DNA from: Candidatus Bathyarchaeota archaeon | GTDB taxonomy: Archaea; Thermoproteota; Bathyarchaeia; Bathyarchaeales; Bathycorpusculaceae | Length of the DNA stretch: 64,000 nucleotides | Direction of reading: 5' to 3' | Assembly: GCA_026014735.1 (NCBI GenBank) | Contig: JAOZHT010000001.1 | Coordinates: forward strand, 806,001 to 870,000 | Shown: positions 1 to 64,000 of the stretch, piece by piece | How positions within the stretch are numbered: the stretch's first letter is position 1 | Layout: every line of letters begins with the position of its first letter | The notes under the pieces: generated by a model | The model's input: the letters and a program-made list of their open reading frames with translations, nothing else | The model's database searches: none | Told to the model about the DNA's origin: nothing | Made by a program: the position numbers and the translations under genes

Positions 1-2055
1 CACCGCTAAACCTAACCCCTGACCCTTAGCTTTAGTGGTCATCATGGGCGTAAACAGTTTCGGCTGGACATCTTCAGGAATCCCCACCCCTGAATCTGAG
101 ACATAAATAACAACAGAGTCCTGTTTTGCTAGGCTTGCCAACTCTAATGTTCCTCCTTTAGGCATTGCTTGAATGGCGTTGTTGATGAGGTTGGTTAAGA
201 TTCGCCGGATAAACGTGGGGTCTGTTTTTAGCTTTCTAAAGGTGTTGGTGCTAATTGAAACCTCAATTTCTTTTGGAACCGCCAGTTCTTCAACCACGGT
301 AGCCATAACTTCGGAGATTTCAACCTCGCTATACTCGGGCCTTAGGGGTTTTGCGTAGTCTTGGAGGTCAGCGACGATTTTATTGATGTAGGATATGCTT
401 TTTTCTATGTTTCCGATTTCCTCCAGAAGGCTCTCTTTCTGAAACAGAGGTGAATCTAGTTCCATTCTCATAAGGTACAGGTCGCCGATGATGGCTTGCA
501 GTGGATTACGGATATCATGCCCTACCATGCCGGCTGTTGAGCCAATGGCGGCGAGTCGTTCTTGGTCTTGTAGTTGCTTCTCTAGTTGTCTGCGTTCTGT
601 AATATCTGTGGCTATAAGCACAATGCCTTCTGCTGAGGGGTAGGTGGTTATTAGCTTGTATCTTTCTGAGTATTGACCTAATAATTCAAAACGCTTGATT
701 TCTCCTTTATCCATCGCTTCCCTTAGGCTTGTTTCGATGTATGTGCCTTTGTTTTGCGGGTACAGTTCCCAGAAGTTTCTGCCAACTATCTCTTTAGGTT
801 CCAGCCCGAGTATTTTTCCGGCTTGACTGTTCGCGTAGAGATAGTTCCAGTTGTGGTCAAGCACCATCAGATCATCCGATATGCTCTCCACAATCTCATT
901 TAGCCTCTGCTTGCTTAATCTGAGTGCCTCTTCGGTTTTTTTCCGCTCAGTTACATCCCTAAATAATATACCTACTTTCCCTTGGGCATAGGGGAAAAAG
1001 TAGGAGTCAAACCACTTATTGGAGTACCTGTTAAACGCTTCATGACGAATGGATCGGCCGGTTTCACATACCTCGCCGCTTAACGCGATTACCTCGCGTT
1101 CAAGGTCTGGAGCGGCTTGGCTTGCCCGTTTCCCTAAAACATCATCTGCCTTAGAGCCCGTCATGCGTTCATATGCAGAGTTAAGTTTGAGGAACAGAAA
1201 ATCGCATGGGGTGCCCTTTTCGTCGAATATGGGTTCAAGCAGCATAAAGCCGTCTTCGCTGTTATCAAAGAGGGTGCGATAGAGTTTCTCGCTTTCTTTA
1301 AGGGCTTCTTCAGCATTCTTGCGTTCTGTAATATCGGTTAGGATAGATAGGAGATATTTTTCTCCATGAATAATAATGATTGAACTTGACATGTCCGCGG
1401 GAAAGCTGGTTCCGTCTTTTTTGAGAAAAAATATCTCTCGATTGTGAATTGAACCTTTTTGGGATAGTTCAATCATAAACTCCGTTCGGTCGCGGGGGTC
1501 TGCCCAGAAACCAAGCGATTCTTTTCCGATTGCCTCCTCGGGATTAGTGCCGAAAAGGCGGATGGCGGATTCATTAGCCTCCATGACCCTGCCGTCGCTT
1601 AGGCGTGTTAACGTGACTGCGTAGGGGCTGTTTAGGAATGCCTTAGCGAACTTGTCTTCGGATAGTCTTAGGGCATCTTCCAATTTTTTCCGGCGGGTTA
1701 TGTCCTGAGCGAAAACCAGCACTGCGGAGGGTTTTCCCGCGGCAAATATTACCTTTGAATTAAATAGCCCCCATAAGGTGGAGCCATTTTTTGTTTTTAC
1801 CTGCACTTCTGAGCTGAAATGTGTCTGCTTAGATGTAATTGCCTTTTGGATGTTGGCTTGGAAAACCTCCTTGCTGTCTCCGCAGAGCAGGTCAGTTACT
1901 TTTAGCTCTGACAGCTCCGTTTCAGAGTAGCCCAGCAGGCTGCTGACGTATCGGTTTGCCCATTTCAGTTTAAGGGTGGACAGGTCGAGTTCATAGATTG
2001 CAATCGGTACATCGCTGGGAATAATTAAGTTCTGATCATTGCTGAGATTATCCAT
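1..2055 (-). CDS. Multi-PAS sensor histidine kinase (3' end cut by window)
   Basis: Open frame of 685 codons running off the left edge, from an ATG at 2055 that follows an in-frame TGA. Four PAS-like units (about residues 1-130, 135-250, 260-375, 380-500) are each followed by an ITxRK/DITERK-type linker. Then come a HisKA helix with H-box GHDIRNPLQAII (His near 512), an N-box (NLINNAIQAMP near 620), DSGVGIP, and a G2 box GQGLGLA at the edge. No membrane segment or signal peptide is seen, so it is probably a cytosolic sensor. No response regulator is visible. Signal unknown. Confidence 0.95.
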   Translation of the reverse strand, partial: MDNLSNDQNLIIPSDVPIAIYELDLSTLKLKWANRYVSSLLGYSETELSELKVTDLLCGDSKEVFQANIQKAITSKQTHFSSEVQVKTKNGSTLWGLFNSKVIFAAGKPSAVLVFAQDITRRKKLEDALRLSEDKFAKAFLNSPYAVTLTRLSDGRVMEANESAIRLFGTNPEEAIGKESLGFWADPRDRTEFMIELSQKGSIHNREIFFLKKDGTSFPADMSSSIIIIHGEKYLLSILTDITERKNAEEALKESEKLYRTLFDNSEDGFMLLEPIFDEKGTPCDFLFLKLNSAYERMTGSKADDVLGKRASQAAPDLEREVIALSGEVCETGRSIRHEAFNRYSNKWFDSYFFPYAQGKVGILFRDVTERKKTEEALRLSKQRLNEIVESISDDLMVLDHNWNYLYANSQAGKILGLEPKEIVGRNFWELYPQNKGTYIETSLREAMDKGEIKRFELLGQYSERYKLITTYPSAEGIVLIATDITERRQLEKQLQDQERLAAIGSTAGMVGHDIRNPLQAIIGDLYLMRMELDSPLFQKESLLEEIGNIEKSISYINKIVADLQDYAKPLRPEYSEVEISEVMATVVEELAVPKEIEVSISTNTFRKLKTDPTFIRRILTNLINNAIQAMPKGGTLELASLAKQDSVVIYVSDSGVGIPEDVQPKLFTPMMTTKAKGQGLGLAV

Positions 2056-2262
2056 AAGTATTCAGCCTTTGAACAGTTAAATAATTAACCCGTAACTGAA
2101 TTTAAAAAGTATTCTATCGGAATTCTTATCCACAATTCAGTTATCGGAGTTAACGCAGTGTTTTAAAGAATAAACCTGATTTTTTGGCAAAACAGGCCCC
2201 CTTATTTTTATTAAAAAATGCAAGAAGTTACCTCCGTTGCCTTTTGAGGTTTTCAGTTAAAC

Positions 2263-2270
2263 CTTTTAAA
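2263..2270 (+). promoter_or_regulatory. Probable TATA box for the CPBP gene
   Basis: CTTTTAAA lies about 35 bases before the ATG at 2305, and a GGAG ribosome-binding site lies at 2294-2297. Spacing fits an archaeal promoter with a very short leader. Rest of 2056-2304: AT-rich, nothing else recognised. Confidence 0.4.
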
Positions 2271-2304
2271 GAGATACATACAATTCAGCGGTTGGAGCAA
2301 TAAA

Positions 2305-3141
2305 ATGAAAAATCGGTTTGGCATATTCCTGCTGTTTCTCGCTTGCGGCATAAGCTTGCCTTCCCTTTCAGGGTTGCTTGTTTTCCCCTTTTCAACGGTT
2401 CCTTCCCAGTTCATATTGGCATACACATTGGCTCTATCGCTTATCTTCCTATCATTAGCTCTCCTCGCACGTTCCCGTAAATCCCTCAGATGCTATTGGC
2501 AAATCTTCTTTGCCTTCTTTGTTGCAGCCCTTGCCCTCTTTATTGATTTCCTATTTAACTTTCCAGCTAACACTCTGGGCGGATTTCTAATAGATATGCT
2601 GGCCAGCGCCTCGATAATAATCACCGTAATTGTCCTATTAACAAAGCTATCGGGCAACCCGGTCGGTTCCATTTTCCTAAAAAAGGGCAAATTCCGCTTA
2701 GGCGTCTTAATAGGTCTGGTCGGCTTTTTCGTTTTCGCCCTTACAGCTATCCCTGTAGCCCAGTCAATGTTCAATGGACAGAACCTCAGTACTGACCGGG
2801 TTATTGCTTGGCTGCCTTGGCTAATACCTATTGTTCTACTAAACGGAGCAAGGGAAGAACTACTCTATCGGGGGCTTTTTTTAAAGAAATACGAAGTTAA
2901 GCTTGGAGCAAAAACATCTAACCTGCTACAAGCCATAATTTTTTCGTTAAGTCACTCCGTCGCGGGGGTAATGCTCAGTACTTATACACCTTTCATTTGG
3001 GCGCTAGTCATCTTTACTTTTGCTCTTGGGCTGGCCTGGGGCTACATCATGCAACGCACCGATAGCATAATAGGGTCAGTTTTGTTCCACGCGGGAACAG
3101 ACATGCCCGTTTTTATTGGTATATTCTCAAATATTTTCTAG
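2305..3141 (+). CDS. CPBP-family intramembrane metalloprotease
   Basis: A 278-residue, very hydrophobic protein with about eight predicted membrane segments. The family motif is present: REELLYRG (EExxxR) near residue 185, a second motif with FSLSHS near 215, and a C-terminal HAGTDMP. These supply the Glu and His residues that form the active site in the CAAX protease and bacteriocin-processing (Abi) family. The GGAG before the ATG supports this start. Substrate is unknown; archaeal members are often single genes, as here. It lies beyond the outermost copy of the rnpB 3' end. Confidence 0.9.
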   Translation: MKNRFGIFLLFLACGISLPSLSGLLVFPFSTVPSQFILAYTLALSLIFLSLALLARSRKSLRCYWQIFFAFFVAALALFIDFLFNFPANTLGGFLIDMLASASIIITVIVLLTKLSGNPVGSIFLKKGKFRLGVLIGLVGFFVFALTAIPVAQSMFNGQNLSTDRVIAWLPWLIPIVLLNGAREELLYRGLFLKKYEVKLGAKTSNLLQAIIFSLSHSVAGVMLSTYTPFIWALVIFTFALGLAWGYIMQRTDSIIGSVLFHAGTDMPVFIGIFSNIF

Positions 3142-3193
3142 CCCTAAAAAAGAAAGGTAAGCCGGGACTCCTCCGCTTAGATTGAAAGCAGGG

Positions 3194-3221
3194 CTAGTGT
3201 GTTGGTTGTATATCGCCTTTG
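3194..3221 (-). repeat. Partial copy of the rnpB 3' end (copy C)
   Basis: On the minus strand it reads AAAGGCG, three or four changed bases, then TACAACCAACACAC and AGCCC. The true RNase P RNA gene ends AAAGGCG-GGT-TACAACCAACACAC-CATGCCC at 5787-5812. About 22 of 26 positions agree. It is shorter and more decayed than copy B at 4304-4359. Confidence 0.55.
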
Positions 3222-3342
3222 GGCTTAGTAATTTTTTAGACTAAAAAACACCAGGCATAATCTGCCAATGGTTGAGGATTGATGATTAGAAATTGGGCAT
3301 AGCGGGTTAGCTCTTGCAGGCAGGAAGTGATGTTCCAAGTAA

Positions 3343-3393
3343 GGAACAATTCGTTCCAGCAGTAGAACTAACAACGAGGTCACGTATAAGTGA
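3343..3393. promoter_or_regulatory. Small inverted repeats upstream of surface protein gene
   Basis: GGAAC-aattc-GTTCC (3343-3357), with an extra TGTTCC at 3331-3336, and GTCAC-gtataa-GTGAC (3378-3393) lie just before the gene at 3411. They could be operators or leader hairpins; no regulator is identified. Confidence 0.3.
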
Positions 3394-3410
3394 CTTGAGG
3401 GCGAATTTCC

Positions 3411-4142
3411 GTGAGCATCATGAAATTATCGCTAATTATCATTGCGACGGCTCTGATACTATTGACCGCGACATTTTATTTTGAATCCGCTCCACATTCC
3501 TTTTCCCCAAAACCTGTTCCGTTCGATTACAATTTGACTGTTGCAGTACCAGAAAGCAACGTGAGGCAGGGCGCTGAAATGCATACTTATCTCACCGCAA
3601 CCTACATTCAAGGGAACCCTGAAAATGTAACTTTTAATATAACTGGACTTCCTGACGACGCAAGCTTTGAATTAACAACCCTACAAGGGCTACTAGCCAA
3701 TAATACCGTTTTAAACAGTAATTTGACTATCCATGTTCCCACAAATGTTCCGCTTGGGAATTACACCGTATTAGTGAGCTCTGCAGCGGCGAATGGAGCA
3801 ACCCATAATTTCGCATTCAATTTAACTGTTACAGACAACATCGTAGTTTCGGGCGTGATTACTACCAATTCATGGATTAATGTTACCGGAGTAGTCTTTG
3901 AGATGCAAAAGCCTGACTATACCGGTGGCGAAAAATATTATGGAACGGTTCTGTCAAGTAGCGAATTCACAGTTTATGTTCCAAACAACCATTTTTACTA
4001 CGTTGGATACACTTATACAACCGCATTAAGTTCAGGAACTAGATGGTTCATATTGCCTATCTCAATTTTTGCCGCAAGTGACAAAACCGAAATCACTGGA
4101 GAACAATTCAGCATGATGTGGAATGATGACAATCCATTTTAA
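3411..4142 (+). CDS. Membrane-anchored extracellular protein, unknown function
   Basis: 243 residues. One N-terminal hydrophobic segment (residues 5-22, LSLIIIATALILL) is followed by a beta-rich region with many N-glycosylation sequons (NLT, NVT, NIT, NNT), as expected for an archaeal cell-surface protein. The middle (about 65-135) resembles an Ig-like/NEW3-type fold often found in archaeal surface proteins. The start is a GTG three codons before an ATG; either may be used. It lies between two partial rnpB copies (3194-3221 and 4304-4359). No function assigned. Confidence 0.75.
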   Translation: MSIMKLSLIIIATALILLTATFYFESAPHSFSPKPVPFDYNLTVAVPESNVRQGAEMHTYLTATYIQGNPENVTFNITGLPDDASFELTTLQGLLANNTVLNSNLTIHVPTNVPLGNYTVLVSSAAANGATHNFAFNLTVTDNIVVSGVITTNSWINVTGVVFEMQKPDYTGGEKYYGTVLSSSEFTVYVPNNHFYYVGYTYTTALSSGTRWFILPISIFAASDKTEITGEQFSMMWNDDNPF

Positions 4143-4303
4143 AATTTTTTTGATCGAACAGGCTTGCTTTTTGAATGCACGTTTTTTTCGAGTCGTGGAT
4201 GCAAAAAGGCATTATGAAAAAATAAATGTGTTTGCGATGACCCTTGTGGTTGCTCAGTCTCGATTCTTTCTAAGCTCAAAGCGTTTTTTATCTGGGTAAA
4301 GAA

Positions 4304-4359
4304 TTGGCTGGTGTGCTGGTTGTAACCCGCTTTCTGTTAACTGTGACCTTCGGCTAATC
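4304..4359 (-). repeat. Partial copy of the rnpB 3' end (copy B)
   Basis: Bases 4309-4359 match 5789-5839 (the last 50 or so bases of the RNase P RNA) at 45 of 52 positions, in the same orientation. The copy includes the conserved 3' segment GCGGGTTACAACCA and the 3' strand of helix P1, and similarity stops sharply beyond CGGCTAATC. It lies 1,480 bases from the intact gene with one complete CDS between. The remainder of 4143-4437 holds no gene. Confidence 0.8.
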
Positions 4360-4437
4360 AGGGGTAAGTTATTTCTAGATGAAGCTTTTTTTGCAGTGGA
4401 ACCACTTAGGAAAACGATGCGTCTTTTACTTTTTAGC

Positions 4438-5706
4438 TCATTTTTTTAGCTGTCTATGTACTTTAAAAATTAGCAGAACAGCCAGCAGAACTATAGCAAC
4501 AGCGAAAGGTGCCAGCCCAAGGTCAGTTGAATCTACGGGGGAGGTCTCTAGCCATTCAGGCGCCTGAGTTTGAACCTGAGGGATCTCTACTGGTTTGACG
4601 AGGGGGTGATTATCATAGAAGTCGTGTTTATAGAATCGGGGACCATAAATTTCGGTAATTGTATATGGGGTATCGTAGGTTCCCGTACTGGCGTTTATTC
4701 GGGCTGCTGGATTCTGGGTTAAGTAATCGTTGTAGTAGTTGCCGACTGTCCCATTATCCCAGCTTGGACCAGTGGGGTCATAAGAAATATGCGCTGCCCT
4801 ATCAAGATAAGAATTGTTGATAAAATTGTTGCAATAAAACACGTTGCTTAGGTCGACAGCTGCGGAATAGACGACCGCATGATTTTTGGTGAAATTATTC
4901 TCGGTGAAAGTACAGTTACTTCCGAGTAGCCACACGGCTTCACCGCAATCATAGAAGACATTTTTTGTGATATTGTTAAAGTTGCCGTAGTCCTCAAAGC
5001 GCGCGTTAGCGATGTAGTTCCCAACTATGTTTACATACGATGCTTGGACGCCTATGTTGTCATAGGAGACGTCGGGGCTTCGAGAATTATTCACCAGCAA
5101 GTTCCCCGAGATAACGCAGCCAGATTTGATTGAATTACTGGAGACATCAAACATCACGCCGGCGCCAAAGTTGTCTCGTATGGCGTTGTCAGAAATCAAA
5201 ATATTTCTTGAACCACTTGAATGTACTGCCATGTAACTGGTTGTTGTGATGAGGTTTTGTGCTACCCATATGTATTGGCAATTGTTGAACAATATTCCTT
5301 TCTCTGCGTTGCGAATGGTGTTATTGGAGAAGGTGCAGTAGAGGGAACTATTTGATTCGATAGCGTGGCAAAAAGCATCTATTACAAAGCCCGTGACTAC
5401 AACGTGGGTTTTGCGCTCAAAGGAAATCGCGGATTGATTCCTAGTTAGATCATTCAAAGCTAAAATGCTGTAACCGTTTCCCACTAAAACAACATTATCC
5501 CGCTCTATAACAATGGGGGAGGTTAGGTTTGCAGTCAGCGTGTAAGTGTCGCCATCACGGCTAATTTTGTCAGTGCCGACCACAGAGCCATCGGCGGCTA
5601 TAGTTATCACCGGAACACCAAGTTGAGCGTTTATAGGCGGCAATAAAAAGGGTAAAAACGTAAAAAACACCAGCAGTAACGCATAACTTTTGTATTTTCT
5701 GTGCAT
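4438..5706 (-). CDS. NosD-like right-handed beta-helix surface protein
   Basis: 422 residues from the ATG at 5706, chosen because a signal peptide starts there (MHRKYKSYALLLVFFTFLPF). A longer frame to 5871 would read into the RNase P RNA. Residues about 75-340 are repeated short strands rich in Asn (NxI/NxF, e.g. ISDNAIRDN, ISGNLLVNN), typical of the parallel beta-helix NosD/periplasmic copper-binding repeat. A C-terminal membrane helix (AVAIVLLAVLLIF) plus basic tail anchors it to the cell surface. Probable polysaccharide- or ligand-binding surface protein; catalytic role unknown. It sits between intact rnpB and copy B. Confidence 0.85.
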   Translation of the reverse strand: MHRKYKSYALLLVFFTFLPFLLPPINAQLGVPVITIAADGSVVGTDKISRDGDTYTLTANLTSPIVIERDNVVLVGNGYSILALNDLTRNQSAISFERKTHVVVTGFVIDAFCHAIESNSSLYCTFSNNTIRNAEKGILFNNCQYIWVAQNLITTTSYMAVHSSGSRNILISDNAIRDNFGAGVMFDVSSNSIKSGCVISGNLLVNNSRSPDVSYDNIGVQASYVNIVGNYIANARFEDYGNFNNITKNVFYDCGEAVWLLGSNCTFTENNFTKNHAVVYSAAVDLSNVFYCNNFINNSYLDRAAHISYDPTGPSWDNGTVGNYYNDYLTQNPAARINASTGTYDTPYTITEIYGPRFYKHDFYDNHPLVKPVEIPQVQTQAPEWLETSPVDSTDLGLAPFAVAIVLLAVLLIFKVHRQLKK

Positions 5707-5786
5707 AGTTACCCCGTGTAAATCTGCTGATATATAATTTACGTTGTTTTCTTTCCCTTGACAAAACAAGAATGCAAACGATTGGG

Positions 5787-6099
5787 CATGGTGTGTTGGT
5801 TGTAACCCGCCTTTTGTTGTCTGTGGCATTCGGCTAATCGGGCTACCCGCGCCTTCCGGTAGAGTCTTCATCGGCGTCTGTTTGCCCTTTCCACTTGCAG
5901 GACGGCCGTTTCACCGTTTCCCACTCGGCGGACTCTGCATCACAAATGCGTCATAGCCAAATTCCGGGGGGACGTTTCGTTTCTGCTCCGTTGCCAAGCC
6001 TTTAGGCCTGTACCCTGTGGGCACTGCAATTCTACATGTGGGCGGAGTTTCCTCAGTCCCCAAAGGGACCGATAGCCACACACCAACCCACCAGCCCAT
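5787..6099 (-). ncRNA. rnpB: RNase P RNA (archaeal)
   Basis: Read on the minus strand: CTGAGGAAACTCC (CR-I), then GGCAACGGAGCAGAAACG (the archaeal GGCAACGG-CAGAAACG block, CR-II/III), GGTGAAACGGC (CR-IV region), and near the 3' end GCCGAATGCCACAGACAAC and GGCGGGTTAC (CR-V region). The ends pair as helix P1 (GGUGUGU with ACACACC, plus GGGU). A TATA-like element (CTATAAGG/CTTTATTG) lies at 6121-6140, about 25-30 bases upstream. It processes tRNA 5' ends. Ends are placed from P1 and are approximate. Small reading frames across this locus are spurious. Confidence 0.93.
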
Positions 6100-6158
6100 G
6101 TGAAAAAGCGGGGAGGATGGCAATAAAGGTACCTTATAGATGGCTTCAAATGGTTGCA

Positions 6159-6692
6159 TTATTCTCGCCAATGCTCAGGCTTCCTTAATGCCTCGCAGGG
6201 TATCACTTTACCTGAAACCGAGCCAATTATGTTTGGGCGAAGTTGTTGAACCATCCATGCATCAGCGTCTTTTTCAGGAATCGGGTAGAAGGCTTCAAAG
6301 CCCAATTCTCCAGCGCGCATGAACCCACACCGGGGATAATAGGTTGGATGCCCAAGCACAAAAACCAAATCTACCTCGCATTGTTGGATTATTTCTAATC
6401 CTTTTTTGATTAATGCAGCGCCGACGCCTTGTCTTTGAAATTTTGGAACCACAGCAAGGGGGGCCAAGATAGAGACCTTAACGTGGGGGTTGCCTGTGAG
6501 GTGGGCAGATGTGAATAATATGTGCCCTGCAGGTTGGTTGTCTATATATGCTAACAATGAGGTAAGGGGTTGGGCAGTAGGGTCAAATAGCATATCTTTG
6601 GTCAGGTCTGCTTCTTCGTTTTTGTTGAATGCTTCACGCTCAACTAGTAGTATGTCGTTTAGATCAGCGTCGGTGGTTTGTTTAATTTGCAT
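6159..6692 (-). CDS. GNAT-family N-acetyltransferase
   Basis: 177 residues from the ATG at 6692 (MQIKQTTDADL, the usual GNAT N-terminus). The acetyl-CoA motif A is VVPKFQRQGVGAALIKKGLE (Q/RxxGxG/A) near residue 85-105, followed by FVLGHPTYYPRCGF, typical of the YhbS/predicted small-molecule acetyltransferase group. Substrate unknown. It ends 60 bases upstream of rnpB in the same direction, and a copy of the rnpB promoter and 5' end lies upstream at 6776-6828, so it may be expressed from that duplicated promoter. Confidence 0.9.
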   Translation of the reverse strand: MQIKQTTDADLNDILLVEREAFNKNEEADLTKDMLFDPTAQPLTSLLAYIDNQPAGHILFTSAHLTGNPHVKVSILAPLAVVPKFQRQGVGAALIKKGLEIIQQCEVDLVFVLGHPTYYPRCGFMRAGELGFEAFYPIPEKDADAWMVQQLRPNIIGSVSGKVIPCEALRKPEHWRE

Positions 6693-6775
6693 ATATGATG
6701 CACTGTCCAATGATCGTTTTTCTCCTATATAAAAGGCAGAAAGATCGCAGGCTATCAAAACAATAAGCAAACATC

Positions 6776-6828
6776 CACACACTAACCCACCAGCCCCTTA
6801 GGCTGATTCAGGGGGGCAGACAATAAAG
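6776..6828 (-). repeat. Copy of rnpB promoter and first 22 bases
   Basis: On the minus strand GGGCTGGTGGGTTAGTGTG (6776-6797) matches the rnpB 5' end (6076-6097) at 21 of 22 positions. CTTTATTG (6821-6828) lies 24 bases further upstream, as it lies 23 bases upstream in rnpB (6121-6128), and ATAAGG precedes it in both. Similarity ends after the GTGTGTGG. Confidence 0.75.
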
Positions 6829-7017
6829 CGACCCCCCGCGCTTGCCTTATTCACAAAAAATCTCTTACTTTCAGCGTAGTAGATTTGAACGATAATAAAT
6901 TAATAATATCAAGTCTATGTTTAGCCATCAAAGACTTAAGGTGTTAAACCTGTTATCAGCGGAAAAACCAAACCCGTGCAAACACTCAACCACTCGCTCC
7001 ATGGAGAAGGATTGATT

Positions 7018-8118
7018 ATGTCGGTTTTCGTGTTTGACAAAGACACCCTAGACATGCTACGTTACCTGTTAGCGATGAAGCATTTTAAAGAGTATTCCAT
7101 TGGTCCACAAGGCATAGATTTGCATCTCTGCGCCCTCACGCTGGAAAGAGTATTGATCCAAACGGGGCTAAATTACCCGAAATTCCAAAAGGAAAAACCA
7201 AGCGACCTAAAAATCTTCGACATCGCCAAGTTCCTATCCCAGAAAAACATCGTTAACCCCTCAGTAGCCAGCGAGCTTATTGATTATGTAAACTTCCATG
7301 ACGCCATAATGCGCACAGGAGCCCAAATCACCAACGAGGCAGCCCAGACAAGGGCCAGTCAGCTTCTGCGATTCCTCTGCACTGAAGCAGGCATAAACAT
7401 CGAGAAAGAAAGTAACCGCGCCGCCTTCGAAGAGATTGTTAACCTCAGAGTTGGGTTGCCTCTTAAAGACCAGACTTTTGGAATAGACGAAACTGACTTT
7501 GACTGCCTGGATAGGCTTTTCCTTAAATCAGGTTTTATCCAGAAAGAAATCGCTAAGAAACTCGTGGTGCGTTTGAAGCCTGCGAAGGCGTCAGGTTTTA
7601 CGCCATATACGGGTGGAATTCTGCTTCCATTCGTTACGGAGCAAGTTTCCGATATGCGGGGGCACATTGATAACGTGTATCTGGGGGTTATTTTTACGCC
7701 GGGCAGCATCAGAATCGGATTGGACTTCGGAGCGCAGGCCCACAAGTTCAGGGTAAAGTATTACGAGATGCTTCTAAACGGGAACTTGACCGGGGAAATT
7801 GAAACTTTAAGGCGAAAAGCCGCTGACTACTGCTTCTGCGACACCTACTGGTATTACCATACAAGGAATCTTCAGTCGCTCCAATGGGGCCTAACAGTGT
7901 ATGGGTCTACAAGGTTAGCTATCGAAAACGCTATTGAAGAAACCAAGCAGATGGAGGGCACTGCCTTGTCTGGGCACAGGTACTTAATCAGCAGGGTGAT
8001 TCAGAGAAGACCCGAAGACTTCACCTACATCGCAAAAGGGATAATAAACGATGCCGCACGGAACCTAAACGAGCTCTACCCAATACTAGAGTTGATCGAT
8101 AAACCGCAGGTAACATAA
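7018..8118 (+). CDS. Unknown protein, HEPN-like helical N-terminus possible
   Basis: 366 residues from the ATG at 7018, chosen because GGAGAAGG lies eight bases upstream; an upstream ATG at 6976 lacks this. Residues 1-150 are alpha-helical with a pattern like HEPN or DUF86-type bundles (GIDLHLCALTLERVL ... YVNFHDAIMR), but the RxxxxH motif is not clear. Residues 190-290 form a mixed alpha/beta region (FTPYTGGILLPFV, VYLGVIFTPGSIRIGLDFG). No family recognised. It stands alone, with tandem intergenic stretches on both sides. Confidence 0.65.
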   Translation: MSVFVFDKDTLDMLRYLLAMKHFKEYSIGPQGIDLHLCALTLERVLIQTGLNYPKFQKEKPSDLKIFDIAKFLSQKNIVNPSVASELIDYVNFHDAIMRTGAQITNEAAQTRASQLLRFLCTEAGINIEKESNRAAFEEIVNLRVGLPLKDQTFGIDETDFDCLDRLFLKSGFIQKEIAKKLVVRLKPAKASGFTPYTGGILLPFVTEQVSDMRGHIDNVYLGVIFTPGSIRIGLDFGAQAHKFRVKYYEMLLNGNLTGEIETLRRKAADYCFCDTYWYYHTRNLQSLQWGLTVYGSTRLAIENAIEETKQMEGTALSGHRYLISRVIQRRPEDFTYIAKGIINDAARNLNELYPILELIDKPQVT

Positions 8119-8290
8119 ACGAAGGCTCCCTGCCCCCCTCCGCCCCCAAACACTCGATTCCATCCCCTGTTTAGGTACCGTCCCAAAACAACTGCATACA
8201 AAACCAGCGCAGAACCCAACAAACCCACAGCCAAACAAAACCAAAACCGGCAAACAAGCAAACTTCGCTAGGGCCAATCAGCAACTGTTA
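8119..8290. other. C/A-rich intergenic stretch
   Basis: The plus strand is rich in A and C and almost free of G/T runs. No credible reading frame or RNA is seen. Similar A/C-rich stretches occur at 30.0-30.25, 34.78-35.1, 38.0-38.16 and 39.5-39.75 kb. Confidence 0.4.
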
Positions 8291-8293
8291 AGC

Positions 8294-8310
8294 CTATAAA
8301 TAGAGGGGGG
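8294..8310 (+). promoter_or_regulatory. S motif, probable promoter of the AK-like gene
   Basis: CTATAAATAGAGGGGGG, with a good TATA box, 70-85 bases before the ATG at 8379 in the same direction. The same 16-17 base string recurs at 25243, 29908 (minus) and 46184, always between genes. Confidence 0.5.
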
Positions 8311-8378
8311 GTAGAGATAAAATCGCACATCAGAGCCCTCCAAAACCGATAATTACCCCATGCACCCCATGTAGCCCT

Positions 8379-8969
8379 ATGAAACGTGTTATCCTCATCA
8401 CTGGCACACCCTGCGTGGGCAAAACCACCGTTGCCAAAGCCTTAGCCGCCAAACTCAACGCGCAATACATAAACCTCACCGAATTCGCCAAAGCAAATGG
8501 CCTTATTGAAAGCGAAGACAAAGAGCGATGCACCCTTGTCATCAAAGAGGAGCAGATGCAGCAGCAACTAGGCAAAGCCATAGATGATTCAGAAAGCAGC
8601 ATCATCATCGTTGATGGACACTACGCAAGCGCCATAGCCCCCACTGAGCATGTTGCAAACGTTTTTGTCCTAAGAAGAAACCCCAAAGAACTCAAAGCCT
8701 TCATGCAAAAACGCGGCTACAGCGGCACCAAGCTCTGGGAGAACCTGCAGGCAGAAATCATCGACGTATGCCTAGGCGAAGCTGTACAGGTGCATGCGGG
8801 AAGAGTCTGTGAACTCGACGTAACCGGCAAACCCGTCGAGGTGGTTGTGGAGGAAATCGTTGAGGTGCTTGAGAAACATCGAACATGCATGGTTGGCGCC
8901 ATCGATTGGATGGGACTGCTTGAGGCAGAAGGCATCCTTGATGAGTACCTAAAAGTTGATGTTACCTGA
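8379..8969 (+). CDS. Adenylate kinase family NTPase (Fap7/AK6-like)
   Basis: 196 residues. Walker A at residues 7-14 (GTPCVGKTT), and a short helical lid region with HTNxxxRR-like VFVLRRNPKELKAFMQKRGYSGTKLWENLQAEI that is characteristic of the AK6/Fap7 group (nucleoside monophosphate kinase/ATPase that helps mature the small ribosomal subunit). IIIVDGHYA matches the Walker B/HY motif of the family. The C-terminus is about 20 residues longer than usual. The 3' end overlaps the convergent gene by 8 bases. Confidence 0.88.
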   Translation: MKRVILITGTPCVGKTTVAKALAAKLNAQYINLTEFAKANGLIESEDKERCTLVIKEEQMQQQLGKAIDDSESSIIIVDGHYASAIAPTEHVANVFVLRRNPKELKAFMQKRGYSGTKLWENLQAEIIDVCLGEAVQVHAGRVCELDVTGKPVEVVVEEIVEVLEKHRTCMVGAIDWMGLLEAEGILDEYLKVDVT

Positions 8970-9318
8970 AGCTGCCGATTTTCTGTTTCGTGAGCAGGCT
9001 GATTTTGCGGCGGTTACTGTAGGATTTGGCGTGGTCGCTGAATTTCTCGCCGATCATAATGGGGTTTGAGAGATCCACATCTTCAGAGGCACTGTCAAGG
9101 TTTATGATGACGTTGACGCCGATGGTGCGGTTCCAATCTCGGACCCAAACGCCCTGCTCCATCCGCCCCTTCTGAACGACTAAATCGAAGTGCCGCAGAA
9201 CCCCGCTGTGGCCCTCCATCCGCACGTTTTCGCCGTTGACCTTGTAGCCTTCTTTTTTGAAGTACTGCAAGGATAACTCTAACAAACGTGACCGTGGCTT
9301 CTGCTCGTCTGCGCTCAT
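8962..9318 (-). CDS. Small conserved archaeal protein, nuclease-like fold possible
   Basis: 118 residues. An N-terminal helix (LLELSLQYFKKEGYKV) is followed by strands with HFDLVVQKG and GVWVRDWNRTIGVNVI. This resembles the helix plus D-x-V ... core of Mrr/restriction-endonuclease-like proteins, but the usual E/QxK motif is replaced by RDWNR, so catalysis is doubtful. Divergent from the zinc-ribbon gene at 9399. Function unknown. Confidence 0.6.
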   Translation of the reverse strand: MSADEQKPRSRLLELSLQYFKKEGYKVNGENVRMEGHSGVLRHFDLVVQKGRMEQGVWVRDWNRTIGVNVIINLDSASEDVDLSNPIMIGEKFSDHAKSYSNRRKISLLTKQKIGSFR

Positions 9319-9398
9319 GCTCGCTCCCTACTTACCGTTTACTCCTAAACTGTTATCTGAGTGTGTGTGGAAAAGGCTTTCGGAAGCCGACCCATAAA

Positions 9399-9599
9399 AT
9401 GGCGCCAACCACCATAGTGAAATGCCCAAAATGCAGCAGCTACATGCTTACAGGAGCAAAACAGAAAACCAAAAGCTGCCCCAGCTGCGGCGCAACCGTA
9501 AAGCTCCAAAATGCCCCTAAGATTGCATCGGCAAACAGCGCCTTTGAAGCCTCCGAGATGCTCAAAAAACTCAAAAGCGAACGAGGCTTTAGCCGCTAA
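9399..9599 (+). CDS. Zinc-ribbon protein, 66 residues
   Basis: The start is the ATG at 9399, after which the frame looks coding (MAPTTIVKCPKC). Two CxxC knuckles, CPKC (9-12) and CPSC (28-31), make a zinc ribbon, followed by a helical tail (FEASEMLKKLKSERGF). Its stop overlaps the end of the convergent thiolase gene by four bases. Related small archaeal zinc-ribbon proteins have unknown roles, likely nucleic-acid or protein contacts. Confidence 0.75.
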   Translation: MAPTTIVKCPKCSSYMLTGAKQKTKSCPSCGATVKLQNAPKIASANSAFEASEMLKKLKSERGFSR

Positions 9600-10534
9600 C
9601 GGATACTCTGCAGCAGCTCGCAGGTCTTGCATAGCTTGGTTGCAGAGGGCTCCCCGCATTCACTGCAGGTTTGATATGCATCTTTTTTGATGGTTTCCTC
9701 TATTGCTGGGCGCAGACGCTGCATCGTGCGGAAAACCGTGAATTTGGTTCCAGCATGCTTCTGCTCCATGCGGTTAAGCATCCCGCGAATATCGTTGCGT
9801 AACGCTTCACCAGCGTAGGGGCAAGGGGTATCCTGGAAAACGATTTTCTTGACGTAAGCATAAAGCGCGGATTCCCGTTCAGGGATCTCGCAGAAAGGCT
9901 TGATTTTCTGCACAAACAGCGGATGCACCTCACCCGACACAGGGTTCTCCTTAGCCAGCCGCATGATGTCGCCGCGCAGAATATTCATAAGAGCCGTTTG
10001 GGCTTCATCGTCAAGCGTATGCCCCGTGGCAACCTTATCTGCACCTACCTCCCGTGCACCAGCATTTATGGCACGACGCCGCAGAACCCCACAATACGCG
10101 CAGGCAGTCAACTCGCTTTTACCTTCCCTTCGGCTGCGAGCAATGATTTCATCGAGGCTAAAACCGTAGAGCAATCGAAAAGACACCACATGATGAGGCA
10201 CACCAAGCTTACTGCAGGCATCAGCGGCGATCTCCAACGCCTCATCGCGGTAGCCCCGGATTCCCTCGTCAACGGTGACTGCGGTCAGGGTGGTTTGGGG
10301 GCGATGCTTCCTGATTTTCGCCATGATATGGAGCAGGGCAAGGCTGTCTTTGCCGCCGCTGACTGCCACAGCGAGGTGATCGTTGAATTTTAGCATGCGG
10401 TAGCGGGTTATGGTGCCACGGACTTTATCTTCGACGGATTGGGCAAAGCAGCGTTTGCAGAGGCGCTCGCCGCTGTATTGCCGATAGAAGAAGGCGATTC
10501 GGCTGTGGCATTTGCTGCAAACCACTTCAGTCAT
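9596..10534 (-). CDS. tRNA 2-thiolation protein, Ncs6/TtuA family
   Basis: 312 residues. N-terminal zinc finger (CSKCHS...CKRC), PP-loop SGGKDS near residue 60 that adenylates the tRNA base, a catalytic CAYCGVLRRR segment near 143, and a C-terminal zinc finger (CSECGEPSATKLCKTC). This order is that of Ncs6/CTU1 and TtuA, which put sulfur on U34 of some tRNAs or on U54. Length matches the family. Which uridine is modified cannot be told from the sequence alone. Confidence 0.93.
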   Translation of the reverse strand: MTEVVCSKCHSRIAFFYRQYSGERLCKRCFAQSVEDKVRGTITRYRMLKFNDHLAVAVSGGKDSLALLHIMAKIRKHRPQTTLTAVTVDEGIRGYRDEALEIAADACSKLGVPHHVVSFRLLYGFSLDEIIARSRREGKSELTACAYCGVLRRRAINAGAREVGADKVATGHTLDDEAQTALMNILRGDIMRLAKENPVSGEVHPLFVQKIKPFCEIPERESALYAYVKKIVFQDTPCPYAGEALRNDIRGMLNRMEQKHAGTKFTVFRTMQRLRPAIEETIKKDAYQTCSECGEPSATKLCKTCELLQSIR

Positions 10535-10610
10535 GGCAGATTCCCTGTAGCAGAGTGCTGTGTTAAACTAAATAAACGATGCCACATTAAAGCATACTTT
10601 GGCGGGCAAA

Positions 10611-11315
10611 ATGACAGTGAAACCCCAACGGAAACAGGACCAAAAAGCAGTGGCATACACCCAAGAGCATTGGCAACAGCTCAAGCTGCTACGTGAGAAA
10701 GCCCGCATGGTTATGGCGGCGCTGCAAAAAAATCACCTGAACTGCTCAGTGCATGGCAGCGTGGCACGCGGCGATGTAAAAGCCAAAAGCGACGTGGATG
10801 TTTTCGTCTGGGAAATCCAAAGCGGTTTTAGGGTAGAATCCGCCCTGGAAGCCTCAGGTTACGCCATAGACCGCCGTATGCTGGTGCAGGCAACACCTAA
10901 CTACGCCATGAAAGCCCACATAGCCCTCGATGAGCAAACCACCGTTACGTTCCCGCTTATGGAGATGCGGCGTGTGGAACGCGAGTTTTATCGTTTCGGA
11001 GGAGAAGCCACGCTCCGACTGCTTGAGGCAGATACGCGTGTGGCAGGGGTGGATAAGCGGCTTATGCTTATTGAGCCCACAGAGGCTGGCCACGTTGAAA
11101 GCAGCATAGCCGGTAGAGAGGAAAGCGTTGCTAGATTGCTTGGGATTTCATCTGCGACGGTGCTGGATAGAGTTCATGCGTTAACGCGGCGGGATGAGGT
11201 GGGCAGAACAGGGGTTTTTGTTAAAAAGGAGCTTGCGCCCGAGGACACTTTTGAGTTGGCGCTAAAAAGGTTGGCTGAGGCAAACCCTGCGGTTCGCCGC
11301 CGAATAAAGGGTTAA
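10611..11315 (+). CDS. Nucleotidyltransferase-domain protein
   Basis: 234 residues from the ATG at 10611 (a TTG at 10599 is also in frame). Residues about 45-65 hold the polymerase-beta-like motif HGSVARGDVKAKSDVDVFV (GS...DxD), as in COG2413-type archaeal nucleotidyltransferases. The rest includes a second conserved segment (AHIALDEQTTVTFPLMEMRRVEREFYRFGG). The C-terminal 80 residues look like a small helical DNA- or RNA-binding part (ESVARLLGISSATVLDRVHAL). It lies beside the gene for TBP, on the opposite strand. Substrate unknown. Confidence 0.85.
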   Translation: MTVKPQRKQDQKAVAYTQEHWQQLKLLREKARMVMAALQKNHLNCSVHGSVARGDVKAKSDVDVFVWEIQSGFRVESALEASGYAIDRRMLVQATPNYAMKAHIALDEQTTVTFPLMEMRRVEREFYRFGGEATLRLLEADTRVAGVDKRLMLIEPTEAGHVESSIAGREESVARLLGISSATVLDRVHALTRRDEVGRTGVFVKKELAPEDTFELALKRLAEANPAVRRRIKG

Positions 11316-11322
11316 AAAGGGT

Positions 11323-11886
11323 TTAAGAGGGGTAATAGATGAGTTCTTTTTCTTCGAGAAGCTGCTGGATCTTGTCGACTGCCTCATAGACCTGCTCTTC
11401 CTTCTTTGCGCCGACACAGACCAGTTTGCCTGCGCTGAAGATAAGGAAGACCACTTTGGGTTCATCCATGCGGTAGACTGCACCCGGGAACTGCTCAGGT
11501 TCATACATGACTCGGCTGAGTTTGTACACTAAGCTTTCAAGGTCGATTTCTCCGCCCAGTTCCGCTGACGCCACGATGTTTTGGATGTTAACGATTGGTT
11601 TCTCGGTGATTTGGATGCCTTCGCCGCGTAGTTCCTTAACGACTTTCTCGACTGCGCTACGGCTTTCTTTTTCTGATTTTGCGCCTGTGCAGACCATTTT
11701 GCCTGTGCCGAAGATGAGGGTGGCGGTTTTGGGTTTTTTTAGTCGGAAGACAAGGCCTGGGAAAACAGAGGGGTTGTACTCTGTCTGGGGGAATTTCTCG
11801 ACGATTTTCTGTAAGTCAATTTTCTGGTTAAGTGACACTGAAGCGACAATGTTTTGGATGCTTATGATGGGTTTTCGTTTACTCAT
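11323..11886 (-). CDS. tbp: TATA-box binding protein
   Basis: 187 residues made of two direct repeats of about 90 residues: VQNIVASVSL/IVNIQNIVASAELGGEIDL, each with the FPGLVFR/FPGAVYR, KMVCTGAKS/KLVCVGAKK motifs, the saddle fold of TBP that bends TATA boxes to start transcription. The C-terminal tail is short (LLEEKELIYYPS). This is the general archaeal initiation factor. Its own TATA box is visible at 11926-11933. Confidence 0.98.
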   Translation of the reverse strand: MSKRKPIISIQNIVASVSLNQKIDLQKIVEKFPQTEYNPSVFPGLVFRLKKPKTATLIFGTGKMVCTGAKSEKESRSAVEKVVKELRGEGIQITEKPIVNIQNIVASAELGGEIDLESLVYKLSRVMYEPEQFPGAVYRMDEPKVVFLIFSAGKLVCVGAKKEEQVYEAVDKIQQLLEEKELIYYPS

Positions 11887-11925
11887 GTCAACTCACATGC
11901 TTCCCTATTTAAATACTAAAGGGAG

Positions 11926-11933
11926 TATATAAA
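11926..11933 (-). promoter_or_regulatory. TATA box of tbp
   Basis: TTTATATA on the minus strand, 40 bases before the ATG at 11886; near-perfect archaeal consensus. The rest of 11934-12212 has no credible gene. Confidence 0.6.
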
Positions 11934-12212
11934 GCATCTATTTATAAATGACGATTAATGGCTAACCTGATTGAAATTTTGCACAATTTTCCAAATCCGC
12001 CGTTGACCATCCTTCCCTTTTTGCAACTTCAGTTGGGTTTGTTTTTCTATAGTTGTTGCTGTGGCAAAGCGCCTTTACACAACAACTACCTGTGGCGATT
12101 GTGGGCTGCTGCTTTTCCGTTTCAGGCATGGCAGGCAGTTGCTGGCGGGTTGTGCAGTATGCCACAAGCTGAAGGGGCTCTTGTATGGGAAAGAAGGCGT
12201 GCCCTGTAGCTT

Positions 12213-12539
12213 TTATCGTGGCTCTTTGGCTGGTTTCTTATGGGATGGATGCACATGATTGATGCCGATGTACATGGCTACGATGAAGAGCGAAACGAAA
12301 ACAACCACGACCACCAGCACGATTGTTAGGCTGATGCGGCTCTGATCTGCCTGCTGAGGCGAGGGAAAAACAGTTACGTTGCCCCCTGTCTCCATGCCCG
12401 TGGGGTTCTGGATAACAATATTACCTAAAGGCCCCCCCGCCAACGTAAAATACACCAGGGGCACCACAAAGGCAACCGCCAAAAACACGCCTGCCAACGC
12501 AAAAACAGCCTTATTATGCAGAAAAAAATCCTCCACCAT
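12213..12539 (-). CDS. Small two-helix membrane protein
   Basis: 108 residues with an N-terminal membrane helix (residues 10-34), an extracellular Asn/Gly/Pro-rich loop of about 35 residues, a second helix (68-93, LTIVLVVVVVFVSLFIVAMYIG) and a basic C-terminal tail (HPSHKKPAKEPR). The pattern suggests a cytochrome-oxidase-subunit-II-like anchor, but no metal ligands are seen. Unknown function. Confidence 0.65.
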   Translation of the reverse strand: MVEDFFLHNKAVFALAGVFLAVAFVVPLVYFTLAGGPLGNIVIQNPTGMETGGNVTVFPSPQQADQSRISLTIVLVVVVVFVSLFIVAMYIGINHVHPSHKKPAKEPR

Positions 12540-12577
12540 ATACTTTCTCAGCCACGGTAATAAGGATAAAGGCAGAC

Positions 12578-12654
12578 TGGTGGGCCGTACCGGATTTGAA
12601 CCGGTGATCTTCGCCGCGTGAGGGCGACGTCCTAGCCAGCTAGACTAACGGCCC
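12578..12654 (-). tRNA. tRNA-Val (CAC)
   Basis: Acceptor GGGCCGT pairs with ACGGCCC, T arm ACCGG-TTCAAAT-CCGGT, anticodon stem TCGCC/GGCGA with loop CTCACGC, giving anticodon CAC. The discriminator A at 12581 is followed by an encoded CCA (12580-12578). No intron. Confidence 0.93.
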
Positions 12655-12736
12655 AGTGTGGATTCCAAATAAATAGTGTGCTTTCATAAAACCTTTCCCT
12701 CTACACCGCATAAAGATCAGGTAGGCGAAACACAAA

Positions 12737-12859
12737 ATGATAAACCTCACACGATTAAGCGAACATAAACACGACGACCTCATAGTCCTACTGTGCTTTC
12801 TAGGCGGAGCACTCGCAGGCTTTGTCTTCATGCATCACACCGCGATTTTCGGCATCTAG
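12737..12859 (+). CDS. Possible 40-residue membrane peptide
   Basis: ATG to TAG frame encoding an Asp/His-containing N-terminus and one strong membrane helix (LIVLLCFLGGALAGFVF). No clear ribosome-binding site. It may be real, as short single-helix proteins are common in archaea, but support is only the hydrophobic pattern. Confidence 0.3.
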   Translation: MINLTRLSEHKHDDLIVLLCFLGGALAGFVFMHHTAIFGI

Positions 12860-12918
12860 CCAAACCGCGAAAGCCAGAGAAAGATTCAAAATAATAGGCA
12901 TCATGTATGATGCGGTAT

Positions 12919-12960
12919 CCCAGGCTTACGAGCCAAGGTAGCTCAGCTTGGAGAATGCTC
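12919..12960 (+). pseudogene. Decayed 5' half of a tRNA gene
   Basis: GCCAAGGTAGCTCAGCTTGG plus GAGAATGCTC at 12932-12960 matches the first half of the tRNA at 13687 (about 24 of 29 positions). The similarity begins upstream with CCCAGG at 12919 (13675 in the intact gene). The D stem is broken and no anticodon arm follows. The LAGLIDADG gene lies between the two copies. Confidence 0.7.
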
Positions 12961-13004
12961 TTTTTCTTACGTAGATTTAAAAATAGTACAGCATAATTGA
13001 AAAT

Positions 13005-13655
13005 GTGCATATTGACGATAAAGCGCTCACATCTGGTCTTTGTGAGTTCGTTGGTTCTGTGATTGGTAATGGTAATCTATGGACAGATGGGTCACGATAT
13101 AGAGTGGAAATAACTGGTGATCCCAAGTTAGACCTTCAATACTTTAATCATCTTTCGGTTCTTTGCGGCAGTTTATTTTCCAAAAAACCTTATCCAATGC
13201 GCATCCACCAAAGAGGTTTGAGATTAAGGCTGCAATCAAAGGAAGCATATAGTCTCCTCAGTGCCCTTGGGATTCCCGCTGGAAAAGCTAAATCCCACAA
13301 AGTGACAATTCCCAATCTGATATTAGAAAAGGGATGGGCTTTTTCCAAATGGACATTACGGGGAATAATGGACACTGATGGCACGGTGTTCTACAGCAAG
13401 AAAACATACGAGAAACCAGTTTATCCCACAATTGAAGTTAGAACTTGCAGCAAACCCCTTGCAATTCAAATCAATGAATTATTGCAGCAACAGACTTTTA
13501 GGCCTCGATTAAGAGGCGATGCTAACGAAGGGTACCATGTGGCTTTGTATGGAAATAATATGCTTAATCGTTGGGTTAAAGAAATCAGTTTCTCGAATTC
13601 TAAACATCTAAACAAGATACACCCGCCCCAATCAGAAAACTTTAAAATACCCTAA
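13005..13655 (+). CDS. LAGLIDADG homing-endonuclease-like protein
   Basis: 216 residues. Two LAGLIDADG-type helices can be seen: CEFVGSVIGNGN near residue 13-24 and TLRGIMDTDGTV near 117-128, each ending in the acidic/polar position used for metal binding (Asn in the first, Asp in the second). Spacing fits a single-chain two-domain enzyme of this class. A GTG at 13005 lies about 27 bases after a TATA-like ATTTAAAAATAG (near 12973), as for a leaderless mRNA. It lies between a tRNA 5'-half copy and an intron-containing tRNA, the usual context of intron-associated endonucleases. The first motif has Asn, not Asp, so cleavage activity is uncertain. Confidence 0.85.
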   Translation: MHIDDKALTSGLCEFVGSVIGNGNLWTDGSRYRVEITGDPKLDLQYFNHLSVLCGSLFSKKPYPMRIHQRGLRLRLQSKEAYSLLSALGIPAGKAKSHKVTIPNLILEKGWAFSKWTLRGIMDTDGTVFYSKKTYEKPVYPTIEVRTCSKPLAIQINELLQQQTFRPRLRGDANEGYHVALYGNNMLNRWVKEISFSNSKHLNKIHPPQSENFKIP

Positions 13656-13686
13656 CTTCATTTCATGTTGGTCACCCAGGATAAGT

Positions 13687-13793
13687 GCCGAGGTAGCTCA
13701 GCCTGGGAGAGCGCTCGACTTAGTTACTTCTCGTAACTAGGGGCGAAGCTGAAGACCGAGTCGTCGCATGTTCAAACCCTGCCCTCGGCACCA
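13687..13793 (+). tRNA. Intron-containing tRNA, probably Phe (GAA)
   Basis: Acceptor GCCGAGG pairs with CCTCGGC; D arm GCTC...GAGC; discriminator A13790 and encoded CCA. The anticodon arm is interrupted by about 30 bases (within 13718-13750) that form a hairpin (TAGTTAC-ttctc-GTAACTA). Removing them gives stem CTCGG/CCGAG and loop CTGAAGA, anticodon GAA, and the acceptor and D arm fit archaeal tRNA-Phe. The exact splice sites are ambiguous by three bases and the position (near 30/31 or 33/34) is not the common 37/38. The T stem GCATG/CCTGC has one mismatch. Confidence 0.8.
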
Positions 13794-13837
13794 CCATATT
13801 TACATTTACCTACCAAGGTGCTGGCTTTTGGAGCTCT

Positions 13838-13854
13838 TCTAAAAATTTTTTAGA
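13838..13854. terminator. Palindromic T-rich terminator-like site
   Basis: TCTAAAAA-T-TTTTTAGA is a near-perfect palindrome with a T run on each strand. It lies between the tRNA and the convergent gene at 13886. Confidence 0.45.
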
Positions 13855-13885
13855 GGTTGACTTTACCGACACGATATATCGAGAA

Positions 13886-14452
13886 TTATAGGTATTGATC
13901 TTCGTCCATTGCCAGTTTTATTATTTTTTGGCGTGTTTTAGAGAGAACCACTGGGTCATCTAGCGGTAAGTGTTCTTGTTGTGCGGTGGCTTTTTGTGTG
14001 TCGTGGACGTATGTTTGGGCTGCTCTGCTTATGGCTTCAAGCGGTAGTTGGCCGGTGCCGTTGATGCCTGGGCAGTCGCAGTCAGCTGGCAGGTCCACTT
14101 CGATCTGGTTTTTGGTGTAGTCCCAATCTGTAACGATGAAGGGCACTATGTGGCAGATTGCGGGTTTTACGCCCTGTATTTTGCATTGGTTGGCTTGGGT
14201 TAGGAAGTAGCATCCGCCTTGTTTGCGGCTGCGGATTAAACGGGGCTCAGACAGGTCGCATAGGTCGAGGAAATCGGTGAATCCCCTTTTTTCGATGCGT
14301 TGGCGTTCCTCGCCGGTGACGTCGGCGGGTTGCTCTCTGCAGCATCGGCCGCATCCTTTACATCTAAAACCTACGCCACCGGGGAAAACAACGTTCTCGA
14401 ACTGCAAACAATCGCCAAATAGGAACATAAAAGGATTGTATTTAACCTTCAT
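13886..14452 (-). CDS. YkgJ-family cysteine-cluster protein
   Basis: 188 residues. Conserved cysteines CKGCGRCCRE (near residue 31-40) and CYFL...CKIQGVKPAICHIVPF match the YkgJ/UPF0153 putative zinc- or iron-sulfur-binding cluster. An extra CDCPG near 135 is common in archaeal members. Enzymatic role is unknown. Single gene, divergent from the dehydrogenase-like gene downstream. Confidence 0.87.
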   Translation of the reverse strand: MKVKYNPFMFLFGDCLQFENVVFPGGVGFRCKGCGRCCREQPADVTGEERQRIEKRGFTDFLDLCDLSEPRLIRSRKQGGCYFLTQANQCKIQGVKPAICHIVPFIVTDWDYTKNQIEVDLPADCDCPGINGTGQLPLEAISRAAQTYVHDTQKATAQQEHLPLDDPVVLSKTRQKIIKLAMDEDQYL

Positions 14453-14582
14453 CTATAGGGATTTGAAAAATCAAGTCTTCAATGCGTTTGATTTCTTTAT
14501 GCCCTCGGCACCCCTCACTAATTGCTTGTTTGGCAAGCGTTAATCCCTAAAATTTTATTAGATATCCACAGGTAATTTACTT

Positions 14583-15599
14583 GTGGAGACGTCAATTTTG
14601 GAGACTCTTTTGTTGACCGATAACCAAGTAAAAGACCTTCTTACGATGCCCGAAGTAATCAGTCAAGTCGAGTCAGCGTTTAAGCAAAAGGCAAGCGGGC
14701 ACGTGCAGATGCCGGCAAAAGCTTACCTTACCTACAGAAAATACAATGGCGACCTACGCACTATGCCAAGCTATCTTGAAGAACTCGACGTATCAGCCGT
14801 CAAACTGGTAAACGTTCACCCTGACAATCACTCCAAGTTTAATTTGCCCACAGTCATGGCTACAGTTACACTGTTTGATCCTGCAAACGGCTTTCCCCTG
14901 GCTATAATGGGTGGAACAACCCTGACTGATATGCGAACAGGCGCAGCGGGGGGTGTAGCCGCTAAATTCCTTGCCAAGAAGAACTCTAAAACCGTTGCGT
15001 TAATTGGGGCGGGCGCTCAATCACGAACTCAGTTGATGGCTCTGTTTGAAGTATTCAAGAAATTCGAGGAAATAAGAATCTGGAGCCGACATACTGCAAC
15101 CGAACAGGTTTTTTTGGCAGATGCCGAGAAAAAATACGGTCACTTATGCAAGTTCATTTTGGAAAAAAATGTAGACAAAACAGTGGAGGGGGCAGACATC
15201 GTCGTCACAGCCACTCCTTCGAGGGAGCCCCTGGTTTCAGACGACATGATAGCGGAGGGAACACATATTAACACCATCGGCGCAGACGCCTTCGGCAAAG
15301 AAGAACTCGATCCGCTTATTTTGAAACGCAGCAAATTCGTAATCGACGATTGGGAGCAAATATCCCATACCGGTCAAATCGATGTGCCGCTGATGCTTAG
15401 AGATAACATAATCACACGGGAGGATGTGTGGGCTGAAATCGGCGAAGTAGTCTCAGGGATGAAGGCAGGAAGAACCTCCGATGAGGAAATCACAGTTTTT
15501 GTCTCCACCGGCTTGGCGGTTCAGGATGCAGTTACGGCTAAAATCGCTTATGATAAAGCATTAAAGAAGGGAATCGGCAGCTTCGTAAAGATAGTGTAA
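14583..15599 (+). CDS. Ornithine cyclodeaminase/alanine dehydrogenase (OCD/mu-crystallin) family
   Basis: 338 residues, full family length. Rossmann motif VALIGAGAQSRTQL near residue 138-151, conserved MPAKAYLTY early substrate-binding segment (Lys near 40-45), GGTTLTDMRTGAA near 120, TATPSREPLV near 207 and TIGADAFGKEELD. Archaeal members include a true alanine dehydrogenase (A. fulgidus) and ornithine cyclodeaminases; the sequence does not settle which amino acid is used. NAD-dependent. GTG start at 14583 is approximate. Confidence 0.88.
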   Translation: METSILETLLLTDNQVKDLLTMPEVISQVESAFKQKASGHVQMPAKAYLTYRKYNGDLRTMPSYLEELDVSAVKLVNVHPDNHSKFNLPTVMATVTLFDPANGFPLAIMGGTTLTDMRTGAAGGVAAKFLAKKNSKTVALIGAGAQSRTQLMALFEVFKKFEEIRIWSRHTATEQVFLADAEKKYGHLCKFILEKNVDKTVEGADIVVTATPSREPLVSDDMIAEGTHINTIGADAFGKEELDPLILKRSKFVIDDWEQISHTGQIDVPLMLRDNIITREDVWAEIGEVVSGMKAGRTSDEEITVFVSTGLAVQDAVTAKIAYDKALKKGIGSFVKIV

Positions 15600-15614
15600 C
15601 TGCCGTTAGCTGGA

Positions 15615-16856
15615 TTAATGCATAAGTAAGTCATCGAATAGCCGCAGGTAGTCATGCAGGTGGCTGATTATCAGAAAGTTCTTGCGCACCCACTCCTTAC
15701 CATGCAGCCCCATCTGCTTAGCTGCCCCATGGTTTCTGAGCAGATAAAGCGTCCGCTCCGCTGCCTGCTCCACCGAATCGACCAAGAACCCGTTTTGGCC
15801 ATCGGAGATTTGAAGCGGAATCCCCCCTGCTTTTCGCCCCACCACCGGCACGCCCTTCCAGAGTGCCTCAGCCACCGTTAAACCGAAGCCCTCCCGCGTG
15901 GACATCTGCAGCACCACCTGGGAAGCCCGCTGCAAAGCGTTAACCTCCAAATCAGTTATGCCCCTGGAGTCAGTCAGCAGCAGGTGCACATCGGGGTCTT
16001 CGCCGGCGTGCCGCGCGGTTTTCTCGAAATAAAGCAGCGCTTCGGGGTCATCAGATGCCATGCCGCCGATAAGCAGCAGCTGAGCGGTCGGAAACATACT
16101 TTTCACTTGGCGGTAGACGTCTATGGCGGCGGAGGGGTTCTTCCAGGGGTCAAAGCGGCCCACCTGCGTGATGATGGGCTGGTCAGCTTTGATGTCGAAG
16201 CGGTCAAGGACGGCTTTTACCTCGGAGTCGGTGAGGTCGCGGTTTTTTTCGCTCAGCGGGTTAATGGAGGGGGGACGTATTGCTACTTTGGGCACGGCTA
16301 GCGAGGATATGACGTATTGTTTGGCGGTGAAGACGGCGGCGTTGTAGCCTGCGATGTAGGGTTCAATGAAGTCCCAGACGGCTAGGTTGGGGGTGGAGAG
16401 GTCGATGTGGCACTGCCAAATCCACTGGTTGCATCTGTGGGGGTAAAACTTGATGAGCGCGGCAGGTTGAGCATCATGCACCATCACGATGTCGCTGTCA
16501 AGGCTTGCTTTTTCGCTGTTACGCCTGTTGCCCTCCAAGTAGGTTTGCATTTCCGAATGGCTAAGCGCAAGGTGAGCGCCCTGCAATCCGTTGTGGATTT
16601 TTTTGGTGACGTTAAAGAAGCCCAGATCACCCCGGATGACTTCCCACCTCACATCCAAACCCGCATCCGCCATCAGGGGAACCATGCTGTGGAGGATTTC
16701 AGCTACGCCCCCGCCATACGCCGTTGAGTTCACATGGGTCACTGATTTGCCCTTTAAATGCTCACCGAGGGCACGTACACTCTGGATTTGTTCCTCCCCG
16801 ACGATTGAGGTAAAATCGGATAGTTCGATTCTGCCCGTTAACCCAACATCCAACAT
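15615..16856 (-). CDS. treT: Trehalose glycosyltransferring synthase (TreT-type)
   Basis: 413 residues from the ATG at 16856, the length of the Thermococcus enzyme. GT4 fold: N-terminal THVNSTAYGGGVAEILHSMVPL, LHHD-like VMVHDAQPAALI, WQCHIDLSTPN, nucleotide-sugar segment QVGRFDPWKNP and the C-terminal EGFGLTVAEALWKGVPVVGRKAGGIP with its two glutamates. These are the marks of TreT, which joins NDP-glucose to glucose to make trehalose, a compatible solute. Start codons TTG and GTG are also in frame just upstream. Confidence 0.88.
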   Translation of the reverse strand: MLDVGLTGRIELSDFTSIVGEEQIQSVRALGEHLKGKSVTHVNSTAYGGGVAEILHSMVPLMADAGLDVRWEVIRGDLGFFNVTKKIHNGLQGAHLALSHSEMQTYLEGNRRNSEKASLDSDIVMVHDAQPAALIKFYPHRCNQWIWQCHIDLSTPNLAVWDFIEPYIAGYNAAVFTAKQYVISSLAVPKVAIRPPSINPLSEKNRDLTDSEVKAVLDRFDIKADQPIITQVGRFDPWKNPSAAIDVYRQVKSMFPTAQLLLIGGMASDDPEALLYFEKTARHAGEDPDVHLLLTDSRGITDLEVNALQRASQVVLQMSTREGFGLTVAEALWKGVPVVGRKAGGIPLQISDGQNGFLVDSVEQAAERTLYLLRNHGAAKQMGLHGKEWVRKNFLIISHLHDYLRLFDDLLMH

Positions 16857-17022
16857 GCAAAACACCAAAAACAGGTTCCTAAATGTAAAACTGGGACAAT
16901 ATTATGGAGCTGCTGCTTCAATAATAATCCTTTGATACCCCGGTGTATCTGGCGATTGCACTCTTTGGCTTTTAATCGCCTAAACCCTTGATTTAAACAA
17001 CAGATAAATATGATAAACACCT

Positions 17023-17802
17023 ATGGAAAATGGATTGAAGATGAGAGTGGGACTTTTTGGATTTGGACGAGCAGGCAAAGCGGTCGCAACGGTGCTCCTG
17101 CAGAACGAAGAAGTGTTCCTCTGCTGGGTAATTAGGAAAACAAAGAATCTGCAGCATAGATCTGTCCCTGAATTTTTAGGGATCAACAGAGACGAGGAGG
17201 AACAAGGGTTAATCTTCTCAAAAGACGAGTGGACCCCCGAGCGACTCTTCGATGAGCACCCCGTCGACGCCATAATCGACTTCTCCTCCGCAGACGCCAT
17301 ACACTACTATGGACCGGAAGCAGCTAAACGAGGCATAGCAATCGTAACTGCAATCTCAGCGTACCCCGCTGACACAGTGCCATTTATCAAAAAATTAGGG
17401 CAAAAAACAAAGGTTCTATGGTCCCCAAACATCACCGTGGGCATCAATTTTCTGATGCTGGCAGCTAAAATCCTAAAAGCCATCGCGCCATACACAGACG
17501 TGGAGCTGATTGAAGAACACTTCAAAACAAAAAAAGAGGTTTCTGGCACCGCCATAAAAATCTCTGAAACCCTGGATTTGCCGCCAGCCGACATAAAGTC
17601 AATTCGGGCAGGCGGAATCGTGGGAAGACACGAAATCATCTTCGGATTCCCCCATCAGACCGTCCGCTTAATCCATGAATCCATCCAAAGAGAAGCCTTC
17701 GGCAACGGAGCCCTATTTGCCGCCAAAAACTTGGTATGCCGAGAAAAAAGGGGCTTCTACACCATGGAGGACCTGCTGCTTCCCTACTTTAACCTAAAAT
17801 AA
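17023..17802 (+). CDS. Dihydrodipicolinate-reductase (DapB)-like oxidoreductase
   Basis: 259 residues. Rossmann loop GLFGFGRAGKA near 11-21; DFSSADA near 88; SPNITVGINFL near 137; and the catalytic-type EEHFKTKKEVSGTAIK near 162-177. True DapB has EHHxxKxDxPSGTA; here the second His is Phe and the Pro is Val, so the substrate may differ (a DapB-like dehydrogenase). It lies alone between treT and the Mth938-like gene. Confidence 0.8.
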   Translation: MENGLKMRVGLFGFGRAGKAVATVLLQNEEVFLCWVIRKTKNLQHRSVPEFLGINRDEEEQGLIFSKDEWTPERLFDEHPVDAIIDFSSADAIHYYGPEAAKRGIAIVTAISAYPADTVPFIKKLGQKTKVLWSPNITVGINFLMLAAKILKAIAPYTDVELIEEHFKTKKEVSGTAIKISETLDLPPADIKSIRAGGIVGRHEIIFGFPHQTVRLIHESIQREAFGNGALFAAKNLVCREKRGFYTMEDLLLPYFNLK

Positions 17803-17819
17803 ACGACATTCCCGCACAC

Positions 17820-18182
17820 CTAGCAGGTTACATGGATAATAGCCACAAACTTTCCCGTTTCCCCATTTATTTTCTCTACCAGTTCAGGCGTGGACATTAT
17901 CTGGGCGTTTTTTTCCGCAAGTAGTTTCTGTGCCTGAGGCGTTAGGGGCAAAGCCGCTTGATGTCCGGTGCCGATGTATAGGGCATCATATTTTTCCTGT
18001 TCCAGAAAGGACAGTTCATGTTCTGAGAGGGGCGTGTGGCCGTAGAGGGCTTTTAGGTCTTTGGATAGCTTCTTTTTCCGCTTGGTCACTGTTCCGTCAT
18101 CATGGATGATGATGTCGTTTTCGTATTTTTCGCCGTTTACCTCTATGGAGCCGAACTCTGATTCCAATACCAACGTTTTCAT
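17820..18182 (-). CDS. Mth938-like domain protein
   Basis: 120 residues. Pattern DALYIGTGHQAALPLTPQAQKLLAEK and an N-terminal FGSIEVNGEKYENDIIIHDDGTV match the Mth938/DUF498 fold (archaeal relative of the mitochondrial complex I assembly factor NDUFAF3). Function in archaea is unknown. Converges on the DapB-like gene with an 18-base gap. Confidence 0.85.
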   Translation of the reverse strand: MKTLVLESEFGSIEVNGEKYENDIIIHDDGTVTKRKKKLSKDLKALYGHTPLSEHELSFLEQEKYDALYIGTGHQAALPLTPQAQKLLAEKNAQIMSTPELVEKINGETGKFVAIIHVTC

Positions 18183-18299
18183 TATGTCCCCGTAATGATT
18201 AGGTTAAACCATAATTTTGCCTTATCCCACAATACACTGGTATAAAAAAGCAGATTCCTTTATAGCCTAAAGCCGCCACTTGCTTGATGAGGAATCCAC

Positions 18300-18854
18300 A
18301 TGGAACTTGATGTCTGTATTAAGGGACGAAGAAGCGTTCGAGCCTACACCGACCAACCCGTTTCCAAGGAGCATCTGGACGCGGTTTTAGAGGCAGGTGT
18401 CTGGGCGCCAACCGGCATGGGACGCCAACCCTGGCGCTTCATCGTAATAGAAAACAAAGAGCTAATCAGGTACATATCAGACCAAACTAAGCAGGCAGTT
18501 AAAAAGAATATGCCGTCGCTTGCTGCCCAGTACTCAACAGATAAGGATATAATATGTTACAACGCACCCATGCTGGTGCTGGTATGCGTCGAGAAGGATG
18601 CCCAGTGGGCAAGCGTGGACCTGCTGGACTGCGTTTTAGCCGCGCAGAACATGTTCCTTAAAGCCTACGAGCTCGATTTGGGCACATGCTACATGGGCTT
18701 TATCAACTTACTAAGCAGCCAACCCGAGGTCCTGCGCAGGATGGGTGTTCCAGAAAACTACACGATGATGGTTCCCTTCATCACTGGGCACCCTAAAGCT
18801 AAGCAGGGCAGCGGCAAACGAAACAAACCCAGCATCCTGAAATGGACAAAATAA
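18300..18854 (+). CDS. Nitroreductase-family flavoprotein
   Basis: 184 residues. The N-terminal CIKGRRSVRAYTDQPVS motif and WAPTGMGRQPWRFIVIE bind FMN, and the distal GxC segment (DLGTCYMGFI) and the C-terminal FITGHPKAK are the standard family features. NAD(P)H-dependent, substrate unknown. GAGGAA before the ATG supports the start. The gene ends one base from the convergent DUF429 gene. Confidence 0.9.
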   Translation: MELDVCIKGRRSVRAYTDQPVSKEHLDAVLEAGVWAPTGMGRQPWRFIVIENKELIRYISDQTKQAVKKNMPSLAAQYSTDKDIICYNAPMLVLVCVEKDAQWASVDLLDCVLAAQNMFLKAYELDLGTCYMGFINLLSSQPEVLRRMGVPENYTMMVPFITGHPKAKQGSGKRNKPSILKWTK

Positions 18855-18855
18855 G

Positions 18856-19440
18856 CTACACTTTTCTTTTCGGCAGCACAATGCCGTCTTTGGAGCCGCC
18901 GTAAACCACGGCATCCCCCTCCAAAAACAGCTTGCCAACATATGCGCAGGTCACCGCGTCAAGTTCATGGTCGCTGCGGCAGCCCTCCAGCCCCAAGATA
19001 CCCAGCGCCTCAAGACCCGCCCGAAGCCTCTCTATGCCCCGCTGCTTACGCGCAATCCCTAAAACATCCTGTGCACCACCCGGATACGCCTCGATAACCC
19101 TAAAACCCCCTGCCTCAAAGACCCCCCGCAGCCTGATGCCTCGGACGGTTAATTTACGCATGGGACCCAAGGTAAGGGGGAAAAGTTTTATGCCCATCTT
19201 CAGCAGTGCGCGGTCGCTTTCGCGGAGGTGACTGCCGGTGCGGTCTTCGATAGTTTTTCGGTCTGCCGGCAGGGAAAGCGGGGCATCGATGGCTATGATT
19301 TTTGGGTTGGCTGCGATGGTTTTTTGGATGATTTCTTGGTCACTGTATAGGTCGCAGGTCTGGGCTTGCATATCTTGGAGGATGCAGAAGCCTGTTGGCC
19401 GATGCTCTGCGCCCGCTAAATCTAACCCGACAACTGACAT
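18856..19440 (-). CDS. DUF429 family protein
   Basis: 194 residues. RNase-H-like core with VVGLDLAGAEHRPTGFCIL at the N-terminus, IIAIDAPLSLP near 52, a conserved RESDRALLKMG motif, EAYPGG and a final SDHELDAVTCAYVG; the Asp and Glu residues could bind metal. No biochemical role is established for the family. Confidence 0.85.
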   Translation of the reverse strand: MSVVGLDLAGAEHRPTGFCILQDMQAQTCDLYSDQEIIQKTIAANPKIIAIDAPLSLPADRKTIEDRTGSHLRESDRALLKMGIKLFPLTLGPMRKLTVRGIRLRGVFEAGGFRVIEAYPGGAQDVLGIARKQRGIERLRAGLEALGILGLEGCRSDHELDAVTCAYVGKLFLEGDAVVYGGSKDGIVLPKRKV

Positions 19441-19636
19441 TTAGAGTCAATGTAGGCATGCCGTTTTGGCTAATATTGTTTGCTTTGACTGCCCACGCAA
19501 TTTGTTTAGTTACTAACATTGCTGATTTTAATTCATGATTTGTCGAGAAAAAAGAGCCTCAATTTAGCCGTATTCCAAGCAAGCGATAGAAAATGTTTTA
19601 TTCTCATACATACGATACCATGACAGAGGAATAATT

Positions 19637-19801
19637 ATGGCGAAATGCCCCACATGCGGAAAAGAAGTCAAGAACGCAAAGAAAACTTGGAAGATGGCTG
19701 GCAAACCAGACAAGAAAGGAAAACGCACACAATTAACCATTGCATTGTATGATTGCTGCGGCAAAACCTTCCGTGAAGTTTTAGAGAAGAAAAAAATCTA
19801 A
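19637..19801 (+). CDS. 54-residue zinc-ribbon-like basic protein
   Basis: MAKCPTCGKEVK starts after AGAGGAAT. CPTC (4-7) and DCCG (near 41) supply three or four cysteines; the centre is very basic (KNAKKTWKMAGKPDKKGKRT), as in nucleic-acid-binding proteins. Similar short proteins occur in other TACK archaea. A T-rich tract at 19805-19830 may end the transcript. Function unknown. Confidence 0.75.
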   Translation: MAKCPTCGKEVKNAKKTWKMAGKPDKKGKRTQLTIALYDCCGKTFREVLEKKKI

Positions 19802-19924
19802 ACTGCCCCTTTCCTTTTTTTATTTTTTTTAGGGCTTGTGGTTGTATGTTTGCTACCACAAACTTTAAAGGCTCGGTTGCTATGTATAATGTGTAGTTTT
19901 TAATAGAGAGAGGAGTAGTAAATT

Positions 19925-20251
19925 TTGTCTTTTAATAGGAAACGCGATAGAATACAGATTATAGCCGAGATTTTAGGTCAATGCCGCAGCCCTCAAACGC
20001 AAACCTACGTTAGACGACAAACCAACCTATCCTACGATGTCCTTCAAAGCTGCATCATGCAACTGTTAGTGAGACAGTGGCTAAGGCAGGTAGAGGATGA
20101 GAACGGCCAAAAAAGGTACGTGACAACCCCCAAGGGCATGGTTTTTCTGGAAAAATGGTTTGAGCTCTTGCAGCTTGCAGGAGTCAGTAAAAGACCAAAG
20201 CTTTCTGTGCCGCTGCCTGATTTAGCAGCCATCAATGCGTCTTTCCGCTGA
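19925..20251 (+). CDS. ArnR1-like winged-helix DNA-binding protein
   Basis: 108 residues, TTG start after GAGAGGAG. Compact wHTH: RIQIIAEILGQCRSP..TYVRRQTNLSYDVLQSCIMQLLVRQWLRQVEDENGQKRYVTTPKGMVFL, the arrangement of archaeal ArnR1-type one-domain regulators. A TATA-like CTATGTATAA lies upstream near 19879. Its 3' end overlaps the end of mfnE by 20 bases (convergent). Target unknown. Confidence 0.82.
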   Translation: MSFNRKRDRIQIIAEILGQCRSPQTQTYVRRQTNLSYDVLQSCIMQLLVRQWLRQVEDENGQKRYVTTPKGMVFLEKWFELLQLAGVSKRPKLSVPLPDLAAINASFR

Positions 20252-20912
20252 TTTTCGTGTAGATGCCCTCTTGTTTCTGCAGCACCGCGGCGACTCGTTC
20301 GGGGTATAATCCGTTAACGACATAGCAGTCTATCTGTGTCTGAACGATAAGTTTGGGCAGGTACCTATCTACGCTTGTCCGCTGCTTAAAATCCGACAAC
20401 TCATCAGCTGAAAGCTTGCCGATTAGCTCTGCATCCGCATGTACCTTAGGGTCAGCAGTGTAAACGCCATCTACATCGGTGAGCAGCAGCAATCTGCTTG
20501 CGCCAAGCCGCCCAGCAACATAGAGCGCTATCGAATCTGAGGTGACGTCCCAGGAATTCTCCAGTGGATCCAACCTGAACAGCATAGTTGAAGGCAAAAA
20601 AACAGGCAACCCCCCCTTATCTAGCACATCCAAGGTTTCCTCTATGCTGCCTGTGACTACTGCATTGGGAATAATATCCGCCAGCAGCAAACCATACTGA
20701 TCCATACCCAAAATCGCCATCCGATGCGACGCACAATCTGAGAGCCCAAAGCGCCCGTCAAGCTGCCGCACAACATCCGCGAATTCTCCGCCTCCCCCCA
20801 CCACAACTAACCTGTGATTAACCGATAATTCCCCTATCTTCTGGGCTAAAAGCCGCAGTTTCAATGGATACTCGGCTAGGCTGCCGCCGACCTTCAAAAC
20901 CGCGATGTCCAT
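20232..20912 (-). CDS. mfnE: Methanofuran kinase MfnE (aminomethylfuran phosphate kinase)
   Basis: 226 residues of the amino-acid kinase fold: KVGGSLAEYP near 7-16, VVGGGGEFAD near 38, LLLTDVDGVYTADP near 141. Length and context identify MfnE, which converts 5-(aminomethyl)-3-furanmethanol phosphate (F1-P) to the diphosphate with ATP. Its start overlaps the end of mfnF by 19 bases, so the two are translationally coupled. Last gene of the mfnBADFE run. Confidence 0.9.
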   Translation of the reverse strand: MDIAVLKVGGSLAEYPLKLRLLAQKIGELSVNHRLVVVGGGGEFADVVRQLDGRFGLSDCASHRMAILGMDQYGLLLADIIPNAVVTGSIEETLDVLDKGGLPVFLPSTMLFRLDPLENSWDVTSDSIALYVAGRLGASRLLLLTDVDGVYTADPKVHADAELIGKLSADELSDFKQRTSVDRYLPKLIVQTQIDCYVVNGLYPERVAAVLQKQEGIYTKISGKTH

Positions 20913-21970
20913 GCCAAGTTAGCCCCAACAGTTTTGTTCGCAGCCATCAAAGCCACAGCAACGGCGGGAGACGCATACACAGCCTGCCTGGGTACAAGCG
21001 CGTCTAAATCGAGGATTTCATCGACCTCCAATTCCTCGGCGGCTCGGCGAGCTAAAAACTCCTTTCCAAGCCCCGTAACCACCACCGCAACCGGCTCCTG
21101 CGTTAACGTTTTAACGCGTTCAATGGATCTTTTAAGGTCATCTGCAATTTGGCGGATTTGCTCACGGTAAATGTAGACGGCTATGTCGTGGATTTCATCT
21201 TCTGAGAGCATGTCGATGTCTGCGCAGACAACCCGGGCAAGCCGCGCCATGGCTTCAGGAACCGTTTTTCCCCGTCCATCCGCCGTCTCCGAAGTGTAAT
21301 CTGCCTCTGCTATGTTGCCTAAGACCACATGGACATCGCCGGAGAGCGCAAAAAGCTCCGAGGAAACCCCTGCCACGCCGCTTTCAAGAGGAATCGACTG
21401 CACGATAGCGGCGACATTGGTGCGCAGGCTACCGGTGTAGACGAGTTCGCCGCAGACCAGCTTATTAACGTCTGTTTTGCCCTGCGCTGCCAATTTGCCG
21501 TTAACTATCGGGATTATGCTTGTGCTGGTGCTGCCGACGTCAACGACCACAGCGTTGCTCTTTTGCTGTGCCACCAGCCAGCCTGTAGCAGCCCAATTCG
21601 CCGACGCAACATCTAGAGGTGACTCCAAAGCCGCTTCAATCGAGAGCAGCTCCGCGTTTGTGCTTAAGACTTCGATGGGGCTTGTGGGAAAGGCTTCTTT
21701 AACGCAGCTAAGGATATGGTGGACGCCTTCCCGTTTGGTCTGATAAGCATCGGAGAGCTCAGCAGTCATAGTTACGCCAACAGCGTCGGGGCTGGCGATT
21801 TTCAGCCGCTCTTTTAAGGCAAGAAGCACCGACGATAATTCTTTAGATTGCTTCCAAACAGGAAAATACTCTGCCTCCACCGTCACAGTTTGCACTTTGT
21901 CGTCATCTACATGCACCACTGCGGCTTTGGTGTTTGCGCCACCTATATCGTAGCCTAACACGGCAACCAA
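20894..21970 (-). CDS. mfnF: Methanofuran synthase subunit MfnF
   Basis: 358 residues from the TTG at 21970, chosen because GAGGCG lies upstream and it begins 14 bases after mfnD stops; an upstream GTG at 22018 would overlap mfnD. The N-terminus VLGYDIGGANTKAA is the ASKHA-type loop seen in the MfnF/hydantoinase-like family. MfnF couples the furan moiety to gamma-glutamyltyramine. VDVGSTSTSIIPI near residue 130 and VVVTGLGKEFLARRA near 290 are further conserved blocks. Confidence 0.88.
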   Translation of the reverse strand: MVAVLGYDIGGANTKAAVVHVDDDKVQTVTVEAEYFPVWKQSKELSSVLLALKERLKIASPDAVGVTMTAELSDAYQTKREGVHHILSCVKEAFPTSPIEVLSTNAELLSIEAALESPLDVASANWAATGWLVAQQKSNAVVVDVGSTSTSIIPIVNGKLAAQGKTDVNKLVCGELVYTGSLRTNVAAIVQSIPLESGVAGVSSELFALSGDVHVVLGNIAEADYTSETADGRGKTVPEAMARLARVVCADIDMLSEDEIHDIAVYIYREQIRQIADDLKRSIERVKTLTQEPVAVVVTGLGKEFLARRAAEELEVDEILDLDALVPRQAVYASPAVAVALMAANKTVGANLAWTSRF

Positions 21971-21983
21971 GACGTTCGCCTCA

Positions 21984-23201
21984 TCACAATATGCCCAGCA
22001 GGCTCTTATTAGCTTCACTCAACTGCAACTGGGCCTCCGCCAAACTTGCCCCATACCCCATAACTAAGGCAGTGGCGGCTCCATTGTCATCTATGGAGAA
22101 TGGGGGCGCAACAACACCGCTAATTGAAAGGCTTTTCTGGTAAGCGTTCTTGCTGGACCGGCGCGTTGAGGTTTTTTGGAAGCAGGCAAAGCCGCTGGTT
22201 TCTGGGTTCACAGGAAGTTTGCCTGCAGTCACAGATTGAATGATAGCTTCTGCAACGTTTAGGTTCGCGACGCGGCGCAGCCCCACATAGGAGGTTGTTA
22301 ACCGCGCATTTACATCCACCACAAATACCGTCCCCTCACCCAAAATAACATCAACTCCTATATACCCCCGAAGGCCCCCAAACGCTTCAACAGACCGTGC
22401 TGCCAATGCAAACGCATCTGCCCTACGCGGATGCTCAAAGGGAACCGCGCCTCCCCCATAGCATGAATCGCAAGTTGCGTTTGAAAGGTTAATCTGCTGC
22501 CGGTTAAGAGTAAGAGCCACCGCTTTTTTGCCATCCGCAATCAAGCTGACACTCGCGGATTCGCCCTTGATGTATTGCTGGGCGATGAAGAGATGGCTTG
22601 ATGACTCTGACTTGACCTTGTATAGGGCACCGGCGATGTCGGATGGGTTTTGAAGCAGGGATATTCCGCTGCATCCTGTTCCGTCGATGGGTTTGAAGAC
22701 AGCGGGGTAACCGAGTTCCCCGTTAACGGCACGCTCAGCTGCGTGGGGGTCGTTGACGTTCAGAATCAGGGTTTTAGGGGTTGGGATGAGGCTTCTTTTC
22801 AGGGCAGCATAGAGTAGGGCTTTATTTGCCACTTCCGCAATGGCTTTGGAGCTGCTGTTTAGCACCACTTTTTTGGTTTCCTCAGCCGCTTGTACCATGC
22901 TTTGGAGGGTCTGGTTGGTTTCGGGCGCTACAACTAAAACGGCGTCGTTTATCTGTGCAGCAACTTTAAGGATACTTCTGTATTCACCTGCATAACCCGT
23001 TGGGATGGTGCAGTCGGCTGCAAGCGGGGGGTTAAGTTTGGAAATGCGGCTGTCAAGCATCACCGTAACTTCATGGCCTGCTGCCTTCAAATCCTCCGCG
23101 ACGCTCCGCAGCATCCCGTATCCCTCAGCTAATACGCCCATGGGCAAAGGCTGACCTGCATATCCGCCGCCGCATACATGCTCATACAACAGAACCTTCA
23201 A
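21984..23201 (-). CDS. mfnD: Tyramine-L-glutamate ligase MfnD
   Basis: 405 residues of the ATP-grasp fold: MKVLLYEHVCGGGYAGQ at the start, KPIDGTGCSGISLL near 170 (phosphate loop), FIAQQYIKGESASVS near 205, and VVDVNARLTTSY near 300 for metal. The opening EHVCGGG is typical of MfnD, which joins glutamate to tyramine with ATP. Starts five bases after mfnA ends. Confidence 0.9.
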   Translation of the reverse strand: MKVLLYEHVCGGGYAGQPLPMGVLAEGYGMLRSVAEDLKAAGHEVTVMLDSRISKLNPPLAADCTIPTGYAGEYRSILKVAAQINDAVLVVAPETNQTLQSMVQAAEETKKVVLNSSSKAIAEVANKALLYAALKRSLIPTPKTLILNVNDPHAAERAVNGELGYPAVFKPIDGTGCSGISLLQNPSDIAGALYKVKSESSSHLFIAQQYIKGESASVSLIADGKKAVALTLNRQQINLSNATCDSCYGGGAVPFEHPRRADAFALAARSVEAFGGLRGYIGVDVILGEGTVFVVDVNARLTTSYVGLRRVANLNVAEAIIQSVTAGKLPVNPETSGFACFQKTSTRRSSKNAYQKSLSISGVVAPPFSIDDNGAATALVMGYGASLAEAQLQLSEANKSLLGIL

Positions 23202-23205
23202 GCCC

Positions 23206-24360
23206 TCAAACCTCCCTTGAGGGTGTTTGGAGGTTTTCTTTTTTTAGTGCCTCAAGAAAAGCCCGTATATGCCTTGCTTTAACATGCGGCATAACGACGA
23301 CCCGTATGCAGTCATAGCGTGGAATATAGGAGATAAACCAGCCCTGCTTCCAGAGCCGCTGCGCCAGCTGTTTGGTGGCGCCGCTTCGGAAGGCCACGAC
23401 GTTGAGGTCGGGTTCACAGACAAGACTCAGCCCCAACATATGTATACCCGTAGCGAGCAATGCCGTGTTTTTTATGCAACCAGCCACTATCTTGCGGTAC
23501 CCTTCCTGTCCCAGAAACCTAAAAACGGCCCATGCAGAAGCCGCTGACGCGCCGGACCGTGTACCTACAAACGTGTATTGGGCAGCGTCGGAGAGGTAGG
23601 GGGTGTGGACTTTTAGGGTTTCAAGCATTTCGGGGTTGCGGAAGAGGATTCCGCCTGCGGGGATCGCCGCTAATCCCATCTTATGAGGATCCACCGTAAC
23701 TGAAGCGACGCCTTTTAGCTGAAAATCAAAAAGGGCACGTTTAGCTTTCAGGAATGGAATCACTAAGCCGCCGAATGCCGCGTCAACATGCAAATGCACC
23801 CCATGCGCCAACGCAACCTCGGAGAGGGCATCGATCGGATCGACTGCGCCCATCTCAGCGGAGCCCGCGGTGCCCACGATTGCAACCGTGTTTTTGTTAA
23901 TTAGCTCTTCCACGGCGGATGCATCTGCCCTGAAGGCGTCGTCGAGGGGTGCATAGATGGGTTTTAGGTTGGTTAGTTTGCAGATTTTTGTAAAGGAGAA
24001 ATGGGCTGATTGCGGCAAAACCACCTCTGGCTCAGATAAGCCCGCTACGGTTTTGGCTGCTTGCAACGCGAGCAGGTTAGCTTCGGTTCCCCCTGAAACC
24101 ACAAACCCCCCAGCGCCGCTGCAGTGAAGCAGTGAAGCAAGGTCAGCGATGACTTCGCGTTCCAGCTGTGCTGCGGCAGGGAAAAGTCCGCTGTCGCCTA
24201 GGTTTGAATCAAAGAAGAGGCGGTAGGCTTTTTTGGCTACGGAATGCGGTTTGGTGCACATGGAACAGAGAATTCTGCCCTCGTCATAGCGTGTGTCGGC
24301 TTTGCCGCGTTTTCTTAGTTCAGCAAGGACTTTACTTTTACTTTGGCCATTTTCCTGCAC
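23206..24360 (-). CDS. mfnA: Tyrosine decarboxylase MfnA (PLP)
   Basis: 384 residues, standard length for archaeal group II decarboxylases. GGTEANLLAL near 90, HVDAAFGG near 192 and VDPHKMGLAAIPAGG near 226-240 hold the PLP-binding Asp and the Lys that forms the Schiff base. Converts tyrosine to tyramine, the first methanofuran intermediate. Homologs can also decarboxylate aspartate (beta-alanine for CoA). Starts two bases after mfnB ends. Confidence 0.93.
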   Translation of the reverse strand: MQENGQSKSKVLAELRKRGKADTRYDEGRILCSMCTKPHSVAKKAYRLFFDSNLGDSGLFPAAAQLEREVIADLASLLHCSGAGGFVVSGGTEANLLALQAAKTVAGLSEPEVVLPQSAHFSFTKICKLTNLKPIYAPLDDAFRADASAVEELINKNTVAIVGTAGSAEMGAVDPIDALSEVALAHGVHLHVDAAFGGLVIPFLKAKRALFDFQLKGVASVTVDPHKMGLAAIPAGGILFRNPEMLETLKVHTPYLSDAAQYTFVGTRSGASAASAWAVFRFLGQEGYRKIVAGCIKNTALLATGIHMLGLSLVCEPDLNVVAFRSGATKQLAQRLWKQGWFISYIPRYDCIRVVVMPHVKARHIRAFLEALKKENLQTPSREV

Positions 24361-24362
24361 AT

Positions 24363-25082
24363 CTACGCCCTCTTCAGCTTATGGGCCGCTTCAACCAGCT
24401 CGGCTACGAGTTGACGGGTTACGCCGCCGTTGTTACGGTCGCTGTCCGTGCAGACGGCACCTCGGAAACCTGCAATGTCCACGCCTAAACCGTAGAGCAC
24501 AGCCAAATCCTGCTTTTGCAGCGATCCTGCCAAGGCAGCTTGCAAACCGTAGCTGTGGGCGGATTTCACGAAGGCTTCAAGCTGTTCCCTTGTCTGATAA
24601 GTGAAGAGGCTAGTGCCGTTTTTGGTGGCGGTGTCCAGCATAGCTACATCGGCGCCGGCTCTGTGAGTGACTTCGGGGATAAGGGCGGCGTCCACAGCGC
24701 CGATTAAAGAGGCGTCCGCGTAGCCGGAGGCAACCACCTTTACCTTTGGGTTGCAGTCCTTGGCCGCGCGGGTTACCTGCGTGACCAAAAAAACGGCTTC
24801 AGTGAGGTTTTTGACGCCGAAAAGCCCCACCTTAACGTAATCTACCCCCAGCGAAACCGCGCCTAAAGCCGACAACGAAACCGAGCCGGGCAGGTTAGGG
24901 GCGTCGCCGATTGCGCAGCTTACCTCCATACCCCTCGCGAGGTCCCTGATTTCCTTGATAACCCAGGGGAAATTTGCGCCTAACGCGCCCTCCTTGGGGT
25001 TTTTAACGTCAATTATGTCTGCGCCGCCCGCGATGGCTTCTTGGGCTTCCTCCGCGTTTTTTGGGCTTATGAGCAGCTTCAA
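24363..25082 (-). CDS. mfnB: 4-(hydroxymethyl)-2-furaldehyde phosphate synthase MfnB
   Basis: 239 residues. MKLLISPKNAEEAQEAI and DIIDVKNPKEGALGANFPW, with Lys27, Lys84 (VDYVKVG) and Asp150/Lys154 (MLDTATKNG) at the positions of the active-site residues I recall for the M. jannaschii enzyme. It condenses two glyceraldehyde 3-phosphate molecules into the furan ring. TTG start at 25082; a possible TATA element TTTAAAGG lies about 35 bases upstream. First gene of the operon. Confidence 0.93.
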   Translation of the reverse strand: MKLLISPKNAEEAQEAIAGGADIIDVKNPKEGALGANFPWVIKEIRDLARGMEVSCAIGDAPNLPGSVSLSALGAVSLGVDYVKVGLFGVKNLTEAVFLVTQVTRAAKDCNPKVKVVASGYADASLIGAVDAALIPEVTHRAGADVAMLDTATKNGTSLFTYQTREQLEAFVKSAHSYGLQAALAGSLQKQDLAVLYGLGVDIAGFRGAVCTDSDRNNGGVTRQLVAELVEAAHKLKRA

Positions 25083-25242
25083 GTGGCATCACAAACATGC
25101 GGCGGCTGGATGCCTTTAAAGTTTTCCCGTTGCAGCGGCGGGTTTTCAAACTGGACCGTTCATTTAAGGCGGTTATATGTGGCCAAAGCGAAAAGGGGCT
25201 CAGCGGTACGCCTAGGGAAAACGCCGTAGACCGCCCAAGTCT

Positions 25243-25280
25243 CTATATATAGAGGGGGGATAGGCGCTCAGAGCAGCAAC
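25243..25280 (+). promoter_or_regulatory. S motif with extended match
   Basis: CTATATATAGAGGGGGG followed by ATAGGCGCTCAGAGCAGCA; the first 14 bases with flanks form a perfect palindrome (CTCTATATATAGAG, 25241-25254). The downstream half agrees with the copy at 29886-29907 (minus) at nearly every base. The plus-strand gene nearest downstream starts 400 bases away, so it may drive an unseen RNA (about 25270-25330). Confidence 0.5.
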
Positions 25281-25331
25281 GGCTACGCTTGATGCTTGTT
25301 GTGGATGCAAAAAGGTATGTTAGGAAAAAGG

Positions 25332-25535
25332 TTAGTCTTTTTCTTCTTCTTTGATTTCGCACTGAAGCTTCTTTATGACTTCGTCAGCTCTTAGGGTCTC
25401 GATTTTAAGGGTGTAGAGCTGGCTGGGGGTGCGAAGCTTGAGTTTTACGCCGTCTTTGAGGCGTTTGACTTGGCATTGCTTGGCTTTGGCGCTCATCGCC
25501 ACGAACTTATCAACATCAGTAATTTCAGAGGGCAT
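25332..25535 (-). CDS. Large-subunit ribosomal protein eL38
   Basis: 67 residues. VKLKLRTPSQLYTLKIE lines up with the eukaryotic L38 core VKFKVRCSRYLYTL; the MPSEITDVDKFVAMSAKAKQ start and acidic end (CEIKEEEKD) also fit. In archaea eL38 is known mainly in the TACK and Asgard groups, a point in favour of a Thermoproteota host. Single gene, near an S motif. Confidence 0.85.
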   Translation of the reverse strand: MPSEITDVDKFVAMSAKAKQCQVKRLKDGVKLKLRTPSQLYTLKIETLRADEVIKKLQCEIKEEEKD

Positions 25536-25677
25536 ATCTAGTCATTCCGGTTTGGTTCGCTGTGATGGATAGCGGAGCAAGTTTTTATCTGTTTTGGTTC
25601 AACACAGCTTATATTCAATCAACCCGAAATAATACTGTGAAAGGCCAGTTGAACGCGTAAGCTGGAGAGCAAACTGG

Positions 25678-26904
25678 ATGAAAAAAACCAGCGTCCTCGC
25701 ATTTATCCTCATCGCAGTAATCTTAGCTGCCTCGGGCACGATGCTGCTTGCTCAGAACGGCAACGGCGAAAAAGCCCCCTCCGTCTATGTAGGAGTTGCC
25801 TACGGCGGCGAAACCGTTGAGGCTGCCAAACTAATCATAGATCGAACCAAAAGCTACACTAACCTCTTTATCCTTAACTCGGGATTAAATGCTATAAGCA
25901 GCAACGAAACCGCAGTTAGGGAAATCTGCGACTACGCCACCGAAGCGGGATTAAGCATTATTGTGAATTTGGGCACGCGGGAACCTCAAGTCTGGGCTTG
26001 GAAACTTGAGTTCTACCGGTCAGCAGGGGAAATCTACGGTGACAAGTTTTTAGGCGCCTACTACGACGACGAGGTCGGTGGTATCCCGCTGGATTGGGAT
26101 TGGCCAACCTACTTCACCACCAACAGCTCCCTCTTCCAAGGCGCCAGCCCCTTGGACCTCACAGAAATCCACTATCGAATGCAGATGACCGAATTAACCG
26201 GCGTGGAACCCGCCAACTACACGTTGGAGGCACAGTGGGTTGTAGATGACCTTTTGGGGCGTAACCGTGGACACAACAGCCTCATCGAAAACAGCATCCC
26301 TACCTTCACCTCCGATTATGCCCTCTACTGGTTTGATTACCTGGGCAAGTACGATGTGCTCTTAGCCCAAATCGGTTGGAACCAGAGCATAAACCTGCAT
26401 ATATCCCAAATCCGTGGCGCAGCAACCATGCAGAACCGCGATTGGGGCGCCATCATAACTTGGAAGTACATGCAGCCGCCTTATCTTGATTCGGGACAAA
26501 ACATCTATAACCAGATGAAAACCGCCTACAACGCCGGCGCAAAATACATCGCCATCTTCGATTACCCCTACAACGACACCGCCAACCCCTACGGCATAAT
26601 GAAAACCGAGCATTTCCAGGCGCTTCAAACCTTCTGGACGCAAGTCGCCACTAAATATCCACCCAGCCTACCCCATGCGGAGGCAGCGCTGGTTTTGCCT
26701 AAGGATTACGGGTGGGGCATGCGTAGTGTCGACGATAAAATCTGGGGTTTCTATGGGCCAGACAGCAAATCCCCCCTTATCTGGAGTAGTCTGCAGAAGC
26801 TTCAAACCCGCTACGGTTTAGCTTTGGATATAATATATGATGATCCCAAATATCCAACAATGGGAAATTACAGTGCAGTTTACAGCTGGAACCAAACCAG
26901 CTGA
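25678..26904 (+). CDS. Secreted protein, TIM-barrel-like, unknown function
   Basis: 408 residues with an N-terminal signal or anchor (VLAFILIAVILAASGTML). The mature part begins GNGEKAPSVYVGVAYGG and has repeating helix-strand units with FLGAYYDDEVGG, QIGWNQSINLHISQIRGAA, YIAIFDYPYNDTANPYGIM and a final YGPDSKSPLIWSSLQKLQ. The acidic residues in DDEVGG and the aromatic-rich core are reminiscent of extracellular glycoside hydrolase or polysaccharide-related TIM barrels. No catalytic pair can be confirmed. Confidence 0.7.
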   Translation: MKKTSVLAFILIAVILAASGTMLLAQNGNGEKAPSVYVGVAYGGETVEAAKLIIDRTKSYTNLFILNSGLNAISSNETAVREICDYATEAGLSIIVNLGTREPQVWAWKLEFYRSAGEIYGDKFLGAYYDDEVGGIPLDWDWPTYFTTNSSLFQGASPLDLTEIHYRMQMTELTGVEPANYTLEAQWVVDDLLGRNRGHNSLIENSIPTFTSDYALYWFDYLGKYDVLLAQIGWNQSINLHISQIRGAATMQNRDWGAIITWKYMQPPYLDSGQNIYNQMKTAYNAGAKYIAIFDYPYNDTANPYGIMKTEHFQALQTFWTQVATKYPPSLPHAEAALVLPKDYGWGMRSVDDKIWGFYGPDSKSPLIWSSLQKLQTRYGLALDIIYDDPKYPTMGNYSAVYSWNQTS

Positions 26905-26936
26905 AATAGCTTGAAAGAAAAGAGAAGAATGCCCTC

Positions 26937-27134
26937 TTAGGCTTTCTTGGAGCGGATGCCGAGTTTTAGGTTAATTTCAACCGTATATTCCTTCTCGTTT
27001 TTTCCGACCGCGAAGTTCCAATCCTTCACTTCCACTTCCATATCCTTGAATTGCTTGATGATGGCTTCTTTGTATTCCTGCGCGGTCTCACCGATTTTCT
27101 GTAGTTTCTCAGTAATGTTCACTGATTCAGGCAC
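26937..27134 (-). CDS. 65-residue alpha/beta protein, unknown
   Basis: Reads as one amphipathic helix (ITEKLQKIGETAQEYKEAIIKQF) then two or three strands (VEVKDWNFAVGKNEKEYTVEINLKLGI). GGAGGT lies before the ATG. Looks like a small stand-alone beta-grasp-like or dodecin-sized protein, but no family recognised. Confidence 0.6.
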   Translation of the reverse strand: MPESVNITEKLQKIGETAQEYKEAIIKQFKDMEVEVKDWNFAVGKNEKEYTVEINLKLGIRSKKA

Positions 27135-27297
27135 AAATACACCTCCTTAAGTTGAGTCAACTGTTGCTAGGAGCATGAGAGGGGTAACTGCTTTTAAGAA
27201 TTTGTGGCTGCATCTATACACCAGCAAACCCTCATTAACACAAAAAGGCCAAAGGAAATTTCCTTATATGGTAGATTCCACATGAAAGTTATGGACG

Positions 27298-28449
27298 ATG
27301 TTTTTGGCAAAGTATAAAGTTGGCATATCTGGTTCCTATGGCGGCTTAAACCTGGGCGATGAAGCCATTCTGCAGAGCATCATCGAGCAGCTACGCAAAA
27401 CCGTTGATGTCGATGTGACCGTTTTTACTCGTAATGCCCAAGATACCAAGGCAAGGCATAACGTTGAGCATGTGGTTGAGGTCCGTAACTTAACCAAAGT
27501 TGAAATTACCCCTGAAATTGAAAGGTTAGATCTTTTTATTTTGGGCGGCGGAGGCATATTCTTTGATAAAGAAGCCGAAATTTTCTTGCGTGAACTAGAA
27601 ATCGCCTACCAGACCAGCGTAACATCGATGGTTTATGCAGTGGGCGCGGGGCCCCTTAACAGCGAAATCAGTCGTAAACGCGTTAAGGAAGCTCTCAGCC
27701 ACGCCGACGTTATAACGGTTCGGGAACGTGAAGCCAAAAAGATCTTCGAGGAAATCGGGGTTGACAACCAAATCATAGTGACCGCTGACCCTGCTTTTCT
27801 GTTAACGCCAAGGCCGCTGCCTAACAATGCCGTGGATCTAGAGGTACCGCATGGCTCTCGCAAGTTAGTGGGGATTTCGGTTCGTGAACCGGGCCCGGCG
27901 GCGCCTGACATTGACCCTAATTTTTATCATGGATTGCTGGCGAACGCTGCTGACTTTGTTATCAGTCGCTTAGATGCTGACGTTATTTTTGTCCCTATGG
28001 AGCGGCAAGTGTTTGATGTGCAGCATTCTCATGCCGTGATCTCCAAGATGCTTCAGCCTCAACATGCCTGGGTGCTAAAGGGCGAGTATTCAGCGGGGCA
28101 GCTGCTTACCTTAACCGAGCAGTTCGCCTTCACCATCGGCATGAGGCTACATTTTCTTATTTTTTCTGCATTGCAGGGTGTGCCGTTTGTGGCTTTGCCC
28201 TACGCAACAAAAGTCAGCGGCCTTTTAGATTCGCTGGGGGTGCCTATGCCGCCGCTAAACCGCGTTGACTCAGGGTTAGTTAACGCCTACATCGATAAAG
28301 CCTGGGATGAACGCAGCAAAACCAAGGAGAAAATCATCCAGTTGCTGCCTAAACTAAAGGCGCTGGCAGAGGAGAACAACCGTTTAGCCATCGATTTACT
28401 TCGAGGCGTGCGTTCTGAGGCAGCCATAACGGAGACCTACGGAGGCTAA
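27298..28449 (+). CDS. Polysaccharide pyruvyl transferase family protein
   Basis: 383 residues. ISGSYGGLNLGDEAIL at the N-terminus, ILGGGGIFFD near 82, YAVGAGPLNS near 116, VREREAKKIFEEIG, and C-terminal MRLHFLIFSALQGVPFVALPYATKV; these are the CsaB/PS-pyruvyl transferase motifs. Could add ketal pyruvate to a surface glycan, but the enzyme is not shown. It is followed at once by the FAD oxidoreductase (17-base gap), so they are likely co-transcribed. Confidence 0.87.
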   Translation: MFLAKYKVGISGSYGGLNLGDEAILQSIIEQLRKTVDVDVTVFTRNAQDTKARHNVEHVVEVRNLTKVEITPEIERLDLFILGGGGIFFDKEAEIFLRELEIAYQTSVTSMVYAVGAGPLNSEISRKRVKEALSHADVITVREREAKKIFEEIGVDNQIIVTADPAFLLTPRPLPNNAVDLEVPHGSRKLVGISVREPGPAAPDIDPNFYHGLLANAADFVISRLDADVIFVPMERQVFDVQHSHAVISKMLQPQHAWVLKGEYSAGQLLTLTEQFAFTIGMRLHFLIFSALQGVPFVALPYATKVSGLLDSLGVPMPPLNRVDSGLVNAYIDKAWDERSKTKEKIIQLLPKLKALAEENNRLAIDLLRGVRSEAAITETYGG

Positions 28450-28465
28450 CCAGGGAGGATCAGGT

Positions 28466-29884
28466 TTGCCGCTGGCAAAACGAGCCATAACCGAGATAAC
28501 TCTGCCCCCCAGAAACGCAAAAGTGCTTCCTCCCATCGACGTTTTGGTGGTGGGCGGTGGACCAGCAGGTATTGGTGCAGCGCTGGGAGCAGCCAAAACC
28601 GGCGCAGAAGTCCTGCTTGTTGAGCAATACGGCTTTTTAGGCGGCAGCGCAACCGCCGGGTTAGTTTTAACGCTGGCTTCATACCATACATCCGCTGACA
28701 CACCCTTGAAACGTACCTGCGATTTAACAATGTTCCCAATCGATCATGGTGCTGGAAAACCAGTTATAGGCGGCGTTTTAGGGAAACTGGTGGAGCGGAT
28801 GGTTTTAGCCGGCGGCGCCTTTGCTCCCTCTGCGGACACGGGGTTCATGGTGCCTTTTGACCCCGAGGTTTTCAAGGCGGTGGCTCTTGACATGATGGAG
28901 GAAGCCGGTGTGGAGCTGCTATTCCACGCCTTTGCCAGCGGAGTTATCTGTGACGATGATGGCAGGCTGGGGGTGGTTTTGGAATCCAAGTCGGGTCCAC
29001 TGTTTATCCAATCTAAAGTTATCGTGGACTGCACCGGCGATGGGGATATAGCAGCGTTTGCCGGCGCCAGATACGAGGTGGGCCGAGGCATGGACCGCAT
29101 GGTGCAGCCGATGACGCTTATGTTCGCGCTTGAAGGCTTCATGTTCGAGCGGTTCCGCGGATTCGTGGAGGCACATCCTGATGCCTGGAGGGGCGTAGAG
29201 GGCCTAAACGAGCTTATGGAAAAAGCCCATGCTGCTGGAGACCTGCATGTGCCCCGGGAAAAAGCTCTGATTTTTGGCAGCGTACATGAAGGCCATGTTT
29301 TGGTGAACAGCAGCCGTATTCTAAACACGCTGGGCACGGATGTCTGGGATTTAACCCGTGCAGAGCTTGTGGGGCGACGCCAGATTCTGGAGCTCACAAA
29401 GTTCTTTCGGAAATACGTGCCGGGTTTCGAGGAGACCTATGTGGAGCAAAGCGGCATTTTAACCAACGTGCGCGAGTCCAGACGCATAATCGGCGAGTAC
29501 CTGCTGACGGCTAAGGATGTTTTGGAGGCGCATAAATTCGAGGACACCATCGCCCTAGCCACCTACCCCATCGACCTGCATAACCCCAAAGGAAAAGGCA
29601 CCATTCTAAGGAAAATCAAGCCCGGACAAGCCTATGCGATTCCGCTGCGAAGCCTTATCCCCATCGGCGTGGAGTACCTGCTTGTGGCGGGACGCTGTAT
29701 CTCAGGAACCCACGTGGCCAATGCATCCTACCGCACGATGCCCGTTTGCGTAGCCACGGGGCAAGCGGCGGGGGTCTGCGCGGCGCTTGCAGCCAGAAAA
29801 CACCAAAGCCCACGACTGATACCCGCGGGTCTTGTGCAGTCTGAGCTCCGCCGACAGGGCGCTATCTTGGAAGTTCCCAAGTAG
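28466..29884 (+). CDS. FAD-dependent oxidoreductase
   Basis: 472 residues. FAD loop DVLVVGGGPAGIGAALGAAKTG near 27-48, EQYGFLGGSATAGLV near 55, DCTGDGDIAAFAG near 190, and NVRESRRIIGEY near 330, typical of the FAD_oxidored (PF12831) group. TTG start 11 bases after GGGAGG. Substrate unknown; these often act on small carbonyl or methylated compounds. Confidence 0.88.
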   Translation: MPLAKRAITEITLPPRNAKVLPPIDVLVVGGGPAGIGAALGAAKTGAEVLLVEQYGFLGGSATAGLVLTLASYHTSADTPLKRTCDLTMFPIDHGAGKPVIGGVLGKLVERMVLAGGAFAPSADTGFMVPFDPEVFKAVALDMMEEAGVELLFHAFASGVICDDDGRLGVVLESKSGPLFIQSKVIVDCTGDGDIAAFAGARYEVGRGMDRMVQPMTLMFALEGFMFERFRGFVEAHPDAWRGVEGLNELMEKAHAAGDLHVPREKALIFGSVHEGHVLVNSSRILNTLGTDVWDLTRAELVGRRQILELTKFFRKYVPGFEETYVEQSGILTNVRESRRIIGEYLLTAKDVLEAHKFEDTIALATYPIDLHNPKGKGTILRKIKPGQAYAIPLRSLIPIGVEYLLVAGRCISGTHVANASYRTMPVCVATGQAAGVCAALAARKHQSPRLIPAGLVQSELRRQGAILEVPK

Positions 29885-29885
29885 T

Positions 29886-29924
29886 CTCTGCTGCTCTGGG
29901 CGCCTATCCCCCCTCTATTTATAG
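29886..29924 (-). promoter_or_regulatory. S motif, minus strand
   Basis: Minus strand CTATAAATAGAGGGGGG then ATAGGCGCCCAGAGCAGCA, ending just after the stop codon of the FAD gene. It matches the 25243-25280 copy nearly base for base and points into the 3' end of the FAD gene, so it is probably a duplicate rather than that gene's promoter. Confidence 0.5.
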
Positions 29925-30060
29925 GGACTTGTGCGGCTTTCTTTATCTTCATAGGATCGGCTGCCTGATGCTTTCGGAAGGGAAAGTGGCGGCTAAAGTA
30001 AACTATCCGTTAGCTCTTGGCGCTTGCCTTAATATCGCCATAGGCAACCATCAAACACGC

Positions 30061-30150
30061 CCGTATACAAAAGCATCAACAAAACACATTTTCGCCAAAC
30101 CCCACAAAGCAACCCGCAAAACCGAAAACAAGCGAACCTTATATAATCAT
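30061..30150 (-). repeat. P-Q repeat unit
   Basis: On the minus strand the 18-base P string ATGATTATATAAGGTTCG (30133-30150) is followed 56 bases later by the Q core GATGCTTTTGTATACGG (30061-30077). The same order occurs at 39874-39977. No gene lies downstream here. P contains a good TATA box. Confidence 0.7.
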
Positions 30151-30488
30151 GGCGCCCCAAGTCCCGACAAATCAGCGCCGGCAAAACAAAATCATATTAA
30201 TCCAATAAAAAACCTCTTCAGCAAGGCCCAAACCACCTCCAAAAAACGACGACAGCGCAACTAGAGCCACATAAACCCCTCTGGAGGTGAAATATTCTAC
30301 GCTTAACCGTGAACCGTTCCACCTGAGCGCTGCTTTGGGGTTGGCGACTGCCTTTAGGCCTGTTTGTCGACCGATTTTTTTCATGTAATAAGGGCTTTTT
30401 CTTGGTTTTACCGTTGAGGCTAAGGCCTGCTTTCATGACGATTAGACGACATCAGATGTTTTTGGTCAAAGTTTGCTTTTCGGCTGAG
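30151..30488. other. Long intergenic sequence, no gene seen
   Basis: A/C-rich to 30270, then mixed sequence with a possible hairpin (GGAGGTG at about 30283 with CCACCT near 30320). No credible start codon with ribosome-binding site, nor an RNA gene I recognise. Confidence 0.4.
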
Positions 30489-30533
30489 CGAAATTAATTC
30501 GAACGGTCACTTTTTACATTAAACAGTTAAAAA
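30489..30533 (+). repeat. R repeat (copy 1)
   Basis: CGAAATTAATTCGAACGGTC then CTTTTTACATTAAACAG and TTAAAAA. About 38 of 45 bases match the minus-strand copy at 39481-39535, and a third at 37930-37974 shares its 3' part. A TTTTTTAACTGTTT at 30641-30654 forms a long-range inverted repeat with AAACAGTTAAAAA at 30521-30533, framing about 110 bases. Confidence 0.6.
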
Positions 30534-30747
30534 TTGATTGCTGCGTTATTGATAAGAGATAGTAAAAACGCATTTTTCCCATGCGGGACGCAAATATAGG
30601 CACTACGATTGGCGAAAGGGGCATCGGGCGACAAAAATTTTTTTAACTGTTTGGGCACTGAAGGTTTATGCCATGGTTTCCCATAAGGGGATGGAGGGCT
30701 CGATGAAATTGCAGGTGCATCTTGGCGAATGCTCTGGGGACCGGATC

Positions 30748-30781
30748 AAAAACTGTGTTTGGGAGATGCTTCTGTATACGG
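30748..30781 (+). repeat. Q repeat
   Basis: AAAAACTGTGTTTGGGAG then ATGCTTCTGTATACGG, 88 bases before the GTG of the next gene, same direction. Confidence 0.65.
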
Positions 30782-30868
30782 AGCAGCGCATATTGCTTTT
30801 TAGGCTGGGCAGCAAACCGTTTTTGCAGATACTTGCGTGGAAAACAACAAATATTTGGGGGCGTAACC

Positions 30869-31576
30869 GTGAGTGTTGAGCGCAACCTGCTAATTTCGCT
30901 GCTAAAATGCACCCAAAACCAGGCAGCTTTAATCGAAGATGTCAACAAACACTCGCACCTGCCCACGGCACTATGCCGAGAATTGCTGCAGACACTGCAA
31001 AATCAAAACATCATTTACCTCAAAGACGGCTCCGTCGAAATCGACAGCGAAAACCGCCTCAAAATCGCCCTCAAAGCCATCACACAAGGCGCCGACATCC
31101 AAGCCATCAGCAACCTGCTCTGCTGGCAAGAATTCGAGGAAATCACCGCCCAAGCCCTCAAAGCCAACGGATACACAGTAACCAAAAACGTCCGCTTCAA
31201 ACACGGAGGCAGACGCTGGGAAATCGATGTGGTCGGATGCAGAAAACCGCTGGTCGTCTGCGTCGACTGCAAACGATGGCAACATGCCATTTCCCCTTCA
31301 GCGCTCAAGCGGATGGTCGAATCGCAGACGCAGCGCACCGTGGCACTGGCGGATTGTTTGCCTAACCCAGCCTTAAACTTGGAATGTGGCCTCTGGGAAA
31401 AAGCACGCTTTGTCCCCGCTGTGCTCTCGCTGACACAGAACGCCTACAAATACGTCTATGATGTGCCCGTGGTGCCGGTTCTGTCCCTGCAGGACTTCAT
31501 CTGTCAGTTGCCCATCCACATCTGCGACGTAAAATTTTACGGCAAAACCTTCCCCAAACTAAGCCATGATGTTTAG
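30869..31576 (+). CDS. Restriction-endonuclease-like (PD-(D/E)XK) protein with wHTH
   Basis: 235 residues from the GTG at 30869 (GGGGG upstream). N-terminal 75 residues are a winged-helix type segment (NLLISLLKCTQNQAALIEDVNKHSHLPTALCRELLQTLQNQNIIYL). Then FEEITAQALKANGYTVTKNV, RRWEIDVVG and VCVDCKRW form the E...D...DxK core of Mrr-like nucleases. The remaining part ends VYDVPVVPVLSLQDFIC. DNA-cleaving activity is plausible but untested; it is not next to a methylase. Its stop overlaps the 3' end of the permease gene by 18 bases. Confidence 0.78.
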   Translation: MSVERNLLISLLKCTQNQAALIEDVNKHSHLPTALCRELLQTLQNQNIIYLKDGSVEIDSENRLKIALKAITQGADIQAISNLLCWQEFEEITAQALKANGYTVTKNVRFKHGGRRWEIDVVGCRKPLVVCVDCKRWQHAISPSALKRMVESQTQRTVALADCLPNPALNLECGLWEKARFVPAVLSLTQNAYKYVYDVPVVPVLSLQDFICQLPIHICDVKFYGKTFPKLSHDV

Positions 31577-33421
31577 GATCCCTGATTTTGCGAGTTTGAA
31601 GGCGGGGTAGATGCTGAAAAGAAACATTGCAGCCAAAGCAGAGCCTAAATAGAACGCAATCGCCAGCAGGGTTGCTGTTGTTATGAGGGGATTTTCCATA
31701 AGAATCAACACAGTAGCAATCACTCCAAAACTTAAACCAACTCCGAAGCTGCTCAGAAGCACCAAGCCACTTTGTATAGCGCAGGTGTGTATGATGAGGC
31801 GGGGCTTGGCACCCACCGCACGCAGCATACCAAACTCGGCCCGCTGCTCATTAACTGAAAGCATCATGTAACTCACCAGACACAGGGCAGCCGACGCCAG
31901 CGATAACAGGGGCAGAAGCATGATTGTCTGCCAGGTTCCGCCCAAAAAGGCCTGGTTCTGGTTCATAACGCCTTGGAGGTCAAAAACATCAAGGTCCGAA
32001 TCAGCCTGCTTTACTATGCTGCGTATTTCGGCTATGGCGGCTTCGCGGTTCACGGTGCCGTTAAGGTCTATTATCAGCAGGTTTGGGTCACTGGTTTCTG
32101 TGGCGTTTAGCATTTTATCAATAGGCACATAGGCTACTAAACCGTTGTTTATGGGGTCAACGCAGACACCCACAATCCGGAAGGGGACGTCGGCGAATCC
32201 GAGGCTTTCAACCAAAGGATCCGACAGGTTGATTTGGTGGCGGCGGTCTGGAACATACATAGTTAGGGATAGGGAATCTCCGATGACAGCTTCAAAAGCG
32301 CCCTCCTCGAGGTCTCTGCCCTTGACTGCAACAGCGCTCTGCAGGGGGTCCACTCCGATCACAAGCACATCAGCTTCTCGTCTGCCACCAACCGATGCTT
32401 CTTTACCGTCGATAACGGTGAAATTGCTGATTTCCCGAATGTGCTCATAGCGGACAAGGCGTCTATCGAGGGAATCCACTGTGGGCAGAGCCTTCAACTT
32501 CTCTACCAGGGCTTGGGGAACCCCATAATCTGGGTTAGAGTAGTCAAAGTTGCCTTTTTCCTGGGCACCTACAAACTTTGAAAGCAACAACTGGTACTGC
32601 TCCGCTAGGTCAGGGTGGGCTATGGCGATGGCGTCGGCGTCGACGCTTCTTGACATCCACGACGTCGTTGTGTCTTTGGCTATGATTCCTCCGGCAACCG
32701 AAACAGTCAACAAAACAAAAACAATCGAGAGCAAAAACACCAAGCGTGCAATCGGAGATAGCCGCCGCGCCATGCTTCTCTGCGCAATTCTCCAGGTTAA
32801 CGCGGAATGCGACAGCGCTTTCGATGCGCCGGTGACGGTTGATCCGTAGTAGCTGATGGGGGAAAGGGCTTCGATAGCAGTCATTTTTGCAGCTTTAAGC
32901 ATGGGCTGCAAACCAAAAAACAGCGCCAACACGAAAAACGCCACGGCAACAATGGGGGCATACCACCAGTTTCCCAGGGTATAGCTGCCTAAAACCGTGC
33001 TTGAAGCGGCGAAGTCGGCGATAAACCCGAAAGCCACGCCTAAACCGCAGGCTAAAGTCGTCACGGTTAAGAGTTCCGTTAGGAAGTATCCGCCGATTAG
33101 GCTATTGGGGCATCCTGCGGCTTTGATTAAGCCGAAGTCGCGTGTCCGCTGAGCCATCATTACATAGACGCTAAATGAGGTTAGAATTGCGCCTACCACA
33201 AACACGAGGACGCCTATGAAGAGTATGAATTGGCTAAACACCGAAGTTAACCCCATCGTGTATGCGTTGGTGGAGGCCGCTAAACCCACGCCTATGCGGC
33301 TGCTGAAAAGCAGCAGAAACAACGTGGAAGCAACCGACAACGTGAGAGTCGCGGTCACTAAGCCTGTTTGATAGCGCCGCCTCAGCAGGTCATTAACGGG
33401 GAAACCTGCGCCGCTACTCAT
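31559..33421 (-). CDS. FtsX/MacB-type ABC transporter permease
   Basis: 620 residues from the ATG at 33421. It has the pattern of duplicated FtsX units: N-terminal helix at 16-38, three clustered helices (about 55-190), a second N-terminal helix near 225, a large extracellular loop (about 255-485), and three final helices. The VYVMMAQRTRDFGLIKAAGCPNS and VNEQRAEFGMLRAVGAKPR segments mark the MacB/FtsX coupling regions. Overlaps the ATPase gene by eight bases. Confidence 0.88.
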   Translation of the reverse strand: MSSGAGFPVNDLLRRRYQTGLVTATLTLSVASTLFLLLFSSRIGVGLAASTNAYTMGLTSVFSQFILFIGVLVFVVGAILTSFSVYVMMAQRTRDFGLIKAAGCPNSLIGGYFLTELLTVTTLACGLGVAFGFIADFAASSTVLGSYTLGNWWYAPIVAVAFFVLALFFGLQPMLKAAKMTAIEALSPISYYGSTVTGASKALSHSALTWRIAQRSMARRLSPIARLVFLLSIVFVLLTVSVAGGIIAKDTTTSWMSRSVDADAIAIAHPDLAEQYQLLLSKFVGAQEKGNFDYSNPDYGVPQALVEKLKALPTVDSLDRRLVRYEHIREISNFTVIDGKEASVGGRREADVLVIGVDPLQSAVAVKGRDLEEGAFEAVIGDSLSLTMYVPDRRHQINLSDPLVESLGFADVPFRIVGVCVDPINNGLVAYVPIDKMLNATETSDPNLLIIDLNGTVNREAAIAEIRSIVKQADSDLDVFDLQGVMNQNQAFLGGTWQTIMLLPLLSLASAALCLVSYMMLSVNEQRAEFGMLRAVGAKPRLIIHTCAIQSGLVLLSSFGVGLSFGVIATVLILMENPLITTATLLAIAFYLGSALAAMFLFSIYPAFKLAKSGILNIMA

Positions 33422-34112
33422 GCCCATTCTCCATGCGGCCGTCTTTAAGCTCGAAAACCTGGTCTGCAAGACTGCGGATAGCTAAGTCATGAGTTGAGAC
33501 CACGACGGTTTTACCCTGGCTTTTAAGAAACTGGAGCACCTGCAGGATTTTCTGGGCATTTTTGCTATCTAGGTTGCCGGTGGGTTCGTCAGCGAGAATT
33601 AACTCGGGGTCGTTGGCAAGTGCCCTTGCGAAGGCGACGCGTTGCTGCTCGCCGCCGCTGAGTTGGGAAGGAAAATGGGTTTGGCGATGCTCCAAGCCCA
33701 CTGTCGCAAGCAGCTCAGAGACGCGTTTCTCGATTTCGCTGGGGGGCTTTCGCAGCCACTCCATCGGGAAAGCCACGTTCTCCGCCACCGTCAAGGTGGA
33801 AACAAGGTTGTAGGCCTGAAAGACAAAACCCACATGCAAGCATCGGAAATCCGAGAGTTCATCCTCATTCTTGCCCGTCAACTCTTCGCCTGCGACCGTG
33901 ACTGTGCCTTTGGTGGGGCGATCGATGCCGCTGATGATGTTAAGCAGGGTCGTTTTGCCGCTGCCCGAAGCCCCCGTGAGCACGGCGAACTTCGCGGGTG
34001 AAATGGCGAGGTTAATGTTTTGTAAAACGGAAAGTTTGCTGTTGCCGATCAGGTAAGTTTTCTCCAAAGCATGGGTTAAGACCATGGGCGCGGCGTCTTG
34101 TGTAGCCATCAA
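33414..34112 (-). CDS. ABC transporter ATPase (MacB/LolD-type)
   Basis: 232 residues. Walker [13 protein letters not shown] near 47, Q-loop FVFQAYN near 97, signature [14 protein letters not shown] near 147-160, Walker [11 protein letters not shown] near 170, and H-loop STHDLAI. Pairs with the overlapping permease to form an exporter for an unknown lipid, peptide or drug, or a mechanotransmission complex. Confidence 0.93.
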
Positions 34113-34167
34113 TTTTACCTCACTGTCAAGTGTGGGGATTTAGATAATAACTTTGAGGTACACTCGC

Positions 34168-34614
34168 TTACTCGTCGCTTTCAAGGTAGCAGGTGTCGAT
34201 GTTGAGGTTGCCGCGGTCACGCTTCAGAATGCGGACTTTCTCGGGGATCTTGTTTTTTTGCCAGTCTGCCCAGCTGACTTCGCGGAAAAGCCACCTTTTG
34301 CCCAGATGCGCGGCGACGACGGCGTGCTTGGTTTCGTTGCCGGTGGGGATGAATTGGTCTAGGAAGCGGAAGAGCTTGTCGATTTGGGGCAGCGGGAAGT
34401 AGGCGTAGTAGGTGGCGTTTTTGACTTCAAACGCGTAGGTGTGTTTGCCGCGTCGGGCCATGAGGTCAGGGAGCGGGTTGAGGCTGGGGTTGCTTACGGG
34501 CACGCGGACGGCGTGGTAGCCTTTTTTTTGGAGTAGTTTGACTAGGACGGTTTCGCTGTAGAAGCCGCGTTTGCGCCAGCGGCGGAGTTTGATGCGGTCG
34601 ATTTCGGTTGCCAA
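34168..34614 (-). CDS. Holliday-junction-resolvase-like (Hjc) nuclease
   Basis: 148 residues from the TTG at 34614, chosen because GAGAGGGG lies just upstream and the part before it (to 34773) reads as noncoding. RRWRKRGFYSETVLVKLLQKKGYHAVRVPVSNP, DLMARRGKHTYAFEVKNA and YYAYFPLPQIDKLFRFLDQF reproduce the Glu, Asp and ExK arrangement of archaeal Hjc. It cuts four-way DNA junctions in recombination and repair, if active. The C-terminal REVSWADWQKNKI is longer than usual. Confidence 0.8.
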   Translation of the reverse strand: MATEIDRIKLRRWRKRGFYSETVLVKLLQKKGYHAVRVPVSNPSLNPLPDLMARRGKHTYAFEVKNATYYAYFPLPQIDKLFRFLDQFIPTGNETKHAVVAAHLGKRWLFREVSWADWQKNKIPEKVRILKRDRGNLNIDTCYLESDE

Positions 34615-34690
34615 GTTTTCCCCTCTCTGCTTGTTATGGGCGTTTGGGATAAAAAATGTTCCCTTCATGGCTGGGCCTGTGGGTTTGGGG

Positions 34691-34707
34691 GATGCTTTTG
34701 TATCCGG
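34691..34707 (+). repeat. Q repeat, variant
   Basis: GATGCTTTTGTATCCGG, one base from the Q core. It is preceded by TGTGGGTTTGGG rather than TGTGTTTGG. Lies upstream of the Hjc-like gene. Confidence 0.45.
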
Positions 34708-34773
34708 TGGCTTTGTCCTGGTGGGGCTGGCGCATGCTGGTGCATGGAAAGCCGACAAGTAATACCTAATCAA

Positions 34774-35719
34774 CCAGCACCACAGACAAAGGATTATCCA
34801 ACATCAACACACACAAAATATAGCCACTATAGCCACGTCTAACAACAACAAAAATGCAGCTCCGCAGCCAAGCCCCCGAAAACCACAACCACCCAAACAC
34901 AACAAAAACGGCGCCAACACCCGCCCGTATACAGAAGCATCAACCAAACACACTTTTGTACCCACTCACCGCTGGCGGCAACACAAAAGGTCCACCAAAA
35001 GCCCAAAACAGCAAGCCCCGAAAACTTTAACGAAAAACAGCCAAGTTTCCGCAAACGGCTGCAAAACAGGAAAAAAGGCTCTTGGAACTCGAAGGCTACC
35101 CGAAAAACCCCAGTTATGCTTCGCATGGAGATTTTCGCAGGTACTTATATGAGGCCCCGATATTCTCCATGCCAAGCTCCCCTAGGGAAGCCGATGGAGG
35201 ATGATTCAGGGGTATTTTGGGTTTAAAGGCTGTTTTTGAGGTTATTGTTTTGATGTTTGGTGAAAAAACCTGCGCCCATTTTCCCCCGAGGGGGTTTCGC
35301 AGGCAAACAACATTGAATAGGGCCTTTTACTGCAAAAAAAGCCGTTTTTAGGGGTTTTTGGGCTAAAAGAGCCATGCGGTCTACCGAAGATATTGTTGAT
35401 TACTCAGGCGTTTTTTTCGGGTGATTCTGCAGCAGCTTTTCATCTGAGCCACTGCGAAAAGAGCAACAGCGTGTAAAGCCGCCGCATGCATGGCTACAGA
35501 GAGGGCTTGGATACTGAAGCGGTGTACCGGCTGGTCTAAGCGAGAACTGGGGTGGGAGGCGGCGGATTTGGGGTTTGGGGTCGGCTGATTTTGCCGTTTT
35601 GGCAGGTGATGCATGCGGGTGGGGGGTTGGGTCTGGTGAGGCAATGGTGGTGTCTGGGCAACTATGAGCTTAGCAATAGCTGTTCAGCTAAGAAAAAAGG
35701 GCAGAAGAAGGAAGAGGGC
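34774..35719. other. Long intergenic region with hairpins and a Q repeat
   Basis: Contains a minus-strand Q repeat at 34925-34960, an A/C-rich plus strand to about 35130, a TATA-like CTTATATG near 35142, and two strong hairpins: 35165-35199 (CTCCAT...ATGGAG with an inner GCTCCC/GGGAAGC) and 35269-35303 (CCTGCG...CGCAGG enclosing CCCCC/GGGGG). No credible reading frame. The hairpin pair downstream of the TATA-like site could be an RNA gene. Confidence 0.45.
34925..34960 (-). repeat. Q repeat
   Basis: Minus strand AAAAGTGTGTTTGGTTGATG then CTTCTGTATACGG. Shares about 30 of 38 bases with the copy at 30061-30095 and points toward the Hjc-like gene. Confidence 0.65.
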
Positions 35720-36931
35720 TTAGCGTTCCCTGTAGCGTTCTTCCACTGCTTCTGAGGGAACCCCGCCTGCGTTGACGGTGGATTGGTAGCCGAAGGATTT
35801 CCAGTTTGATGGCAACTGGTCTTCGCCCACAAAGTGCTTGTCGAGGGGACGCAAGTTAACCTGCTGCGCTAAAACTTTGTTTACGTATTCCTTGTTGGGT
35901 TCAAACACGATCAGCGGCTCGATCTTTTCGACTTTAAGTATATCGCGGATGTCTTTTTTCTCGTATTTTAGCAGCAGGTCATTGCATGTGTTGAAGTGGT
36001 CGATTTCGTGGCTGAGAAACTCTGCCCAGACGCTACGGATGCGTTCGTTGGGTTCGGTCTGCATGCAGCTGAAATAGTTGTAGGCTTCGTTTAGCTGCAG
36101 AAGCGTCATCTGCTCAAGCGCGGTTGCGTTGGGGTCGCCCACTGCCTCATACTGCGATACATGCTGCTCCTCGATTTCCGCAATCTCAGCGTAGAGTCTT
36201 CGGCCTAAATCATCATTGAGCATGCCTCCGTGGCCACGGTAGTAGAGCATAGTCTGCTGCTCACCGGAAACGATGGTGAAGTAGTTCATCCACGACTTGG
36301 CAGCAGTGTCGGCTTTGTCAACGTGAAGGCGCATTTCATCGTCGGGGTGACGGTGCTCAACGCTGGTTGGGCGCCCCGGCTTGATTTCGGTGTTACCCTG
36401 AACGATGGCTTCAGCATTTTTCTTCTCTAAAAGCGCCATTAGCATGCTGTAGCGGTAAAGATGGTCAAAGTCCTCCAGTAACGCGAAATCTAGAACCTGC
36501 CTGAAATAGTCGTTTGGCTCGTTTTTCGCCAGATTTGCGGTGAGGTCTACGGCGACCTGCTCGTAGCCTATGGTGGTTTCTATTATGCTCTGGTTGGGTG
36601 GGTTAAGCCAATCCACCGTCATCTGATGCTGCGAGTCGGCGCGGCGGATACCAGCGAGTTTTCGGTTGATTTCGTCGTTGTCAGTCATGCGGGCGATGGC
36701 GTGGGATGTTATTACGCTGTTGTTTTCGATGCCATTCATCAGAATTACCCGGGTTCGTGTGTAGGCATCCACGCGGTCTTTGTCATATGGGGTTTTTATG
36801 AGTGCAGTCCAGTTCATGAATTGTTGCTCAAGGGGGGTGCTTTTGAATTCGAATGGTCTGAAATCTTTTTGCCCTGTTGCGGTCTTGATGGTTTCCTGTA
36901 CTGTGTTTCGTATTTTTTCCATTCTTTCCAT
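35720..36931 (-). CDS. Ferritin-like-fold protein, unknown function
   Basis: 403 residues, almost all helical. A long middle segment (about 100-345) has repeated Glu and Glu/His pairs (FALLEDFDHLYRYSML, AEIAEIEEQHVSQYEAV, AEFLSHEIDHFNTCND) at spacings of a ferritin/rubrerythrin four-helix bundle with possible di-iron ligands. N- and C-terminal parts are unique. It stands alone. Might be an iron-binding or oxidase protein; not confirmed. Confidence 0.65.
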   Translation of the reverse strand: MERMEKIRNTVQETIKTATGQKDFRPFEFKSTPLEQQFMNWTALIKTPYDKDRVDAYTRTRVILMNGIENNSVITSHAIARMTDNDEINRKLAGIRRADSQHQMTVDWLNPPNQSIIETTIGYEQVAVDLTANLAKNEPNDYFRQVLDFALLEDFDHLYRYSMLMALLEKKNAEAIVQGNTEIKPGRPTSVEHRHPDDEMRLHVDKADTAAKSWMNYFTIVSGEQQTMLYYRGHGGMLNDDLGRRLYAEIAEIEEQHVSQYEAVGDPNATALEQMTLLQLNEAYNYFSCMQTEPNERIRSVWAEFLSHEIDHFNTCNDLLLKYEKKDIRDILKVEKIEPLIVFEPNKEYVNKVLAQQVNLRPLDKHFVGEDQLPSNWKSFGYQSTVNAGGVPSEAVEERYRER

Positions 36932-37005
36932 GGTGCATCAAGGCAAAATGACCAATAGCGTTATTATCGATATGTGGTTCCGAACTGAAGCCACAGTTTT
37001 ACCGA

Positions 37006-37224
37006 TTACCCTTGCATGCCAGATATCGCTAGCGGTTGGTTTAATCCGTGGACTCGGCGGTGATGCCGGTCATGTTCCTCTAAGGTGTCAAAGAGCAGCC
37101 CGCAGTCGCGGCATCTGTAGTGATTACTGTCAAATGCTTGGGAGGCATCCGTGTAATCTTGAAGCGCATTTTCTACATCTTCACCTATCACTTCACGGTA
37201 TCCAACGTGGGTTTTAGGTTTCAT
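37006..37224 (-). CDS. Small C2H2 zinc-finger protein
   Basis: 72 residues from the ATG at 37224, eight bases after AAGGTGA. The finger is YRCRDCGLLFDTLEEHDRHHRRVHG (CxxC...HxxxH), unusual in archaea but seen as single fingers in TACK lineages. N-terminus TKVGYREVIGEDVENALQDYT is acidic. Likely protein- or DNA-binding. The Q repeat at 37339 lies in its leader. Confidence 0.7.
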   Translation of the reverse strand: MKPKTHVGYREVIGEDVENALQDYTDASQAFDSNHYRCRDCGLLFDTLEEHDRHHRRVHGLNQPLAISGMQG

Positions 37225-37338
37225 CTCAAAGTCACCTTCAATGGAGAACGCGTGCACACTTGATGAAGCGTTTAAAACTTTAAGCCTATGTGAGTGGCGC
37301 AAGACTGCAACGAGAAGACCAGCCGCGTAGCCACGGGT

Positions 37339-37370
37339 TTGTATACAAAAGCATCGCCCAAAACAGTTCT
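37339..37370 (-). repeat. Q repeat
   Basis: Minus strand ACTGTTTTGGGCGATGC then TTTTGTATACAA. It lies in the leader between the divergent zinc-finger gene and the YjbQ gene. Confidence 0.6.
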
Positions 37371-37418
37371 AGAAAGGTTTTTCAGCAAAGCTATCCGAGT
37401 AAATCATGTGATGCCTCG

Positions 37419-37832
37419 ATGTCGGGTTTTAGAGTGGCAAGCAAAACCGTCAAGTTCACCACTAAAAACGCAATTGACTTTGTGAATCTTTCAGACAAAA
37501 TCCAGGAAACTGTGACTGCATCCGAAATCAGAAACGGCATCGTACATGTCTTTGCGCCCCACGCAACAGGCATCTGCATTTTAACTGAAAACGACGCCCC
37601 CCTGCTTGAAGACATCAAAGCCTTCCTCGAGGAACTGGCGCCAAGGCAAGGACATTATTATCACCCATCAAATGCCCATGCGCATCTACGTTCGATGCTG
37701 CTGCCGCCGGATAAAACCTTGCCCGTGATGAATGGGCAAGTGATGTTTGGAACTTGGCAGTCGCTGTTTTTTGTGGAAACTGATGTGTATCCGAGGGAGC
37801 GGACCGTGATTATTCAAGTCATGGGCGAATGA
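37419..37832 (+). CDS. YjbQ family protein (secondary thiamine-phosphate synthase-like)
   Basis: 137 residues from the ATG at 37419. FVNLSDKIQETVTASEIRNGIVHVFAPHATGICILTENDAPLLEDIKAFLEEL and HYYHPSNAHAHLRSML, with EVDVYPRERTV-like end, match UPF0047/YjbQ. Bacterial members have weak thiamine-phosphate synthase activity; the physiological role is not firm. Confidence 0.88.
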   Translation: MSGFRVASKTVKFTTKNAIDFVNLSDKIQETVTASEIRNGIVHVFAPHATGICILTENDAPLLEDIKAFLEELAPRQGHYYHPSNAHAHLRSMLLPPDKTLPVMNGQVMFGTWQSLFFVETDVYPRERTVIIQVMGE

Positions 37833-38204
37833 GTAGCTGCGTCGGTTTTCGTTTTTCGTAGCTTTAGAAATCAGGTGCTTCCGTGAAATTATGCCATTTG
37901 AGTGCAATATCGCCTATGCCAAGAAGAAAATTTTAACTGTTTTATGTTAAAATTGTGGATTCGATTGCTTTTCGCACCATTCACCAAAGACAAATAATAT
38001 CCACCGCAGCTAAAAACAGCAAAAAACCAAACCTCAAATTGACTAGACAGACCAAAACAGTCTAAAAACCCCACTTAAACCCTCTCAGACCAGCCTCAAA
38101 TCAACCAAAACAGCCTCAGGAAAGCAGAAAAGAAGCCGCAGCAGAGCATTTGCTGCCCTGCCCAAGCATGATTATATAAGGTTCGTGCCCCTTCGAAAAA
38201 TCAA
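37833..38204. other. Intergenic with R repeat and P repeat
   Basis: R copy (minus) at 37930-37974 includes ACATAAAACAGTTAAAA. P (ATGATTATATAAGGTTCG) at 38168-38185 on the plus strand is followed by TGCCCCTTCGA. The rest is A/C-rich with no gene. P points into the 3' end of the nicotinamidase gene. Confidence 0.45.
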
Positions 38205-38942
38205 CTAATGCTCTGAAGGCAACCGCTTATTAGCTCCCCTTGACCGCATCCGCGCATGCTTCTTCTCCGCAGCCATACCCGTTGCTTGGTCAGCTAACTG
38301 GTCTGGCTCCGATTCCTCCAAAGAGAGGTCATCTGCCACCGTAAGGAAATCGGCTTCAGTAGCTAACTCTGCGCCGCTCTCCTGCATCGCCTCAACAGCG
38401 CGGTCAACATCGCCGGACTGCACATTGATGCCTAAAGTAGCATCCATCAAAACAACCGCGCCAAAACCCAGCTTGCAGGCGTCAAGCACCGTGTTCACCA
38501 CGCAATAATCCGTAGCCAACCCCGCCACAAAAAGCCGCGTAACCCTCAGTTGACTTAGCTTGTCTGCCAAGAGGGTGCCGTCGAAGACAGAGTATGCTTC
38601 GCGGTTGGGGTCGGTAGCTTTGGAGATAATGAGGACGTTTTGGGGAAGGGTTAGGGCGGGGCTGAATTTTGCGCCGGCGGTGTTTTGGATGCAGTGGGGT
38701 GGCCAGGGTCCACCTTGGGCTTCAAAGGACACATGATTTTTGGGGTGCCAGTCGCGTGAGGCAATGATGGGGGCATTTGCCTTCTCAAACCGTTTGGTGT
38801 AATTGTTGATTACGGGGATTATTTCGTCTCCGCCTGCCACGGGCAGGGCGCCGCCGGGCAGAAAATCAATCTGGATGTCTGTGATGAGGAAGGCGTCTGT
38901 TCCGGTTAAGATGTAGGTTTTATCCACAGAGGTCACCATCAT
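38205..38942 (-). CDS. pncA: Nicotinamidase (isochorismatase family)
   Basis: 245 residues. Catalytic Asp in ITDIQIDFLPGG near 18-29, the metal-binding SRDWHPKNHVSF near 64-75, Lys in LIISKATDPNREAYS near 112 and the catalytic Cys in GLATDYCVVNT near 147. Hydrolyses nicotinamide to nicotinate for NAD recycling. The last 35 residues (AEKKHARMRSRGANKRLPSEH) are a basic tail not seen in most relatives. Confidence 0.93.
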   Translation of the reverse strand: MMVTSVDKTYILTGTDAFLITDIQIDFLPGGALPVAGGDEIIPVINNYTKRFEKANAPIIASRDWHPKNHVSFEAQGGPWPPHCIQNTAGAKFSPALTLPQNVLIISKATDPNREAYSVFDGTLLADKLSQLRVTRLFVAGLATDYCVVNTVLDACKLGFGAVVLMDATLGINVQSGDVDRAVEAMQESGAELATEADFLTVADDLSLEESEPDQLADQATGMAAEKKHARMRSRGANKRLPSEH

Positions 38943-39089
38943 AGAATCAAGCGTTTGCCAATTTAAAATTGTCTACAAGAAACATAAGGTTAACCGTGGT
39001 CGGGGGAATAAACCTTTACACAGCCAAGCATTGCGTCGTGAAAAACGTAATAAGCCATCAATGAGATAATTTATTGTGGTGAAGCCGAG

Positions 39090-39359
39090 TTGGCAATTCT
39101 GGCATATGTCCTTTTTAAAGTGGCTTCCGGAACCGAGCGTGAAGTTGCACAGAAGCTGGTTGAATTCAGCGAGGTTTTAGAGGCCGATATTTTGTTTGGC
39201 GAATATGATGTTGTGGCTAGGCTATCGGTGGCGGATTTGTCTAAGCTGGAGGGATTTGTATCTGAGACTATCCGCACGGTAAGTAATGTGTTGGTTACGT
39301 CCACGATGATTATCTCTCGGGAGTACAAGGGAAAAAGCAGCCGATCCCCAGGCGCTTGA
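39090..39359 (+). CDS. Lrp/AsnC ligand-binding (RAM) domain, stand-alone
   Basis: 89 residues, TTG start. AYVLFKVASGTEREVAQKLVEF, EADILFGEYDVVARLSVADLSKLEGFVSETIRTVSNVLVTSTMIIS is the alpha-beta sandwich of the Lrp effector domain without an HTH. Such proteins may pair with full regulators to sense amino acids. A second stand-alone RAM gene is at 44032. Confidence 0.85.
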   Translation: MAILAYVLFKVASGTEREVAQKLVEFSEVLEADILFGEYDVVARLSVADLSKLEGFVSETIRTVSNVLVTSTMIISREYKGKSSRSPGA

Positions 39360-40028
39360 GTCGCGGTTTTTGATGCTGTCTTTCAGCGTAGCTTATCCTT
39401 CGCTGTTTGCAGCCGCCAAAATGCCTCTTGATGGTGAAAATTTACAGCAACCATCAACTTTACAGACTGAACACAGGGCGTTTTTAACTTTTAAATGTAA
39501 AAAGCGACCATTCGAAACTATTTCGTTCAAGCAAAACAGCAGAAAATCCGCTAACAGGAAAACTCTGCCGCCAAACCAACAAAAAACCCGCGACAACCAG
39601 CCAACCGCAGCACAAGAACTCCTCACAAGGTAACCCCAAACCCCAATTAGCCCTGCCGAACCCGCCAAAACGCCCTAAAAACCAACCGATTCAGCACCCA
39701 AACGGCAAGGAACCATCGCAAAGAAGCTCGGAGAGACGAAATCTTGCGAAAAAGGGTCAGGCAGCGTCTTCTGTGAGCCTCAGAGGACAGCGTTAAGCCG
39801 CCGGCAGGAACCTACAGCAGCACTTTTCCCTTCAGGCACCGCTCAAAAGTTTTTCAAGCGCTCTTAAGGGTTGATGATTATATAAGGTTCGCCCCGCTTC
39901 GAGGAAAAACGCCTTTTTGGCCCGTGTGAAATGGCCCGTGAGGAAAAACTGTGTTGTGGCGATGCTTTTGTATACGGCTCACGATAGCCTTATCTTGAAA
40001 GCCCAACAATACTAAAGCGGCGTCAAAT
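39360..40028. other. Long intergenic with R, P and Q repeats
   Basis: R copy (minus) 39481-39535, A/C-rich stretch to about 39720, a self-complementary segment (GTCTTCTG at about 39750 with CAGAGGAC at about 39765), then P at 39874-39891 and Q at 39945-39977 reading toward nnr. The TATA box in P probably serves nnr, giving a leader of about 120 bases that includes Q. Confidence 0.5.
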
Positions 40029-41561
40029 ATGCAAAACAGCCAGTTCATCAGCAGCCGCAACATGCGAGCCCTAGAACTTAACGCAGAATACTATGGTTTC
40101 AGCCTGCTACAGCTAATGGAGCTTGCGGGGCAAAACGTAGCTGCCACAGTGAGCAGCCGCTTCTCCAAAGACAAATCCGTCGTCATCTTCTGCGGGTTAG
40201 GCGGCAACGGGGGCGATGGCTTCGTGGCGGCGCGGCATCTTTCGGCGGCTGGTTTTAGGGTATCGGTGGTTTTGGTGGGCAGAGGCAGAGACATCAGCCA
40301 CCCATCAGCGCTTAGCAACTATCAGATCCTCCAAGCCCTAAACGGAAAAATCCCCCTCGTTCAAGCATCCGACAGCTCAGATATCCCCCAAGTCTCCGCC
40401 GACGTCGTCGTAGACGCGTTGCTGGGAACAGGCACCAAAGGAAAACTCAAAGCCCCCATCGCTCAGGTAGTCGAATGCATCAACGCCATGGGGGGCTTCA
40501 AAGTCGCCGTTGACGTGCCCACAGGCATCGATTCAGACAGCGGCGAGGTTTTAGGCTGCGCGGTTAAGGCGGATTTAACGGTTACTTTCCACCGAGCCAA
40601 GCAGGGGCTGGAAAAAGCCAAGGCTTATTCCGGCGAGGTGGTGGTGGGCGGCATCGGTTTACCCCTCGAACTGGAAGGGTTTGCGGGTCCAGGCGATGTG
40701 CACTTAGCCTCTAAACCCCGTGGCTCAGCGGCGCATAAAGGCGATTTTGGGCGGCTGCTGGTCGTGGGCGGAAGCGAAGTGTTCTCGGGTGCACCCACAC
40801 TGGTTGCTCTGGCGGCTCTGCGAACCGGCGTGGACATCGTTTACCTTGCCGCTCCAGCCAAGACGGCGGCGGCTATTTCCTCGATTTCACCGGACCTGAT
40901 AACCATAAAACTCGTCGGCGACAACCTAAACCCCGCCAATGCCGAAACACTCCGGCCCTACTTGGGCAGCGTCGATGCAGTCGTAATGGGACCGGGGCTG
41001 GGCGTAGAAGCCGAAACAGAAAAATTCGTTGAAGCCTTCGTCTCTGAGGTGGAGGCGGCTGGGAAACCGCTGCTTTTGGATGCTGACGGCCTCAAAGCCT
41101 TCGCTAAATTCAAGCGTCCCCTCAAGGTGCCACTTGTGCTAACGCCCCATGCAGGCGAATACGCCATCCTCACAGGAGCGAAACTGCCCGAAGACCAGCC
41201 TGACCGCGTCGCGGCAATCCAGAAAACCGCCAAAAAACTCGAGGCAACCCTGCTGGTGAAGGGCAAAGTCGACATCATCGCAGGCCCCAAACAGGCAAAG
41301 CTGAATTTCACAGGTAACCCCGGCATGACTGTAGGCGGCACCGGCGACGTTTTAAGCGGCGTCGTAGGCGGCTTGCTGGCGCAGCATGCAGACAGCTTTG
41401 AGGCTGCCGTAGCAGGAGCTTATGTTAATGGCGCGGCAGGGGACTTCGTGGCGGCAGAGGTGGGTTTCCATATGGTTGCTTCTGATCTGCTGGATTGGAT
41501 TCCCCAGGTGCTAAACGAGCCCATGAGCCATTTGAAGGTGCAAAAGGTCAGTGGACACTGA
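40029..41561 (+). CDS. nnr: Bifunctional NAD(P)HX epimerase/dehydratase
   Basis: 510 residues. N-terminal epimerase (YjeF_N): RNMRALELNAEYYG, FCGLGGNGGDGFVAARHL near 55-72, DVPTGIDSDSGE near 160. C-terminal ADP-dependent dehydratase: GSEVFSGAPTLVALAALRTG, LTPHAGEYAILTG near 375 and NPGMTVGGTGDVLSGVVGGLLAQ near 430. Repairs hydrated NADH and NADPH. Its 3' end overlaps tsr3 by 11 bases. Confidence 0.95.
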   Translation: MQNSQFISSRNMRALELNAEYYGFSLLQLMELAGQNVAATVSSRFSKDKSVVIFCGLGGNGGDGFVAARHLSAAGFRVSVVLVGRGRDISHPSALSNYQILQALNGKIPLVQASDSSDIPQVSADVVVDALLGTGTKGKLKAPIAQVVECINAMGGFKVAVDVPTGIDSDSGEVLGCAVKADLTVTFHRAKQGLEKAKAYSGEVVVGGIGLPLELEGFAGPGDVHLASKPRGSAAHKGDFGRLLVVGGSEVFSGAPTLVALAALRTGVDIVYLAAPAKTAAAISSISPDLITIKLVGDNLNPANAETLRPYLGSVDAVVMGPGLGVEAETEKFVEAFVSEVEAAGKPLLLDADGLKAFAKFKRPLKVPLVLTPHAGEYAILTGAKLPEDQPDRVAAIQKTAKKLEATLLVKGKVDIIAGPKQAKLNFTGNPGMTVGGTGDVLSGVVGGLLAQHADSFEAAVAGAYVNGAAGDFVAAEVGFHMVASDLLDWIPQVLNEPMSHLKVQKVSGH

Positions 41562-42108
41562 ATCTGAGGTGCAGCCGCAGGCGCTGCCGGTTCGACTCAC
41601 CATTTACCATGCGGCTCAGGATGATCCTAAAAAGAACACGGCGCTTCGGCTTAAACGGCGGGGCCTAGCCCGAATCGTCACCAGCGTGAGGTTTCTGCCT
41701 AAAAGAGCCATCGTGCTTAACCCGTTTAGCCAAATAGCGTTTTCACCCTCAGATCATGATCGGCTGGAGCAGTTTGGGTTGGCAGCGCTGGATTGCAGCT
41801 GGGAACACGCCCAGAAAGTCATGGGTGAACATGTGCGTGGAACCAGCCGCTGCCTGCCGGTTCTGATTGCAGGCAACCCCGTGAACTATGGGAAGCTAAC
41901 TAAACTCTCCACTGCCGAAGCCATAGCCGCGGCGCTCTACGTCGGCGGCTTCCAGGAGGAGGCACATGCGGTTTTAGATATTTTTCCATGGGGCCACACC
42001 TTCTTTGAGCTCAACCAGATGCTTCTTGACAGCTACATCACCGCCAAGGACAGCGCCGAAATCGTGGAGATGCAGGCTAAATTGCTTGCAACCAAAAAAC
42101 GCGAGTAA
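41551..42108 (+). CDS. tsr3: Tsr3-type 16S rRNA aminocarboxypropyltransferase
   Basis: 185 residues. LDCSWEHAQKV, RCLPVLIAGNPVNYGKLTKLSTAEAIAAALYVGG and DIFPWGHTFFELNQMLLDSY are the DUF367/Tsr3 signatures. Adds aminocarboxypropyl from SAM to the small-subunit rRNA. GTG start inside the end of nnr, so translationally coupled. Confidence 0.92.
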   Translation: MDTESEVQPQALPVRLTIYHAAQDDPKKNTALRLKRRGLARIVTSVRFLPKRAIVLNPFSQIAFSPSDHDRLEQFGLAALDCSWEHAQKVMGEHVRGTSRCLPVLIAGNPVNYGKLTKLSTAEAIAAALYVGGFQEEAHAVLDIFPWGHTFFELNQMLLDSYITAKDSAEIVEMQAKLLATKKRE

Positions 42109-42188
42109 CCTCTGGGTGATTGGGCTAATCAGAAACGTTAACGCTTATAGCTGACTTGCCCTTTTGATGGAGCGATGGCGAAGAAAGC

Positions 42189-42821
42189 TTGGTGTACATA
42201 ACAGATTTCTACATGTTCCTCGCTTCGGTTCTACTGATTTCGCTAAGTGGCGTGCTTATGCCAGGTCCCCTCTTCGCCGCCACAATCCAGAAAGCCGCTA
42301 AAAGCAAAATCTCAGGCGCCCTCATCGCAGTCGGACACGGCATAATCGAGTTTCCCCTGATGTTTGCCATCTTCTTTCTGCTAAGCGAATTCCAGGTTCC
42401 CGTCACAGTGCAGGTGGCGGTGGGTTTAGTCGGCGGAGCCCTGATGGTTTTCATGGGGGCGCAGACTTATCGCAGCCGACACACAGTACAGGACGCTGCG
42501 GTGAGTCCTAAACGGGACTCGGTGCTCGCCGGCGCCTACACTACCGCAGCCAACGCGGGGTTTATCCTGTGGTGGCTAACCATCGGTACAACCCTGATTT
42601 TTAACGCTAAAATCTTCGGGCTGCTTGGCTTCTCCATTTTTGCAGGCGTGCACTGGTTTGTTGACTTCGCATGGTACACGGCAGCGGCGTTTCTGATTTT
42701 CAAGTCCCAGCGCTTCTGGAACGAGAGGGTCCGCATGGGAATAACCTTGTTCTGTGTGGCGGTGTTTGTGGGCTTTGGCTTGTTCTTCATGGCGTCGGCG
42801 CTCTGGACGCTGCTGGCATAG
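42189..42821 (+). CDS. LysE family transporter
   Basis: 210 residues with about six membrane segments. The N-terminal SLSGVLMPGPLFAATIQKAAKSKISGALIAVGHGIIEFPL carries the GPxxxxxxxxxxxxG motif of the LysE/RhtB exporters. TTANAGFILWWLTIGT near 117 is the second conserved patch. Likely exports an amino acid or other small zwitterion. Confidence 0.87.
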   Translation: MVYITDFYMFLASVLLISLSGVLMPGPLFAATIQKAAKSKISGALIAVGHGIIEFPLMFAIFFLLSEFQVPVTVQVAVGLVGGALMVFMGAQTYRSRHTVQDAAVSPKRDSVLAGAYTTAANAGFILWWLTIGTTLIFNAKIFGLLGFSIFAGVHWFVDFAWYTAAAFLIFKSQRFWNERVRMGITLFCVAVFVGFGLFFMASALWTLLA

Positions 42822-42850
42822 TTAAATAGCAAAAAAGCGTAGAAGTACCT

Positions 42851-43402
42851 ATGGAATTTAACGTTGGAAACGCAACCCTACAGCTCATAGAGGGCGACAT
42901 CACAGACGTAGAAGCAGACGCAATCGTTAACGCAGCTAACCAGACGCTTCTGGGCGGAGCCGGAGTAGACGGCGCCATCCACAGCCGAGGTGGACCCAAA
43001 ATCCTTGAGGAATGCAAACGCATCCGCGACAAGGAGTGGCCCGACGGGTTGCCCACGGGAAACGCCGTCATCACCTCAGGCGGCAACCTCAAAGCCAAAC
43101 ATGTTATCCACACCGTCGGTCCAGTTTGGAGAGGCGGAGTCTACGATGAGGAGAAACTGCTTCGGAGGGCATACTGGAATTCGCTTAAGCTGGCTGCAGC
43201 AAACGGATTGAAATCTGTGGCGTTTCCTTCGGTTAGCACGGGCGCCTATGGGTACCCGACGCAGCAAGCCAGTGTCGTCGCGGTTTCAGCGATTAGGGAT
43301 TACCTGCAAAAAGAAGACAAAATAGAGCGGGTTGTGATGGTGCTGTTTTCTAAGCGGGACTTTGACATCTACGCTAAAGCAGCAGAGGAAATCCTTGGCT
43401 AA
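42851..43402 (+). CDS. Macro-domain protein (ADP-ribose binding)
   Basis: 183 residues. GDITDVEADAIVNAANQTLLGGAGVDGAIHSRGG near 15-48, TPTGNAVITSGGNLKAKHVIHTVGP-type block near 75-100, and PSVSTGAYGYP near 126 are the MacroD-like signatures of a deacetylase for O-acetyl-ADP-ribose or ADP-ribosylated targets. Convergent end overlaps the following gene by four bases. Confidence 0.93.
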   Translation: MEFNVGNATLQLIEGDITDVEADAIVNAANQTLLGGAGVDGAIHSRGGPKILEECKRIRDKEWPDGLPTGNAVITSGGNLKAKHVIHTVGPVWRGGVYDEEKLLRRAYWNSLKLAAANGLKSVAFPSVSTGAYGYPTQQASVVAVSAIRDYLQKEDKIERVVMVLFSKRDFDIYAKAAEEILG

Positions 43403-43662
43403 GTGACTTCCTGCACTTCGGTAATCGACGCCACGGGGATATCGAGTTGCTCCTGCACAACCGCAAGCACCGCGTCTTCACTTGGGCCTTCGATGATGAA
43501 TGCCGCTCGGTTCTCGCCGGTGCAGCAGTAGCAGGCTTTGGCTTCAACATCCTTGATTTTTCCTCTCGCAAGCATCTTGGCGGCGCCTTCCGCGCAGCTT
43601 TTGGGGTCTTTTCCAGAACGTAGGATGGCTGAATTTACTAAATATCTTGCCAAAAAATCCAC
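43399..43662 (-). CDS. 87-residue protein, unknown; ACT-like fold possible
   Basis: ARYLVNSAILRSGKDPKSCAEGAAKMLARGKIKDVEAKACYCCTGENRAAFIIEGPSEDAVLAVVQEQLDIPVASI. The beta-alpha-beta pattern and the CYCC cysteines suggest a small GYD-like or ACT-like dimeric protein. No family certain. Overlaps the end of the macro gene. Confidence 0.65.
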   Translation of the reverse strand: MDFLARYLVNSAILRSGKDPKSCAEGAAKMLARGKIKDVEAKACYCCTGENRAAFIIEGPSEDAVLAVVQEQLDIPVASITEVQEVT

Positions 43663-43780
43663 TCCTACTATTCTAGTTGCGAGGCAAAGTTATAAAGCCT
43701 TACGGAGGCAAGTGTTGTTGAGGTTTGTAGCCACATACGAATATAACCCGAGAAACCAACGGGATAGATAAGGAGTCAAT

Positions 43781-43975
43781 ATGCAACAAGCAAACTATAA
43801 GTGTCCCTTCTGCGATGAGGCGCCGGCTTGGCGAACCCGCTACATGCTCTGGAAGCATATGCATCAGTGCCTGCAAAGGCTAAAGCAGGTTATGGAAGGT
43901 CCAGCGCCGATTGTGCCCGGTTACACAAAGGAGTTTGGCGCCGATGCCGGCAGCCCGGCGGTAGCTTCCCTCTAA
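43781..43975 (+). CDS. Small zinc-finger protein, 64 residues
   Basis: Strong AAGGAG site eight bases before the ATG. CPFCDEAPAWRTRYMLWKHMHQC gives a CxxC...HxxxC finger, with a Pro/Gly-rich tail (EGPAPIVPGYTKEF). Related to the C2H2-type small proteins of this window (37006). Confidence 0.75.
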   Translation: MQQANYKCPFCDEAPAWRTRYMLWKHMHQCLQRLKQVMEGPAPIVPGYTKEFGADAGSPAVASL

Positions 43976-44031
43976 AAAACCTGCTAAGAACAGCGATGGG
44001 TCTAACTAATCAAATGGAGAATAAATCAAGC

Positions 44032-44337
44032 CTAAATTACAGTTAAAGTCAACGTAGACTTAATGCTGCTAAGGCTGCGTATCCGCCGCAAAGCATCCTC
44101 ACGCAAATCCTCCAGTGAGTCCCCGCTTATTTTAGCGACAAGGTCATAGGCTCCACGTGCAAGATACACCTCTTGGACCGCATCGATTTTCCTTAAATCC
44201 TCAAGTGCAGCGTGGGTTGAGCCAGATTCGGCGGTGATAAAAACAAAAGCGCTTCTCTGCAGCTTCAAAAGCGACGGCTGCGCATCCATTACAGAGGCGT
44301 CTATTTGGGCGCCTACGTTATCAAAAACAGATTCCAT
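44032..44337 (-). CDS. Lrp/AsnC RAM-domain protein
   Basis: 101 residues. AFVFITAESGSTHAALEDLRKIDAVQEVYLARGAYDLVAKISGDSLEDLREDALRRIRSLSSIKSTLTLTVI is a ligand-binding RAM domain; the first 25 residues are not HTH-like. A near-perfect 22-base palindrome lies 55 bases upstream at 44392-44413. Confidence 0.82.
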   Translation of the reverse strand: MESVFDNVGAQIDASVMDAQPSLLKLQRSAFVFITAESGSTHAALEDLRKIDAVQEVYLARGAYDLVAKISGDSLEDLREDALRRIRSLSSIKSTLTLTVI

Positions 44338-44385
44338 ACATTATCTTCCTCAGGGTACTTTAATTTCCCAGAAACACCCTATTAA

Positions 44386-44595
44386 AGCCTAGTTGCTGTA
44401 GCGCTACAACAACAAACTGATATACAATTCGCTTCGGTAGCTTATTCTGCAGCTCAGATTGAGCTGGGGCTTGGCGAAAAACCGCTTTTAGCGACGTCAG
44501 AGGGCGCGACGATAGCTGGAGGCCATTCGAGTAATATTTTTCGCTGTGTCTGGGAGGAAGTGGAGGAATGGGGGCTTAACTTGCGCCGTCTATAA
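44386..44595 (+). pseudogene. Open frame without start, possible gene remnant
   Basis: In-frame sense from a TAA at 44383 to a TAA at 44593: QQQTDIQFASVAYSAAQIEL..LGEKPLLATSEGATIAGGHSSNIFRCVWEEVEEWGLNLRRL. The amino-acid composition looks coding, but there is no ATG, GTG or TTG early in the frame. Either a fragment of a lost gene or chance. Confidence 0.25.
44392..44413. promoter_or_regulatory. 22-base palindrome, possible operator
   Basis: GTTGCTGTAGC-GCTACAACAAC, one mismatch, 55 bases upstream of the RAM-domain gene (minus). Confidence 0.4.
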
Positions 44596-44613
44596 GCCAA
44601 GCCCAAACAAAAA

Positions 44614-45153
44614 TTAGATATCAGAGGGCGTTTTGTAGTTAACCAGCGAGAAAACCTCGACTTTATCGCCAACGAATTTTCTGCCGCCTAAATACTCCAG
44701 CTCAATCAAAAAGCCTAAGCCCACGACTTTCCCGCCTAATTTCTCAACAAGGTCAATGTTGGCTTTGGCTGTTCCGCCTGTCGCCAGTAAATCATCGATG
44801 ATTAGAACGTTTTGGCCTTTCTCTATGGCGTCCTGATGGATTTGTATGCAGTCGCTGCTATACTCGGTCTGGTAGGTAAAGTCCAGGCACTTGTAGGGCA
44901 ATTTACCTTTTTTGCGGACTGGAACAAAAGCAACACCCAACTCGTAGGCTAAGGGGGCGCCAACGATGAATCCCCGGGCCTCGTTGGAGACGATGACGTC
45001 GATTTTTTTGCCCCGGTAATGGTCGGCGAGACGCTTTATTGTTTCTCTGAAGGCAGGGGGGTCTTTTAGGAGTGTGGTTATGTCCCAGAAGACTACGCCT
45101 TTAAACTCGGGGATTCTTCGGATTTTGCTTTTTAAATTGATTTTTTCACTCAT
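44614..45153 (-). CDS. apt: Adenine phosphoribosyltransferase-like protein
   Basis: 179 residues. VSNEARGFIVGAPLAYELGVAFVPVRKKGKLPYKCL near 54-90 and the PRPP loop VLIIDDLLATGGTAKA near 116-131, full Apt length. Recycles adenine with PRPP to AMP. Its partner MTAP gene lies 15 bases upstream (45169-45960), which supplies adenine. Confidence 0.92.
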   Translation of the reverse strand: MSEKINLKSKIRRIPEFKGVVFWDITTLLKDPPAFRETIKRLADHYRGKKIDVIVSNEARGFIVGAPLAYELGVAFVPVRKKGKLPYKCLDFTYQTEYSSDCIQIHQDAIEKGQNVLIIDDLLATGGTAKANIDLVEKLGGKVVGLGFLIELEYLGGRKFVGDKVEVFSLVNYKTPSDI

Positions 45154-45168
45154 AGCTCTCTCTCCTTA

Positions 45169-45960
45169 CTATGCAAAGGCTCCCTCTAGAGCGCTGTGGC
45201 ATTTGCAGCCGCAGACACTAGGGGTTTTGGCGATGGTTTCTGCGATGATGCGTTTAACGTTTTCAACGTTGCTTCGCATCGTCGTCACGATGTCCTCGAC
45301 GCAGACCGCATGTTCTTTCCAGCAGTCATAGTCGGTGACTGTGGATATGTTGGTGTAGCAGATTTCAGCTTCCCTTGCCAGCACCACCTCGGGAACTAGG
45401 GTCATGCCGATTATGTCGGCGCCCCATTTCTGGTACATCCGTGACTCAGCTTTGGTGGAGAAGCGTGGACCCTCGATGCAGACGTAAGTGCCTGTTTCAT
45501 GCATCTTGATGCCTAAGCCTTTGGCGACCCCAACCACGGTTCTGTGCAATTCAGGACACATGGGCTCGGCGACTGAGATGTGGCATACTTTACCTTCGGC
45601 AACGCTGTAGAAGGATTGCTCGCGCCTTGTGGTTCTGTCGATGAATTGGTCGCAGAACACGATTTCTCCAGGTGCATAATCCTCACGCAAAGAACCAACC
45701 GTGGAGGCAGCTAAAATTCGGCGTACACCTAGGCGTTTGAACGCCCAGATGTTGGCGCGAACGTTAAGGTCGGTGGGGCGTATGGTGTGCAGTTTGCCAT
45801 GTCGGGGCAGAAACGCAACGGATCGGCCGCCGAGTTCGCCGACTGTGAAGGCATCCGAGGGTTTACCATAGGGCGTATCTATGGTTATTTCCTGTATGTT
45901 TTTGAGAAGGTTAGGGTCATATAGACCGGTTCCGCCGATTACTCCAAATTCAACTTGCAT
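45169..45960 (-). CDS. mtnP: S-methyl-5'-thioadenosine phosphorylase
   Basis: 263 residues from the ATG at 45960. FGVIGGTGLYDPN at the N-terminus (GGTG phosphate loop), FLPRHGKLHTIRP near 53-65, ILAASTVGSLREDYAPGEIVFCDQFIDRTT and IGMTLVPEVVLAREAEICYTNISTVTDYD near 190. Splits methylthioadenosine to adenine and MTR-1-P. The C-terminal CGCKCH cysteines are common in thermophilic archaeal homologs. Confidence 0.94.
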   Translation of the reverse strand: MQVEFGVIGGTGLYDPNLLKNIQEITIDTPYGKPSDAFTVGELGGRSVAFLPRHGKLHTIRPTDLNVRANIWAFKRLGVRRILAASTVGSLREDYAPGEIVFCDQFIDRTTRREQSFYSVAEGKVCHISVAEPMCPELHRTVVGVAKGLGIKMHETGTYVCIEGPRFSTKAESRMYQKWGADIIGMTLVPEVVLAREAEICYTNISTVTDYDCWKEHAVCVEDIVTTMRSNVENVKRIIAETIAKTPSVCGCKCHSALEGAFA

Positions 45961-46321
45961 ACCATCTAACAGCAAGCGTTTGGCTTATAAAAATAGCGAA
46001 AGCAGCCCTGTGGAAGAAGCACCGACCAATGTAATTTAGAAGCTGATAAGGAATCGTACCATAAACTCTATTTTACCAAGCTCTAGTCCGCGAAATTTCG
46101 GTCCGGAAAAAAGAGAAAATGGTTTTGTCTTTTATGTAAGGACAGGGAGGTAGTTGTGGAGCAGCAGACGCCCGCTTATGTCACTATAAATAGAGGGGGG
46201 CTAGGTCTCTGGATGCAACAGCAACTGCCCCTTAGAAGCTCAATATGCCAAAGAAAGCAATATCCAAAGTAGAGAAACGCCAAAAACGCTTTAGCATTCA
46301 AAAAAAGAAAAGAGAGGGAGT
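45961..46321. other. Intergenic with S motif
   Basis: S motif CTATAAATAGAGGGGGG at 46184-46200, plus strand, followed by CTAGGTCTCTGG. No plus-strand gene starts within 1.4 kb; nothing else recognised. A small RNA from about 46225 is possible. Confidence 0.45.
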
Positions 46322-47017
46322 TTAAACGGGGGTAGGCTGTGATGGCGGAGGCGGATAAACTGGGGGCGGGGGAGTCTGCTCAGTAGGTTTTAGCTGCAAG
46401 AAAGCGATCATCAAAAGCACAACCGCTATCCACATCAAGATTACTCCGATGCCAATAATGGTTAAGAATGCGCCGATTAGCAGTAGTAAGCCAGCGGTTC
46501 CGAACATGCCTACCTGTGATTTTACTGAAACCTGTTTTAGAGAGCGCCGCATGAAGAAGCTTGCGATTATGGAGAATATCCACATTACAACTAGAACAGC
46601 TATGATTATGGCTACGATGCTCCCGATTATTGGAAGCATATCAGCGGGTTCGATGGTTGTGTTAGGAGTCATGTTTGATAGGTTTGGAAGCGATGACCAT
46701 TCTCCATCCCAACCGGGATAGAGGAGTTGAATGAAGTCTTTGATGTTAGAGATGTTTGCGAGCAGAGCAGCAAAGAAAACCGCTGCAGTAACTATAGCGC
46801 CGACAATAGCAACGATGAAGGCTAAGAGCGCATTTTTAAAGATGCCCGCATCAGCATAGATTTTGCCTAAGCCATACAGAGCGATAAGCACCATGATTAC
46901 GCCGACAAAGCCAACGATGCCTCCACCGACGGGGTGAAGAAACCCGGAAACCAGAGAACCAACGAGAATTAGCAGAGCGCCGATAAAGCCTAAGTATTTA
47001 CTTGAATCTAAAGTCAT
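46322..47017 (-). CDS. DUF996 membrane protein
   Basis: 231 residues with about six membrane segments in two clusters (10-30, 32-52, 66-92; 129-158, 172-190, 190-207) and a Pro-rich cytosolic tail (TPPPPVYPPPPSQPTPV). GLIGALLILVGSLVSGF-type start and GxGKIYADAGIFKNALLAFIVAIVG match DUF996, frequent in archaea. Function unknown. Confidence 0.85.
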   Translation of the reverse strand: MTLDSSKYLGFIGALLILVGSLVSGFLHPVGGGIVGFVGVIMVLIALYGLGKIYADAGIFKNALLAFIVAIVGAIVTAAVFFAALLANISNIKDFIQLLYPGWDGEWSSLPNLSNMTPNTTIEPADMLPIIGSIVAIIIAVLVVMWIFSIIASFFMRRSLKQVSVKSQVGMFGTAGLLLLIGAFLTIIGIGVILMWIAVVLLMIAFLQLKPTEQTPPPPVYPPPPSQPTPV

Positions 47018-47121
47018 AAGTTTTTCCTCAAAGCTTTCTCAGGAGACTAAACATAAAAGCTTTTGCATCCAAGCCGAACAGGCAAGCAACAACATACATG
47101 CCAAACAGAAAAAGTGCTGTT

Positions 47122-47451
47122 TTACTGGGCTTTAGAGATGCCGTCTAGCTGCCCCTGCAGGATGCTATAGTAGGTCTGCAGGTAAAGGCTGCCATCCGCA
47201 GTTATCACATACACTTTACGGGCACGCCCATCCTTTTGCTGTTTGCTGCTACAAACAAACCCTTTCTCCTCAAGGCTGTTTAGCGTCGGATAAAGTGCGC
47301 CATGACGCAGTCTAATGTTAAATTCACCTTCAACCTGCTTTTTTATTTTGTAGCCCCAAGTTGGCTGCGCGCTGATTATGCGTAGAAGCTGGATGTCTAG
47401 GAGGTTTCTGATGATGTGTTGAACAATTTCTTTGCGGTATGCTTCAGCCAT
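47122..47451 (-). CDS. PadR-family regulator
   Basis: 109 residues from the ATG at 47451. NLLDIQLLRIISAQPTWGYKIKKQVEGEFNIRLRHGALYPTLNSLEEKGFVCSSKQQKDGRARKVYVITADGSLYL is the PadR winged helix, with a short C-terminal helix for dimerisation. Divergent from another PadR gene at 47688. Confidence 0.9.
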   Translation of the reverse strand: MAEAYRKEIVQHIIRNLLDIQLLRIISAQPTWGYKIKKQVEGEFNIRLRHGALYPTLNSLEEKGFVCSSKQQKDGRARKVYVITADGSLYLQTYYSILQGQLDGISKAQ

Positions 47452-47608
47452 TGTTTTTCCCTGCGGGGGGTCTGTTGGTAGTGTTTGATGATTGGATTTA
47501 TTTAGGTTATGCATGGTTTTGGGTTGTATCGTATGTTATGTTATGTCTTGATATGTTGTTGATATGCAGGGAGATTTATATCGGGCTCTGGAATACATAT
47601 GATTCAAG

Positions 47609-47630
47609 ATATGTCCGATTAAAGACATAT
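47609..47630. promoter_or_regulatory. Inverted repeat, probable PadR operator
   Basis: ATATGTC-cgattaaa-GACATAT is a perfect 7-base inverted repeat, preceded by several ATATG/GTTATG strings (about 47530-47600). It lies between two divergent PadR genes, 58 bases before 47688, as expected for an autoregulated operator (inference). Confidence 0.55.
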
Positions 47631-47687
47631 TGTACACAAGTGCAACAGCAACACTGTTGAACAAAAAAACACAAGGAGAAAAAGAAA

Positions 47688-48089
47688 ATGTTCAAAGCAT
47701 CCGAACAAAAAGAGGTTTCAACCAAACTAATGAAAGGTCTACTCGACACCGTCATCCTCCAATTCCTCAACACCGAACCAATGCACGGCTACCAAGTCAT
47801 CACAAAAATCCGCAAAAACTTCGGCGTATACTTCGGGCCATCAACAATCTATCCGCTACTCGGCACCCTAGAAAAGAAGGGCTACGTCGCAGGCACCTGG
47901 AACATGGACTCTGAGCGCCCACGAAAAATCTACAGCCTCACCAACGAAGGACAAAGCATACTAAACTTCACCGAAGAATCCCTCAACATGATCTGCAGAA
48001 GAATAGCCGTAGTCAACCCAGAAGCTGAGGCCACCATCGGCATCATCGCCCCGAAAAGCCGAAGCCGCTGCGCCATAACGCTCTCCTAA
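47688..48089 (+). CDS. PadR-family regulator
   Basis: 133 residues, AAGGAG before the ATG. LMKGLLDTVILQFLNTEPMHGYQVITKIRKNFGVYFGPSTIYPLLGTLEKKGYVAGTWNMDSERPRKIYSLTNEGQSIL; long C-terminal helix with basic end (KSRSRCAITLS). Cysteine near the end. Divergent partner at 47122. Confidence 0.92.
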   Translation: MFKASEQKEVSTKLMKGLLDTVILQFLNTEPMHGYQVITKIRKNFGVYFGPSTIYPLLGTLEKKGYVAGTWNMDSERPRKIYSLTNEGQSILNFTEESLNMICRRIAVVNPEAEATIGIIAPKSRSRCAITLS

Positions 48090-48229
48090 AAAGGGTTAAG
48101 TAAATTTAGGCTTGATGAATACCCGAACTCTCAGCGCATTATGGGCAATATTTGCTGCTTTAAAATTCAGGTTAGTTTTAGGTTTCGGGATATCTCTTTT
48201 AAATATCCAGTTGTGTTGCTCTACGGAGG

Positions 48230-49921
48230 GTGATTGCCTTCAACGCCTCAAGCAAAACAGAAAATGCAGAGTTCACGGCGCAGATTTTAGAGTTCTGTCG
48301 ACATGTAGCGGGGCAATCAAAAATCGCAGCGATCGCGCAGTTGGATCACCTCTCCACTAAACCCATAGAGCGCAGCACACATGAAGTCGTGGTGGTTATC
48401 CGTGATTTTCAGCCTAGACTTCTAAGCTTCCTTAAACCTGTCAAGAACAAAACCGTCTTTGTTTTTGCGGTGGACCAGTGGGTTTTTGAGCGGGACATCG
48501 ATAGGGGCCTTTTAGGCGAAGCCTTAGCCAGTAAACTTATTTTTCCCCATACAGCCCTCGAAGGCCAAGCCTACCTGTACGAACGGGAGGTAGAGCTTAA
48601 GCAGCGGCTGATTCTGGAGATGCTTGAGAATTTAATCATCAACTTCCCCGAGCTTGCCCACCATATCCAGATTCAACCCCAATACTTCATGTACGAGGTG
48701 CTTCTGAATCGTCTCCGAGTTTTTCCGCTGCTTGCCTATAACCTCGGAGACTTAACCAACTACCTAAAACACAACGAAACCCAAGCGCTTGACTGCTACA
48801 CGCAGGCTTTAATCCAGCTTGAAGCCCAAGGCAAAGTCAACCTTCACAATGGATATGTCTGCATCACCAAAAACTTCATTTCAAAATGTCAGGACCCGAA
48901 ACTGCGGCTAATCAACTTTTCAAAGAATGCCCCCAGAAGAATCTTCACCTCGTTTTTAGGGGTACTGCCACAGATGATGGGGATCATTTCGCAGAACACT
49001 GAAGAGTTCCTGCGTACCCAGAAAATTAATTGGGCGCGGCCCTTCGAGGAAGCAGCGGATTTTGTTGACCCCCAGAAATACGTGTTCTTCCCGACTGCTC
49101 AAGGAATGGTTTCGCTTTCAGAAAAAATCGACATCAAAGGCTACACACAAAGGATGTTCCTTAAAAACGAAAGCGTCGACCTTGAGGTTAAGCATATCGG
49201 CAGCATGCTAAACGACGTTTACCTCATAAATGCGGGGGAACGCAAGGTTTTGGCTAAGCGGTTTAAGGATTGGTCAGGGTTTAAGTGGTTTCCGTTGACA
49301 CTTTGGTCTGTTGGAGCGCGTTCGTTTGCGGTTTCGGGGCAGGCGCGGCTGGCAAAGGAATGCGCCATCAGCGAGTACCTGCTCAGCGAGGGCTTTAACG
49401 TCCCTAAGATACTGCATGTGAGTAACGCTGAACGCATCGTGTTTATGGAGTTTATAGAGGGAACAGACCTTAGCAGCTTCATCAAGGCTTACTCCACCTC
49501 ATTAGACATCACCGTAGCGGCTAACATGCTGGATATGGTGAGAAGAGTAGGCGAAACCCTAGCGAAGGTTCATGTTCATGGCGTCACGTTAGGCGACACC
49601 AAACCCGACAATGTCCTCCTCAAACCCAGCGGCGAGGTTTTCCTCATCGATTTTGAGCAGGCATCGCAGGGCGGCGATAAAACATGGGATATAGCGGTGT
49701 TTCTCTACTACTGCGGGCACTATTTGCAGCCCTTTGACAGCACCGAAAAAGCCGAAAAAATAACCCAAGCCTTCATCGGGGGGTACCTTGCAGGCGGCGG
49801 AGAAGCTGAGGATATCCGCAAAGTGGGGTTAACCAAGTACAGGCGGGTGTTTAGCATCTTCACCATGCCATCGATTATGATTGCAATATCGAAAGCCTGC
49901 AAAAAAACCTCTGACCGATGA
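48230..49921 (+). CDS. Nucleotidyltransferase-like + kinase-like fusion protein
   Basis: 563 residues. Residues about 20-180 resemble an NTase-fold module (AAIAQLDHLSTK...EVVVVIRDFQPR), without a clear GSxxxxxDxD, followed by a helical section. Residues 330-540 are a Bud32/RIO-like kinase: nucleotide Lys in VLAKRFKDWSG, FMEFIEGTDL hinge, catalytic-loop VTLGDTKPDNVLL (Asp as base; HGD changed to LGD) and DFE in IDFEQA. The GTG start at 48230 lies against GGAGG, so the true start may be later. Possibly lipid- or small-molecule-phosphorylating; unproven. Confidence 0.72.
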   Translation: MIAFNASSKTENAEFTAQILEFCRHVAGQSKIAAIAQLDHLSTKPIERSTHEVVVVIRDFQPRLLSFLKPVKNKTVFVFAVDQWVFERDIDRGLLGEALASKLIFPHTALEGQAYLYEREVELKQRLILEMLENLIINFPELAHHIQIQPQYFMYEVLLNRLRVFPLLAYNLGDLTNYLKHNETQALDCYTQALIQLEAQGKVNLHNGYVCITKNFISKCQDPKLRLINFSKNAPRRIFTSFLGVLPQMMGIISQNTEEFLRTQKINWARPFEEAADFVDPQKYVFFPTAQGMVSLSEKIDIKGYTQRMFLKNESVDLEVKHIGSMLNDVYLINAGERKVLAKRFKDWSGFKWFPLTLWSVGARSFAVSGQARLAKECAISEYLLSEGFNVPKILHVSNAERIVFMEFIEGTDLSSFIKAYSTSLDITVAANMLDMVRRVGETLAKVHVHGVTLGDTKPDNVLLKPSGEVFLIDFEQASQGGDKTWDIAVFLYYCGHYLQPFDSTEKAEKITQAFIGGYLAGGGEAEDIRKVGLTKYRRVFSIFTMPSIMIAISKACKKTSDR

Positions 49922-49960
49922 AGTTATCTATTAAACCACGAATATGTTATTGTGGCTTTT

Positions 49961-50245
49961 ATGAGTGAACTCTACTTCTACAGAGGCCTCTACAAAGTTA
50001 AGGTCCTGACTAAAAGCGAGGGGTACTGGATTGTGGAGGCACAGGAGCCTTTTGAGGATTATTTGAATGACAAAAGAGTCGCGGTGGAGGTGGGTGAACA
50101 GCGGATTGTGCCGCCCAGTGAATTGCACCGCAAAAAGGTGCTTTCTCCGCCGATCCCCGAGCATGTGTATGAGCGGCAGCTGGAAAAGAAAGTGAAACGG
50201 CTCGTGGAGGAATATGACCAGAATCAGAAAAGCCCCGGAAAGTAG
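49961..50245 (+). CDS. 94-residue protein, unknown
   Basis: Starts at the ATG at 49961. LYFYRGLYKVKVLTKSEGYWIVEAQEPFED then IVPPSELHRKKVLSPPIPEHVYERQLEKKVKRLVEEY. Beta-rich first half with a coiled basic tail. Could be RNA binding. Unknown. Confidence 0.6.
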   Translation: MSELYFYRGLYKVKVLTKSEGYWIVEAQEPFEDYLNDKRVAVEVGEQRIVPPSELHRKKVLSPPIPEHVYERQLEKKVKRLVEEYDQNQKSPGK

Positions 50246-50279
50246 CTGTTGGCGTATTGGAGTAGCCACATAGGTTAAA

Positions 50280-50732
50280 GTGATTATTTCCGACTTCTGT
50301 TTTGGTGATGTTGTGTTAGGAGAAAAACTCTTTGAAGGCAAGGGCAAAAGCGGAGCAAGCTTCATCAAATCCGTAAATATGGAGGGCGTAAAACAAATTT
50401 ACTCCTGGAGCGCTCAAGTTAAAGGGGCTGGGCGAGCAGCGGGTGCAGATTGCTTTATTGCAATAACAGCAAAGGGGCATACTCCACCGAAAGGGTTGGG
50501 TGCCGCGAAGGATCAGGGCATTTTTAGACTTGCAAGCGGCGAGATGGGTGTCATCAAAGGTTTTGATGTTTCAAAGATGGTTGAGGGCAAAGGCGTAAGC
50601 GTGGGCTTGTGGACGTTTATGACGATGACGGAGAATCTTGGCTGGCTAAACGAGTTGATGGCGATAGTAACCTTTGAAGCACTTGATCCGATGTGGCAGG
50701 AATTTAACATCACAATTTATGAGTGGACATAG
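50280..50732 (+). CDS. 150-residue beta-rich protein, unknown
   Basis: GTG start (MIISDFCFGDVVLGEKLFEGKGKSG). Predicted strands throughout, FTLE motif absent, with IYEWT end. Looks like a beta-sandwich of unknown type. Adjacent to the previous small gene and likely co-expressed. Confidence 0.55.
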   Translation: MIISDFCFGDVVLGEKLFEGKGKSGASFIKSVNMEGVKQIYSWSAQVKGAGRAAGADCFIAITAKGHTPPKGLGAAKDQGIFRLASGEMGVIKGFDVSKMVEGKGVSVGLWTFMTMTENLGWLNELMAIVTFEALDPMWQEFNITIYEWT

Positions 50733-50893
50733 GCTCACTCCATCAGCCCATATTAAATGCAGCATAACATAGGATGCGCGGCAAAAAGACAGACAGTCCA
50801 CAGTTATGAAAAATACCGATTCCGCCTGCTCGTTTGCATGTGGAGGAGGCGAAATACAAAAAATGGGTTGATGGGGCTCCAGACTATGCAGGC

Positions 50894-51703
50894 TTAGCTG
50901 GAGAAAATCTCGTCTGTTGCCACCAAAGGTTTCTTGCAGTCCGAGCAGACCTGATCAGCTATGTTGATGCTTGCGCCGCAGTGGGGACATTTATTCTGTT
51001 TCTTTGCAAGATGTAAGCCCTGTTTTTCCTTGACTATTTTCCCATCTTTAAGTAGAAGCATGCGTTCAGTGTTGCTTGCCGCTTGAGTATCATGAGTTAC
51101 CATGATGATGGTGGTTCCCTGCGTCAAGTTAAGGTTCGCCAGCAGCTTGATGATTTCCTGCTTGTTTTGGCTGTCGAGGTTACCGGTGGGTTCATCCGCC
51201 AAAATGATGGCGGGGTCATTAGCCAACGCTCTTGCAATGGCGACACGTTGCTGTTCTCCTTGACTGAGACGTTGGGGACGATGGTTTTCTCTGCCTGAGA
51301 GCCCGACTAGATTAAGCAGTTCACTTGCACGTTTCTTGCGTTCTGCGCGGGATTTTATTTTGCCCTCCATGGGTAACTCGACGTTTTCCCTTGCATTCAA
51401 GTAGGGCAGCAGATTGAAGGATTGGAAGATAAAGCCCATTTTGTCCCGCCTCAGCTTGTAGAGCTTGTTCTCAGGGGTTTTACCTACATCCACACCGTCA
51501 AGGATCACTGTGCCGCCAGTGGGTTTATCGATGCAACCGATGACGTTGAGCAGGGTGGTTTTGCCGCTGCCTGATGGTCCCATGATGGCTATGAATTCGC
51601 CTTGGTTAACTTGCAGGCTAAGGTTGGATAGGGCTTTAACTGGGCGTTTGCCCAGCATGTAGGTTTTTTCTAGGTTTTCAATCTGTAGTACGGGTTTACT
51701 CAT
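50894..51703 (-). CDS. ABC transporter ATPase with C-terminal zinc ribbon
   Basis: 269 residues. ABC part (1-225): Walker [14 protein letters not shown] near 41, Q-loop FIFQSFN near 91, signature [14 protein letters not shown] near 142, Walker [11 protein letters not shown] near 160, H in MVTHDTQ. Residues 228-262 form a zinc ribbon ([18 protein letters not shown]), not present in standard LolD/MacB ATPases, and may couple or sense. Overlaps the permease gene by eight bases. Confidence 0.9.
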
Positions 51704-53153
51704 ATTTCATCGCCTCTGCGGGTCGTATTTTTGCTGCTCTCCACGCCGGATACAGTGTGCCTACCACGCCAAGTGCAACCGCGGCACCCAGCGCCTCCAA
51801 AACTAGCTCAGTGCTTAGTGAGACCGCGCTTGCAGCGGCGTTTCCCATCTGCATAAAGCCCATGGTGTTTCCAACGGTGGGCAGCAGCAGAGAGGAAAGG
51901 GTGGGCGCTGCGAAGCTTGCTATGGCAATGCCGACGACGCCGGCGATGGTGCTCAGCAGGATTCCCTCGATTAGGAACTGCCCCATCACGGCTTTGTTGC
52001 TAAAGCCGATGGCTTTGAGTGTTCCAATTTCCTTGGTGCGTTCCCTAACGGTATACAGCATCACAAACAGCACAATTAGGCTGGTTGCGGCGACGACCAC
52101 GATGATTTCTTGGGTTGCCGTTGCCTGAGTGGAGGCTATGGATGCTTCCGCGCTTGATAGTGCTTCACTATATCTGGATTGTTGCTCTTGTAGCTGAGTT
52201 AGTAGATCCTGTTGCGTTGTGACCGTTAACTCCGAATGCAGCGATGAGATTTTTGAAGCTACAGCGTCCACTACATCTGCGTTTGTTGTGAAGACTCTCA
52301 TACTTGTTATGTAGTCGGTGTTGTTGGTTATTCTCTGTGCGTCAGAAAGGCTCATGTAGAGGGTTTGGATGTCCTCAGTTGATGCTGGCGAATAGATGCC
52401 GACTACCGTGAAGGTTTCGTTAACTATTTCAACGCTATCTCCTACGCCTACGTCAAAGAATTTAGAGTTGTTCTGGCTTAGCAGGACAACATTGGTTTCT
52501 CCAGCCAGAAGGGTTCTGCCTGAAGTGATGTTTGACGGCAATATGTCATAGGAAAGCAAATCTGAATCTAACGGGATTCCTTCAATCGTATAATCCGTTA
52601 TCAGCGTTGTGAAACTTCGCCCCATAAAAGTGATTGTCTGGTTGGTGCTGCCTTGAGAGGCCGTCAGGATATGTTCGACAGCCGCTACATCAGTTATGTA
52701 ATCGATATCCTCATATAAAGTTGCATTCATGGGTGTAGATGACCCACGAGCCCCGCCGAATTGTCCACCAGTCATGCCGCCGCCGAAACCGCCGAAATTC
52801 TGAGGTATATTGGATGTGTCACCTGAAGAACTAGAGTCAGAGTTACTTGAGCCACCCGGGAAGCCGCCTCCTGATTGCTGATTAGGTATTGACGTACTGT
52901 CGGGTCTAAAGCCAAAGCCCGCGAAATTCTGCGACATACTGACATCGATTTGGCTCAATGTGGAGTTAATAGATTCGCTTGTTTGGGTGATAGTGTTTCC
53001 CAAGTTATTTGCCATTAAGCTGGTTGATTCTTGATTAGCCATCAGTCCAGCTGGAATGGAAACCATGATGGATAAAGAAACGCTTAATGCGACGATAACG
53101 AGAAGTGAACGGACTTTACGTCTTGAAAGATTCCTTATTGCTCGACTCAGTAT
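51696..53153 (-). CDS. FtsX/MacB-type permease (non-ATG start?)
   Basis: Frame from 53066 is open, but the typical FtsX N-terminus LSRAIRNLSRRKVRSLLVIVALSVS is encoded upstream in frame back to ATA CTG AGT at 53153, just after a TAG. No ATG, GTG or TTG lies at that position (ATA or CTG would have to serve), so I place the N-terminus there; the ATG at 53066 would lose the first membrane helix. Extracellular loop is Ser/Gly-rich with SGGGFPGGSS, and the C-terminus has the RERTKEIGTLKAIGFSNK block and three helices. Confidence 0.75.
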   Translation of the reverse strand: MLSRAIRNLSRRKVRSLLVIVALSVSLSIMVSIPAGLMANQESTSLMANNLGNTITQTSESINSTLSQIDVSMSQNFAGFGFRPDSTSIPNQQSGGGFPGGSSNSDSSSSGDTSNIPQNFGGFGGGMTGGQFGGARGSSTPMNATLYEDIDYITDVAAVEHILTASQGSTNQTITFMGRSFTTLITDYTIEGIPLDSDLLSYDILPSNITSGRTLLAGETNVVLLSQNNSKFFDVGVGDSVEIVNETFTVVGIYSPASTEDIQTLYMSLSDAQRITNNTDYITSMRVFTTNADVVDAVASKISSLHSELTVTTQQDLLTQLQEQQSRYSEALSSAEASIASTQATATQEIIVVVAATSLIVLFVMLYTVRERTKEIGTLKAIGFSNKAVMGQFLIEGILLSTIAGVVGIAIASFAAPTLSSLLLPTVGNTMGFMQMGNAAASAVSLSTELVLEALGAAVALGVVGTLYPAWRAAKIRPAEAMKYE

Positions 53154-53184
53154 TCCCTAGAGTTCCATGTAATTTTTAGCGCAA

Positions 53185-53263
53185 CCAAGAAGGGACTTGA
53201 AGGGGTATTTGGGCAGTTTCTGGGCTTATGGCCAAGATTTGTTGGTTTCAAATCCCTTCTTGG
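53185..53263. repeat. Long inverted repeat, 17-base arms
   Basis: CCAAGAAGGGACTTGAA (53185-53201) and TTCAAATCCCTTCTTGG (53247-53263) pair at 16 of 17 positions with a loop of 45 bases. Lies between divergent genes (permease minus, ArsR plus); operator, terminator or mobile remnant. Confidence 0.6.
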
Positions 53264-53509
53264 CTGTCGTGCGTCTTTTAGCTTGAAGGCTTATTAAACA
53301 ATTTTTCAGAATATTACCCAAATCGTACCCCAATTGCTCATTACAAAAACATTTAGCATAATAGAGAAACAGTTCGCTTAATTGTAGGCATATTGTGACA
53401 GGGGTTAGCGTGTTGCCTCTGGATTCTATTGAATACTAAAAAGCGCACATTTATTACTTAAACAAGACAAACACAGAGCAAGTAACCTTATACGCGGAGA
53501 GGTGGGAAG
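53264..53509. other. AT-rich leader/promoter region
   Basis: Nothing else recognised apart from A/T-rich sequence that could hold the promoter of the ArsR gene; no gene. Confidence 0.35.
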
Positions 53510-53812
53510 ATGTCTACAAATGCACGTTCACTGAAATACCTGCTTGGCTGGCTAATAGCAGGTACCCGTGGAGGACCTACCCGCGCAAAAATAATCGAAG
53601 CCCTCAAGGAGACACCTCAAAACGCCAATCAGCTAGCGACGCAGCTCCAGATGGATTACAAAACTATGCGACATCACCTTGAAGTCCTCGAGAAAAACAG
53701 AATCATAACCTCCGTGGGTGACAGGTACGGCGCCACCTACTTTCTCTCTCAAGCCCTTGAAGACAACTATTGCGTGTTTGAGGAGATTGTGAAGAAAATC
53801 GGGAAAAAGTAG
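53510..53812 (+). CDS. ArsR-like winged-helix regulator
   Basis: 100 residues, GAGGTGGG before the ATG. RAKIIEALKETPQNANQLATQLQMDYKTMRHHLEVLEKNRIITSVGDRYGATYFLSQAL is an ArsR/HTH_24 type wHTH without metal-binding cysteines. Followed 18 bases later by a membrane gene, probably its partner or target. Confidence 0.88.
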   Translation: MSTNARSLKYLLGWLIAGTRGGPTRAKIIEALKETPQNANQLATQLQMDYKTMRHHLEVLEKNRIITSVGDRYGATYFLSQALEDNYCVFEEIVKKIGKK

Positions 53813-53830
53813 AAAAGGGAGAAAACAAGA

Positions 53831-54280
53831 ATGGAATCTCAAATGAATGGAAGTAGACTGAAAATCGCTTTAATTTTCACTATCTTGATAGCGGTTGCTT
53901 TAATCACGATTTTCTGGGTCAGCACTGTCTTAAACCAGATGCCATTCGATATACGCCGCGAGCCACCGCAGGGAGGATTTGTCGCAGGCGATTTTGAATT
54001 CTTTTATCTTGCCCTCGCCGTCATCTCAACCATAAACATAGCATTGCTGGTCATAGTGCTATTCACATACATCAACATCTACCATAAAACCCGCTCACCC
54101 TTCACGGTTGGCCTTATAATTTTCGCTTTAGCGTTTCTGCTAAAAGACATCGCGTCTAGCCCATTCGTCGCGGGGCTCTTCAGTTTCAGGGCATATGGAC
54201 TTGGACCCTTCGCGTTTCTCCCCGGAGTCTTCGAGTTCACAGCGCTTTCGGTCCTGCTGTATCTAAGCGTCAAATATTAG
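53831..54280 (+). CDS. Four-helix membrane protein next to ArsR gene
   Basis: 149 residues with membrane segments at about 12-34, 55-80, 90-110 and 122-148. The first extracellular loop has FDIRREPPQGG. Genes of this kind next to ArsR regulators recur in TACK archaea, but the protein has no known domain. Confidence 0.7.
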   Translation: MESQMNGSRLKIALIFTILIAVALITIFWVSTVLNQMPFDIRREPPQGGFVAGDFEFFYLALAVISTINIALLVIVLFTYINIYHKTRSPFTVGLIIFALAFLLKDIASSPFVAGLFSFRAYGLGPFAFLPGVFEFTALSVLLYLSVKY

Positions 54281-54344
54281 CCCTCATCAGGTGTTGACAA
54301 GTAAATAAGGGGGCGAATTCACATTACTGTGGAGACTATCTTTT

Positions 54345-56444
54345 ATGCAGAACCCTGACCCCCAAAGGAAACCTAACCGCTTAATCAACCAGAAAAGCCC
54401 CTACCTCCAGCAGCACGCCTACAACCCAGTAGACTGGTACCCCTGGGGCGAGGAGGCATTCAAAAAGGCGGAAGAGGAGGATAAACCAGTTTTTGTCTCT
54501 ATCGGCTACTCCACCTGCCACTGGTGCCACGTCATGGAGAAGGAATCCTTCGAAAACGAGCGGGTTGCGGCGGCGATGAACCGCTACTTTGTCTGCATAA
54601 AGGTGGATCGGGAGGAACGCCCTGACCTAGACGCGGCTTACATGGCTGTGTGTCAATCTATGGGTCGCAGCTGCGGCTGGCCACTCAACGTCGTAATGAC
54701 GCCTAAGAAAAACCCGTTCTACGTCGCCAGTTACATTCCAGCGGATAGCCGATTTGGCAATGTTGGAATGTTGGATTTGGCGCCTCAGCTGGCACAGATT
54801 TACCGTAGCCGCCGCAGCGAAATGGAGCAGATAGGCGTTGAACTCAAGGAGCAAATTATGCCTCGGCGTCCAGCGCCCAAAGAGAGTGAACTAGGAAAAG
54901 ATGAATTAGATGAGGCGTTTGATCAGCTATTCCTAGTTTTTGACCATGAAAACGCAGGGTTTGGAAACGCACCCAAATTCCCCTCGCCCCACAACCTGCT
55001 GTTTCTGATGCGCTACTACAAACGCACGGGACAAAAAGAGGCATGGAGTATGGTGGAGCGGACGCTGAGGGCGATGCGCAGAGGCGGCATCTTTGACCAG
55101 GTCGGCTTGGGTTTCCATAGGTACTCAACCGATGCTCGGTGGCTGGTGCCGCATTTCGAGAAGATGCTCTATGACCAGGCGATGCTGGCATTGGCTTACC
55201 TGGAGGGATACCAGCTTTCGGGTCAGCTAAAGTTCAAGGTCACAGCCAAAGAAACCCTCGATTATGTCCTGAGGGATCTTGCCGCATCTGAAGGCGGCTT
55301 TTACTCTGCTGAGGACGCGGATAGCGAAGGGGAAGAGGGCAAATTTTATCTTTGGACAGCCGACGAACTCAAGCAGGCGTTGCCGGAGGATCATGTGGAT
55401 TTCGCCTTCAAACTCTTCGGTGTACGCTTGCAGGGTAACTATATGGAGCCCAACATGACTAAAAGCGGCAGAAACATCCTGCACTTGGAATTGACCCCTG
55501 ACCAGGTTGCTTCTGAATTCAACATGACAGTGGATCAAGTCATAGCAAAGCTCGCAAAAACGGTTAGTTTGCTCTATCAGGCAAGGCAAAAACGGGTTCA
55601 CCCCGGTAAAGACACAAAAATATTGGTGGATTGGAACGGCTTAACCATTGCTGCATTGGCACGGGCAAGCCGCGTATTGGGCGAAAAAAGATATTTGGAG
55701 GCGGCAGAGCAAGCAGCTGATTTCATCTTAGACAACATGTTGACTGCTGAGATGCAACTGTTTCACCGCTACGCCGAGAAAGAGCGGGCAGTTGGGGGCT
55801 TTCTTGATGATTACGCCTTCCTAATTTGGGGCCTAGTCCAGCTCTATCAGGCAGATTTCGATGAGAAGTACCTGCAAACGGCAATGTCGCTTGCTAGAGT
55901 TATGATAGCGCAGTTCGGGGATAAAGAAAACGGCGGATTCTACTTCTCAGGCAGCGCTGCAGAGACGGCGGTGCCCCAAATCAAACAGAACAGCGATGGC
56001 GCGTACCCCTCGGGCAACTCGGTGGCGCTTTGGGATTTGCTTTTGCTGGCGCGTTTAAGCGGCGAGGTCACCTTTGAACGGACTGCTCAGAAGCTGCTGG
56101 ATGCCTCCGCAGGCGACATTAAGGGCTACCCGATGGGTCGCACCTTTATGCTGGCGGGTCTGGATTATGCGATGGGTCCCAGCTACAGCGTCGTTTTGGC
56201 AGGCGAGAAGCAAGCATCCGACACAGAACAGTTCCTTGAGGCGATAGCGAAAAAATATGTCCCCAACCTAACAGTAAAACTCTGGACCGCCAAAGACGCC
56301 AAAACAGCGTCGCCAAGGATTTCCTATGAGCGAATCGGCGGCAAAGCCACCGCTTATGTTTGCCAGAACCAAACATGCATGCCGCCCACCGCAGATGTCG
56401 CCAAGATGCTTGAGTACTTAGAGGCGGCTAAGTCAAGTGGATGA
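54345..56444 (+). CDS. DUF255/YyaL-type thioredoxin-domain protein
   Basis: 699 residues. N-terminal thioredoxin-like domain with [23 protein letters not shown] and [17 protein letters not shown] (CxxC near 48-51), then an (alpha/alpha) barrel like glycosyl-mannan enzymes ([37 protein letters not shown]). Length is full. Conserved from bacteria to humans (SPATA20); activity not known. The C-terminus ends [12 protein letters not shown]. Confidence 0.93.
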
Positions 56445-56488
56445 TGGATACTTAAGGGATAAATAGCAAGTTCCCTTCTTCTGCTTCC

Positions 56489-57349
56489 ATGAACAATTCG
56501 GCGACTCCAAAAGGGAAAGTCAGCATTGAAGTAATGACTGAGCAGGAAGTAGCGTTGGCCCTCGACTGGGCACGGATGGAGGGCTGGAACCCCGGAGTCC
56601 ACGACGCAGCATGCTTCTACCAGGCGGATCCAACCGGATTCTACGCGGCTAAACTGGACGGCGAAATCGTAGGCACCATATCACTTGTCAAATACTCCCC
56701 TGACTTCTGCTTTGAAGGACTCTACATTGTGAAACCTGAGTTCCGGGGCAGAGGCATCGGCCGGCAAATACAGAAGTTTGCTTTGGATGCTTGCCGAACA
56801 AGCAATTTGGGGTTGGATGGGGTAGTATCGATGCAGCATCGATATGAACAGTATGGGTTCAAGTTTGCCTACGGCAACACACGCTATGCCGGCACCGCCC
56901 AAGCTGACGTCACAGACAGATGCTTGCCCATAAAAAGGCAGGATGTGGATTCAATCTACGCGTACGACCGGGGCGTCTTTGGTTTGGATCGTTCAGGCTT
57001 TCTAGGTTGCTGGCTTATGCAAAGCGACGCTGCCAGCATGATGGTTAAGGATGCACCGGGCGGAATATGCGGTTACGGCGTAATCCGCAAATGCACGCAG
57101 GGACACAAAATCGGCCCGCTCTTCGCCGACGACGCTGCGACTGCAGATGCATTGTTTGATGGTTTAGCCGCAACCGTAAAGGGTGAAACCATCTTTTTGG
57201 ATACTCCTCAAATTAACGATGCTGCGGTAGCGCTTGCAGAAAAGAAGAAAATGACCGCAGTTTTCAGTACAGTCAGGATGTATAGCAAAAATCAGCCTGA
57301 TGTTCCGCTCAATAAGGTGTTTGGGGTCACTACTTTTGAGTTAGGTTAG
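56489..57349 (+). CDS. GNAT N-acetyltransferase, two-domain
   Basis: 286 residues. N-terminal GNAT: GLYIVKPEFRGRGIGRQIQKFAL near 83-105 (acetyl-CoA loop RGxGxG). The C-terminal half (about 145-285, GYGVIRKCTQGHKIGPLFADDAATADALFDGL) resembles the YitH/Acetyltransf_18 domain. Substrate unknown. Overlaps nothing; a wHTH gene follows. Confidence 0.87.
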   Translation: MNNSATPKGKVSIEVMTEQEVALALDWARMEGWNPGVHDAACFYQADPTGFYAAKLDGEIVGTISLVKYSPDFCFEGLYIVKPEFRGRGIGRQIQKFALDACRTSNLGLDGVVSMQHRYEQYGFKFAYGNTRYAGTAQADVTDRCLPIKRQDVDSIYAYDRGVFGLDRSGFLGCWLMQSDAASMMVKDAPGGICGYGVIRKCTQGHKIGPLFADDAATADALFDGLAATVKGETIFLDTPQINDAAVALAEKKKMTAVFSTVRMYSKNQPDVPLNKVFGVTTFELG

Positions 57350-57449
57350 TTACCCAAAATGGGTCAAAATCTAGTTTTTTGGTAGCGAATATTATTTTTT
57401 CGTAAATTATAAATCCAAGTAGCAGGGCTAAGCTAGCATTTCGGGCGAA

Positions 57450-57818
57450 ATGAACATGGATGGCGCAAAAGAAAAAGCAAAGAAATTACCTTGCGGGTAC
57501 GGCCCCAAGGACATCGAAACCCGCGTTGTAAAAAACTTCCTTGACATCTTGATCCTAATCGAGCTTAAAAAGCAAACTAACCTCAGCGGCTATGACGTCA
57601 CAGCGTTTGTCAACGGAAAATTCGGCGGCATCCTAAGCCCAGGCACCGTCTACGCAACCATCTATTCTATAGAGCGCAAGGGACTAATTGTGGGAGAGAT
57701 TAATGGCAGAAAAACAGTTTACAGATTAACTGAAACAGGCGTAGAGGTAATCGAGGCTATGATGACGACTTTTAATAAGCAGATGACGGATTTCGTCCGC
57801 AAGTTTTTTATGATTTAA
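57450..57818 (+). CDS. PadR-like winged-helix regulator
   Basis: 122 residues. FLDILILIELKKQTNLSGYDVTAFVNGKFGGILSPGTVYATIYSIERKGLIVGEINGRKTVYRLTETGVEVIEAMM follows the PadR layout with a minimal C-terminal helix. Lone gene. Possibly regulates the GNAT gene upstream. Confidence 0.85.
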   Translation: MNMDGAKEKAKKLPCGYGPKDIETRVVKNFLDILILIELKKQTNLSGYDVTAFVNGKFGGILSPGTVYATIYSIERKGLIVGEINGRKTVYRLTETGVEVIEAMMTTFNKQMTDFVRKFFMI

Positions 57819-57861
57819 ATAAAACGGGGGCCTCGGTTAATCGAGGCTGTCTTTTAACTGT

Positions 57862-58308
57862 TTAAGCGGTGTCTTTTGCCTTGGCGATTGTCTTTGCAAT
57901 GTCTAATATGATTGTTAAGTGGTTTCCCTGTTTTCCCACGCCGATTATTGATTCGTCCAGTGTTGAGGCAACGGAGTTTTTTTCGATGTCTGGTTCCCTG
58001 ATCGTTGAAACCTCAGTGACTGAGTCAACTACCACTCCGACTGCATTGTTGCCTAAGTCGATGATGATTATCTTTTCACCCGCGTTTGCTCCTAAAGATA
58101 GGCCTAGTCGTTTACGCAGATCCATCACTGTAATTATCTGTCCACGCAGATTGGTGACGCCCTCCACAAAAGCGGGGGCTCCCGGAACGGGCGTAACCGT
58201 CTGCATGTCTCGAACTTCCCGTACTTGCTCGACGGGCACACCATAGTTGACTTCGCCGATGGTAAAGTTAACGATCTGGATGTCGCCTGTATGCATTACA
58301 GTCTGCAT
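57862..58308 (-). CDS. cheW: CheW chemotaxis coupling protein
   Basis: 148 residues. QIVNFTIGEVNYGVPVEQVREV, PAFVEGVTNLRGQIITVMDLRKRLGL, IIIDLGNNAVGVVVDSVTEV. Couples receptors to a CheA histidine kinase, which is not in this window. Starts 13 bases after the receptor gene. Confidence 0.93.
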   Translation of the reverse strand: MQTVMHTGDIQIVNFTIGEVNYGVPVEQVREVRDMQTVTPVPGAPAFVEGVTNLRGQIITVMDLRKRLGLSLGANAGEKIIIIDLGNNAVGVVVDSVTEVSTIREPDIEKNSVASTLDESIIGVGKQGNHLTIILDIAKTIAKAKDTA

Positions 58309-58321
58309 GGTATTCGCCTGG

Positions 58322-59815
58322 CTAGTTCACGTTGTATTTGGATTTGAGTTCGCTGAGCAGGTTAGTGCGGAAGGCAATGAGTTTTTGCAGGTCCACGTTT
58401 GTTTTTTCTGCTGCTCCGACTGAGGCTAACGCTTGCTCGCGCACTTTTTCGGTTGCAGAAGAAACCTTTGCTATCTGCGAAGCGATTTCTTTTGCTGATT
58501 TCTCCACACTTGAAGCATCGTTACTTACGCCGACTGCAAGCTTCTCCATTTCCTCTGCGCTGCTAACCACGTTTTTGGAGATGTTCTCTAGGTTTTCTGC
58601 GGTTTCCGAGACTTCTTTAACGATTCCGGCCATCTGCTGTGCTGCGGCAGTTTGTTCCTCCACGGCGGATGATGCTTCCTCCGATGCTGAACTGCTTTCC
58701 TCGGCGATGCTGGCGACTTCATCGATGGTTTTTGTCACTGAAGTAATTGCATCAAGGCCTCTTTCTACACCGTTAGTTAGATTGCTGACTTTAACGGTCA
58801 TTTCACCCATAACTTTGGCAATACCTTCGGATTCCTTAATGGCGCTCAAAACTATGCTTGCGCCTTGCTCTGCGCCTACTTGAGACTGCTTTGAGATGTC
58901 TGTGGTTTGGCTGCCTGCTTCTTTGATGGTTTTGACCAGCGTTATGGCTGAACCAGCGGCTTCTTTAGATTGACCCGCTAAACCCTTAACTGCGTCGGCG
59001 ACCACCGCAAATCCGCGTCCTGCTTCGCCTGCGCGTGCGGCTTCAATGGCGGCGTTCAACGCCAGCATGTTGGTTTGGCTTGCAATGTCCGAAACCGAAT
59101 TTGTCATCTGCCCAACCTGATCCACGGAATTTACCATGGAAGTGACGGCTTCAGAGACACGGGTGATATCGGTTTTAATGTTCTCGATAGCCAAAAGACC
59201 CCTCTGGCTCTTCTCATTAGCTTCCCTTGACCTTCTCAGTGCCTCGTCGGTTACGGTGCTTGCCTCTTTTGCGATTATCCCTGCTTCATCCATGACTTTT
59301 TTGAGGGACTCAGTGTTTCTTGCTGCGCCCTGGGTGAGGTCTGCGAGTTTTTGCGCTCCGGCAGAGACCTGCTGGGAGGCGGTGCTGACCTGCTGCATGC
59401 CGATTGCCATCTGGTTAGAGACGCTTGCGGCTTGTTTTCCCATCTCCAGTACACGCCCACTGGCTTTGGTTGCGTTGTTTGCGTTTAAGAATACCTTTTC
59501 TGACACATCGCTGACGTTTTTAGCGGCTGATGCGACGCGGTCAATGACTTCAGTGGCGTCAGCTGCAAGTTTCGAAACTAAAGTGGCTGCTTCTTGAACG
59601 CTTCCTGAGAGTTCTGCCATCTGGCGGTTTGTTTTAATGGTTTCTTCGTTGCTTGCTACTATGTCTTGGGCTCCTTGAATGGCGTCTTCGAGGATTTTCG
59701 CTTGAGACTTTAAGAGTTCAGTATTAACTGTTTTCTGTTTAATTATCTCCTTTGTTAGGGTGTCGATCTTTTTTTCGTACTCTACGATTTTTTTCTGCTC
59801 AGTTTCACTTGCCAT
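58322..59815 (-). CDS. Soluble methyl-accepting chemotaxis protein
   Basis: 497 residues with no membrane segment or recognisable ligand domain: a 35-residue N-terminal coiled coil, HAMP-less, followed by the classic helical signalling region with hairpin tip [40 protein letters not shown] near residue 230-270. Likely a cytosolic sensor of metabolism or redox. Co-transcribed with cheW. Confidence 0.92.
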
Positions 59816-59932
59816 TTCTATTACTCCATGGTAGAGTACAATTATGGTTTGTGAATTAGTAACCTAACCTGCGTATCCAATCCAACAGACACTCAGTTAA
59901 AAGGCGCTATTGTATCAAAACAAAGATTTAGG

Positions 59933-60017
59933 CGCCGAGAATGGGATTCGAACCCATGCGGAACGGATGTTCCACGGGCTCTCAAGGCCCGCGCGTTAAC
60001 CACTCTGCCATCTCGGC
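59933..60017 (-). tRNA. tRNA-Ser (TGA)
   Basis: Class II: acceptor GCCGAGA/TCTCGGC, discriminator G, anticodon stem CGGGC/GCCCG with loop CTTGAGA (anticodon TGA), long variable arm GGAACATCCGTTCC, T arm ATGGG-TTCGAAT-CCCAT. After the discriminator the genome reads CCT, so CCA is completed enzymatically. No intron. Confidence 0.95.
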
Positions 60018-60112
60018 ACCACGAATCAACAGTTTAATCCATCGCTTCTTAAATCTTTACCGAATGATATTTTGGGCAAAGTACTTAACCCGCCGCCATA
60101 AACGTAGTAGCC

Positions 60113-60544
60113 ATGCCAAAACAATTAGCCGTGCATATACCAAGCAACATACTCGACACGATCTATGCAGGCGCCAAGGAACTTTACCCGCGGGAAAGCT
60201 TCCTTTTGCTGCGGGGCAAAAAACGCAAAGACATCATCAGCGTAACCGACCTGGTTTTGGCGCCCTTTGCCATCCACGGCGAAGGCGAAGTGCACTTTAA
60301 CTACTTCATGTTCGCAGGCGACTTATCGCTGGTGGGCACCGTGCATTCGCATCCCTCAGGCAACATTTCACCCAGCCACGTTGACCTCAACTACTTCTTT
60401 GGGCGGGTGCTCCTCATTGTGGGGCCTCCCTTCCAGGGGATAGGCTGCATAGCGGCTTACGACTCTAACGGCGACCGTGTACCCATAGAAATCACTGCAC
60501 CCGTCGAGGATAACTGCGAAGAATTCTATGAAGGCATCCTTTGA
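60113..60544 (+). CDS. JAMM/MPN-type metalloprotease (JAB1 family)
   Basis: 143 residues. Glu in YPRESFLLLRG near 25 and the zinc motif HSHPSGNISPSHVDL near 76-90 (HxHx(7)SxxD). Archaeal JAMM proteases remove ubiquitin-like SAMPs or process sulfur-carrier proteins. A single gene, close to tRNA-Ser. Confidence 0.92.
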   Translation: MPKQLAVHIPSNILDTIYAGAKELYPRESFLLLRGKKRKDIISVTDLVLAPFAIHGEGEVHFNYFMFAGDLSLVGTVHSHPSGNISPSHVDLNYFFGRVLLIVGPPFQGIGCIAAYDSNGDRVPIEITAPVEDNCEEFYEGIL

Positions 60545-60850
60545 CCGCTTAAAACTGCGCGCTGATACGCCGCAAGGTAATCCACGGCGAATTGTCAGGG
60601 TTTCCTTCTTTGCCGGAATGTGTGATTCCTGCTCGCCCGTTATTCTCTACTAGATGATCTTCAGCTATTTCCTCGATTACGCATCGTTTTTGTACCTGAA
60701 CGCTTACCTACATGCCATATAGTTTTAAATAGCTGTGCTAAAAAAAGAGTTCGTAATTTTAAATTCAAATCAGATAATCAATCTTAAATACAACTTATAA
60801 GCCGTAGTAGATGAATAATCAATGCACAAAGTAATCATGGTGAGATATAG
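60545..60850. other. Intergenic stretch with a possible promoter
   Basis: TATA-like TTTTAAATAG near 60722 and AT-rich sequence to the next ATG; otherwise nothing recognised. Confidence 0.35.
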
Positions 60851-61879
60851 ATGAATCTTTTCGTGACTGAAGGTAAAATCAAAAATGCCTTGGAAGTTAG
60901 TGGTCCACGGTTTTGCAGTCAACAATTTGGGACAAGCGCTCGAAAGCACTTATGCAGCCTGTCGGTCTCAAAGCAAGAATCGCTTGCCGTGAGAAAATCA
61001 GCCATCGAGGCGCTAATTCTTGTGGGAATTGATAAAACCATAAGTTATAAACTGCTCGAAGGTTTGCCCAACGACCTTAAAGACACCTTTTACACCCTTG
61101 CCTTTTCAGCCACAGCCAACAATGAAACAAAGGAATCCATTATCTACGCGGCAGCCAGTAACACTTCATCCAACATACGCGAAGAAGTTAGCGGTCGCAT
61201 TCATATAAGCCCTGACCCAGATTTGCCTGTTCTGCTGGAAAAAGAATTGACTGTTTCAATGAAAAAAGAATCAAAGCCAGAAGATCATAATATCACCGAT
61301 GGATTACGAGCTAACTACGTCGATATGTTGGCTTCAAAGCTGGGAAGCTCCGCCTCGCAAACCTTCAGCTCAATACTAAAAGACGCCGATCCTAGCTCTC
61401 AAGTTGGATTAGTTGATCGGTTAGTTGATCACTTGACTGAATGGAGTATTTCAGGACCTGAATATGAAGACCTTTTAATCAAGAAATTTCAAGAATTAAA
61501 AATAAACCAATCGTTTGGAGGTTTTGAACGTTCTCTGTTTAGTAACTCTTTTGAGAAAATGTGGGGCTGGAAACCAGACCCCCTCAAGCAGATAATCGAG
61601 GCTCTTTCTCAAGTAGGCCAAAAAAAGGCGCTGGCCGCGATGATTAGAGTTCTCATAGAAAAGAAGGAAGACAAGTTCTTCAATAACGTGCACTCACAAT
61701 ATGGCAAAGATACTTCGGATAACCTTGCACTTTTAACGGCGGTGGACAGCACTCAACTAGGTAGCGCAGTAATGGGTCTATTCCAAAGACTGAAAGACGA
61801 AGGTCAGTTGCCTCCCTTGGGAAACGTCGCAGAAAAGGACATATTCAGGGTGCTTCTCGAAAAACTAGAAGAAAAGTGA
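60851..61879 (+). CDS. Helical-repeat protein, unknown function
   Basis: 342 residues, all alpha, with repeating helix pairs (RKSAIEALILVGIDKTISYKLLEGL, RGQ... LDKE-type) compatible with HEAT/ARM-like or BTR-like repeats. No catalytic motif. It faces the following minus-strand metallopeptidase and fusion genes. May be part of the same functional group (inference from position only). Confidence 0.55.
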   Translation: MNLFVTEGKIKNALEVSGPRFCSQQFGTSARKHLCSLSVSKQESLAVRKSAIEALILVGIDKTISYKLLEGLPNDLKDTFYTLAFSATANNETKESIIYAAASNTSSNIREEVSGRIHISPDPDLPVLLEKELTVSMKKESKPEDHNITDGLRANYVDMLASKLGSSASQTFSSILKDADPSSQVGLVDRLVDHLTEWSISGPEYEDLLIKKFQELKINQSFGGFERSLFSNSFEKMWGWKPDPLKQIIEALSQVGQKKALAAMIRVLIEKKEDKFFNNVHSQYGKDTSDNLALLTAVDSTQLGSAVMGLFQRLKDEGQLPPLGNVAEKDIFRVLLEKLEEK

Positions 61880-61935
61880 TGATTGCCTACCGGCTATGCC
61901 CACATGAACCACATAAACATGAAGTTGGTCTATAG

Positions 61936-62310
61936 CTACGGCGGCGATAAAGTGCCTGTGGAAATATCTGAAGAAGACCTCGTCTTGTACGCTAAAATAT
62001 ATTCAAGTGCAAACTGATCCGCGCCCCTCTCCGTGCCCCGATGAACCATGTCCACGGCTTTGCTGCGTAGGTGATGGTAGAACTCGTGCAATATAACAAA
62101 GGGGTTAAGCAGTACTTCGCTGTTGAGAACTGAGATGGTTTGGGTTTGGGCTGTGTAGCATCCGTAGGCTTTATGCTTGTGTCTTTTAGGTAACCCGACC
62201 CTAAGCGCTGGAACCTTAACCTTGTATTGTTCTGCGAGAATCACAAGGGCCTCTTCGGGGTTGCCAGCTAAAATCAAAGCAACTACCCGCGCCTTAAAAT
62301 CCTGCTCCAT
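61936..62310 (-). CDS. Putative zinc metallopeptidase-like protein (HExxH)
   Basis: 124 residues. Zinc motif VILHEFYHHLRSK (HExxH) near 75-82 and TERGADQFALEY with a likely third ligand Glu, small like the ImmA/IrrE or WSS1-like minimal folds. N-terminal helices precede the motif. It starts 13 bases after the stop of the fusion gene, so they probably form one transcript. Function unproved. Confidence 0.7.
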   Translation of the reverse strand: MEQDFKARVVALILAGNPEEALVILAEQYKVKVPALRVGLPKRHKHKAYGCYTAQTQTISVLNSEVLLNPFVILHEFYHHLRSKAVDMVHRGTERGADQFALEYILAYKTRSSSDISTGTLSPP

Positions 62311-62322
62311 CCACCGCTGCTC

Positions 62323-63570
62323 CTATTGCCCGTAGGTGCCCCGCCGAATTTTCTCTGCCAACAAATGAATAAACTCTATCGGCCAAACGTCATCGCAGAC
62401 GTCGTCGGTGAGGATTTTGCGTTGATGATACAGGGGAATCAGGTCATTTTTAAGCAGTAAAATAAGCAGGAACTCGTGTCCATAGGTGCGTTTAAAGAGA
62501 GCGTATTTGCGGGCCTGCCGCTTAGTCATTTCGAAATGGGGTTCAAGAATAATTTTTCTGCCCGCCACCCTCTTCTCCAGGATAAAATCGGGCGTGTAAA
62601 CCTCGTTTGGCAACGGGAAACTGATGGTTTCATAGCCATAGGGGATATGCAGTTTGAGAAGCGTCAAAGCCGTTTTCTTCTCCCAGCCGCTCTTGTAGCG
62701 ACTCATCTTCTGATAGTAAGCCTGTGATTGACCCGTGATTTTCTGCATGCGCTCCAAAAAATCCAGCGCCGTCTTTAGGGTGTAGCGGTTAAGGGTTTTT
62801 TGTTTAAGCCATCGCCCCAAAAGAAAGAAGGGGTAATCTACTTTGGCTGGGTCCTGTGGGAAAAGCCGCTTGGCATACTGAGTTATCCGTTGGCGTGCGT
62901 CAGCGGAGGTTTTTTCGTCGCGCCAAAGCGAAGGGGAAGCATACGAGATTACGCCGAGGCTGGCGGCTACGTTGGCGTTTTCTTTGGTAAGTGGCACATA
63001 GAGGTCTTCGGGGAGCATGTGGTCGTAGATTTGTAGGTCAGGCTCGGCGCGAACCATCCAGCGCATGTAAATCCATGCTCGGTCTATGTGGGGGCCAGAG
63101 AAGGCAGGTACGTTTTGGGCTAAGTCATCGATGAAGGCTGCGGGTTTACTGAATTTCTGGGCGTACATAAGGAGGTTACGTTCAGCGTTGGTCTTGACGA
63201 AGAGGTTAACTGAAGCTAAATTCTCCGATGCAGCCTTCTTGTTGGGACCCAAATCCGAGTAGAAGTCAGCCTTAACGATTTCCTCCTCGAAGAGATGCCC
63301 CTTCTTTATTTCAAAAAGGGAACTGCCAAAGGCTGTGTGAAGGTAAGTAAGTAGCATGCGGGCATTTTCGGGGTAACCCACTATCGTATCGTCGAGTATG
63401 GAGGCGGCGAGTAAGAAGTAGTGTGCGGCGATGCGGCGTTCCTCATATTTTTCTGAGTAGGGGTTGAAGAGCAGCCGGGGGCTCATGCGCCGGTCCCATT
63501 GGACGTCGGCGACATCAGAGTTTTTGTTTATGAAGTCTATGAGCAGCGCTGTGATTTCATCCGTGGCCAT
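62323..63570 (-). CDS. HhH-glycosylase-like + PD-(D/E)XK-like fusion
   Basis: 415 residues. Residues about 30-255 follow the DUF2400/AGOG-type helix-hairpin-helix glycosylase layout (PRLLFNPYSEK, PHIDRAWIYMRWMVR, PEDLYVPLTKENANVAASLGVIS), but the catalytic Asp-Thr-His motif is replaced by LTKENA. Residues 290-415 have a nuclease-like beta-alpha pattern (TALTLLKLHIPYGYE, YTPDFILEKRVAGRKIILEPHFEMTK, D...ExH) of the PD-(D/E)XK type. Suggests a DNA repair or defence role. Both domain calls rest on pattern similarity, not search. Confidence 0.65.
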   Translation of the reverse strand: MATDEITALLIDFINKNSDVADVQWDRRMSPRLLFNPYSEKYEERRIAAHYFLLAASILDDTIVGYPENARMLLTYLHTAFGSSLFEIKKGHLFEEEIVKADFYSDLGPNKKAASENLASVNLFVKTNAERNLLMYAQKFSKPAAFIDDLAQNVPAFSGPHIDRAWIYMRWMVRAEPDLQIYDHMLPEDLYVPLTKENANVAASLGVISYASPSLWRDEKTSADARQRITQYAKRLFPQDPAKVDYPFFLLGRWLKQKTLNRYTLKTALDFLERMQKITGQSQAYYQKMSRYKSGWEKKTALTLLKLHIPYGYETISFPLPNEVYTPDFILEKRVAGRKIILEPHFEMTKRQARKYALFKRTYGHEFLLILLLKNDLIPLYHQRKILTDDVCDDVWPIEFIHLLAEKIRRGTYGQ

Positions 63571-63669
63571 TACCCGTTACCTAGATGAATATTATGTAGG
63601 ACGACGCTTAAAACTTGTGTTATTTTAGAGCAAAACAAGGTCAAGCTGTACAGTTGTCTTTGAAGCATG

Positions 63670-64000
63670 CTATCTGCAATAATACATAGCAGCATCAAGG
63701 ATTAAGCCGTTGGTATGGAGAACCGTACTGAAGATGGCGTAACCTGATTCATCGACGCCTTCGCCGTATCCGTCTGAGTAACTGTAGAGGGCATGCTCAA
63801 TATGCACAGACATGGCTTTCGAATAATTCGTGTTGTACAATGCGAGGAAGCCAAACGCAACTTTCGTGAATATCATGGTTGTGTCGCTTTGGTTTCCTGA
63901 GCTATTAAGCACGGTCCATGTTCGGTTATCTGGGAGAACCACCCATTCATACAGCCAAGTGGTGGTGGAGGCGCCTTCGCCGAAAGCCCGGTAGTTCCCT
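63670..64000 (-). CDS. Unknown extracellular-like protein (5' end outside window)
   Basis: Open frame to the right edge, at least 110 residues: ...YRAFGEGASTTTWLYEWVVLPDNRTWTVLNSSGNQSDTTMIF, rich in Thr/Ser/Asn with NRT and NSS sequons and a YCR end. Resembles the C-terminal part of a secreted beta-rich archaeal protein. Start lies beyond the window. Confidence 0.55.
   Translation of the reverse strand, partial: GNYRAFGEGASTTTWLYEWVVLPDNRTWTVLNSSGNQSDTTMIFTKVAFGFLALYNTNYSKAMSVHIEHALYSYSDGYGEGVDESGYAIFSTVLHTNGLILDAAMYYCR

Follow-up and report, generated by a model that had tools for sequence, protein, structure and literature searches.

The 3' end of the RNase P RNA gene as a probable attachment site for small gene-splitting integrative elements of Bathyarchaeia

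Gene-splitting integrases of archaea comprise the SSV, pTN3 and pT26-2 types, which carry PF16795 and are regarded as having a single origin; the same review lists tRNA genes, protein-coding genes and intergenic sites as targets, with RNase P unmentioned (PMC8371274). In these suicidal elements (SSV1, pTN3, pT26-2) the integrase gene contains the attachment site within its 5' part, so integration splits the gene and int(N) stays at one border. The elements of Bathyarchaeia described here share this arrangement and are likewise small, with several per genome. However, their integrases match PF00589 and give no PF16795 match, their targets are rnpB, the RNase P RNA gene, and tRNA-Ala(CGC) rather than mostly tRNA genes, and in two of them the split falls in a separate leader frame. 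The tRNA and tmRNA islands of the Islander type (PMC4383910) also have a restored RNA gene at one end and a direct fragment of its 3' end at the other, whereas here the RNA gene is rnpB, several scars stack and the members in the window appear to have lost their integrase. Integrons resemble the present loci in forming cassette arrays at one site through recombination by a tyrosine recombinase; unlike their attC hairpins, the sites seen here are rnpB ends, and the integrase travels with the element.

The window analysed is a 64,000-nucleotide stretch of a Candidatus Bathyarchaeota archaeon genome (part of G000:C1; G-numbers denote the genomes compared, C contigs and L locus labels), and the relatives are Candidatus Bathyarchaeota assemblies (palsa_989, bog_990, DYS_1). 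The minus strand of the window carries a complete archaeal gene for RNase P RNA (5785 to 6097; Rfam RF00373 RNaseP_arch at 5791 to 6091, 187.6 bits), whose ends were set at about these positions by the directly visible strands of P1. Its TATA-like box CTTTATTG (6121 to 6128, minus strand) is a motif that also occurs upstream of rnpB in G007 and G016 at a similar distance. The 3' end of rnpB faces the left of the window, and leftward from it lie a gene for an exported beta-helix (NosD-like) protein with a C-terminal membrane anchor (cargo 1, 4438 to 5706, minus strand; PF05048, E = 1e-12; PF13229, E = 4e-10), a 62-nt copy of the rnpB 3' end (4301 to 4362, minus strand), a gene for a small exported protein (cargo 2 or ORF243, 3411 to 4142, plus strand) and a shorter copy (3195 to 3238, minus strand). 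ORF243 had zero matches in Pfam, NCBIfam and PADLOC, and no homologue of the beta-helix gene was found at the other loci compared. A sequence-only reading of this DNA had named a surface beta-helix protein, a glycosylated surface protein and a GNAT enzyme, and we agree with these gene types, which correspond to a beta-helix/NosD protein, an exported ORF without family and a GNAT enzyme. On the right-hand side, an adenylate-kinase-like gene (8379 to 8969, plus strand) is a conserved neighbour, being present upstream of rnpB in G003, G005, G006, G013, G016 and G017. Beyond it, a third Rfam tRNA match of 104 nt (13687 to 13790, plus strand), missed by ARAGORN, is probably an intron-containing tRNA.

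The partial copies of the rnpB ends reported in that reading are real. The long-type copy at 4301 to 4362, which lies as a scar between cargo 1 and cargo 2, is 85% identical to rnpB over 54 nt (nhmmer E = 4e-12), and the copy at 3197 to 3220 is 88% identical over 24 nt. Searching 50.5 kb for a 23-nt core with at most five mismatches returned exactly the 3' ends of rnpB and of these two copies, and none in 20 single-base shuffles, which, together with the E value of the long copy, excludes chance for the copies in the window. The short-type copy consists of rnpB core (3195 to 3220) fused to an integrase leader (3216 to 3238). It retains the leader sequence LLSPKAIYNQHTSP, its six-frame reading gives the leader peptide SKKLLSPKAIYNQHTSP at 3216 to 3238, and leader plus core reached E = 5e-10 in a whole-genome search. 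Because this copy keeps the integrase leader, the 3' copies of the window can be read as attachment scars of serial insertions, and 3195 to 3238 would be the outer border of an older one. Judged by sequence likeness, AAAAGCTTCATCTAGA at 4374 to 4389 (minus strand) is a possible relic of the integrase promoter AAAAGCTTATAACTAGA. Neither an integrase nor an integrase relic was found in the window, and the mechanism proposed below is taken from the relatives; the window would thus represent the decayed remains of two insertions that presumably kept their surface-protein genes and lost the integrase. In the relatives of this genome rnpB is at most 90% identical, too distant to define an empty site of the window insertions at the level of single bases.

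In G022, G017 and G011, a tyrosine integrase gene (PF00589) starts less than 100 nt from the rnpB 3' end on the same strand, and close relatives of this integrase occupy the same place in three genomes of other genera (G102, G081 and G078). The relatives' integrases score 59.3 and 57.5 bits with PF00589, and R, HxxR, H and Y are conserved in A1; PF16795 gave no match at these positions or in the integrase proteins. The far borders in relatives carry the integrase promoter, the leader and the rnpB core. By joining the far-border leader and the rnpB-side body of G011 at the core, we obtained an uninterrupted 403-codon integrase frame (MSQTNNTKNYCTEKAGYCQYTSPKPLSDEQ...), which identifies gene-splitting integrative elements with an attachment site in rnpB. 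Additionally, an open frame continues from rnpB into the integrase gene of G102 and, in G013, into an integrase relic. In G022, the leader frame stops a few bases inside the integrase gene, while in G017 the far-border leader has lost its core, and the frame read from the core stops precisely on the start codon of the integrase; in both, integration would cut the integrase off from its promoter and leader. G078 and G081 have stop codons between rnpB and the integrase, so that gene splitting is not apparent in them. The G017 and G022 elements also share a Rep-like protein with the conserved motif SPHFHC(V/I)GF; it has homologues in the tRNA-Ala elements described below and no family match, its putative HUH-type assignment follows from the motif, and its structure prediction (pLDDT 27) was unusable. 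No free circular or viral form was found in IMG/VR by integrase or leader pattern, and a plasmid collection contained no close integrase and no Rep match. Use of rnpB as an attachment site appears to be unreported in open-access papers (subscription papers lay outside the search), as does gene splitting by PF00589 rather than PF16795 integrases.

We consider it highly probable that the rnpB 3' end, on the left in the window, serves as attB for small integrative elements of Bathyarchaeia, the serial insertions of which leave scars. In such an element, the promoter and first approximately 20 codons of the integrase gene (leader MSE..KKLLSPKAGYNQHTSP) would be split from the rest by a core of about 26 nt, almost the same in sequence as the 3' end of rnpB. 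Recombination at this core, as reconstructed in silico in relatives, would restore rnpB with its last bases coming from the element, so that the integrase body would end up directly 3' of rnpB and the orphan promoter, leader and core at the far border. A new element could then enter at the restored rnpB end, and insertions would for this reason stack outward, as is seen in G013, G011 and G022 and as we infer for the window. The split integrase would decay later, while small surface-protein, toxin-antitoxin and defence-like genes may stay. Applied to the window, the older insertion would be ORF243 bounded by 3195 to 3238 and the younger one the beta-helix gene between rnpB and 4301 to 4362. The split-integrase model does not predict long copies (54 to 135 nt) at a far border, which need a second crossover position or element type, and copies away from rnpB require secondary insertion or rearrangement.

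The stacking is seen in G013, where the order outward from rnpB is an integrase relic with an exported protein, a short copy, genes for PRC and CBS proteins, a further short copy, VapBC, a long copy and then a CdvB-like gene. In G011, an integrase and a phospholipase-D-type protein are followed by a short copy, an exported protein, another short copy and the chromosome. G022 has a 7.6-kb element with an integrase, a radical SAM protein and the Rep-like protein, and the short copy at its end is also the contig end; a second contig of G022 has this core at its own end, followed by an older VapBC unit. The assembly (C15 and C80) is broken exactly at the rnpB core repeat, and rnpB arrays may go unseen in short-read MAGs on account of such repeats. 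The CdvB-like gene is a native neighbour downstream of rnpB in the apparently unoccupied loci of G001, G006, G010, G044 and G047, and across the genus rnpB is commonly followed by this CdvB/Snf7-like gene (L053:6037-6687 and relatives). A 41-kb accreted island from rnpB to the CdvB-like gene was considered for the present genome and rejected, because the genes found there belong to the ordinary core set (respiratory complex, proBA, pelota, hisA). Integration at rnpB, serial accretion and a repeat of the RNA gene end at the far border had all been suggested from the window alone, and they are borne out by the integrases at rnpB and the int(N) leader and rnpB-end junctions at far borders of relatives. 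The same suggestion spoke of integrase-less cassettes; elements that lack an integrase by nature have to be given up, because truncated or frameshifted integrase remains after rnpB in G013, G018 and G005 indicate an integrase that was split and then lost.

A search for repeats of this kind around rnpB in related genomes had been advised, and they are present. With the whole rnpB gene as query, 41 genomes yielded about 18 secondary matches, spread over eight or nine of them, and a second search of 32 genomes of the genus returned the same set plus two in G043. The phenomenon is much wider than the window, with more 3'-end copies on C3 and C4 of its own genome and in eight relatives. The short copies contain about 26 nt of rnpB and are mostly preceded by a conserved promoter-leader module made up of the TATA-like AAAAGCTTATAACTAGA, a start codon and codons for about 12 to 20 residues; the leader peptide ends in LLSPKAGYNQ(H/Y)T, and its last residues are the rnpB core read as protein. 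The long copies contain 54 to 135 nt of rnpB and lack the leader. The window has one of each type, short at 3195 and long at 4301. Long copies in G000:C3, G013:C27 and G003:C27 best match the rnpB of their own genome, by a margin of one point in G013. A seemingly deletion-type copy in G003:C75 proved to be the intact gene with a four-N assembly gap, and a 5'-end match in G003 belongs to this same gapped gene. Leader plus core is also an easily used tag with which archaeal genomes can be searched for hidden elements.

An alternative is that rnpB has slowly duplicated in tandem and decayed, with the genes between the copies arriving by chance. The copies do stand in direct orientation, the 5' copy of the window includes the rnpB promoter, and the long copies at L054, L056 and L061 may have weak similarity beyond the main block. 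However, across several genomes every one of the approximately 18 secondary copies, apart from the 5' copy of the window, is anchored at the 3' end of the RNA, and this disfavours tandem duplication for the 3' copies. Nor does duplication explain why the short copies are joined to the promoter and leader of an integrase, or why integrases and their relics sit at rnpB. The in-frame integrase junctions largely refute it for the 3' copies, though not for 6775 to 6828, and as a general account we regard it as quite improbable. Less probable still, and without support in our data, is that the copies are 5'-truncated retrocopies of RNase P RNA made by reverse transcription. Such copies would have a fixed 3' end and a variable 5' end, and the long copies do share a 3' end and differ in 5' extent; but the short copies are joined to the promoter and leader of the integrase at the DNA level, both types coexist in the same arrays, and no reverse transcriptase was noticed among the ORFs read.

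Harder to separate from serial integration, with which it overlaps, is an integron-like platform in which rnpB arrays consist of cassettes with their own rnpB-derived sites that any integrase of the family would move in trans, and the leader promoters would drive the next cassette. Cassettes without an integrase predominate, the same VapBC pair stands beside rnpB-end copies at different loci (G013, G022, G003, G018), and off-site copies lie near genes that form a clean junction in relatives. Against this, integrase relics at rnpB favour integration of whole elements followed by loss, and the integrase proteins score 16 bits with the integron integrase (IntI) model TIGR02249, far below its cut-off of 265. 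We hold this platform to be unlikely, and serial integration of gene-splitting elements remains our preferred reading.

The off-site copies occur in the window's own genome and in relatives, with genome pairs sharing the chromosomal genes near which they lie. In G000, one copy away from rnpB (C3:267899-268003) is 94% identical over 105 nt, and another (C4:329593-329631; L231:7604-7703) consists of leader and rnpB core of the TTACGTCC type with a degenerate promoter module. The stretch G000:C3:267899-270832 (L005:7900-10833) is a second cassette of this genome, in which a long copy at one end and a short copy at the other enclose an AbiV-like HEPN gene and an exported protein. Because other relatives show clean junctions, insertions exist at two off-site loci as well: PurQ and RbsK are 0 to 5 nt apart in G003, G013 and G017, and UbiA and CdvB2 are 94 to 196 nt apart in G013, G003, G017, G007 and G011. 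The boundaries of these insertions do not coincide with the rnpB-end copies, and the off-site copies may have arisen by rearrangement, by secondary integration or through cassettes that moved in trans. At L126 (G102:C8:216037-217171), a second, disrupted integrase copy lies beside a core after a methyltransferase-like gene; this core is 160 kb from rnpB and inverted, and core-mediated inversion is possible.

On the other side of rnpB, the GNAT acetyltransferase gene (6159 to 6692, minus strand; PF00583) had been counted among the genes placed between copies, as cargo. It lies between rnpB and the 5'-end copy rather than between 3'-end copies, and G007 (80% identity) and G016 have it at the same position, directly upstream of rnpB, without a 5' copy; it is therefore a resident neighbour, and cargo status is ruled out. 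The 5' copy (6775 to 6828, minus strand) comprises the rnpB promoter and first 22 bases, with 21 of 22 matching at 6775 to 6796 and the box CTTTATTG in reverse complement at 6821 to 6828, spaced by 24 nt compared with 23 nt in rnpB. It was absent from the other rnpB loci examined and found in this genome only. Integration at the 3' end does not explain its origin, and our best idea is an unrelated local duplication; slow tandem duplication, proposed earlier for the copies in general, is disfavoured for the 3'-anchored ones. The copy might act as a second promoter for the GNAT gene.

The promoter-leader module is not confined to rnpB. In G007, G011 and G018 it terminates in the 3' half of tRNA-Ala(CGC), and in G014 in a 5' half of tRNA-Arg(CCT) in reversed orientation; G009 and G003 have similar fragments. 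At L223 (G007:C3) and L224 (G011:C10) the integrase frame crosses tRNA-Ala, and the joined integrases are open 328-codon frames that are 91% alike; L225 (G018:C4) is a third sister element in tRNA-Ala(CGC), and the Rep-like protein is shared in G007 and G011. These integrases are barely alignable with those at rnpB (best E about 0.1), both being PF00589, and the leader module and the Rep-like protein (35 to 44%) are common to both sets of elements. In G007, two leader copies 1.15 kb apart enclose an exported membrane-anchored protein, a format like that of the window. The rnpB end GGCGGGTTACAACC resembles the T-arm GGCGGGTTCAAATCC, and GGCGGGTT is common to the rnpB core and the tRNA T-arm, which suggests that the target may have changed from tRNA to rnpB. 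A much wider reading, which we find rather doubtful, is that a PF00589 lineage evolved gene splitting independently of the SSV superfamily, that the shared module was exchanged between distantly related integrases and switched sites among tRNA-Ala, tRNA-Arg and rnpB, and that the resulting rnpB arrays, in the manner of integrons, store cassettes for surface, toxin-antitoxin and defence functions that move in trans.

These elements add RNase P RNA to tRNA and tmRNA among the RNA genes whose ends mobile DNA takes over and reconstructs, and in these archaea the most recently integrated element appears to supply an essential ribozyme with the 3' strand of its P1 helix. The module that rnpB and tRNA genes share gives a concrete system in which to examine target change by integrases and to test if gene splitting had the single origin stated in the 2021 review or several. 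At the rnpB 3' end itself (5790 to 5812) and in relatives, two positions of the core GTTAC(NN)CC vary strongly by species, NN being AA, GT, GG, TG, TT or AT among species and AA in most displaced copies; these two bases are perhaps the overlap region exchanged at integration.
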